In this document: positions 1 through 34,271 of the stretch, piece by piece
Layout: the number at the start of each line of letters is the position of its first letter
How positions within the stretch are numbered: position 1 is the stretch's first letter
From: Gemmatimonadaceae bacterium
GTDB taxonomy: Bacteria > Gemmatimonadota > Gemmatimonadetes > Gemmatimonadales > Gemmatimonadaceae
Assembly: GCA_025930755.1 (NCBI GenBank)
Contig: JAICOJ010000025.1
Location: 1 to 34,271 of the forward strand
Direction: 5' to 3'
Length of the DNA: 34,271 nt
Translations under genes and position numbers: made by a program
The notes under the pieces: generated by a model
Databases searched by the model: none
Told to the model about the DNA's origin: nothing
The model's input: only the letters and a program-made list of their open reading frames with translations

Positions 1-36
1 CGCCCCTGACCCCTGACTCCTGACTCCTGACCCCTA
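1..36. repeat. Heptad repeat array, one visible arm (TGACTCC family)
   Basis: The first bases are a degenerate tandem array with period 7 (units CTGACCC and CTGACTC). It ends in CCCCTAG, where CTA is the complement of the TAG stop of the BON-domain gene. The partner arm, if any, lies outside the window. The array is almost identical to the right arm of the element at 21042-21167 and uses the same heptamer as the element at 34019-34164, so it belongs to one family. It directly abuts the 3' end of a minus-strand gene. Function unknown; a transcript-end structure is possible. Confidence 0.75.
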
Positions 37-531
37 GATCTCTCCCCGCGGATCGGGCTCAAACCCCTCCGGCGTCGGCTCGTCGGGCGGGATCCAGGCC
101 GTGCCGCGCTCGATCGCCGACTGCACGTCGTGCGTGCCGAACATCCGAGCGTTGAGGTCCTCATCGAGGTGCTCGGCCTCATCATCCACGTTGTCGGGAC
201 GCTGGCCGATCGGCTCGCCGCTCCCCTCGCGCGCATTCGCCAGGTGATCGTCGACGGCTTCGGGCTCCTCGTCGCGCCGGATCTCGTCGACCACGAGATC
301 GTTGCGATACCGCTTCAGCCCGATCACGTCGGCGAGGATGCGCTCGGCAATGCGGCGCTCCTCCTCCGTGCCGACGCGACCCGCGAGCACCACTTCGCCG
401 TTTGCCGCAGTCACGAGGATGTTGTCGGCGTCGACCGTGTCGTAGTCCGCGAGCTGATCCCGCACCAGCGCGCGGAGCTCCTCGTCGCTGAGCTCGTCGA
501 GCCGGTAAATGTCCTCGAAGTCGCGCGCCAT
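34..531 (-). CDS. BON-domain protein
   Basis: A 165-residue, very acidic protein. The start is the ATG read as M-A-R-D-F-E-D-I, preceded on the minus strand by AGGAG at good spacing; a longer reading frame upstream lacks support. Residues about 12-85 resemble a BON domain: a helix with DEELRALV, then a beta-hairpin around ILVTAANGEVVLAGRVG, then a helix EERRIAERIL and a strand leading to NDLVVDEI. BON domains are associated with membranes or periplasmic stress proteins such as OsmY, but I see no signal peptide or membrane segment, so a cytoplasmic or membrane-adjacent role is open. The C-terminal half is low-complexity and rich in Asp, Glu and Pro and is probably disordered. It ends inside the heptad array at the window start. 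It is 13 bases downstream of the beta-barrel gene on the same strand and is probably co-transcribed with it. Confidence 0.8.
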   Translation of the reverse strand: MARDFEDIYRLDELSDEELRALVRDQLADYDTVDADNILVTAANGEVVLAGRVGTEEERRIAERILADVIGLKRYRNDLVVDEIRRDEEPEAVDDHLANAREGSGEPIGQRPDNVDDEAEHLDEDLNARMFGTHDVQSAIERGTAWIPPDEPTPEGFEPDPRGEI

Positions 532-544
532 GGGCTGCTCCTGC

Positions 545-1231
545 CTATCGAGAGATGATGTACGACGCGCCGACCGTGAACACGCCGTTGTGTCTCCATT
601 CCGAGGTCTTGCCCGCGAGCACCGGATCCCCACCGCCCTGCGGAATCGACCCGTACGTCGACGGGTAGTTCAGGCGGAAAAGATGATCGCCGACATCGAA
701 GCGAAACTGCCAGCGCCCGCCCGGCGCCCATCGAACGCCGGTGCCCAGCACGAGTGCAAAGGGAGTGCCGATCGCGAAGTTGGCGGGATCGACGCGACTC
801 CCGACGTTCGCGGCCACCCCGGCGCCAAAGCGCGCGAAGGGAATGATCCCATGCCAGCTCTTCTGCCCGGTGAGATTCACCGTGATCCCGGCATCGAGGA
901 GGAGCAGTGACACATCCTTCGTGCCGAGGTGGCGCGTGGCGGGCGGGTTGAGCGGATCGATGACATCGCGCTTGGAGAACGCATGGCCGGCGTGCACGCT
1001 GAAGAACGCGGGGCCGCCAATGCGAATCTCATAGCGAAGTCCAACGATCGGCCCCGCCTGCGGACCCACGCCCGCGGACCCCTCGGCCCCACTGTACCAG
1101 CCGGAGTACGAGGTGATCTCCTGGCGATACGGCGTGTCCTCGAAAGGGCTCTCCTGCGGCAGATGCCCCACCTGGGCGCTGATCGACGCGGGCGCGAGCA
1201 TCGCGATTGCGGCAAGTGCGAATCTATTCAC
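545..1231 (-). CDS. Exported outer-membrane beta-barrel-like protein
   Basis: A 228-residue protein with a GTG start preceded by AAGGAG eight bases upstream. Residues 1-19 form a signal peptide (MNRF, then a hydrophobic core ending S-I-S-A before Q). The mature part alternates hydrophobic and polar residues in strand-sized segments typical of small outer-membrane barrels, for example GLRYEIRIGG, WQFRFDVGDHLFRL and the last strand VFTVGASYIISR. There are no catalytic motifs. It resembles the broad set of OmpA/OmpW-sized barrel proteins annotated only as outer membrane beta-barrel protein. Function cannot be assigned. The upstream leader is short because the heptad element at 1285-1383 lies just before it. 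Confidence 0.75.
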   Translation of the reverse strand: MNRFALAAIAMLAPASISAQVGHLPQESPFEDTPYRQEITSYSGWYSGAEGSAGVGPQAGPIVGLRYEIRIGGPAFFSVHAGHAFSKRDVIDPLNPPATRHLGTKDVSLLLLDAGITVNLTGQKSWHGIIPFARFGAGVAANVGSRVDPANFAIGTPFALVLGTGVRWAPGGRWQFRFDVGDHLFRLNYPSTYGSIPQGGGDPVLAGKTSEWRHNGVFTVGASYIISR

Positions 1232-1284
1232 GACCGTGCTCCTTGAAGATCAATGTGAATCTCGATCGGTGACCACGTTTCGAC

Positions 1285-1383
1285 AACTGCGAACTGCGAA
1301 CTGCGAACTCCGACCAATGCAGTCCTGCTCGCAGTTCGCAGTTCGCAGTTCGCAGCCCGCAGTCCGCAGTTCGCAGTTCGCAG
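1285..1383. repeat. Heptad inverted-repeat element (CGAACTG / CAGTTCG)
   Basis: The left arm is tandem CGAACTG (1285-1310, about 3.5 units). The right arm is tandem CGCAGTT (1330-1383, about 7.7 units, two of them variant, CGCAGCC and CGCAGTC). The arms are reverse complements, so the element can fold into a long stem with a short loop near 1313-1329. It lies between the GpmI stop codon and the start of the barrel gene, both on the minus strand, and so would form in the 3' untranslated region of gpmI or the leader of the next gene. The right arm has about twice as many units as the left, which suggests repeat-number change. Confidence 0.85.
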
Positions 1384-1394
1384 CTTTCAACCTC

Positions 1395-2939
1395 TCACCC
1401 CACCCCGGACCGCAGATCGACACCCGACATTTCGGGCGGCTTGTCGACGCCGAGCATCGCGAGCACCGTCGGTCCGACGTCCTGAAGCGCGCCTCCCGAG
1501 CGTAGCGGGCGGTCGCCGTCAGGATCCACGATCACGATCGGCACCGGGTTGGTGGTGTGAGCCGTATGCGGGCCGCCGGTCGCCGGATCGATCATCATCT
1601 CGCAATTCCCGTGGTCGGCCGTCACGATCACGCGCGCACCGGCGCGCTCCGACGACGCGAGCACGCGCGCGAGGCATTCATCGACGGTCTCCACGGCCGT
1701 GATCCCCGCGCTCAACACACCGGAATGACCCACCATGTCGCCGTTCGCATAGTTGCACAAAATGAAATCATGCTGGCGTTGCTCGATCGCGTTGCAGAGC
1801 ACGTCGGTAATTCCCGGCGCGCTCATTCGCGGTGCCAGATCGTACGTCGCCACCTTCTGGCTCGGCACGAGGAGCCGCTCCTCTCCCGGGTACGGGGTCT
1901 CGTACCCTCCGTTGAAGAAGTACGTGACGTGCGCGTACTTCTCGGTCTCGGCGGTGCGGAACATCGTCTTGCCACGCTCGCTCAGCACTTCGGCGACGAT
2001 GCGCGACAGGACGAACGGTGGAAACGCCACCGGAACCGTGAACGTTTCGTCGTACATCGTCATGCTCGCGACGCTCACCCGCGGCCGATCGCTGATGTCG
2101 AATCCGTCGAAGCCGTCCTCGGTGAACGCGCGAACGATCTGCCGCATGCGATCCGCGCGAAAGTTGAACAGGAACAGTGCGTCGCCGTCGCGAACCTGCG
2201 CCACCGGCGTGCCGTGGCGCTCGATCACGATCGGCTTGATGAACTCATCGCTTTCCCCGCGGTCGTACGCCTCGCGAATCGCGTCCACCGGGTCCGTCGC
2301 GCGACCGCCCTCGCCCCGAACCATCGCCCGGTACCACAGCTCCGTGCGCGGCCACCGTTTGTCGCGATCCATGCCGTAATAGCGGCCGCCGAGGGTCGCA
2401 ACCGGGACGCGGCCACGTGACCGCTCGACGGTCTGCCGCATGAACTCGTGCGCCGATCGCGGGAGCGCGTCGCGGCCATCGAGGAGCGCGTGCAGCGCGA
2501 CCCTGGGCACGCGCTCCCGCTCCACCAGGTCGAACAATCCGAAGAGATGCTCATCGACCGCGTGCACGCCGCCGTTGCCGATGAGTCCACAGAGGTGCAG
2601 GGTCGTCCCCCGCTCGCGCACCTCCCGGCACACCGCCTTGAGCACCGCGTTGTCGAAAAAGGAGCCGTCGCGAATCGCGAGCGAGATGCGGACGAGATCG
2701 GTCGGGATCACGCGGCCGGCGCCCAGGTTCATATGACCGACCTCGCTGTTGCCCATCTGCCCTTCGGGGAGTCCAACGGCGAGGCCCGATGCCTCGATCA
2801 GCGCCCGTGGCGCGCGCGACCAGAGCGCCTCCCAGGTCGGCGTGCGCGCGAGCGCGATCGCATTCCCCTCACGCTCGGTGCGATACCCCCACCCGTCGAG
2901 GACGACGAGCACGACCGGGCGCCGACGTTGATTCGGCAT
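1395..2939 (-). CDS. gpmI: 2,3-bisphosphoglycerate-independent phosphoglycerate mutase
   Basis: A 514-residue protein of normal length for this family. It interconverts 3- and 2-phosphoglycerate in glycolysis and gluconeogenesis using two metal ions, in the cytoplasm. Visible family motifs are VVLDGWGYR with metal-binding Asp15, MGNSEVGHMNLGAGR with the phosphate-accepting serine at residue 65, LCGLIGNGGVHAVDEH, the GRDxxP-type segment LLDGRDALPRS, the FNFRADRMRQ segment, and TADHGNCEMM near residue 450. The ATG start gives M-P-N-Q-R-R-R directly before the first strand; its ribosome site is weak. It is transcribed away from the SH3 gene at 3023. Its stop is followed by the heptad element at 1285-1383, which may end the transcript. 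Confidence 0.97.
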   Translation of the reverse strand: MPNQRRRPVVLVVLDGWGYRTEREGNAIALARTPTWEALWSRAPRALIEASGLAVGLPEGQMGNSEVGHMNLGAGRVIPTDLVRISLAIRDGSFFDNAVLKAVCREVRERGTTLHLCGLIGNGGVHAVDEHLFGLFDLVERERVPRVALHALLDGRDALPRSAHEFMRQTVERSRGRVPVATLGGRYYGMDRDKRWPRTELWYRAMVRGEGGRATDPVDAIREAYDRGESDEFIKPIVIERHGTPVAQVRDGDALFLFNFRADRMRQIVRAFTEDGFDGFDISDRPRVSVASMTMYDETFTVPVAFPPFVLSRIVAEVLSERGKTMFRTAETEKYAHVTYFFNGGYETPYPGEERLLVPSQKVATYDLAPRMSAPGITDVLCNAIEQRQHDFILCNYANGDMVGHSGVLSAGITAVETVDECLARVLASSERAGARVIVTADHGNCEMMIDPATGGPHTAHTTNPVPIVIVDPDGDRPLRSGGALQDVGPTVLAMLGVDKPPEMSGVDLRSGVG

Positions 2940-2963
2940 CTTTGCTGAATGGTGTACGACTGA

Positions 2964-2971
2964 TAACTTCG
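2964..2971 (+). promoter_or_regulatory. Possible -7 element (TAACTTCG) for the SH3 gene
   Basis: TAACTTCG differs in one base from TAnnTTTG, the -7 element used by the main sigma factor in Bacteroidota. It lies about 50 bases before the ATG at 3023 in the divergent region between gpmI and the SH3-domain gene. The match to TAACTTTG at 13129 supports it, but a single eight-base site is weak evidence. Confidence 0.25.
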
Positions 2972-3022
2972 GCGCATCGGGCGCCAGCGAAATGTACGCG
3001 CCCTCTTACACGGCAACCAGCG

Positions 3023-4027
3023 ATGTACGTCGTTCCGGTCCTCCTCGCCCTTCTCACCGCATCGTCGCTGTTCGCACAGGCGACGGTGACGGCGCCCACC
3101 GAGCTGCGCGCGGCGCCGAGCGGTGCGCCGATCGCGACCGTGCGGGCGGGCACGGAGGTGCGCGTGCGCGACCGGCGCGGTGCGCTCTCGCGCATCACGC
3201 TCGAGGGGTACATCCACCGCGACCTCATTGGCGGACGACGGGACAGCTTCCCCATGTCGGTGCGTGCACCGTCCGGCGCGCGGCTGCGTGAGTCACCCGC
3301 GCTCGATGCCCCCACGCTCGCCAATCTTCGCGACGGCATGGGACTCACCCAGGTCTCGCGTCGAGGCGAATGGGTGCGCGTTCGGCGCGTCGCCTGGATT
3401 CCAACCACCCGACTGCGCACCGAACCGGCGCCGGAGACGCGCGAGCAGGCTGGATCAGTGGAAACCGTGCAAGCCCCCGCACCCCCACCCACGCCCGCCC
3501 GAGCCACCGATCCGCCGATCGGGAACGGTCTGACACCCACGCGCCAGACCGCGATTCGCCTTGCCCCGGACGGCGACTCGATAGGCGGCATCCGTCCCGG
3601 GGCGGTGGTCGTCCCACTCGCGCGCGATCGTGATTGGGTGCGCGTTCGCGTCGAAGGGTGGGTACGCGAGAACGAGCTGCAAACGCTCGACACGGCCGTC
3701 CAGACGCGCGTGAGTGCGGCTGACCTGCGCGCGGACCCGGACGGAACGCGCGGGGTAATCGTGCGCTGGAACGTTCAGGTGCTCTCGCCGGTTCAGCGCG
3801 CCGACCCTCTTCGCCGCGAGCTCGCCGAGAACGAGCCCTACGTCATCGCGCGCGGTCCCGACACGGAGAGCGCGCTCCTGTACCTCGCGATTCCGCCCTC
3901 CATGCTCGATGCCGTCTCCTCGATCGCACCGCTCACCAACGTCGTCATCACTGCCCGCGTCCGCACCGGGCGGAGCTCTCCGGTGGGCGTTCCCATTCTC
4001 GATCTCGTATCGATCGTCCGTCGCTGA
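3023..4027 (+). CDS. Exported protein with three SH3-like domains
   Basis: A 334-residue protein. I chose the ATG reading M-Y-V-V-P-V-L-L because it opens a clear signal peptide (cleavage after S-L-F-A, residue 18); the open frame extends upstream but overlaps gpmI and has no signal there. Three bacterial SH3-like modules follow, at about residues 19-68, 74-128 and 170-222. Each shows the pattern of 'L/R-x-x-P' followed by a glycine-rich turn and a tryptophan or tyrosine strand such as GEWVRVRRVAWIP and RDWVRVRVEGWVRENEL. A proline-rich linker (residues about 135-170) separates the second and third. The C-terminal 110 residues are unassigned, with strands VIVRWNVQVLSP and NVVITARVR. SH3b modules commonly bind peptidoglycan, which fits the transpeptidase and peptidases downstream. 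Function inferred only. Confidence 0.78.
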   Translation: MYVVPVLLALLTASSLFAQATVTAPTELRAAPSGAPIATVRAGTEVRVRDRRGALSRITLEGYIHRDLIGGRRDSFPMSVRAPSGARLRESPALDAPTLANLRDGMGLTQVSRRGEWVRVRRVAWIPTTRLRTEPAPETREQAGSVETVQAPAPPPTPARATDPPIGNGLTPTRQTAIRLAPDGDSIGGIRPGAVVVPLARDRDWVRVRVEGWVRENELQTLDTAVQTRVSAADLRADPDGTRGVIVRWNVQVLSPVQRADPLRRELAENEPYVIARGPDTESALLYLAIPPSMLDAVSSIAPLTNVVITARVRTGRSSPVGVPILDLVSIVRR

Positions 4028-4102
4028 GGAGCACGACGTCGGCGCGCACGCGGCGCCGACGCTCGATGCCGCACGACCGACCGGTTCACCTATTTCGCTG
4101 AC

Positions 4103-4795
4103 ATGAGCTTTCGCGCCCGCTTCGGCGAGTTTCGGCGCCGGCACCCCGGATTTCTCGCCGCGATCATCATCGTCGTGCTCGGCGTCCTCGCGATCGATGG
4201 ATACCTCATCTACAAGCGCGACAAATACCGCGCCGAGATTCACCGGTTGCGCGCGGGCATGAGCGAGTTCGAGAAGCGGCGCGCCGACGCCGTGCTGGCG
4301 TCGGAGGAGAAGCAGCTGCAAGTGATGGTCGAGCTCCTGCGACGGCAGGCGCGCGTCGACAAGGAGATCCACCTCGCCGTCGCCGTCGACAGCGCGTACA
4401 TGGGCCTCGAGCGAGAAGGCGCGATTCTGCGCGACATGCGAGTGGAGATCGGCCCGGAGAAAACCGTGGGAACCGGCCCCGACACCGTGCGCCTCACGAT
4501 CCCGCGCGGTACGCGCTCGGTTCTGCGGCTCCTCGCCGCCGGCGAGGGGTGGGAAGTCCCGCGGTGGGTGTACGAGGATCGCGGGTTGACGCCGCCTAAC
4601 GACCGGATGGTGAAAGGTGCCCTCGGGCCGGTCGCGATCGTCCTCGAGGGCGGGACCGTCATCTACTCGATGCCGACCACTGGCCCCCTCAACGACTCGG
4701 CGTACGTCATGCCCGGCGCCGTCCGGGCCAAGGCGGAGGACCTGCGTGCGGTCATCCCCAACCTCGCGCGCGGGACGAAGGTGTACTTCTTCTGA
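4103..4795 (+). CDS. Single-pass membrane protein with coiled coil, unknown function
   Basis: A 230-residue protein that I do not recognise as a named family. Residues 1-16 are basic, then one membrane helix (about 17-37, FLAAIIIVVLGVLAIDGYLIY), then a charged coiled-coil stretch (about 38-90, KRDKYRAEIHRLRAG to RQARVDKEIH). This is the topology of a signal-anchor protein with its bulk outside the cytoplasm. The C-terminal part is beta-rich (DTVRLTIPRGTRSVLRLL; GPVAIVLEGGTVIYS; ARGTKVYFF). It is followed after 78 bases by the L,D-transpeptidase, whose N-terminus has a similar anchor-plus-linker design, so the two may act together at the cell wall. The segment VLEGGTVIYSMPTTGPL resembles part of a YkuD-type beta-sandwich, but the His/Cys catalytic motif is absent. 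Confidence 0.75.
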   Translation: MSFRARFGEFRRRHPGFLAAIIIVVLGVLAIDGYLIYKRDKYRAEIHRLRAGMSEFEKRRADAVLASEEKQLQVMVELLRRQARVDKEIHLAVAVDSAYMGLEREGAILRDMRVEIGPEKTVGTGPDTVRLTIPRGTRSVLRLLAAGEGWEVPRWVYEDRGLTPPNDRMVKGALGPVAIVLEGGTVIYSMPTTGPLNDSAYVMPGAVRAKAEDLRAVIPNLARGTKVYFF

Positions 4796-4818
4796 GGTCG
4801 TCGAGGGTGCCGCCGCTC

Positions 4819-4848
4819 GGAACTTTCCGCGATCCCCACAGTATCTGG
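4819..4848 (+). promoter_or_regulatory. Possible ECF-type promoter for the L,D-transpeptidase
   Basis: GGAACTT at 4819-4825 equals the classical -35 box of RpoE-type ECF sigma factors. A -10-like TATCTGG (4842-4848) follows after 16 bases. The predicted start of transcription near 4853 would leave a leader of about 20 bases containing GAGGAG before the ATG at 4874. An ECF sigma gene lies at 20439-21041. GGAAC occurs elsewhere by chance, so this is a suggestion only. Confidence 0.25.
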
Positions 4849-4873
4849 CCGTACCTCCGAGGAGCCCAGCTGA

Positions 4874-5731
4874 ATGAGCCTGAGACAAGCCTTCCGTGAC
4901 GACCTTCGTATCTCGCTGACCGCCACCGGTCTGCTCCTGCTCGTCCTCGGGGCCAGCGGCTTTCTCGTCCAGCATGCCGCCATGGTGCGCTACGAGCGCG
5001 ATGTCAACCGCATCGCGTTCAACGACAACTGGGAAGTGCTCGACGACATCCGGAAGCGCCTCGGGATGGTCAGCGACTCCCTCGAGAGAGCCCTCGAAGC
5101 GGCACCTGCGCCTCCCGGCGAGCAGCCATTCATCGTCGTCAGCATCGAGGAGCGCCGGCTGTGGTACAAGCAGGGCGACGAGACGATCTTCACCACCCGC
5201 GTCGCGACCGGCAGCGGCAAGACCCTCGTGAAGGACGGCGGCCGGGACGAATGGAAGTTCGAGACGCCCCGCGGAAAGCTCGTCGTTCAGGGGAAGGAGA
5301 TCGATCCGGTCTGGGTACCGCCCGACTGGCACTTCATCGAGTTCGCCAAGAAGCGCGGCCTTGGGGTCAAACAGCTGAAGCGCGGGGAGCACCTTGAAAC
5401 CCCCGACGGCGCGGTCATTACCGTCGAGGGCAACGACGTCGTGAAGCAGTACGCCGACGGGCGCACCTACCCCCTCGAGTCGGGGGAGGGGCGCGAAATC
5501 GTCGCGGCGGGCAACGTCGTGATCCCGCCGTTCGGCACCAACCAACGCAAATTCCGAGGGGTCCTTGGCTCCCACCGCCTACTCCTCGGCGACGGTTATG
5601 CCCTCCACGGGACTGACAACCCGAGCTCGATCGGGCAGGCGGTGAGCCATGGCTGCGTCCGCCTGCGGAACGAAGACATCGCCTACCTGTATAGTATCGT
5701 CCCGGTCGGCACTCCGGTTTTCATCTACTGA
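4874..5731 (+). CDS. L,D-transpeptidase (YkuD domain), membrane-anchored
   Basis: A 285-residue protein. L,D-transpeptidases form 3-3 crosslinks in peptidoglycan or attach proteins to it, using a catalytic cysteine in the periplasm. Residues about 13-36 are a membrane anchor (ISLTATGLLLLVLGASGFLV), followed by a linker helix. The YkuD domain spans about 90-285: it opens with PFIVVSIEERRLWYKQGDE, continues through VATGSGK and the ETPRGKL segment, and ends with the signature LHGTDN (His245) and SHGCVRLRNEDI (His259, catalytic Cys261). Asn/Arg after the cysteine are as expected. GAGGAG lies 9 bases before the ATG. The stop codon lies inside the 26-base palindrome at 5727-5752. Two M15-type peptidases follow, paralleling the YcbB/YcbK pairing of E. 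coli. Confidence 0.93.
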   Translation: MSLRQAFRDDLRISLTATGLLLLVLGASGFLVQHAAMVRYERDVNRIAFNDNWEVLDDIRKRLGMVSDSLERALEAAPAPPGEQPFIVVSIEERRLWYKQGDETIFTTRVATGSGKTLVKDGGRDEWKFETPRGKLVVQGKEIDPVWVPPDWHFIEFAKKRGLGVKQLKRGEHLETPDGAVITVEGNDVVKQYADGRTYPLESGEGREIVAAGNVVIPPFGTNQRKFRGVLGSHRLLLGDGYALHGTDNPSSIGQAVSHGCVRLRNEDIAYLYSIVPVGTPVFIY

Positions 5732-5752
5732 CTGACCGCGCGGTCAGTCAGT
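5727..5752. promoter_or_regulatory. Perfect 26-base palindrome, TetR-operator-like or terminator stem
   Basis: A perfect inverted repeat of 13 bases per half, centred between 5739 and 5740 on the core ACCGCGCGGT, with flanks CTGACTG and CAGTCAG. It contains the TGA stop of the L,D-transpeptidase. The core and its TGAC/GTCA flanks resemble operators bound by TetR-family repressors. A second small hairpin (CCCCTC at 5753-5758 with GAGGGG at 5765-5770) follows. No T-run follows either stem, so a classical terminator is less convincing, and no TetR gene is in the window. It lies about 50 bases before a TAATAT box (5801-5806) that could serve the next gene. Confidence 0.55.
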
Positions 5753-5842
5753 CCCCTCCTTTCCGAGGGGTAGTCGTAGCGGGAAGCCCCGGTGCTGCCG
5801 TAATATAGGACGTCCCGAAAGTCGTTTCCCGAAGGGGGTTCA

Positions 5843-6793
5843 GTGTCCGCAGGCTCACTCCGCGGGCGACCGGTAGTCCGGTCGATCGCGATCGCATTTG
5901 CATTGTTCATCGCCCAACCGGCTCTCGCGGGGGGCGATGCGCTTCCGCTCCCTTCCGCCGGGATGGCCGCTGCCTCGACTCCGAGCTCCTCGGAGCTCGT
6001 CGTATCCGACACCCTCCGGGGACGCAGCGGGAAGCTGACGGCGCGCTTCCTCCCCTACCTCGCCCGCCTCGACATCCCGATTCTCAGCTCGCTCATCGGC
6101 GACACCGTGGTTCGCACCCCCGGCGTGTACGTCTTGCGGGATAGCTCGGAATCATCTCTCTTCACGTTCATCGCCCTGCGTCCGTTTTCCGACAAGGTGA
6201 AGGGGCGCGTCGGCGGCTACCGGATGGGCTACTGGCCGTTCGAGCGCCGGAAGGTTCGGTCCGAGGCGTACGCAGCCCTGGATGGGTTCATCGAAGTCAC
6301 CCCCGAGAACCAGGACACGAAGGTCTCGGAGCACTTCAGGCTCCGGGACTTTCTGACGAAGGACCAGCGCGACGTCTGGCCGAAGTACCTGGTGCTGGAC
6401 ACGAAGCTCGTGGACAAGCTGGAGCTCGTCATCGACGATCTGGTGAGCCGCGGCTATGACGTTCGGTATCTGTCCGTCATGTCGGGATTCAGAACGCCGC
6501 AGTACAATCGCAGGGGCGTTGGGAAGGGTCGGGCCGATGCGAGTCGTCATCAGTACGGCGATGCAGCCGATGTGTTCGTCGACAACAACCGGGACGGGCG
6601 CATGGATGATGTGAACCGCGATGGCAGAGTAGACACGCGCGACGCGCGCGTCCTCCTCCAGGCAGTCGACCGGGTCGAGGCCGCGTATCCAGGGCTCGTG
6701 GGCGGCGCCGGCGTCTACGCGGCGACGCGCGCGCACGGCCCCTTCACGCATATCGATGCCCGCGGCACCCGTGCGCGATGGGGTCGAATTTGA
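5843..6793 (+). CDS. Exported M15/MepK-like peptidase with dockerin-like calcium loops
   Basis: A 316-residue protein from a GTG start with GAAGGGGG just upstream. Residues 1-29 are a signal peptide ending A-L-A-G-G. The C-terminal domain matches zinc peptidases of the M15/DUF882 (YcbK, MepK) group: SGFRTPQYN, then SRHQYGDAADV with ligands His236 and Asp243, and the late HIDARGTRARW with His303. MepK-type enzymes cut peptidoglycan crosslinks. Between the first and last ligands is an insertion, residues 247-266, with two consecutive calcium-loop patterns (DNNRDGRMDD and DVNRDGRVDTRD); the second follows the dockerin/EF-hand spacing D-x-N-x-D-G-x-x-D-x-x-D. The middle region (residues 60-190) contains EVTPENQDTKVSEHFRLRDFL, shared in form with the next gene. 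It overlaps the next gene by 16 bases. Confidence 0.85.
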   Translation: MSAGSLRGRPVVRSIAIAFALFIAQPALAGGDALPLPSAGMAAASTPSSSELVVSDTLRGRSGKLTARFLPYLARLDIPILSSLIGDTVVRTPGVYVLRDSSESSLFTFIALRPFSDKVKGRVGGYRMGYWPFERRKVRSEAYAALDGFIEVTPENQDTKVSEHFRLRDFLTKDQRDVWPKYLVLDTKLVDKLELVIDDLVSRGYDVRYLSVMSGFRTPQYNRRGVGKGRADASRHQYGDAADVFVDNNRDGRMDDVNRDGRVDTRDARVLLQAVDRVEAAYPGLVGGAGVYAATRAHGPFTHIDARGTRARWGRI

Positions 6794-7800
6794 AGGCGCG
6801 CCTGCTGGCGGCGCTCACTTCCCGCTGGATGACGGCCGCGATGTTCGTCGTGGCCGCGCTCGCGGTCCTTCGCTTCTACGAACCCCCCGAGACACTCCTC
6901 CAGTCGCGCTTCGGCACGCCGGTGCTTCCCCTCGTGCCTCCAGCGACGCCGTCGGCCAGCGCGTTCGGCTTGAGCGGGGCGGTGCAGGTCCGCTTTGCGC
7001 TTCCCAACGAGGGCGTCGAGTATCCGCTCGAGGTGCATGGCGATCCCACCGAGCTCGAATACTCGTGGGTGCGCGTCACCGATTCAGTGGGTATCGACTC
7101 CATTCGTCCGCTCGATGGCGATACACTGGTCGCTCCCTCGGTGCCCGGATTTTACCGACTCGCGCTCATGCGCGGGCTGGAGCGCCGGATCCTCAATGGG
7201 CTCACCCTGGCGGTGATGGTACCGTTCGAGGAGAACCGAGGGGGCATTCTCGATGGCTACCGTATCGGCACCTTCCGCGCAGGGAGGCGCGGCGCGACCT
7301 CAGCGCGCCCCGATGGCTTCGTCCAGGTGCTCCCCGAGCTGGTGAACCTCCCGCTCTCGCGACACTTGCGGCTGGGCTCGTTCGTGGCGCCCGATGGGCA
7401 GACGACGTGGCCCCGTTATGCGGCGCTGGACCGGCGGCTGCTGGACAAGCTCGAGCTCGTTTTCCAACAGCTGTCGCGCTGGAGGCCCGACACCGCGACG
7501 GTGCAGCTGGCGGTCTCCGTGAACTCCGGGTTCCGCACACCCTGGTACAATCGCCGAGTCCCGCGCGCCGCGCGTGACAGCCGGCACCAGTTCGGCGATG
7601 CCGCTGACGTCGTCATCGACGCCGACGGCGATGGACGTGTGACGCGCGAAGACGCAAACCTCGTCGCCGCGGCGGTCGAGATGGTCGAGCAGTCGCACCC
7701 CGACCTCGCCGGCGGTCTTGGTCTCTATGTCAGCGGTCGCTATCGTCAGCCGTACGTTCACATCGACACACGCGGTACGCGCGCCCGCTGGCGGGGATAA
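6778..7800 (+). CDS. Second M15/MepK-like peptidase, membrane-anchored, with EF-hand loop
   Basis: A 340-residue paralogue of the preceding protein. Residues about 18-34 form a membrane anchor or uncleaved signal (MTAAMFVVAALAVLRFY). Residues 40-130 form a beta-rich region not seen in the first copy. The shared part begins near residue 170 (FVQVLPELVNLPLSRHLRLGSF) and includes NSGFRTPWYN, SRHQFGDAADV with zinc ligands His270 and Asp277, and YVHIDTRGTRARW with His328. The same position between ligands holds one canonical EF-hand loop, residues 281-292 (DADGDGRVTRED), where the first copy has two. The start overlaps the end of the first copy by 16 bases, so translation is probably coupled. Likely role: peptidoglycan crosslink hydrolysis outside the cytoplasmic membrane, with calcium stabilising the fold. 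Exact bond specificity unknown. Confidence 0.83.
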   Translation: MGSNLKARLLAALTSRWMTAAMFVVAALAVLRFYEPPETLLQSRFGTPVLPLVPPATPSASAFGLSGAVQVRFALPNEGVEYPLEVHGDPTELEYSWVRVTDSVGIDSIRPLDGDTLVAPSVPGFYRLALMRGLERRILNGLTLAVMVPFEENRGGILDGYRIGTFRAGRRGATSARPDGFVQVLPELVNLPLSRHLRLGSFVAPDGQTTWPRYAALDRRLLDKLELVFQQLSRWRPDTATVQLAVSVNSGFRTPWYNRRVPRAARDSRHQFGDAADVVIDADGDGRVTREDANLVAAAVEMVEQSHPDLAGGLGLYVSGRYRQPYVHIDTRGTRARWRG

Positions 7801-7802
7801 CG

Positions 7803-8260
7803 ATGGCAAGCGACGAGGGAGCAGCGTCGGACACGCACCCCTTCCTGCGTGACCGGATCATGCGGAAGCTGGAGACGCTCTCCAACGATCGTCTCTACCA
7901 GGTCCTCGACTACGTCGAATTCCTCGAATCGCGGTACGCGGAGCGGCAGCCCACGGCGGCGAGCGTATTCCAGCGATTCACCGAGGGACTCGAGGACACG
8001 ATGCGCGCAGGCCGACTGTCGGCCGACACGATCGCGCAGACGATGACTCTCATGAGTCGCGCGATGGGTGTCCTTTCCGGGGTGGCCGCGGCTGGCAAGT
8101 CCGTTGCATCGGATGTGGTCAACGCGGCATCGCGCCCCGCCCAGTGGAGCGGGACGCGCCCGCCCTCGGGGCAGGGGCCCACTGGAGGCAGCGAGGGGCA
8201 GCAGTCACCCCCTCCGTCCAGTGAGCCGCCCACGCCCACCGACTCAGGAGGCGCACCGAA

Positions 8261-8264
<4 letters not shown>
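7803..8264 (+). CDS. Small protein, DUF2281-like N-terminus, unknown function
   Basis: A 153-residue protein starting two bases after the preceding stop. Residues 14-44 (RDRIMRKLETLSNDRLYQVL, then DYVEFLESRY) resemble the 'L-P-E-x-L-x-x-E-V-L-D-F-I-E-F-L' helix pair of DUF2281-type proteins. A helical middle follows (residues 50-112, with SADTIAQTMTLMSRAMGVLSG). The last 40 residues are Pro/Gly/Ser rich and disordered. There is no signal peptide or membrane helix. Its stop overlaps the GTG start of the DUF1232 gene (GTGA), so the two are co-translated. Function unknown. Confidence 0.72.
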
Positions 8265-10320
<2,056 letters not shown>

Positions 10321-10324
10321 AGAG

Positions 10325-10450
10325 ACGGCAAAGACGTCAGAATACAGAACTCAGAATTCAGAGAAACCGACGGGGAGCCAGTCTTACGGCTCCCCGTGGT
10401 CGTTTTCTGAATTCTGAATTCTGTATTCCGACCTCTGACGTCTTTGCCGT
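10325..10450. repeat. Heptad inverted-repeat element (CAGAATT / AATTCTG)
   Basis: The left arm starts four bases after the guaB stop: ACGGCAAAGACGTCAG, then heptads CAGAATA, CAGAACT, CAGAATT, CAGAGAA (10338-10365). The right arm holds TTTTCTG, AATTCTG, AATTCTG, TATTCCG, ACCTCTG (10403-10437) and closes with the complement ACGTCTTTGCCGT. The outer ends pair exactly (ACGGCAAAGACGT with ACGTCTTTGCCGT). In the middle sits a 10-bp GC hairpin (10370-10379 with 10388-10397). The whole region can fold as one long interrupted stem. It separates guaB from the permease gene. Confidence 0.85.
10370..10406 (+). terminator. Intrinsic-terminator-like hairpin after guaB
   Basis: A perfect 10-bp stem (ACGGGGAGCC with GGCTCCCCGT), an 8-base loop (AGTCTTAC) and then GGTCGTTTT. 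It sits at the centre of the heptad inverted repeat and is placed to end guaB transcription before the permease gene. The T-run is short and separated from the stem by five bases. Confidence 0.6.
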
Positions 10451-10465
10451 TTGGACGAACTTCTA

Positions 10466-10494
10466 TTGACAAACCCACTGGGCCACGGGATTTT
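10466..10494 (+). promoter_or_regulatory. Possible sigma-70-type promoter for the permease gene
   Basis: TTGACA (10466-10471) is an exact -35 consensus. After a 17-base spacer comes GATTTT (10489-10494), a poor -10 box. It lies between the heptad element and the ribosome site (GCGGAG) of the gene at 10534, in the right place for an independent promoter. Confidence 0.35.
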
Positions 10495-10533
10495 GCCCGC
10501 GTCTTCCTACGTAATCCCCCCGCGGAGAACCCC

Positions 10534-11997
10534 ATGGGTCTATGGTCGAAGAAGAGCATCGCCCTCCTCCAGGCTGAAGCGAGTGGTGAGTCGCACGAGG
10601 CGACGCTCCGGCGTGCGCTGAGTGCCACGAACCTCACCCTTCTCGGGATCGGTGCCATCATTGGCGCCGGCATCTTCGTCCTGACCGGGACGGCGGCGGC
10701 CAACTACGCGGGCCCCGCGATCGTCCTCTCGTTCATTCTGGCGGGAACCGGCTGTCTGTTCGCGGGACTGTGCTACGCGGAGTTCGCGAGCATGATCCCG
10801 ATCGCCGGAAGCGCGTATACCTATTCGTATGCAACGCTGGGCGAGTTCATCGCCTGGATCATCGGCTGGGACCTCGTGCTGGAGTACCTGTTCGGTGCGG
10901 CGACGGTCTCGGTGGGATGGTCGGGGTATTTCGTCTCCTTCATGCGCAGCATTGGCGTGGACCTGCCGATGGAGTGGACGCAGGCGCCGTTCGCCTACTC
11001 GGCCGCCGAAGGGCTCTCGCGCACCGGAGCCATTCTCAACATTCCCGCGATCTTCCTCATCGCCGTGCTGACCACGCTGCTGGTCGTGGGTGTGAGGGAA
11101 TCGGCGGGGTTCAACAACATCGTCGTCGCCATCAAGGTCGCGATCATCTTTCTCGTGATCGGCTTCGGCTTCATGTTCGTCAACACCGACAACTGGAGTC
11201 CCTTCATTCCTCCCAACACGGGGGAGTTCGGCCAGTTCGGCTGGAGCGGCATCGTGCGTGGTGCGGGGGTGATCTTCTTCGCGTACATCGGCTTCGATGC
11301 GGTGTCGACGGCGGCACAGGAGGCCAAGAATCCACAACGAGACATGCCGATAGGCATCCTCGGGTCGCTCGCGTTCTGTACGATCCTCTACATCCTGATG
11401 TCGCTGGTGATGACCGGCCTCGTCCCCTACACGCAGCTCAACGTGCCGGACCCGGTGTACGTCGCGCTCGCGGCCGCTGGCCCGGGGCTGTCGTGGCTCA
11501 CGAAGCTGATATCGATCGGCGCGATGGCGGGGCTTGCTTCGGTCGTTCTCGTCATGCTGATGGGCCAGCCGCGCATCTTCTACTCGATGGCGCGCGATGG
11601 GCTGCTCCCGGCCGTGTTCGGCAAGGTGCATCCGCGCTTCCAGACGCCATACATCACGACGATCGTTACCGGCGTCATCGCCGCCGCCGTTGCCGGCCTG
11701 TTTCCGATCGGCGTTCTCGGCGAGCTCGTCTCGATCGGAACGCTGCTCGCGTTCGTGATCGTCTGCGCAGGTATCTGGGTGTTGCGCGTCAAGTCGCCCG
11801 AGCTGCCACGTCCGTTCAAGACGCCACTCGTGCCCCTGGTGCCCATCCTGGGCATTCTGATTTGCGGCTATCTCATGTCGAGCCTTCCGGGGGACACGTG
11901 GCTCCGCCTGATCATCTGGATGGCGATCGGTCTGGTGATCTATTTCGCGTATAGCGTTCGCAAGTCCCGCTTCGCGGGGGCCCCGCCAACGCGCTGA
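10534..11997 (+). CDS. APC-superfamily amino-acid permease (cationic amino-acid transporter type)
   Basis: A 487-residue integral membrane protein. The ATG reading M-G-L-W-S-K-K-S has GGAG at good spacing; an upstream TTG lies inside the repeat element and is unlikely. The N-terminal [24 protein letters not shown] is the hallmark first helix of the APC family, with the unwound GAIIGAGIF substrate site. ACYAEF-like [21 protein letters not shown] marks helix 3, and [25 protein letters not shown] is typical of YfnA/CAT-type members. I count 12 or more hydrophobic segments. It probably imports amino acids by proton symport; substrate cannot be read from sequence. The terminator at 12026-12060 follows. 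Confidence 0.92.
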
Positions 11998-12016
11998 CGA
12001 GCGTCGCAGAACTCGC

Positions 12017-12024
12017 TATCTTTG
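12017..12024 (+). promoter_or_regulatory. TAnnTTTG element (TATCTTTG) before the DHH gene
   Basis: TATCTTTG is an exact match to the Bacteroidota-type -7 element TAnnTTTG. It lies 20 bases after the permease stop and just before a strong hairpin. Transcription would begin near 12030, inside the hairpin's left arm, which would prevent that hairpin from forming in the new transcript while leaving it intact for read-through from the permease gene. Confidence 0.4.
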
Positions 12025-12025
12025 A

Positions 12026-12060
12026 ACGCGGCGCCCCGAGTGGGCGCCGCGTTTCGTTTC
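12026..12060 (+). terminator. Intrinsic terminator after the permease gene
   Basis: A perfect 11-bp GC-rich stem (ACGCGGCGCCC at 12026-12036 with GGGCGCCGCGT at 12042-12052), a 5-base loop CGAGT, and then TTCGTTTC. It lies 29 bases downstream of the permease stop codon. Confidence 0.7.
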
Positions 12061-12137
12061 TCCCCCCCGTCCGGAGGTGGCTGCTGCCGTCGACGCTGCT
12101 CGAGATTCCCCAGGCGCGCCGCGAGATCATTGAGCGG

Positions 12138-13127
12138 ATGGGAGACGGGCTCCGGGACGGGGCGACCGTCGTGCTCTCGACGCACGTCAATGCCGATGGC
12201 GACGGGTGTGGCTCCGAGGCGGCGCTCGCGCTATTGGTTGCGCAGCGCGGACTCTCAGCGCGCATCGTCAATCCGACGCCTTGGCCAGTGATGTTCGACT
12301 TCCTGCTCGCCGGTGTCCGCGAGGAGAGCAAGCGTGGAGCGGCCGCGCTCGGACAGGCCGACCTCTTGATCGTCGTCGACATCAGCGATGTTCGCCGACT
12401 CGGCACGCTGGCCGAGCCGGTGCGCGCGATGAAGGGCCCGCGCTTCGTCATCGACCATCACGTGCCGGGCGAAGAGCCACCGGGCGACATCGTGCTCGCG
12501 GACACCGCGGCCTGCGCCACGGGCGAGCTGGTGTACGATCTCGCGCAGGTGCTCGATCTCGACATCACTCCCGAGATCGCGCGCGCGCTCTACACCGCCC
12601 TGCTCACCGATACGGGCGGATTCCGCTTCAGCAATACGTCGCCGCGCTGCCACGCTATCGCGGGCGAGCTGCTGTCGCGCGGCGTCGACCCCGAGGAGAT
12701 GTATCGGCGCATCTACGCGTCGGTGCCCATCGGGCGGCTTCATCTCCTGCGCGACGCGCTTCACACCCTGGAAGTGGACGAATCGATTGGTCTCTCCTGG
12801 ATTTCGTTGCCCGCGGGCGTGATGGAGAAATACGCCCTGCGATCCGAGGAGCTCGATGGGATCGCCGAGCATCCGCGATCCATCGCGGGAACGCGAATGG
12901 CGATCTTCTTCCGCGATCTGGGCCACGGGCAGGTGAAGGTGTCGTTTCGCAGTGCGGGCACCGTGGACGTCAACCGCTTCGCCAAGCGCTTTGGCGGGGG
13001 CGGCCACGCCCGAGCGGCCGGCGCGCTCATCCCGGGGTCGCTCGATACGGTTCGCACCCGTGTCGTCGCGGAGGCGCGCGAGTACCTTGGCGCCGCCGAC
13101 GCTCTTGGTCCCCTGTCGGCCCGCTAG
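12138..13127 (+). CDS. DHH-family phosphoesterase (NrnA-like)
   Basis: A 329-residue protein of the DHH/DHHA1 family, which degrades nanoRNAs and 3'-phosphoadenosine phosphate or linear dinucleotides using manganese. Motif I is HVNADGDGCGSE (His16, Asp20, Asp22; the family usually has Pro where this has Ala19). Motif II is VVDISD near residue 81, motif III VIDHHVPG (Asp106, His107, His108), motif IV near LLTDTGGFRFSN. The DHHA1 C-terminus ends in RFGGGGHARAAGA. The ATG at 12138 has no clear ribosome site. In-frame codons upstream encode a plausible continuation (LLEIPQARREIIER) after a strong GGAGG at 12073-12077, so a rare CTG start near 12084 is possible. Followed closely by the NifU-like gene. 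Confidence 0.92.
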   Translation: MGDGLRDGATVVLSTHVNADGDGCGSEAALALLVAQRGLSARIVNPTPWPVMFDFLLAGVREESKRGAAALGQADLLIVVDISDVRRLGTLAEPVRAMKGPRFVIDHHVPGEEPPGDIVLADTAACATGELVYDLAQVLDLDITPEIARALYTALLTDTGGFRFSNTSPRCHAIAGELLSRGVDPEEMYRRIYASVPIGRLHLLRDALHTLEVDESIGLSWISLPAGVMEKYALRSEELDGIAEHPRSIAGTRMAIFFRDLGHGQVKVSFRSAGTVDVNRFAKRFGGGGHARAAGALIPGSLDTVRTRVVAEAREYLGAADALGPLSAR

Positions 13128-13128
13128 G

Positions 13129-13136
13129 TAACTTTG
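13129..13136 (+). promoter_or_regulatory. TAnnTTTG promoter element (TAACTTTG), probably leaderless start
   Basis: TAACTTTG is an exact match to TAnnTTTG, placed immediately after the DHH stop codon. Only five bases separate its last G from the ATG of the NifU-like gene, so transcription would start at or next to the ATG and give a leaderless message. No Shine-Dalgarno sequence is present before that ATG, which agrees. Confidence 0.5.
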
Positions 13137-13141
13137 GTCGT

Positions 13142-13414
13142 ATGCCCCACCCCCTTCGTCGCTCCCGGCAAACGGTCGAGGACCGCATCGGCGATGCGCT
13201 CACGCAGGTGGCGATCATGCTGCGTCTCGATCGCGCCGTCCTCGAGCTCGTGACGTTCGAGAAGGCCACGGGTGTCGCCGTGCTCCGCCTTCATGGCGAC
13301 TGCCCCGATTGCCAGATGTCGGTGAGTGCGTTGCATGCCGGTATCGAGGCGCAGCTGCGCATGCGGGTGCCGGAGGTGCGCGAGGTCCGCGCGCTCGCGG
13401 CGGACACCCCATGA
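13142..13414 (+). CDS. NifU-like C-terminal domain protein (Fe-S cluster scaffold or carrier)
   Basis: A 90-residue protein. The segment LHGDCPDCQMSVSALHAGIE carries the C-x-x-C pair and the following helix of the NifU C-terminal/NfuA domain, which binds a [4Fe-4S] cluster between two subunits and passes it to target proteins. The N-terminal helix VEDRIGDALTQVAIMLRLD fits the family. The ATG is chosen because the domain begins within 15 residues of it and a TAnnTTTG box lies just upstream. Its TGA overlaps the ATG of the ApbC/Mrp gene, another Fe-S carrier, so the pair is translationally coupled and probably works together in Fe-S protein maturation. Confidence 0.85.
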   Translation: MPHPLRRSRQTVEDRIGDALTQVAIMLRLDRAVLELVTFEKATGVAVLRLHGDCPDCQMSVSALHAGIEAQLRMRVPEVREVRALAADTP

Positions 13415-14550
13415 CGTTGCGTGGTCGGATCGTCGAGGCGTTAGGCGGCATCACCAACCCACGCACCGGCCGGACGGTCATCGAAGGCGCGATGGTTCGC
13501 GATCTCGCGCTCACCGACGACGGCAAGGTCCGGCTCACCTTTCTGCTCGCGGCGCAGGATCCGGCGTCGCTCGTGCGCGACGTACGGCACACCATCGAGC
13601 GGGTGGAGGGGGTGAGTGAAGTCCGCGTCGACGTGAAGGATCCGTCGCAGGCGCAGCGGGCGGCGCCACAGGGGGCGCCGCCTCCGGCGGCCAACCCGCG
13701 CGCGCTGCCGGTGATGGAGCCCCCCCGCGCCGCACCCGGCCCGCAGCGCCCCGCGCCACCAGCGCCGGTCAGCTATCCGAATCTGGGCCGCATCATCGCG
13801 ATCTCGAGCGGCAAGGGCGGCGTCGGCAAATCGACGGTCGCTACGAACGTCGCGGTGTCGCTCGCTCGCTCGGGAGCACGCGTCGGCCTGATGGATGCCG
13901 ACATCTACGGGCCTAACGTCCCGCGCATGATGGGCATCGATGAGCCACCGCCGGTCGAGAACGAGCGCATCATCCCCCTCGAGGCGCACGGTGTGAAGCT
14001 GATGAGCATCGGCTTCATGGTGGCGCGGGACGCACCCGCCATCTGGCGGGGCCCGATCATCATGAAGGTGATCACGCAGTTTCTGCGGGATGTCGTCTGG
14101 GGAAAGCTCGACTACTTCCTCGTCGACATGCCGCCCGGCACGGGCGACGCGCAGCTCTCCCTGGTGCAGGCGACCCAGGTGCACGGCGCCGTGATCGTGA
14201 CGACACCGCAGGAGGTCGCCATCGGCGATGCCCTCCGCGGCGCCAAGATGTTCGAGCGGGTCGGGGTGCCGGTGCTCGGCATCGTCGAGAACATGAGCTA
14301 TTTCGAGTGCACGCATTGCGGGAAGCCGAGCCCGCTCTTCGGCTCCGGCGGAGGCGCGCGACTCGCCAGGGAGCTCGGCGTGCCGTTGCTGGGCGAGATT
14401 CCACTCTATCAACGCGTGCTCGAAGGCGGCGACACGGGGCGGCCGATCGTGGTATCCGAGACGGACTCGGGGGCCGCGCGTGCGCTCGCCGCGACGGCGA
14501 CGCAGCTCCGTCGGGTGCTCGACAGCCAAGGAGAGGCAATAGGGGTGTGA
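13411..14550 (+). CDS. apbC: Mrp/ApbC-family P-loop ATPase, Fe-S cluster carrier
   Basis: A 379-residue protein. Residues 1-75 are a MIP18/DUF59 domain (RIVEALGGITNPRTGR onward). A Pro/Ala-rich linker covers about 80-120. The ATPase domain has the deviant Walker A ISSGKGGVGKST (residues 131-142, Lys135 and Lys140), the segment LMDADIYGPNVPRMMG, and the Walker B-like LVDMPPGTGD. The C-x-x-C pair at Cys300 and Cys303 (ECTHCGK) is the cluster-binding site of dimeric ApbC. The protein binds and transfers [4Fe-4S] clusters to apoproteins. Both ends overlap neighbours: ATGA with the NifU-like gene and GTGA with the MATE gene. Length is normal for DUF59-containing members. Confidence 0.95.
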   Translation: MTLRGRIVEALGGITNPRTGRTVIEGAMVRDLALTDDGKVRLTFLLAAQDPASLVRDVRHTIERVEGVSEVRVDVKDPSQAQRAAPQGAPPPAANPRALPVMEPPRAAPGPQRPAPPAPVSYPNLGRIIAISSGKGGVGKSTVATNVAVSLARSGARVGLMDADIYGPNVPRMMGIDEPPPVENERIIPLEAHGVKLMSIGFMVARDAPAIWRGPIIMKVITQFLRDVVWGKLDYFLVDMPPGTGDAQLSLVQATQVHGAVIVTTPQEVAIGDALRGAKMFERVGVPVLGIVENMSYFECTHCGKPSPLFGSGGGARLARELGVPLLGEIPLYQRVLEGGDTGRPIVVSETDSGAARALAATATQLRRVLDSQGEAIGV

Positions 14551-15998
14551 GCGCCGGCCGGCAGCTGGAACAGGGCGCAGACGATACGCGGCCGCCTGGC
14601 GATACGCCGGCGGCCGCGTTGCCGATGGACGCTCACGAGGGCGTTCCGGCGATCGGCGTCACCGGCGAATTCGTCGCGCAGGCATCGCTCGTTCACCGCC
14701 CGCTGGCGGGAACGATCATCCGGGTCGCGGTTCCCTCGGTCGCTTCGGCCCTTCTCATGACGCTCTTCACGACCGTCGACGCCTTCTGGATCGGCACGCG
14801 CCTCGGTCCCATTGGGCTGGCCGCGGTGTCCACCTCCGTCTTCTGGATCTGGATGCTGATCGCGCTCGCCGAAATGGTGGCGGTGGGTCTCACGGCCGTC
14901 GCGTCGCGCCGGCACGGGCAACGGCGGCCGACGGAGGCTGCTCGCGCCGTCGGCGCGGCCCTCGTCTTCTCGCTCGGACTCGGGCTGGCCGTCGCCCTGG
15001 TGGGATTGCTGCTCCTGGACTGGCTCTTCGCGGTGATGCACACCCCACCGGACGTGACCGCGTTAGGCAGGCGCTACCTCACCGCCTACCTCGCCGGGTG
15101 CCCGCTGATCTTTGGCTACTTCGCCATCGACGCCGCCTTTCGAGCGTCCGGCGACACGCGGACGCCCTTCCTGCTGCTCACCGTGTCGGTGGTCGCGGCG
15201 CTCGTCCTCGATCCGATTCTCATTCTCGGGCTCGGACCGGCCCCGGCGCTCGGGATCGCCGGCGCCGCGATCGCCACGATCCTCACGCGCGGATCGGCGT
15301 TCGTGCTGGGTCTCGTGCTCCTGATGCGACGCTCGATGATCCGACTGGTGGGGCCAACCGAGCGCGCCATCCCGCTCATTGCCCGCATTGGTCTTCCGAC
15401 GGCCGCCACCGGGATGATCTTCAGTCTGATTTACGTCCTGATGACACGTACGACCACCCAGTTCGGGACCCCGGCGCTGGCGGCGTTAGGCATCGGGCAC
15501 CGCGTGGAGAGCTGGGCCTACATGGTCGGCGTCGGCTTCGGCGCCGCGGCGGCCGCCATCGTCGGCCAGAACCTCGGGGCGGGCCAGGTCAGTCGCGCCG
15601 AACGGTCGGGGTGGATCACCACCGGCTTCGCGAGCGTCGTCGGTGTCGCGGCGGCGGTCGTCGAGATCGTCTTCGCGGAGGAGTTCGCCTCACTCTTCAC
15701 CGACGACCCGGCCGTGATCGCGGTGAGCGCGAGCTACCTGCGGATCTGCGCCCTGTCCCAGGCCTTCGTCGGTGCCGAGCTCGTGCTCGAGGGGGCACTC
15801 GGCGGGGCGGGGCACACCTTTCCGCCCATGTTGACCTCCACCGCCCTCACGGCGATTCGCATCCCGCTCGCGGCGTGGGCGGCGAACCGATGGGGTATCG
15901 ACGGGATCTGGTGGGTGATTTGCCTCACTGCCACCGCGCGCGGCATCGCCATGATGGTGCTCTGGCGGCTTGGCCGCTGGAAACGCAAATCCCTGTGA
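14547..15998 (+). CDS. MATE-family efflux transporter
   Basis: A 483-residue membrane protein. The GTG start overlaps the ApbC stop and has AAGGAGAGG upstream. A hydrophilic N-terminus of about 50 residues precedes the first helix. Twelve membrane segments can be traced in two halves of six. Recognisable MATE features are PSVASALLMTLFTTVDAFWIG in helix 1-2, DAAFRASGDTRTPF in the first half, and the second-half counterparts GQNLGAGQVSRAERSGW and EGALGGAGHTFPPM. MATE proteins export cationic drugs or metabolites in exchange for sodium or protons. The substrate cannot be told. It ends one base before the SAM hydrolase start. Confidence 0.93.
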   Translation: MSAGRQLEQGADDTRPPGDTPAAALPMDAHEGVPAIGVTGEFVAQASLVHRPLAGTIIRVAVPSVASALLMTLFTTVDAFWIGTRLGPIGLAAVSTSVFWIWMLIALAEMVAVGLTAVASRRHGQRRPTEAARAVGAALVFSLGLGLAVALVGLLLLDWLFAVMHTPPDVTALGRRYLTAYLAGCPLIFGYFAIDAAFRASGDTRTPFLLLTVSVVAALVLDPILILGLGPAPALGIAGAAIATILTRGSAFVLGLVLLMRRSMIRLVGPTERAIPLIARIGLPTAATGMIFSLIYVLMTRTTTQFGTPALAALGIGHRVESWAYMVGVGFGAAAAAIVGQNLGAGQVSRAERSGWITTGFASVVGVAAAVVEIVFAEEFASLFTDDPAVIAVSASYLRICALSQAFVGAELVLEGALGGAGHTFPPMLTSTALTAIRIPLAAWAANRWGIDGIWWVICLTATARGIAMMVLWRLGRWKRKSL

Positions 15999-15999
15999 G

Positions 16000-16782
16000 A
16001 TGCGACCGCTCATCACCCTGTTGACCGACTTCGGCACCGCCGACGGCTACGTCGCCGAAATGAAGGGCGTCCTGTACTCGCTCGCGCCCGAGGCGCGAGT
16101 GGTCGATCTTTCCCATGAGATCGCTCCGCAGGATGTGGAGAGCGCGCGCCTCGCGGTCGCGCGCTACTGGCGGCGCTTCCCCCCCCAGACGATTCACCTC
16201 GTGGTGGTCGATCCCGGTGTCGGCTCGCCGCGCGCAGCACTCGCGGTGCGCAGCGAGGATCGAGTGCTCATCGGTCCGGACAACGGCGCGCTGTCGCCGG
16301 CGCTCCTCGTGGCTGGTGCACGAGCGGTGAGCCTGCCGGTGCCTCCCGCCGCGTCGCCGACGTTTCACGGGCGCGATCTGTTCGCGCCGGCGGCGGCGCG
16401 AATCGCCATGGGCGCACCACTCGACGCGCTTGGCCCCGCGGCGGAATCGCCGACGATTCGACGCACGCCGGAAGCGCGCCGTCTCGGCAACGGCGCCATC
16501 CAGGGCGAAGTGATCTCGATCGACCGATACGGGAACGCGATCACGAACATCGTGGCGTTTCCGGCGACGCAGGGCCGTGAAGGGGAGCAGGCGTTCGTCG
16601 AGATCGCCGGCCGCACGATCCCGGTCGCCCGCGCCTATGCTGATGTGCCGCCCCTGGGTGCGGTGGCGCTGTGCGGGTCGTCAGGCTTGCTGGAGATCGC
16701 CGTCCGCGACGGTAACGCGGCGCAGGGTCTCTCGCTCGTTAGGGGCTCGACGGTCACGCTCCATGCGGGGCAGCGGGGGTGA
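16000..16782 (+). CDS. S-adenosyl-L-methionine hydroxide adenosyltransferase (SAM hydrolase, DUF62)
   Basis: A 260-residue protein of the fluorinase/chlorinase superfamily. Family members that use water split SAM into adenosine and methionine. Visible landmarks are ITLLTDFGTADGYVAEMKGV at the N-terminus with the SAM-ribose aspartate, VVDLSHEIAPQDVESA, HLVVVDPGVGS, GPDNGALSPAL, FHGRDLFAPAAA and the C-terminal IDRYGNAITNI. The Asp-Arg-His residues of the hydrolases appear to be present, and I see no halogenase-specific insertion. The ATG is one base after the MATE stop, in frame with the conserved N-terminus. It ends 18 bases before the convergent YihY gene, with no hairpin between. Confidence 0.93.
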   Translation: MRPLITLLTDFGTADGYVAEMKGVLYSLAPEARVVDLSHEIAPQDVESARLAVARYWRRFPPQTIHLVVVDPGVGSPRAALAVRSEDRVLIGPDNGALSPALLVAGARAVSLPVPPAASPTFHGRDLFAPAAARIAMGAPLDALGPAAESPTIRRTPEARRLGNGAIQGEVISIDRYGNAITNIVAFPATQGREGEQAFVEIAGRTIPVARAYADVPPLGAVALCGSSGLLEIAVRDGNAAQGLSLVRGSTVTLHAGQRG

Positions 16783-16800
16783 GAGTTCCCACCTGCCGTC

Positions 16801-17751
16801 CTATCCCCGAGCCTCGACCGGCCGCACCCGCTCGATCCTCTCGTTCGACGGCCGCCCGGGATCGTGCGCCGTCACGACGCGGCCGACGTACACCGCGCCC
16901 TTTCGAGGCTCCACCGATGCCGTCCCGTGATGCAGCTCCGCGTTGAGCTCACCCCCGGTGAGGATCACCAGCATCGTCAGGTACATCCACGTCAGCAGTA
17001 CGATCACGCCGCCGATCGCGCCATAGGTCTTGTTGTACGATCCGAAGTTCGCGACGTACGCCCGGAACAAGAGCGTGACGAGCACCCACAGCACGGCCGC
17101 CGCGAGCGCGCCCACCAGGATCTGCGACTTGTCCTGCCGCTGGTTGGGCAGGAAGTAGTAGATGAGCCAGAGCATCCCCACCAGGAGCGCGAACGCAAGC
17201 GGATACTGCACGACGCTCCACACCGTCTGGCCGAACTCACCCATCGCCGTTCTGTTCTCGATCCACTCGGCGATCTCGGGGCCGCCGAGCATGATCGACG
17301 TCGTCACGAGGAAGAGAACCGCCGAGACGAGCACGCTGGCGAGCGCGATGAGCTTCTTCTTCCACCACGGACGCCCTTCCTCGACGTCGTAGGCGCGATT
17401 CAGCGCGTCGATCAACGCCGAGAAGACGTTGGAGCCCGCCCATGCCGCACCGAGCAAGCCGATCGAGAGGACGCCAGCCGAGTTGGGGTTGAGCACGTCA
17501 CGGACGACGTTGTCGACGAGGTCCACCGCTTCGCCCGGGACGGCCTGACGCAGATTCGCGATGAGCCATGCCATGATCTGTTCGCGCTCACCGATGAATC
17601 CAATGAGCGGGGCGAGAAAAAGAAACAGCGGAAAGAGCGAGAAGAAGAAGTAGTACGCGGTCTGCGCCGAGAGCCCGAGGATGTTGTCATCCAGAATCTC
17701 GCGTCCCGTCTTCTGCAGCAGTGGTCCGACGCGTCGGCCCTTGATGATCAC
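16801..17751 (-). CDS. YihY/virulence factor BrkB family membrane protein
   Basis: A 316-residue inner-membrane protein. The GTG start is preceded by GGGAGG. The family signature is present: LSAQTAYYFFFSLFPLFLFLAP in helix 1, then about five more membrane helices, including FLVTTSIMLGGPEIAEWI, WSVVQYPLAFALLVGMLWLIYYFLP and the last helix AIGGVIVLLTWMYLTMLVILTGGELNAEL, which ends in the well-conserved 'G-x-x-x-N-A-E' motif. YihY proteins were once called ribonuclease BN in error; their transport or other role is unsettled. The C-terminal tail of about 40 residues is hydrophilic. It is transcribed alone after the terminator at 17803-17835. Confidence 0.93.
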   Translation of the reverse strand: MIIKGRRVGPLLQKTGREILDDNILGLSAQTAYYFFFSLFPLFLFLAPLIGFIGEREQIMAWLIANLRQAVPGEAVDLVDNVVRDVLNPNSAGVLSIGLLGAAWAGSNVFSALIDALNRAYDVEEGRPWWKKKLIALASVLVSAVLFLVTTSIMLGGPEIAEWIENRTAMGEFGQTVWSVVQYPLAFALLVGMLWLIYYFLPNQRQDKSQILVGALAAAVLWVLVTLLFRAYVANFGSYNKTYGAIGGVIVLLTWMYLTMLVILTGGELNAELHHGTASVEPRKGAVYVGRVVTAHDPGRPSNERIERVRPVEARG

Positions 17752-17802
17752 GCGGCCTCCCGTTGTTTGCCTTCACGCCGGTCCTGGTCACCGGAGCCCC
17801 GT

Positions 17803-17835
17803 GAAAGAAAATTGCCCCGCCGGAGGGAGGGGCAA
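17803..17835 (-). terminator. Intrinsic terminator after the LiaF-like lipoprotein gene
   Basis: On the minus strand the sequence reads TTGCCCC, a 10-base loop, GGGGCAA and then TTTTCTTTC. The 7-bp stem (17829-17835 with 17812-17818) followed by a T-rich tract is a standard rho-independent terminator. It lies 26 bases after the stop codon of the gene ending at 17862 and closes the ECF sigma operon. Confidence 0.7.
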
Positions 17836-17861
17836 GGGATGGGCCAGGCGCGACCACACCG

Positions 17862-18719
17862 TCAGTCGATCCGCTCGATCTCCAGCGTACCGACGAGCAT
17901 TGACGCGTCGATCGTGAGGCGGCGCTTTGCACCCTCCCAGTTCGCGGAGTAGTGGACGCCGTCCTGCTCGCGAAACCCGTCGTGGTCGAACGTGCCGAGT
18001 GTCACGTCGGCCCGCGCACGCACGCCGACATCGCGGGGCACGCGTAACGTGACCGCGCCGAGGCGCACGCGAAGGCGCGCGTCCACATCGGATGCCCAGG
18101 CGCCGGAGAAATCGAGCGTCAGCGCGCCGGCGCCGCAATCGACGTCAATGTGCTCGACGTTCGCATTGCCGACTCCCATCGCTTCGATCGATGCGGCACC
18201 GACATCGAACCGGAGCGATCGCATTCGCCGCGGATTCGGCGTGGCGAAGCGAAGCGCGGTGCTGCTCGCGGCGGACTCGACGGTGAGCTGATCGACCGCC
18301 AGCCCCCCGAGATCCAGATCCGCCTCGACGGCACCGAGCCGGAGCGCAACATCCAGCGGCACCCCGCGAGCGACGCCGAGTGACAGTCGCGCGCGCTCCT
18401 CCCCATCGCCCGAGAACCCGCGGAACGGCCGACGCCCACCGTCGAGGCGAAGGGTGAGCGTGTGCGACGCGGAATCGAAGTTGCGCTCGACGTTGTAGTG
18501 CGCGGCGTCGTAGCGCATGGAGTAATCGTACAGCTCGCCATCATCGGCCGGCGAGACGCGCAGCGAGCCGCCGGTGAGGTTCACGCGAAGGTGCAGGCTG
18601 TCGGACGCGTCCCGCGGTCGCGCCGCCGAGGTCGTCCGCCACGCCTGTTCGGTCTCCGCGGTCGCGCACCCGCCCACCACGACCGCGGTGAGCACGATCG
18701 TCCGGCCGAACCGCCTCAC
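17862..18719 (-). CDS. Lipoprotein with LiaF/DUF4097-like beta-solenoid domain
   Basis: A 285-residue protein. The GTG start overlaps the stop of the preceding gene (GTGA). A lipoprotein signal follows: V-R-R-F-G-R, a hydrophobic core and the lipobox V-G-G-C with Cys18. The Ala after the cysteine suggests outer-membrane sorting. The rest alternates short beta strands, such as LHLRVNLTGGSLRVSP, VALRLGAVEADLDLGGL, SIEAMGVGNANVEHIDVDCG and RLGAVTLRVPRDVGVRARA, the repeated 'toast-rack' pattern of LiaF/DUF2154 and DUF4097 proteins. The C-terminus ends LVGTLEIERID. These domains are common in envelope-stress systems, which fits the sigma/anti-sigma pair at the head of this operon. No enzymatic motif is visible. 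Confidence 0.8.
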   Translation of the reverse strand: MRRFGRTIVLTAVVVGGCATAETEQAWRTTSAARPRDASDSLHLRVNLTGGSLRVSPADDGELYDYSMRYDAAHYNVERNFDSASHTLTLRLDGGRRPFRGFSGDGEERARLSLGVARGVPLDVALRLGAVEADLDLGGLAVDQLTVESAASSTALRFATPNPRRMRSLRFDVGAASIEAMGVGNANVEHIDVDCGAGALTLDFSGAWASDVDARLRVRLGAVTLRVPRDVGVRARADVTLGTFDHDGFREQDGVHYSANWEGAKRRLTIDASMLVGTLEIERID

Positions 18720-19807
18720 GAGTCGAACCCCGAGCGAGGCGCCGGCGTCGGACGCCGCGCCGCCGCCACTCCAGCCACCGGCGTCGGCGTCTGCCACTCG
18801 AGCTCGGCGGTCCGCGTCACGGGAATCGACGGCCGGGACGGCTCGGCCGTTCCGCCCCGCGAGACGATCGTCGCGCCAAAGCCAACCGTTGCGGCGACCC
18901 ATGTCAGCAGGAGCGCGATGATACGCATCGCGCCTCCGGCGGGACCGCTCCACGCGAGCAGCGCGGTGACGATCCAGAGCGACATGTACGCCACGAGTCC
19001 CACGAAGACAACCCGCTCGAGACCACCAGCGCCCCGCTGCGTACGCCGCATCAGGGCCTCACCGGTCACCTGCGCCATGGCGAGAAACCCGAGCGCGAGC
19101 GCGCCAGCGACCGCGATGAGAAACCCGATGCAGGCGAACGGAAGCAGCGCCCAGCCGACGATCGGAATGAGCAGCAGCACCACGATCAGCATGAGCAGCG
19201 CCGGCAGGACCGCGAGCTCCGCCGCGATGCCGACAAGGAACGCGCGCCCGAAGCTCCGCTCGATGGCATCCGCGACCCCTTCGAGGTTCGAGCGCGCGAA
19301 CAGGACGACCACCACACCGATGGCCGCGAGGATGGCGAGCCAGCCAAGCGCGAGCAGCAGCTGATGCCACATGGTCGATACCGCGGAGCGCGGCTCGGCG
19401 GTGGCGGGGGTCAGACCAAGCGGTCCGGCAATCGAGCGGGTTTCCCCGCGAATCGTTCCCCCCTCCAGCCGAACGCGCCCGTCGACGGCGAGCGCATCGC
19501 CGCCGATCACGCCACCCTGCCTGACGATGACATCGCCACCAACGGCAATCGCGTCGTGTCCCACGCTGCCGGAGACGATGAGATCGCCACGAGCGGTTAC
19601 CGCCGAACCCGAGATCGTTTCCCCGGGTGCGACGATGCGATCACCGACGGAAATGGGCGTGCTTGGGTCCAGGCGGGCGCCGAAGGGATCGCGCGCGAGA
19701 GCGGCGCGCACGCTGCGCGCCGAGTCAGGCGCGAGCTCGGTGACCTGCGCGAGCAGCCGGCCCGGGGCGAACGTGAGCCACGCGGCGACAATGAAGAGCG
19801 CTTTCAT
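18716..19807 (-). CDS. Exported bactofilin-like protein with C-terminal membrane helices
   Basis: A 363-residue protein. Residues 1-20 are a signal peptide (MKALFIVAAWLTF, cleavage near LLA/QVT). Residues about 50-125 are short repeats such as GSAVTARGDLIVSGSVGHDAIAV and GGDVIVRQGGVIGGDALAVDG, the beta-helical pattern of bactofilins (polymer-forming scaffolds), here on the exported side. From residue about 147 there are five or six membrane helices. The tail is Pro/Ala-rich. This combination of a periplasmic bactofilin-like module with a membrane domain occurs in uncharacterised envelope proteins. It follows the anti-sigma gene by six bases and overlaps the lipoprotein gene by four bases. A regulated envelope scaffold is a reasonable guess, not shown. 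Confidence 0.8.
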   Translation of the reverse strand: MKALFIVAAWLTFAPGRLLAQVTELAPDSARSVRAALARDPFGARLDPSTPISVGDRIVAPGETISGSAVTARGDLIVSGSVGHDAIAVGGDVIVRQGGVIGGDALAVDGRVRLEGGTIRGETRSIAGPLGLTPATAEPRSAVSTMWHQLLLALGWLAILAAIGVVVVLFARSNLEGVADAIERSFGRAFLVGIAAELAVLPALLMLIVVLLLIPIVGWALLPFACIGFLIAVAGALALGFLAMAQVTGEALMRRTQRGAGGLERVVFVGLVAYMSLWIVTALLAWSGPAGGAMRIIALLLTWVAATVGFGATIVSRGGTAEPSRPSIPVTRTAELEWQTPTPVAGVAAARRPTPAPRSGFDS

Positions 19808-19813
19808 GGGCGC

Positions 19814-20392
19814 TCAGCGCCGACGGTGGACTGCGATCGTTCGAAGCAGCGTCGCCGCGAGCAGGGCGGCCGCGACGAGCGCCAGTGTGAGCACGCCCAG
19901 ACCGAGCAGCCCGCTCGAGCGCACCAGCGTGTAGGCGGAGTCGCCGAGCGCGCCCGCGAGCAGTGTTCCCGCGGCGTCGAGCAGCCCGGCGCGCATCCGA
20001 TCGGCCAGCATGCCCACGGCGAACAGGACCGCATCGAAGCGGAGCGCGATCCAGAGCACGAGCACGCTCATGACGGCCGCCAGCGACCCGGCGCCGACAC
20101 CGAACGCGACGCGCCCGCCGCGTGACGACGGCACAAAGCCCCGCAGGGTGTCGAGCGCGGCGACGTGCCAGGGAACGAAGATGTTCACACGCGACAGCAC
20201 CCGCTCGGCAAAGAGCGGCGTGGGTGCCAGGTGTGGCAAATGCTCGAGGGCCCGAACCGTCGCGCGAGCTTCTTCGAGCTCGCCGCGGCAGGTCGAACAC
20301 TTCCGGATGTGCGTCTTCAGCGGCGAGGTGCCAAACCCCACCTCGCCGTCGAGCAGCAGATCGATTTCGCTGGGTAGTAAGTGTCGGTCCAC
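19814..20392 (-). CDS. Anti-sigma factor with zinc-binding domain and membrane helices
   Basis: A 192-residue protein from a GTG start with GGAGG at close spacing. The N-terminal zinc anti-sigma motif is H-x3-C-x2-C at His28, Cys32 and Cys35 (LKTHIRKCSTCRGELEEA). Two or three membrane segments follow: about 95-115 (FGVGAGSLAAVMSVLVLWIAL), a weaker one near 118-130, and about 160-185 (LLGLGVLTLALVAAALLAATLL). The cytoplasmic domain would bind and inhibit the ECF sigma factor encoded just upstream, with release on an envelope signal. It sits 46 bases after the sigma stop codon and is the usual partner in such operons. Confidence 0.9.
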   Translation of the reverse strand: MDRHLLPSEIDLLLDGEVGFGTSPLKTHIRKCSTCRGELEEARATVRALEHLPHLAPTPLFAERVLSRVNIFVPWHVAALDTLRGFVPSSRGGRVAFGVGAGSLAAVMSVLVLWIALRFDAVLFAVGMLADRMRAGLLDAAGTLLAGALGDSAYTLVRSSGLLGLGVLTLALVAAALLAATLLRTIAVHRRR

Positions 20393-20438
20393 AAAGCCTC
20401 CGGTCGGTCCTACGTCGGCCTCACTAAAGGGGTTTCAG

Positions 20439-21041
20439 CTAGGTCCGAAGATGCTCCAAAGCGTCCCTCAGCTCCTTTCGGGCGCGGTGGATATAGGTCT
20501 TCACCGTCCCCAGGGGCAGATCGAGCATCGCCGCGATCTCCTCGTACGACCGGCCTTCCACGTGACGCAGCATGATGCACGATCGATACTCGGGGCGGAG
20601 CCGCGCGATCGCCCGCTCGATGGCCGATCCCAGCTCCCGGGATTCGACCTCTTCGAGGGCCGATTCACCCCGCGACTCCACGTCGAACGACGTTGCCTCG
20701 ATCTCCGCACGGGTTGCCGCATGGGGCGATCCGTCGATGCTGATCGTCTCCACCGTCCGCTTCCGCAGATAGTCGATGGCGACGTTGTTGGCGATCTTGA
20801 ACAGCCAGCTCGACAGCTTGAACTCGGGCCGGTACCGGTCGATGTGATTGAGGACCTTGATGAAGGTCTCTTGGGCCAGATCCTCCGCCGTCTCGCGGTC
20901 ACGAACCATCCGGAAGATCAGCGAGAACACGGGTCGCTCGTACCGTCGCAGCAGCTCGCGATACGCCGGCTCGCGCCCCTGCTGCGCGAGCGCGACGACA
21001 TCGGCATCGGGGAGGTTCGCGAGATCGAGAACGGGCGCCAT
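20439..21041 (-). CDS. ECF RNA polymerase sigma factor
   Basis: A 200-residue sigma-70 family regulator of the extracytoplasmic function group. Region 2 lies at about residues 25-95 (YRELLRRYERPVFSLIFRMV, ETAEDLAQETFIKVLNHI and SSWLFKIANNVAIDYLRKR) and region 4 at about 140-195 (AIARLRPEYRSCIMLRHVEG and SYEEIAAMLDLPLGTVKTYI). The anti-sigma factor gene follows, and the operon goes on to the bactofilin-like and LiaF-like genes, which are probable targets. The ATG at 21041 has no Shine-Dalgarno sequence: the bases before it are the heptad array at 21042-21167. This is unusual and may affect translation. Confidence 0.95.
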   Translation of the reverse strand: MAPVLDLANLPDADVVALAQQGREPAYRELLRRYERPVFSLIFRMVRDRETAEDLAQETFIKVLNHIDRYRPEFKLSSWLFKIANNVAIDYLRKRTVETISIDGSPHAATRAEIEATSFDVESRGESALEEVESRELGSAIERAIARLRPEYRSCIMLRHVEGRSYEEIAAMLDLPLGTVKTYIHRARKELRDALEHLRT

Positions 21042-21167
21042 GAGGGGTCAGGAGTCAGGAGTCAGGGATCAGGGGGTTCCAGGTTCGAAGGCGTGGGGGC
21101 GTGCGAGCAGTGCTCTCACCCACACCCTGGCACCCCCTGAATCCTGACTCCTGACTCCTGACCCCTA
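21042..21167. repeat. Heptad inverted-repeat element (GTCAGGA / TCCTGAC) in the sigma gene leader
   Basis: The left arm contains GTCAGGA, GTCAGGA, GTCAGGG, ATCAGGG (21047-21074). The right arm is its reverse complement, ending CCCCTAG. Over 34 bases the arms differ at two positions, and weaker pairing continues inward (AGGGGGTTCCAGG against CCTGGCACCCCCT, one mismatch), so about 43 bases per side can pair. The spacer from about 21085 to 21124 is GC-rich. Unlike most of the other elements it lies upstream of genes on both sides: directly before the ATG of the ECF sigma gene (minus) and about 87 bases before ubiE (plus). Confidence 0.88.
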
Positions 21168-21253
21168 GCGTCGCGAAAGGTATTCGCGCAGAACAAGTTG
21201 AGCCAGCGCGCGCGCGCTTGCGGCTCTCGACCACGTCGATCAACTTCATCGCA

Positions 21254-22021
21254 ATGCCGTCTGTCCAGACCGAGCGGAGCGAGGCGCTGGCCGCTGCCGC
21301 CGGGAGCGCGGAGAAGCGCGCCTACGTTCGGAGCGTCTTCTCCCAGATCGCGCCGCGCTACGATCTCCTCAACCACCTCCTCAGCCTCAGCATCGACAAG
21401 CGCTGGCGACGCCGCGCCGTCGCCGCGCTGCGGTGGGACCGCGACCCGTCGGGTGTCTATGTCGATCTCTGCGCCGGGACGATGGACGTCGCCAACGAGC
21501 TCGCGCGGAAGCCGGGGTTCCGCGGCATCGTGCTCGGAACGGATTTCGCCGAACCAATGTTGCGCGCGGGTCGGGAGAAGATCGCCGCGCGTCCCGTGGC
21601 GCCGATGGTGGCCGACGCGGTCGAGCTTCCGCTGCGCACGGGTACCGCTGCGGGGGCGATCGTCGCCTTCGGAGCGCGCAATCTGGAGAATCTCGACGCC
21701 GGACTCACCGAGGCGTTCCGTGTCCTGCGCGATGGAGCGACGTTCGTGATTCTCGAGTTCTCGATGCCGCGGGTGCCGGTCGTGCGCTCGCTCTACCGGC
21801 TCTATTTCCACTACGTGCTCCCCGCGCTCGGCCGCCTCGTGAGCAGACATCCAACCGCGTATCGATATCTCCCCGCGTCGGTCGACAGCTTTCCGAACGA
21901 GGAGGAGCTCGCCCGCCGAATGACGCGCGCCGGATTCGTGAACGTCCGCGTTACCCGCTTGAGCTTCGGAATCGCCGCCATTCATGCCGGAGAGCGACGC
22001 GACACTGGAGCGACGAGATGA
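21254..22021 (+). CDS. ubiE: Demethylmenaquinone/ubiquinone methyltransferase (UbiE/MenG)
   Basis: A 255-residue SAM-dependent C-methyltransferase acting late in menaquinone synthesis. The conserved UbiE start (VRSVFSQIAPRYDLLNHLLS, then LSIDKRWRRRAV), the SAM site VYVDLCAGTMDVANEL, the segment FGARNLENLDAGLTEAFRVL, and the C-terminal LYFHYVLPALGRLVS, then YRYLPASVDSFP, are all present. The ATG gives M-P-S-V-Q-T, with a 20-residue Ala-rich lead. A TTG 12 codons upstream is an alternative; neither has a good ribosome site. The TGA overlaps the ATG of the UbiD gene. It leads the quinone operon 21254-26352. In a menaquinone producer this would be the final methylation. Confidence 0.94.
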   Translation: MPSVQTERSEALAAAAGSAEKRAYVRSVFSQIAPRYDLLNHLLSLSIDKRWRRRAVAALRWDRDPSGVYVDLCAGTMDVANELARKPGFRGIVLGTDFAEPMLRAGREKIAARPVAPMVADAVELPLRTGTAAGAIVAFGARNLENLDAGLTEAFRVLRDGATFVILEFSMPRVPVVRSLYRLYFHYVLPALGRLVSRHPTAYRYLPASVDSFPNEEELARRMTRAGFVNVRVTRLSFGIAAIHAGERRDTGATR

Positions 22022-23502
22022 CCATCGACACCGTCGGACAGTTTCTGACCGAGCTCGAGCGTGCCGGCGAGCTGAAACGCGTTTCGCACCCGGTCTCGGT
22101 GGATCTCGAGCTCTGCGAGATCGCCGACCGGGTGATGAAGATGCCCGGCGGCGGGCCGGCGCTGCTCTTCGACCATGTGAAGCTCTTCGACGGCTCCCGG
22201 TCGGCGCATCCGGTCGCGATCAACTTGTTCGGCTCCATGCGGCGCATGTCGATGTCGCTCGGCGTCGAGCGACTCGACGACATCGGTGAGCGCATCGCGC
22301 AGATGATGGAGCTGAAGGTGCCGGAGGGGCTCGTCGGCAAGCTGTCGCTGCTCCCGCGACTGCTCGAGCTCGGGAAGTTTCCACCGCGCATGAAAGGCGG
22401 CTCACCACCGTGCCAGGAGATCGTGCTTCGCGGCGACGAGGTCGACCTGCGCACGCTGCCGATCATCAAGTGCTGGCCGGAGGATGGCGGCCCGTACATC
22501 ACACTGCCGATGGTCATCTCCCGCGACCCGAAGCGGGGCATCCGGAATGTCGGCATGTATCGCGTGCAGCTGTTAGGCGCGCGCGACCTCGCCATGCACT
22601 GGCAGCGGCACAAGGTCGGGGCCGCACACTGGCGCGACATGGCCGAGCGGAAGGAGACGATGCCCGTCTGCATCGCCATCGGCGCCGATCCCCCGTCGAT
22701 GTACTCGGCGTCGGCACCCCTTCCGCCGACCGTCGACGAGTTTCTGTTCGCGGGATTCCTCCGGCGGGCGCCGGTGCGCCTGGCCAAGGCGGTCACCAAC
22801 GATCTCGAGGTGCCGGCCGAGTCGGAATTCGTCATCGAGGGGTACATCGATCCGTCGGAGCCGCTCGTGACCGAGGGTCCGTTCGGCGATCACACCGGCT
22901 ACTACTCGCTGGCCGACCTGTACCCGCGCGTCCACGTGACCGCGCTGACCATGCGCTCGCGGCCGGTGTACGCCACGACCATCGTCGGGCGACCCCCGAT
23001 GGAGGACTTCTACCTCGGACATGCCACGGAGCGAATTTTCCTTCCGCTTCTGAAACTGACGGTGCCCGAGATCGTCGACTACCACATGCCGCCCGAGGGA
23101 ATTTTCCACAACCTCGTGTTCGTCTCCATCGACAAGCAGTATCCGGGACACGCGTACAAGGTGATGAATGCGCTCTGGGGCCAGGGACTGATGTCGCTCG
23201 CGAAGCTCATCATCGTCGTCGACAAGCACGTGAACGTCCGCAATCCCCAGGAAGCGTGGTGGATCGCGCTCAACAACATCGATCCCGAGCGCGATGCGCG
23301 CTTCACGATGGGACCGGTGGATGTCCTCGATCACTCGAGTCGCGCGTTCACGTACGGATCGAAGATGGGGATCGACGCGACGCGCAAATGGCCCGAAGAG
23401 GGTTTCACGCGCGAATGGCCCAAGCTCATCGAGATGGACGCCGAGACCCGCCATCGCGTGACCGCGATGTGGTCGTCGCTCGGAATCGACGCAACCCGAT
23501 GA
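22018..23502 (+). CDS. ubiD: UbiD-family decarboxylase (MqnL-type in futalosine menaquinone pathway)
   Basis: A 494-residue enzyme of the prenylated-FMN-dependent UbiD family, which removes a carboxyl group from aromatic rings. The N-terminal [40 protein letters not shown] with [15 protein letters not shown] (the prFMN/metal region), the acidic [20 protein letters not shown] followed by DHTGYYS, and the [20 protein letters not shown] segment are all typical. Its neighbours UbiE, UbiA and UbiX suggest a role in quinone synthesis. Because I see no chorismate-lyase or menFDHCB genes here, the futalosine-pathway decarboxylation is my preferred reading. Start overlaps UbiE (ATGA); stop overlaps the chemoreceptor-like gene (ATGA). 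Confidence 0.94.
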
Positions 23503-24842
23503 ACGAGCTTCCGTATCCCACGTCGCGGCTCTTCTTCACGCTGGCATTCATGCTGGTGGTCGTCGTGACGGCCGTGCTCGTCGTGCGGTGGCGCTTCCGT
23601 CAGCAACTGCTCGCCGAAATCGCGACGACGCTCGGGATTTTTCTCCTCATCATCGGCACGATCGTCTATACGGTCGCCTTTCGCGGGCTGCGGGCGAGCG
23701 AGATGGTGGTGGCCTGGCTGCTGTCCTTTGCCGCGATCGTCTGGTTCGTCATCCGGCTCAATCGCACGATGACACGGCCGTTGCGCGAGCTCGACCGCCT
23801 CGGTGTGTCGCTCCGTCGCGGGGACTGGGGGCGCATTCTCGCCACGCGCACGGGCAACGATCGCGGGAACATCACAGCGGCGCTGCGCGATGTCGCGGCG
23901 CTGATCGAGGAAACGCGACGGACGATGGACACGCTCATTCGCGCGTCGGAGCGAGTGACGCGTGTCGGCGGGGAAGCCGCCGGAGGCGCGCAGGATGTCG
24001 GCAGTGCACTCGTGCGGCTCGCGCAGGGCTCGCAGGCGAACCTGGGCGTTGCGCGGCGCATTCGGACGGCGGCCGAAGAGATCACATCCGCGTCCGGCGA
24101 GGTCAGCGGCGCTGCTCGCGAGACGCTCCAGCTTTCGGAATCGATGGAGACCCTCGCCGGCGAAGGCGTTCAGCATGCGGAAGCGGCGTCGGAACGGGTT
24201 TCCGAGATCGCCGGCGCAGCCCACGCGTCGGCGGAGCGCATCGAGGCCATGAGGCAGATGTCGGATGCGATCGGCGAGATCACGGCCGTGATTCACAAGA
24301 TCGTTCGGCAAACGAATCTGCTCGCTCTCAACGCGGCGATCGAAGCCGCGCGAGCGGGCGAGGCGGGGAAGGGCTTCGCCGTGGTCGCCGAGGAGGTTCG
24401 CGTGCTCGCGACGCAGAGTGCCGATTCGCTGAAGCGCATCGACGCGCTGGTCGCCGAAATGACCACGCGCACCGAGGACGCGTCGCGGCAGATCCAGCGG
24501 ATGGAGCTGGCCGTCGGCGAGGGAAAGCGGGTGATGACGCAGGCGATGGAGGTCTTCCGCCGGCTGGAGGGCGACGCGCGCCGTGCCCACACGCTCGCGG
24601 AGTCGGTGGTGGAGGCGTCGCAGCGCCACGCCTCGCTCGTCGACGAGCTCGGTACGGCTTCCGCGACCGTGCTCGGCGAAGCGGACGCCGCGGCCGGGGA
24701 GACGTCGCGCGCGTCCGAGGCAATGGAGAAGCAGCGCGCGCTGACGGAGGGACTGCGGGAAACGGCAATGGCGCTCGAGGCGGATGCGCGCGCGCTGCGC
24801 GACGTGATCGCGCGGTTCGGCGAGCCGGGCAGCGAGGCGTGA
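23499..24842 (+). CDS. Methyl-accepting chemotaxis-like protein without ligand domain
   Basis: A 447-residue protein. Three membrane helices occupy about residues 10-30, 37-60 and 66-86, with only short loops, so there is no periplasmic sensor domain. A HAMP-like segment follows ([20 protein letters not shown]). The long coiled coil from about 110 to 445 contains the MCP hairpin tip near residues 265-300: [20 protein letters not shown] and [20 protein letters not shown], which is where CheA and CheW bind. No che or motility gene is in the window. The gene is locked between ubiD and ubiA by 4-base overlaps on both sides, so it is expressed with quinone synthesis. A membrane redox or quinone sensor is a possibility; this is inference. 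Confidence 0.92.
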
Positions 24843-25741
24843 GCGGAGCGGTCCGCGAAGGTCAGACGTTCGCGGGTCGAATGGCCCTGGTGCGCTACGC
24901 CAACCTGGTGAAGCTGCCCCACACGTTGTTTGCGCTCCCATTCGCGATGGTGGGGGTGGTTCTCGCCAGTTATGTCAAGAATGTCACACCGCTGGTGATC
25001 CTCTGGGTCGCGATCGCATTCACGAGCGCGCGGTTCGCCGCCATGGCGTTCAACCGGATTGTCGACCGTCGCATCGACGCGCTGAACCCTCGAACTTCGG
25101 GGCGCGAGATTCCCGCCGGTATCATTGGAGTGCGAGAGGCGAGCGTCGCCGTCATCGTCGCGTCCGCCCTGTTCCTCGTGGCAGCCTGGCGGCTCAACCC
25201 CCTTTGCCTTCTACTCGCCCCGCTGGCTCTTGCCTGGGTGCTCGGCTACAGCTACACCAAGCGCTTCACTCGGTGGGCGCATGCCGTGCTCGGACTCGGG
25301 CTGGGGATCGCGCCAGTCGGAGGATACCTCGCCGTCACCGGAGCGTGGAGTGATCCCTGGTGGATGCTACCGGTGCTGGCCGCCGGCGTGATGACGTGGG
25401 TTGCCGGCTTCGACGTTCTCTATGCCTTGCAGGATGTGGCGTTCGATCGCCAGACCGGCCTGCATTCGCTGCCGGCCGCGCTCGGCGAGGCTCGCGCGCT
25501 GACGGTTGCACGTGTCTTCCACGCCGGTACCGTGCTCGCTCTGGGCGCCGTGGGCACCGCGGTTGATGCGGGCTGGCTGTACTGGCTCGGCGTCGCGGTG
25601 GTCGCAGCGCTGTTGCTCTACGAGCATTCGCTCGTTCGCGCGAACGACCTGTCGAAGCTCGACGCTGCCTTCTTCACGATGAACGGGATCATCAGCATCG
25701 CGTTCTTCGGTTTCGTCCTCGCTGAGCGACTGGTCCGGTGA
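24839..25741 (+). CDS. ubiA: UbiA-family prenyltransferase (MqnP-like)
   Basis: A 300-residue integral membrane enzyme that joins a polyprenyl chain to an aromatic quinone precursor. The GTG start overlaps the stop of the chemoreceptor-like gene. The two Asp-rich motifs that bind Mg-diphosphate are [20 protein letters not shown] (Asn72, Asp76, Asp80) and [21 protein letters not shown]-type (shown in part: [16 protein letters not shown]; Asp199, Asp203). Eight or so membrane helices can be traced. The length and the [12 protein letters not shown] opening match the 4-hydroxybenzoate prenyltransferase-like proteins used in the futalosine pathway. Its stop overlaps the GTG of ubiX. Confidence 0.94.
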
Positions 25742-26352
25742 CGAAAGCCGCGCCGCTGGTCGTGGCGATCACCGGTGCCTCGGGCGCGCCCTACGCGCTG
25801 AAGCTGCTAGAGGCCCTGCTTCAGGCGAAGCGAAGCCTCTGGCTCATCGTCACCGAGCACGGTCGCCGGCTACTGAGCACCGAGTCCGATGTGGCCGACG
25901 TCGACGCCCTGCGAGGCCGTGTAGGCGCGAGGGATTGGGATGAGCTGGTAACGGTCTTCGACGACGGGGACCGCGGAGCGAGCCCCGCATCGGGGTCAGC
26001 CCGGAGCAGCGGGATGGTGGTGTGCCCGTGCTCCATGGGTACGCTCTCGGCGATCGCCGCCGGCTCGTCGCGATCGTTGGTCGAGCGAGCAGCGGACGTC
26101 GCGCTCAAGGAACGGCGGAAGCTCGTCCTCGTCCCGCGTGAAACCCCGTTGAGCGCGGTGCACCTGCAGAACATGCTCCGCGTGACTCGCGCTGGAGCGG
26201 TCGTGCTGCCGGCGGCCCCGGGGTTCTACCACCGCCCCGCCTCGATCGACGATCTGGTGTCGTTCGTCGTGGCCCGTGTCCTCGATCAGCTGGACGTTGA
26301 GCACGATCTGGCGCGCCGATGGAGTGCCGGGGCCCGAACACCGGGGACGTAG
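25738..26352 (+). CDS. ubiX: UbiX flavin prenyltransferase
   Basis: A 204-residue flavoprotein that prenylates FMN to make the cofactor of UbiD. Landmarks are VVAITGASGAPYALKLLEAL at the N-terminus (FMN site), MVVCPCSMGTLSAIAAGSSR, then SLVERAADVALKERRKLVLV, then PRETPLSAVHLQNMLRVTRA and the end of the fold FYHRPASIDDLVSFVVARVL. GTG start, overlapping the UbiA stop. The loop at residues 70-85 (DDGDRGASPASGSAR) is somewhat longer and more polar than usual. Presence in the same operon as UbiD agrees with a dedicated cofactor supply. The next gene begins two bases after its TAG. Confidence 0.95.
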   Translation: MTKAAPLVVAITGASGAPYALKLLEALLQAKRSLWLIVTEHGRRLLSTESDVADVDALRGRVGARDWDELVTVFDDGDRGASPASGSARSSGMVVCPCSMGTLSAIAAGSSRSLVERAADVALKERRKLVLVPRETPLSAVHLQNMLRVTRAGAVVLPAAPGFYHRPASIDDLVSFVVARVLDQLDVEHDLARRWSAGARTPGT

Positions 26353-26353
26353 T

Positions 26354-26830
26354 GTGGCCAGACACGTCATCGGGCTCGTGTCGGACACCCATGGCCTCGT
26401 TCGCCCCGACATCTTCAGCGCGCTGGAAGGGGTCGAGCTCATCCTTCACGCGGGCGATGTCGGCGGCTTCGAGGTGCTGGTGGAGCTCGCGACCATCGCC
26501 CCGGTGGAAGCCGTGTTGGGAAACACCGATCATCCGGGGACGCCTGGCCTGTCGGAGTCGCTGGACCGCGAGTTCGACGGAGTGCGCATTCACGTGAGCC
26601 ACGGCCATGAAGTCGGCCGTCCAACTCCGGAGCGTCTCCTCGCTGCCTACCCCCACGACGTCATCGTGTATGGGCACACGCACCGCCAGCTGATCACGCG
26701 TGCGGGTGATCGCCTCGTGATCAACCCGGGTGCGGCGGGGCCTCGTCGGTTCAACCTCATGCCGAGCGTGGGGAGGCTCATCATCGAGGGTGGGCGCGCT
26801 GATGTCGAACTGGTCACGCTGCTCATGTAG
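26354..26830 (+). CDS. YfcE/MJ0936-family metallophosphoesterase
   Basis: A 158-residue phosphodiesterase of the calcineurin-like superfamily. All metal motifs are visible: VIGLVSDTHG (Asp, His), ILHAGDVGG (Asp), AVLGNTDHP (Asn), HVSHGHEVG (His) and VIVYGHTHRQ (two His). The compact length fits the YfcE/MJ0936 group, which cleaves phosphodiester model substrates; the natural substrate is unknown. The GTG giving V-A-R-H-V-I-G is used because it starts right before the first strand and one base after the ubiX stop. Upstream in-frame ATG codons lie inside ubiX. It is the last gene of the quinone operon and is followed by a heptad element containing a terminator-like hairpin. Confidence 0.92.
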   Translation: MARHVIGLVSDTHGLVRPDIFSALEGVELILHAGDVGGFEVLVELATIAPVEAVLGNTDHPGTPGLSESLDREFDGVRIHVSHGHEVGRPTPERLLAAYPHDVIVYGHTHRQLITRAGDRLVINPGAAGPRRFNLMPSVGRLIIEGGRADVELVTLLM

Positions 26831-26836
26831 GGGCGG

Positions 26837-26970
26837 CGATTGCGGATTGCTGATTGCTGATTGCGTGTTGGGACCCGCACGTGCGCAAAGGGCCCCGACG
26901 TCAAGTCGGAGCCCCGGTCGCGCACCGTTCCTCGGCTGGTCTGGTCCGCAGTCAGCAATCCGCAATCGCG
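26837..26970. repeat. Heptad inverted-repeat element (GATTGCT / AGCAATC)
   Basis: The left arm is GATTGCG, GATTGCT, GATTGCT, GATTGCG (26838-26865) and ends TGTTGGGACC. The right arm begins GGTCC and has CAGTCAGCAATCCGCAATCGCG (26943-26970 in all). The reverse complement of the right arm matches the left over CGATTGCGGATTGCTGA with small differences, and the left arm has more units. The centre holds a GC hairpin (26890-26914). It lies between two convergent genes, the metallophosphoesterase and the small unknown gene, and could act as a two-way terminator. Confidence 0.85.
26890..26914. terminator. Hairpin between convergent genes, inside the heptad element
   Basis: A 10-bp stem with one mismatch (GGGCCCCGAC at 26890-26899 with GTCGGAGCCC at 26905-26914) and a 5-base loop. 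No T-run follows on either strand. Its central position in the heptad inverted repeat between two convergent genes suggests transcription termination for both, possibly helped by the longer heptad stem. Confidence 0.45.
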
Positions 26971-26972
26971 TC

Positions 26973-27191
26973 TTATACGACGCGAAAGTGTGACGCCGGA
27001 TACAAATAATCGCCTCCGGAATCATCGAAAATCCGGTAGAACGCGCCATCGGCTTCGATCCCGAGCAGCTCGTAGATGCGACCGAGCGTCAGGTCGTGGC
27101 ACCCTCCAGGCTCGTCACAGCCTGGATAGGAGAGCCACGGCTTGAGGCTCACGCATTGAACGAGCATGGTCGGTTGCCAGGTGGTCGCCAT
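26973..27191 (-). CDS. Small conserved-looking protein of unknown function
   Basis: A 72-residue protein. The ATG giving M-A-T-T-W-Q is preceded by GTGGAGGCGGG, a good ribosome site, and is preferred to upstream in-frame starts. The second half, LTLGRIYELLGIEADGAFYR, then IFDDSGGDYLYPASHF, looks like a small SH3-like barrel of the type found in many short bacterial and phage proteins, where the same 'L-T-x-G-K-x-Y-E-V-L' and 'D-D-x-G-x-x-x-L-Y-P-x-x-x-F' pattern occurs. Five lysine-poor, cysteine-containing residues near 24-31 (CDEPGGC) form a C-x6-C pair that could bind metal. It is separated from the upstream UvrC-like gene by 145 bases that hold a small GCGTC/GACGC hairpin but no clear gene. 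Confidence 0.65.
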   Translation of the reverse strand: MATTWQPTMLVQCVSLKPWLSYPGCDEPGGCHDLTLGRIYELLGIEADGAFYRIFDDSGGDYLYPASHFRVV

Positions 27192-27336
27192 CCCGCCTCC
27201 ACTCCGCTGGTACATCCTTCGCTCTGCGTCCCTTCGACGCAGTGATGCACACGTGCAAGTGGCTGGCCAATCCGCGCGCGTGGCGCGAGTCCCAAGGCGT
27301 GACGAGCGCGAACGCTCCGAGGCAACCGGTGTGACA

Positions 27337-28470
27337 TCACGCACTGCGCACCCCGGGCGCAACCGCGCGGGCGCCGAGCAAGACGGCTGGGGCCTTCGTC
27401 CGCTCGAGCTCGCGGGGATTGCGTCGGAACCACGAAGACAAGAGCAGCAGCTCATCGATCTCGTGCGTCGGCACGGCGCCGCTGGAGCGCTCCGGGGGAT
27501 CGAAGACGTCACGCACCATGGACACCAGCCGCGCACGGTCTCGTGCGGTTCGAGGCGCTGGCGTCTCCGCGCGTACGGTCCCGCGTCTGATGACGTACAC
27601 CCGATCGTCGCCAGCGTGCCCGGGCACCGCGTACGTGAACGAGAGCGTCTCGACGGCGAAGCGCATCCGTGAGAACATCTCGCGCAGCGTTTCCAGACGG
27701 TGCAGCTTGTCGCGCAGCACGGCCGCACGCTCGAAGTTGAGAAGCTCCGCGCACGCATCCATCTCGGTTCGGAGCTGCGCGATCGGCCCATCGTTGGTGC
27801 CCTCGAGAAAGGCGCGCGCCAGATCCACCTGCGCCTGATACTGGGCCGCCGTGCACGCGGCCACGCAGGGGCCCAGACACTTTTTCACCTCGAGTCGAAT
27901 GCATCCGGGGGTCCGGGGGGTGAGCTGGAAGAGCTCGTGCTGATCGGCGAAGACGATGTGCTGATCCTGTGCGCAATCGCGGAGCGAGAGCGCATCGCTC
28001 AGCTCGTGCAGCGCTTCATTCACCCGGCGCGCGCCGAGGAACGGGCCGTAGTACGTGGCCGGCTCTCCGCCCGCGCCGCGCACGACGAGCAGCTTCGGCG
28101 CAGCACCCCTCGTGAGCTTGATGAACACGTAATGGCGATCGTCGCGCTTCATGGCGACGTTGAAACGCGGACGCAGCTGCTTGATGAGCTGAAGCTCGCG
28201 GAGCAGGGCCGCGAACTCGCTCGGCGTATACTCCCAATCGATCGCGTACGCCTCGCGCAGAATGCGCGCGCCTTTCTCCTCGGGGTAGGCGCAGCGGAAA
28301 TAGCTCATGAGCCGCGTACGTATGCGCTTCGACTTTCCGATGTAGAGCACCTCGCCGTCGGTCGAGAGCATGCGATAGACGCCCGGCCGGTCTTCCGCGG
28401 CCGCGCGCACCTCGCCGCGCATCGTCGCGACATGAGCCTCGGCAGCGGCGGCCGTGCGCCGCGGCGTCAC
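27337..28470 (-). CDS. Stand-alone UvrC N-terminal-half nuclease (GIY-YIG plus UVR motif, Cho-like)
   Basis: A 377-residue protein from a GTG that overlaps the mutM stop (GTGA). Residues about 28-105 are the GIY-YIG nuclease domain (RPGVYRMLSTDGEVLYIGKS; Val replaces Ile in GIY). Then come NEALHELSDALSLRDC and the cluster CIRLEVKKCLGPCVAAC, four cysteines in C-x7-C-x3-C-x3-C spacing, which match the [4Fe-4S] ligands of UvrC. A UVR motif follows (AELLNFERAAVLRDKLHRLE). The RNase H-like endonuclease and helix-hairpin-helix domains of full UvrC (about 600 residues) are absent. It resembles Cho, which makes only the 3' incision. Sitting after mutM in one operon, it probably acts in DNA repair. 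Confidence 0.88.
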   Translation of the reverse strand: MTPRRTAAAAEAHVATMRGEVRAAAEDRPGVYRMLSTDGEVLYIGKSKRIRTRLMSYFRCAYPEEKGARILREAYAIDWEYTPSEFAALLRELQLIKQLRPRFNVAMKRDDRHYVFIKLTRGAAPKLLVVRGAGGEPATYYGPFLGARRVNEALHELSDALSLRDCAQDQHIVFADQHELFQLTPRTPGCIRLEVKKCLGPCVAACTAAQYQAQVDLARAFLEGTNDGPIAQLRTEMDACAELLNFERAAVLRDKLHRLETLREMFSRMRFAVETLSFTYAVPGHAGDDRVYVIRRGTVRAETPAPRTARDRARLVSMVRDVFDPPERSSGAVPTHEIDELLLLSSWFRRNPRELERTKAPAVLLGARAVAPGVRSA

Positions 28471-29294
28471 CGCTGACACCACGCGCAGAGGACCGTCGAT
28501 CGTCCGTCGATAGCGTGCGTCTCGACGAGACGTGCGCCGCAACGCGAGCATGGCTCGCCGCCGCGGCCGTACACGGTGAGATGGGAAGCGAATCCTCCGC
28601 GCTCGCCCGTCGGATCGCGGTAGTCTCGGAAGCTCGTTCCTCGAGCCGAGACCGCCTCAGCCAATACGTCCTGCAGCTCGGCGCGCAGCGCGCGGGTCTC
28701 GTCAGGCTGCAGCGTGCGCGCGGGGCGCGACGGATCGATCCGCGCCCGCCAAAGCGCCTCGTTCGCGTAGATGTTGCCGATTCCGGCGACCCGCCGCTGG
28801 TCCATCAGGAGTTTCTTCACCGCCTGGGAGGAGCCCCGAAGAAGAGCCGATAGATACGAGTCGCTGAATGACGGGTCAAGCGGCTCCACGCCGAGGGCGG
28901 ACTCGTAGTCCGCCCAGCGCTCCGGGGCCATCAGCGTCACGGTGCCGAGGCGTCGAATGTCGCGGTAGTGCAGGGTGAGATCGTCGCCCAGCGCGAACTC
29001 GAGCGTGGAGAAGCGCCGCTCCGCCTCGGCGAGGGACCCGTGGTCGAGCAACAGGGCGCCAGTGAAGCGAGGCTGAACGACAATCCGATCGGCGCTGGAG
29101 AGGTCGAGCACGACCAGCTTCGCCCGGCGCCACGCGCGGAGGATCGTGACGCTTCGCGTCCGGCGGGCGAGCTCTTTCGCGTTGACCTCCCGCAGGACGT
29201 CGGGGCGATGCACTGCCACCCGCTCGATGGTGCGCCCCGCGATCTCTCGGTGAAGATCGCGGGCCATGGTCTCAGTCTCGGGCAGCTCGGGCAT
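28467..29294 (-). CDS. mutM: Formamidopyrimidine-DNA glycosylase (MutM/Fpg)
   Basis: A 275-residue base-excision repair enzyme that removes oxidised purines and nicks the DNA. The start is fixed by the catalytic N-terminus: M-P-E-L-P-E-T-E, where Pro becomes residue 1 after Met removal and Glu follows. RRAKLVVLDL holds the conserved Lys. The H2TH region is visible as LLMDQRRVAGIGNIYANEAL with the RIDPSRPARTL helix. The zinc finger is C-S-R-C near residue 250 and C-A-W-C at the end, with the GRST arginine between. It begins within the last 23 bases of purD and overlaps the UvrC-like gene by four bases, so the three are one transcription unit. Confidence 0.96.
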   Translation of the reverse strand: MPELPETETMARDLHREIAGRTIERVAVHRPDVLREVNAKELARRTRSVTILRAWRRAKLVVLDLSSADRIVVQPRFTGALLLDHGSLAEAERRFSTLEFALGDDLTLHYRDIRRLGTVTLMAPERWADYESALGVEPLDPSFSDSYLSALLRGSSQAVKKLLMDQRRVAGIGNIYANEALWRARIDPSRPARTLQPDETRALRAELQDVLAEAVSARGTSFRDYRDPTGERGGFASHLTVYGRGGEPCSRCGARLVETHAIDGRSTVLCAWCQR

Positions 29295-30564
29295 GGCGGT
29301 GAAGCTCTCGCCACCCGATGTCGGTCCGGAAGTGGCGGCCGGCAAATCGCACGCGCTCGGCGCCCTCGGCGCTCCGACGGCAGGCCTCGGCGAAGGTGTC
29401 GGCAACGGCCGTGATGGCGCCGACCCGTCCGCCGGCCGTCGCCAGCTGTCCCGATGGGGTAACGGTCGTGCCGGCGTGAAAAAGCAGCGTCTCATCGGGG
29501 AGATCTCCAATCTCGATGAGGTCTCCTTTTCGCGGCGTTTCCGGGTACCCGGCCGCCGCGACCACGGTCGTCACGGCGAACGCATTGCGCCACTGAAGCT
29601 CGAGGGCGGGGGGCAAACCGTCTCCTCGGGCGACAGCGTTCATGGGCTCGAGAAGGCTGGAGCGAAGCAGGGGAAGAAGCGCCTGGGTTTCCGGGTCTCC
29701 GAACCGGCAGTTGAACTCGACGACCCTTGGGCCGTCCTCGGTTATCATGAGACCGGCGTACAGAAGGCCAGTAAAGGGACTTCGGCGGTCCCGCAGCGCG
29801 CTCAAGGTCGGTGTGAAGACCTCGCCCACGACGCGATCGATGAGGGCCGCGTCCGCGATGGAGACGGGCGCGTACGCGCCCATGCCCCCGGTGTTGGGGC
29901 CGGCGTCCCCCTCGAGCAGCCTCTTGTGATCCTGTGCCGCCAGCAGCGGGACCACCGCGGTGCCGTCCGTCAATGCGAGCAGGGATATCTCCTCGCCTTG
30001 CATGAACTCTTCGACGAGAATCTCGGACCCGGCAGCCCCATGGATGCTCTCGAGGAGCATCGAGTCGATGGCTTGGTCCGCCTCTTCGATGCTTCCGCAG
30101 ACGACGACACCCTTGCCAGCGGCCAAGCCCGACGCCTTGATCACGACCGGAGCACCGAGCTCGCGAACGGACCGTCGAGCCGCGGTTGGGTCGGTGTGGC
30201 GGACGGCGTGCGCGGTGGGAACTCCCGCCGCGATCATCAGGTCTTTCGCGAACGCCTTCGACGTTTCGATTTCGGCGGCTGCGCGCGTGGGGCCGAAGAT
30301 GGGCAGTGATGCTTGCCGGAACCGGTCGACTATTCCCGCGGCGAGCGCAGCCTCGGGGCCGACGACCGTGAGATCCGGCTTCTCGGCCAGCGCGAGCTGG
30401 AGAAGGGCGGCGGCGTCGGCCGGGTCGGCCTTCACACACCGCCCCAGCGCGGCGATTCCCGGATTGCCGGGTGCAGCGATCAGTTCGAGCGACTCATCGT
30501 CACGGGTGAGCTTCCAGGCGAGTGCGTGCTCGCGCCCCCCGCTCCCGACGAGGAGGACCTTCAT
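29272..30564 (-). CDS. purD: Phosphoribosylamine-glycine ligase (GARS)
   Basis: A 430-residue ATP-grasp enzyme of purine synthesis that joins glycine to phosphoribosylamine. Recognisable segments are MKVLLVGSGGREHALAWKL at the start, AAPGNPGIAALG, VVGPEAALAAGIVD, the ATP-binding VVIKASGLAAGKGVVVC, EEFMQGEEISLLALTDG, DAGPNTGGMGAYAP and VVEFNCRFGDPETQ. Length is normal. The start overlaps the stop of the M48 protease gene (ATGA), and its 3' end overlaps mutM by 23 bases. The stop and C-terminus RELHRHARAARD are in place, so it appears intact. Confidence 0.97.
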   Translation of the reverse strand: MKVLLVGSGGREHALAWKLTRDDESLELIAAPGNPGIAALGRCVKADPADAAALLQLALAEKPDLTVVGPEAALAAGIVDRFRQASLPIFGPTRAAAEIETSKAFAKDLMIAAGVPTAHAVRHTDPTAARRSVRELGAPVVIKASGLAAGKGVVVCGSIEEADQAIDSMLLESIHGAAGSEILVEEFMQGEEISLLALTDGTAVVPLLAAQDHKRLLEGDAGPNTGGMGAYAPVSIADAALIDRVVGEVFTPTLSALRDRRSPFTGLLYAGLMITEDGPRVVEFNCRFGDPETQALLPLLRSSLLEPMNAVARGDGLPPALELQWRNAFAVTTVVAAAGYPETPRKGDLIEIGDLPDETLLFHAGTTVTPSGQLATAGGRVGAITAVADTFAEACRRSAEGAERVRFAGRHFRTDIGWRELHRHARAARD

Positions 30565-31568
30565 TTCGGGCGGCCGCGAACCGCCTGGGTGAACGCATCG
30601 CGCGCGCGAACCAGCACGTCGCCGACCTGGTCCATCGCCTGACGCGCCTGCTGCTCGTAATACGATCCCGCTTCGGCGTAGTCCTGTGAGAGCGGGCGCT
30701 CCGGCTCCGAGCCTCGCCGCGGATAATCACCTTCGAGGATGCGGTAGTACTCCCCCGATCGAACCCAGCGGTGAAGCTCGGCTGCCCGTACGGTGTGGAA
30801 CGGATGCGTCTGGAACGCGACGTTGAGGAACTTGAACACGCTGTCGATCGCGGTGCCGCCCGTCTCGTACTCCTCGGCCTGCACGAGGAATTCGTCCAGA
30901 TTGATCTCGTCATCATCGAGACCGAGTCCCTCGGCGCCGACGCCACGTGGCTTGCCGCCAGCCATCTTGAGCTCGGCCATCATCGCGGCGGTGGGATCCT
31001 GTCCGGAGAGAAGGCCGGCGCGATCGCTCGACAGCTCGCTCTTGCGATACCACTCGAACAGCGCGAGCTCGATCGGCAGGAGCGCCATTCCGGCGAGGAA
31101 AGGGAGATTTCTCAGGCCGACGGTCAACAGGATGAGCGCCATGGTCGTGTACGTCGTATGGCCGCTCATGATATGGCCGAGCTCGTGGCCGAGGATGGTG
31201 CGTTGTTCCTCGCGCTCGAGGAGGCCGAGGAGGCCCGAGTTGATCACGATGAACGGCTTGTCGAAGCCCACCGCCATCGCGTTGACCGTGGGCGTCTGCG
31301 TCACGTAGAGCTCGTTCCCCGCCGGCCAGTCCATGGTCTCGAGGACTTCGCCGTAAAGCGCGTAGAGCTTCGGGCGCTGCCGAGGACCGACACGGACGGC
31401 GTTTCCGGCGAAGAGGTGGCGGACGCCACGCTCGCCGAAGAACGACGCGATCTTGCGCACGACCTCATCGAAGCCGGGAATCGCGCGGAGGGTCTGGAGC
31501 GCGGCGCGGTCCGCGGGATGCTCCCACGCGGTCGGCGAGATCTGGGTGAGAATCTTACGGTCGGCCAT
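30561..31568 (-). CDS. M48-family metalloprotease (HtpX-like)
   Basis: A 335-residue zinc protease. The active site is ILGHELGHIMSGH (His128, Glu129, His132), and the third ligand is probably Glu178 in YRKSELSSDRAGLLSG. A hydrophobic region (residues 140-172, TMALILLTVGLRNLPFLAGM then ALLPIELALF) may be a membrane hairpin, as in HtpX, although the N-terminal membrane helices of HtpX are missing. The N-terminus (residues 1-90) resembles the YggG/LoiP-like part, with MADRKILTQISPTAWEHPAD. A HPFHTVRAAELHRW segment near 260 is common in the 'M48 family' set found in actinobacteria and gemmatimonads. It opens the operon with purD, mutM and the UvrC-like gene. A possible role is quality control of membrane proteins. 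Confidence 0.88.
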   Translation of the reverse strand: MADRKILTQISPTAWEHPADRAALQTLRAIPGFDEVVRKIASFFGERGVRHLFAGNAVRVGPRQRPKLYALYGEVLETMDWPAGNELYVTQTPTVNAMAVGFDKPFIVINSGLLGLLEREEQRTILGHELGHIMSGHTTYTTMALILLTVGLRNLPFLAGMALLPIELALFEWYRKSELSSDRAGLLSGQDPTAAMMAELKMAGGKPRGVGAEGLGLDDDEINLDEFLVQAEEYETGGTAIDSVFKFLNVAFQTHPFHTVRAAELHRWVRSGEYYRILEGDYPRRGSEPERPLSQDYAEAGSYYEQQARQAMDQVGDVLVRARDAFTQAVRGRPK

Positions 31569-31588
31569 AGGTACCCCGGGGTGAGAAA

Positions 31589-31664
31589 GAACGAGGAACG
31601 AGGAAGGAGGAAGTGGGGAACACAGCCTTTGGAAAGGCGCTTCCTCGTTCCTCGTTCCTCATTC
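31589..31664. repeat. Heptad inverted-repeat element (GAACGAG / CTCGTTC)
   Basis: The left arm is GAACGAG, GAACGAG, GAAGGAG, GAAGTGG (31589-31616). The right arm is CTCGTTC, CTCGTTC, CTCATTC (31644-31664), preceded by GCGCTTC. Between them is a small hairpin (GCCTTT at 31625-31630 with AAAGGC at 31633-31638). The last heptad CTCATTC contains the complement of the TGA stop of the trans-sulfuration gene, so the array begins within the final codons (GAA TGA G). It ends 20 bases before the M48 gene start, between two minus-strand genes. Confidence 0.87.
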
Positions 31665-32828
31665 GCCCTTGAACGCGAACTCGAGATCCCCGATTAGATC
31701 CCCCACATCTTCGACGCCGCAGGACAGGCGGATCATGCCGTCGGTGATGCCCAGGGCGTTGCGGCGGTCTGGCGGCACCGAAGCGTGCGTCATCGTGGCG
31801 GGATGGCTGATGAGGCTCTCGACTCCTCCCAACGATTCTGCGAGAGAAAAGATTCGCGTCCGCTCGAGGACCCGCGCGGCGGCGTCACGACTGCCCATTT
31901 CGACGCTGATCATCCCGCCGAAGCCACACATTTGGCTCCGGGCAAGCTCGTGCTGCGGATGTGATGCAAGGCCTGGGTAGATGACCCGCTCGACGCCGAT
32001 CTTGTTGGCGAGCCACGCGGCGACCTGGCGTCCGTTGGCGTCGTGCGCGGCCATGCGCAGGTGCAGCGTTTTCGTTCCGCGAAGGGCGAGCCAGCAGTCG
32101 AAGGGGCCGGGCACGGCGCCGGCGGCGTTCTGGATGAACTGAATGCGAGCGGCAAGATCGTCATCGTTCAGCAGCGCGATTCCGCCGATCATGTCGCTGT
32201 GGCCGTTGAGATACTTGGTCGTCGAGTGGAAGACGATGTCCGCCCCGTGCGTGAAGGGGCGTTGCAGCACCGGCGTCGCGAAGGTGTTGTCGACGATGAG
32301 CAGCGCCCCTGCCCGGTGCGCGATCTCGGCGGCGGCGCTGAGATCGGTGAGGCGCATGAGCGGGTTCGTCGGCGTCTCGACGAGAACGGCAACCGTTCGC
32401 GTTCGGCAGGCCTCCTCGATACGATTCGAGTCGCGTGTGTCGACGTAGGTGAACTCGAGCCCGAAGTTCTGCAGCAATCGATCGAAGAGTCGGAACGTAC
32501 CGCCGTAGACGTTTTCTCCGCAGACGACGTGATCTCCCGCCTTGAACAGCTTCATCAGCGAATCCACGCAGGCCGTCCCGCTCGCGAACGCGAAGCCGTG
32601 ACGTGCACCCTCCAGCGCGGCGACGTTCCGCTCGAGCGCTTCCCGCGTGGGGTTGCGGCTTCGCGCGTACTCGTACCCCTTGTGCTTCCCGAGCCCGTCC
32701 TGCACGTACGTGGACGTCAGGTAGACGGGAGTCATGATGGCCCCCGCGAGCGGCTCGGGGCGCTGCCCGGCGTGAATGGCCCGCGTGCCGATCCCGGCCG
32801 CGAGATCCTCTTCGAACACTTTCGTCAT
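31659..32828 (-). CDS. Trans-sulfuration PLP enzyme (cystathionine gamma-synthase/lyase family)
   Basis: A 389-residue PLP-dependent enzyme of the Cys/Met metabolism family. The ATG giving M-T-K-V-F-E-E-D precedes FGTRAIHAG-like IGTRAIHAGQRPEP. Signature segments are TPVYLTSTYVQ, GYEYARSRNPTREALER, FASGTACVDSL, VETPTNPLMRL, the aspartate in LIVDNTFATPVLQRP, and the PLP lysine in HSTTKYLNGHSD (Lys205). The C-terminal SLGGVESLISHPATMTHASV and IRLSCGVEDVGDLIGDLE are typical. Whether it makes cystathionine (MetB), splits it (MetC, gamma-lyase) or uses O-acetylhomoserine cannot be decided from sequence. It is divergent from the HD-GYP regulator, and its last codon lies in the heptad element. Confidence 0.92.
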   Translation of the reverse strand: MTKVFEEDLAAGIGTRAIHAGQRPEPLAGAIMTPVYLTSTYVQDGLGKHKGYEYARSRNPTREALERNVAALEGARHGFAFASGTACVDSLMKLFKAGDHVVCGENVYGGTFRLFDRLLQNFGLEFTYVDTRDSNRIEEACRTRTVAVLVETPTNPLMRLTDLSAAAEIAHRAGALLIVDNTFATPVLQRPFTHGADIVFHSTTKYLNGHSDMIGGIALLNDDDLAARIQFIQNAAGAVPGPFDCWLALRGTKTLHLRMAAHDANGRQVAAWLANKIGVERVIYPGLASHPQHELARSQMCGFGGMISVEMGSRDAAARVLERTRIFSLAESLGGVESLISHPATMTHASVPPDRRNALGITDGMIRLSCGVEDVGDLIGDLEFAFKGE

Positions 32829-32854
32829 CACACATGTCCGACGGTAGGTTGGCG

Positions 32855-32862
32855 CAAGATAA
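32855..32862 (-). promoter_or_regulatory. Possible -7 element (TTATCTTG) for the trans-sulfuration gene
   Basis: On the minus strand the sequence reads TTATCTTGCGCC, a near-match to TAnnTTTG with one T missing. It lies about 26 bases before the ATG. The same region is the divergent leader of the HD-GYP regulator on the plus strand, whose GGGGAGG ribosome site is just beyond. Confidence 0.25.
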
Positions 32863-32893
32863 CCGACCCGCAGCATCGCGGGGAGGCGCGCTG

Positions 32894-34015
32894 ATGCGCG
32901 ATCACCGGTACGACCTGGGCGTGTCGTCGGCGATCGCGGGCGCCAATGGCGACGGACGACACGAGCGCCGCTGCCTGGTGGTCGACGACGAGCCGCGTCT
33001 GCGGCAGGCGCTCGTGCGGCTGATGCAGCTCGATGGCTTCACCTGCTTCGAGTGCGGATCGGGCGTCGAGGCGCTCGAGATTCTGGCGCGCGAGCCGGTG
33101 ATCCTCATCCTGTCCGATCTGCGGATGCCGAAGATGGACGGGGCGATGCTGCTGCGCGAAGTGCGCGAGCGATATCCGGACATCGCGGTCATCATGATCA
33201 CCGCCGTCGCGGAGGTCGAGGTCGCGGTCGAATGCCTCGGCCGAGGCGCGATGGACTACATCGGCAAGCCGTTCGTGCTCGAGGAGGTTCGCGCGCGCGT
33301 GAAACAGGCGCTGGAGCGGCGGCGGCTGGTGCTCGAGAATCGGCAGTACCACCACTCGCTCGAGGAGCGCGTGCGCGTGCAGTCGCGACGGCTCGAGGAG
33401 CTCTTCATCGCCAGCATCCAGTCGCTCGCCGATGCGCTGGAGCTCAAGGACTCGTACACGCGTGGTCACTCGGTGCGCGTGAGTCACGTCTCGGGACTCA
33501 TTGCCCGCGAGCTCGGGCTCGATGGGGACACGGTGCGCCAGGTGGAGCTTGGCGGTCACCTGCACGACATCGGAAAGATCGGCGTGCGTGAAGACGTGCT
33601 GAACAAGCCGGGCAAGCTGACGGCCGACGAATACGCGCACATCATGACGCACCCGGTGTTGGGCTGGCGGATTCTCTTGCCGCTGCTGAGCGACTCGCCG
33701 GTCGCGCTCAACGTGGTGCGATCGCACCACGAGCGCATCGATGGCCGCGGCGTGCCGGATGGCCTCAGCGGGGACGGGATCGCTCGTGAGGCGCGCATCG
33801 CGTGCGTCGCCGATGCCTTCGATGCGATGATGAGCGGCCGACCCTATCGGACGGCGCAGCTGACCCTCGACGCGGCGCTCGAGGAGCTGCGCCGCCACGC
33901 CGGTACGCAGTTCGACCCCCAGGTCGTCGATGCCCTGGTCGCCGTCGTGCGCCGCGGCGACATCGCGGCGCCGGTGAGGCATTCGATCGCCGAGCTGGCG
34001 GTGGGGAAAGGCTGA
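32894..34015 (+). CDS. Response regulator with REC and HD-GYP domains
   Basis: A 373-residue protein. The ATG giving M-R-D-H-R-Y-D-L has GGGGAGG seven bases upstream; an ATG 20 codons earlier lacks one. The receiver domain (about residues 25-145) has Asp31/Asp32, the phosphorylation site Asp75 in LILSDLRMPKMDG, and Lys125. A coiled linker (145-175) leads to the HD-GYP domain (175-365), with GHLHDIGKIGV (His224, Asp225, Lys228) and the second motif HHERIDGRGVPDGL. HD-GYP proteins hydrolyse cyclic di-GMP. Here the Y of the GYP signature is Val287, a variant that may alter activity. No partner histidine kinase is adjacent. The 3' end is repeated in inverted orientation beyond 34168. Confidence 0.94.
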   Translation: MRDHRYDLGVSSAIAGANGDGRHERRCLVVDDEPRLRQALVRLMQLDGFTCFECGSGVEALEILAREPVILILSDLRMPKMDGAMLLREVRERYPDIAVIMITAVAEVEVAVECLGRGAMDYIGKPFVLEEVRARVKQALERRRLVLENRQYHHSLEERVRVQSRRLEELFIASIQSLADALELKDSYTRGHSVRVSHVSGLIARELGLDGDTVRQVELGGHLHDIGKIGVREDVLNKPGKLTADEYAHIMTHPVLGWRILLPLLSDSPVALNVVRSHHERIDGRGVPDGLSGDGIAREARIACVADAFDAMMSGRPYRTAQLTLDAALEELRRHAGTQFDPQVVDALVAVVRRGDIAAPVRHSIAELAVGKG

Positions 34016-34061
34016 GGAGTCAGGGGTCAGGAGTCAGGAGTCAGGGGTCAGGGAAGGAAAA

Positions 34062-34121
34062 GGCGGCGCGGCTTCGCCGCAGCCGCCTCATCCGATGAGC
34101 GCGGCAGCTTCGCTGCCGCGC
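34062..34121. terminator. Two strong hairpins at the centre of the inverted repeat
   Basis: Hairpin one spans 34062-34087 (GGCGGC closing with GCCGCC, inner GCGGC with GCCGC, loop TTC, one bulged A). Hairpin two is a perfect 10-bp stem (GCGCGGCAGC at 34099-34108 with GCTGCCGCGC at 34112-34121, loop TTC). Between them is TCATCCGATGA. Placed between two convergent genes, they could stop transcription from both sides, although neither is followed by a T-run. Confidence 0.5.
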
Positions 34122-34167
34122 CTTTCCTTCCCTGACCCCTGACTCCTGACTCCTGACCCCTGACTCC

Positions 34168-34271
34168 TCAGCCTTTCCCGACCGCCAGCTCGGCGATCGA
34201 ATGCCTCACCGGCGCCGCGATGTCGCCGCGGCGCACGACGGCGACCAGGGCATCGACGACCTGCGGGTCGA
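34168..34271 (-). CDS. C-terminal end of a second HD-GYP gene (partial, runs off the window)
   Basis: Read on the minus strand, this is the last 34 codons of a protein ending VRRGDIAAPVRHSIAELAVG, then K-G and TGA. The amino-acid sequence is the same as the C-terminus of the HD-GYP regulator that ends at 34015, with two synonymous codon differences (CCG for CCC, GTC for GTG). The gene therefore points toward the first copy, tail to tail. The start and most of the gene lie outside the window. It is a partial copy or a full paralogue; from this window they cannot be separated. Confidence 0.7.
   Translation of the reverse strand, partial: DPQVVDALVAVVRRGDIAAPVRHSIAELAVGKG

Follow-up and report, generated by a model that had tools for sequence, protein, structure and literature searches.

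REP, BIME and REPIN elements often lie in 3' regions. Other described repeats are built from short tandem units. In Xanthomonas, GGGAATC heptads form 70 and 75 intergenic facing pairs per genome (Rehm et al. 2015, PMC4692102). They lie on average 28 nt from the upstream ORF, with figures of 16% for convergent and 7-8% for divergent gaps; their one G-rich unit was read as a G-quadruplex, the arrays are often single, and most are kept between species with the same unit (83%) (PMC4692102). Paired tandem repeats of Geobacter metallireducens, in tens of copies, with class 1 octads and class 3 heptads (MTYCTGA), were described as regulator binding sites (PMC2700814). In Nostoc, P6b of the tRNA-Leu intron holds degenerate heptads, variable in number, that base-pair to form an RNA hairpin (PMC3488679). 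The TAACTGA arrays of Beggiatoaceae and cyanobacteria are direct and mostly upstream of start codons, with one inverted case only (PMC4679880). The anatomy considered below, facing pairs of heptad arrays, is already published; the kind is known and little studied. An initial annotation of the DNA analysed here had known of no inverted heptad class, and the Xanthomonas, Geobacter and Nostoc examples correct it. A literature search on palindromic tandem repeats in Gemmatimonas found none.

The window, meaning the whole stretch of DNA analysed (34,271 nucleotides), is one entire contig (C92:1-34271) of a 4.27 Mb assembly in 275 contigs, here called G000. The closest named relatives of its IMP dehydrogenase come from Gemmatimonadaceae/Gemmatimonadetes MAGs. 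At all seven loci where the initial annotation reported period-7 arrays such arrays are present, and six of the seven, the complete ones, are inverted pairs. Since the window is a whole contig, the locus at 1-36 is cut by the contig end and shows one arm. The features are listed below; G001 is a species of the same genus, about 82% identical to G000 over the window.

3..36, unstranded: family A (GTCAGGA), second arm only, truncated at the contig start and abutting the stop codon of a minus-strand gene that ends at 34.
1285..1383, unstranded: family B (GCGAACT) inverted pair, with a short arm (1285-1313) and a longer arm (1329-1383) that holds an internal 28-base duplication.
10325..10450, unstranded: family D (CAGAATT) element with outer arms ACGGCAAAGACGTC, heptad arms and a central hairpin.
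21043..21166, unstranded: family A element with a short core; G001 has the same unit and nearly the same arms.
26836..26969, unstranded: family E (GATTGCG/GATTGCT) element whose central hairpin reads GGGCCCCGAC..GTCGGAGCCCC, with convergent genes on either side.
31589..31664, unstranded: family C (GGAACGA) element between two minus-strand genes.
34010..34168, unstranded: family A element with a long three-hairpin core, its second arm inside a fold-back.
34169..34271, unstranded: assembly fold-back, an inverted copy of the coding flank 33912-34009.

In each element, which is non-coding, two arrays of a short unit face each other across a variable core; the unit usually has 7 bases. The one at 10325 starts 5 nt past the stop codon of the IMP dehydrogenase gene (10320), ahead of an amino-acid permease gene; its central hairpin, GGGGAGCC..GGCTCCCC, has a T-rich tail that lies inside the element. 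The element at 1285..1383 adjoins the 3' end of a phosphoglycerate mutase gene (1395-2939, minus), and the orthologous site in G001 is empty. The slot at 26836..26969 holds the same family in G001, and the element at 31589..31664, which adjoins the 3' end of a Cys/Met PLP enzyme gene, has a related unit there. RNA folding of the six window elements gave strong z values (-6.6 to -14.5), and the predicted RNA form of each is one very long hairpin. No Rfam family matches in the window at the gathering threshold.

The initial annotation had given each locus its own heptamer. There are instead five unit families in the window, all dispersed through the genome: A (GTCAGGA/GTCAGGG), B (GCGAACT), C (GGAACGA), D (CAGAATT) and E (GATTGCG). 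CTGACTC and GTCAGGA are the same unit read on opposite strands, so the loci at 1-36, 21043 and 34019 all belong to family A. The polarity of a family is fixed, GTCAGGA for example always standing in the first arm and its complement in the second.

The last of these loci needs a word of caution. The contig end (33912-34271) is a near-perfect inverted repeat of 149 bases (99%) that includes the coding flank. Because G001 runs into different sequence at the counterpart position, the downstream flank of the 34019 copy (34169-34271) is an assembly artefact, a fold-back at the palindrome; the second arm of the element may be real. Many further G000 contigs end in or beside family A elements. The elements explain contig breaks and one fold-back in this assembly.

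A chance origin of the arrays can be ruled out: 404 kb of G000 contain 72 strong period-7 arrays and order-2 resampled sequence contains none, while each other period (not a multiple of 7) yields at most 9 arrays in the same 404 kb. Over 696 kb sampled, neighbouring period-7 pairs are inverted in 67 of 67 cases and never in the same direction, which excludes arrays of the cyanobacterial one-direction type; the density figures rest on these 696 kb, part of which was picked near element hits. The initial annotation is thus supported in its view that inverted heptad arrays with central hairpins form a single shared class, commoner than chance allows. In all, G000 carries hundreds of these long hairpin-forming repeats, each with two facing arrays of a 7-letter word, just after genes; the exact three-copy unit is found 164 times for GTCAGGA and 163 times for GCGAACT.

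Contrary to the initial annotation, the period is not always 7. Inverted arrays of 9-base (GAGGTGCTC, AAGGGATCG, ACCCTGAGG), 8-base and 11-base units occur in G000 or its relatives. In G017, an inverted pair of 11-base units (AGGACTGAAGA; L149:6678-6762) is laid out like the heptad elements, and a pair of 8-base units (GCTGCGTG; L149:12131-12191) follows IMPDH and is itself followed by TTTTTTT. At L174:3740-3860, arrays of 9-base AGCGCTTTC/AAGGCGCTG, a unit that contains the self-complementary AGCGCT, fill a gene-end slot whose counterpart in G001 holds a GATTGCG-type palindrome.

Family A has two types of core, a long one with two GC hairpins around CTCATCTGATGAG and a short one that starts with GGGGGTGTCAGGG. 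B and C cores are mostly locus-specific; in some B elements the core forms an entire hairpin resembling a terminator, AAAACCCTCGGGA...TCCCGAGGGTTTT. One long core type is flanked by GTCAGGA arms in G000 and by GGCCAGG or 9-base GGGATCGAA arms in G001, so that arms and cores look like exchangeable modules.

By the approximate calls of a purpose-written codon-usage gene caller, heptad palindromes are present in 21 of 63 convergent gaps (33%), 40 of 210 tandem gaps and 5 of 74 divergent gaps (7%); put differently, 61 of the 273 gaps with a gene 3' end are occupied against 5 of the 74 divergent ones (p=0.0015). The median distance from element start to stop codon is 5 nt. Of 82 gene 3' ends, 70 are between -6 and +25 nt from an element, compared with 14 of 40 downstream 5' ends. 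In family A the element often touches the stop codon or even overlaps it. The suggestion that the elements stand at transcript 3' ends, made from the window alone, is thereby strongly supported, both by the distance and by the depletion of divergent gaps.

One feature of an intrinsic terminator, a stable hairpin shortly past the stop codon, is present. The other was looked for as TTTT within 20 nt past the element, and was seen in 0 of 42 family A, 2 of 14 family B and 1 of 13 family C orientations. Since the main family has no U-tracts, the elements are not canonical terminators, and a Rho-independent terminator for all families is rejected. They may also tell how transcript ends in a high-GC phylum are marked or protected when U-tracts are missing.

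For comparison with G001 we used 85 orthologous non-divergent gaps. Of the 34 slots occupied by a heptad palindrome in G000, 26 hold a long stem in G001, against 10 of the 51 others (p=3e-7); if slots with any long stem in G000 are taken, the figures are 34/43 against 2/42. Twenty gaps have heptads in both species, the unit differing by 0, 1, 2 or 3 bases in 6, 6, 6 and 2 cases, respectively. The unit of the sister species is often different yet related, the alteration running through several repeats and both arms. Examples are GCGAACT in G000 against GATTGCG in G001 (L022:18924 and L159:10918) and GTCAGGA against GGGGCCA (L166:10174 and L160:9265). As the mean unit distance is 1.20 at orthologous slots against 2.10 when slots are paired at random (0 of 10000 permutations), slots and unit types are related by descent or by replacement in kind, with the unit often rewritten.

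Long cores at orthologous slots are no more alike than those at random slots; there is no signal of their descent, in six pairs only. In the orthologous pair at L022:4711 the core has opposite orientations, which would fit inversion of the spacer and would also fit independent insertion. A side observation concerns L170:4470-4594, where G000 has a full family A element and its counterpart in G001 is only CTAGGGGTCACCCCTAG, which is either what a deletion left behind or a seed from which an element could grow. Another concerns L161:9925-10124, which is 99.75-100% identical between the two genomes, against about 82-85% elsewhere, possibly because of recent transfer or a mis-binned contig.

How are the two arms of a locus kept alike? 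The initial annotation took the arms to be reverse complements maintained by a shared mechanism such as arm copying, and proposed that orthologous loci be examined for arm co-variation. Arm copying is partly supported. For the unit, the arms are coupled: within a family, the two arms of a locus match each other better than they match arms elsewhere (in four families the observed value was reached in 3, 0, 42 and 56 of 5000 permutations; the 34019 locus was excluded), and in the sister species both arms usually have the same changed unit, an outcome expected of template switching (PMC8604942, PMC8794818). For copy number they are not. Arm lengths show no significant correlation between arms, a few elements have unlike arms, and at L161:9925, where the flanks are 99.75% identical in the two assemblies, one arm has one unit more and the other two fewer, so that unit number changes independently per arm. 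Strict arm copying that includes length is therefore rejected. The arms are coupled in unit but not in length. This pattern fits slippage within each arm, combined with occasional copying from arm to arm, with selection for pairing, or with both. Where repeats are inverted, template switching is known to make the arms alike and to turn the spacer round (PMC8604942); it has also been proposed to create and maintain RNA hairpins (PMC8794818).

We lean towards the reading that the elements are dispersed 3'-end hairpin repeats maintained by three processes: slippage, template switching and the transfer of copies from one locus to another. The transcript would form a 3'-terminal hairpin after the stop codon, and this hairpin would end or protect the mRNA, for one direction of transcription or for both, in the manner of REP elements or intrinsic terminators. 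Slippage would alter unit number arm by arm; template switching between the facing arms, together with selection for pairing, would bring one unit into both arms; and copying between loci, by gene conversion or transposition, would spread units and cores through the genome.

A bolder suggestion can be made, which we offer tentatively, as possible rather than probable: gene-end hairpins throughout the genome would be under concerted evolution, the slots being inherited while hairpin-directed template switching and inter-locus copying replace the unit in both arms. If this is correct, the same slots are filled from different unit alphabets even in two species of a single genus. Template switching is one proposed answer to the question of how long stems keep both sides matched as their sequence changes (PMC8794818). 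Here a single genus provides hundreds of natural replicates of a retained slot with a new unit in both arms, and comparison of close strains could separate arm copying, selection for pairing and inter-locus copying.

Another potential explanation, which we find somewhat doubtful, is that these are REPIN- or MITE-like mobile elements whose arms serve as recognition ends for a transposase acting in trans, with gene 3' ends as safe or preferred landing sites. Copies are indeed dispersed, with near-identical arms and variable centres; some orthologous slots contain an element in just one of the two species, or hold different families in the two. However, the readable empty sites have no clear target-site duplication, against a background identity of about 82%, and slot retention within the genus is high. 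Y1 transposases (Y1_Tnp) match once in G000 and not at all in G001 and G003, which carry elements (all are incomplete drafts), and roughly 3 kb around the G000 gene contain no array. RAYT-driven mobility is thus not supported as the general explanation.

Turning from the genus to the phylum, the exact three-copy B unit is absent from G001 (0 matches), while the B array finds dozens of matches in G003, which belongs to a different genus. Among 297 other genomes of the phylum, only 4 contain the three-copy A unit, none of them more than 3 times (G001 was outside this draw). Such uneven counts indicate a patchy and fast-changing distribution. With the reversed pattern GGACTGA x3, meant as a control, G291 gives 48 matches, a hint that this genome, from a different family of the phylum, is rich in heptads as well. 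At the IMPDH slot G000, G001, G003, G006 and G017 have different hairpins, a striking but single example of differing hairpins in one place. In other genera, long stems are present at 4 of 33 orthologous slots and at 17 of 146 other gene ends, no excess; a need for a hairpin at these particular genes across genera is unsupported, and the case for function rests on position and on retention within the genus.

This lack of cross-genus retention suits a further possibility, that the arrays are selfish or neutral simple sequence, grown from gene-end palindromes by slippage and hairpin-templated synthesis and merely tolerated since convergent and tandem gaps hold no promoter. Unit number varies freely, as would then be expected, and 20 further genomes of the phylum, sampled for at most 20 kb each, yielded no paired arrays. 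Tight placement just past stop codons and the strong slot retention within the genus speak against it, and we regard it as unlikely. That the elements are paired binding sites of a global DNA-binding regulator, as the Geobacter authors proposed (PMC2700814), we think very improbable: the layout of tandem units on opposite strands is shared, but there are at least five unrelated units in one genome, the unit changes from one sister species to the other, and the elements prefer gene 3' ends to divergent promoter regions.

Set against known systems, the elements of G000 resemble the Xanthomonas GGGAATC repeats in being tandem facing heptads in intergenic regions, near the 3' end of the upstream gene and depleted from divergent gaps. 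They are unlike them in having several units, in being nearly always paired, and in that the unit is often swapped between species; a G-rich, quadruplex-capable unit like GGGAATC is absent among the main units GTCAGGA, GCGAACT, GGAACGA, CAGAATT and GATTGCG. With the Geobacter repeats, as far as they are set out in the part of PMC2700814 considered here, they share short tandem units on opposite strands, a variable spacer and several classes per genome, and MTYCTGA resembles family D; that part holds no analysis of 3'-end position or unit turnover. The P6b heptads of Nostoc are a single intron locus, whereas the G000 elements are dispersed at gene ends. Like the TAACTGA arrays of Beggiatoaceae and cyanobacteria, the G000 heptads are abundant and intergenic. 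Like REP, BIME and REPIN elements, they are dispersed extragenic palindromes with conserved inverted arms and a variable centre; the arms of REP, BIME and REPIN are, in contrast, not tandem arrays of a 7-base unit, and the elements show no general association with a RAYT gene in the incomplete drafts of G000, G001 and G003. What is new here is the presence of several unit families in one genome with modular arms and cores, and the coordinated turnover of the unit in both arms at gene-end slots that are retained.
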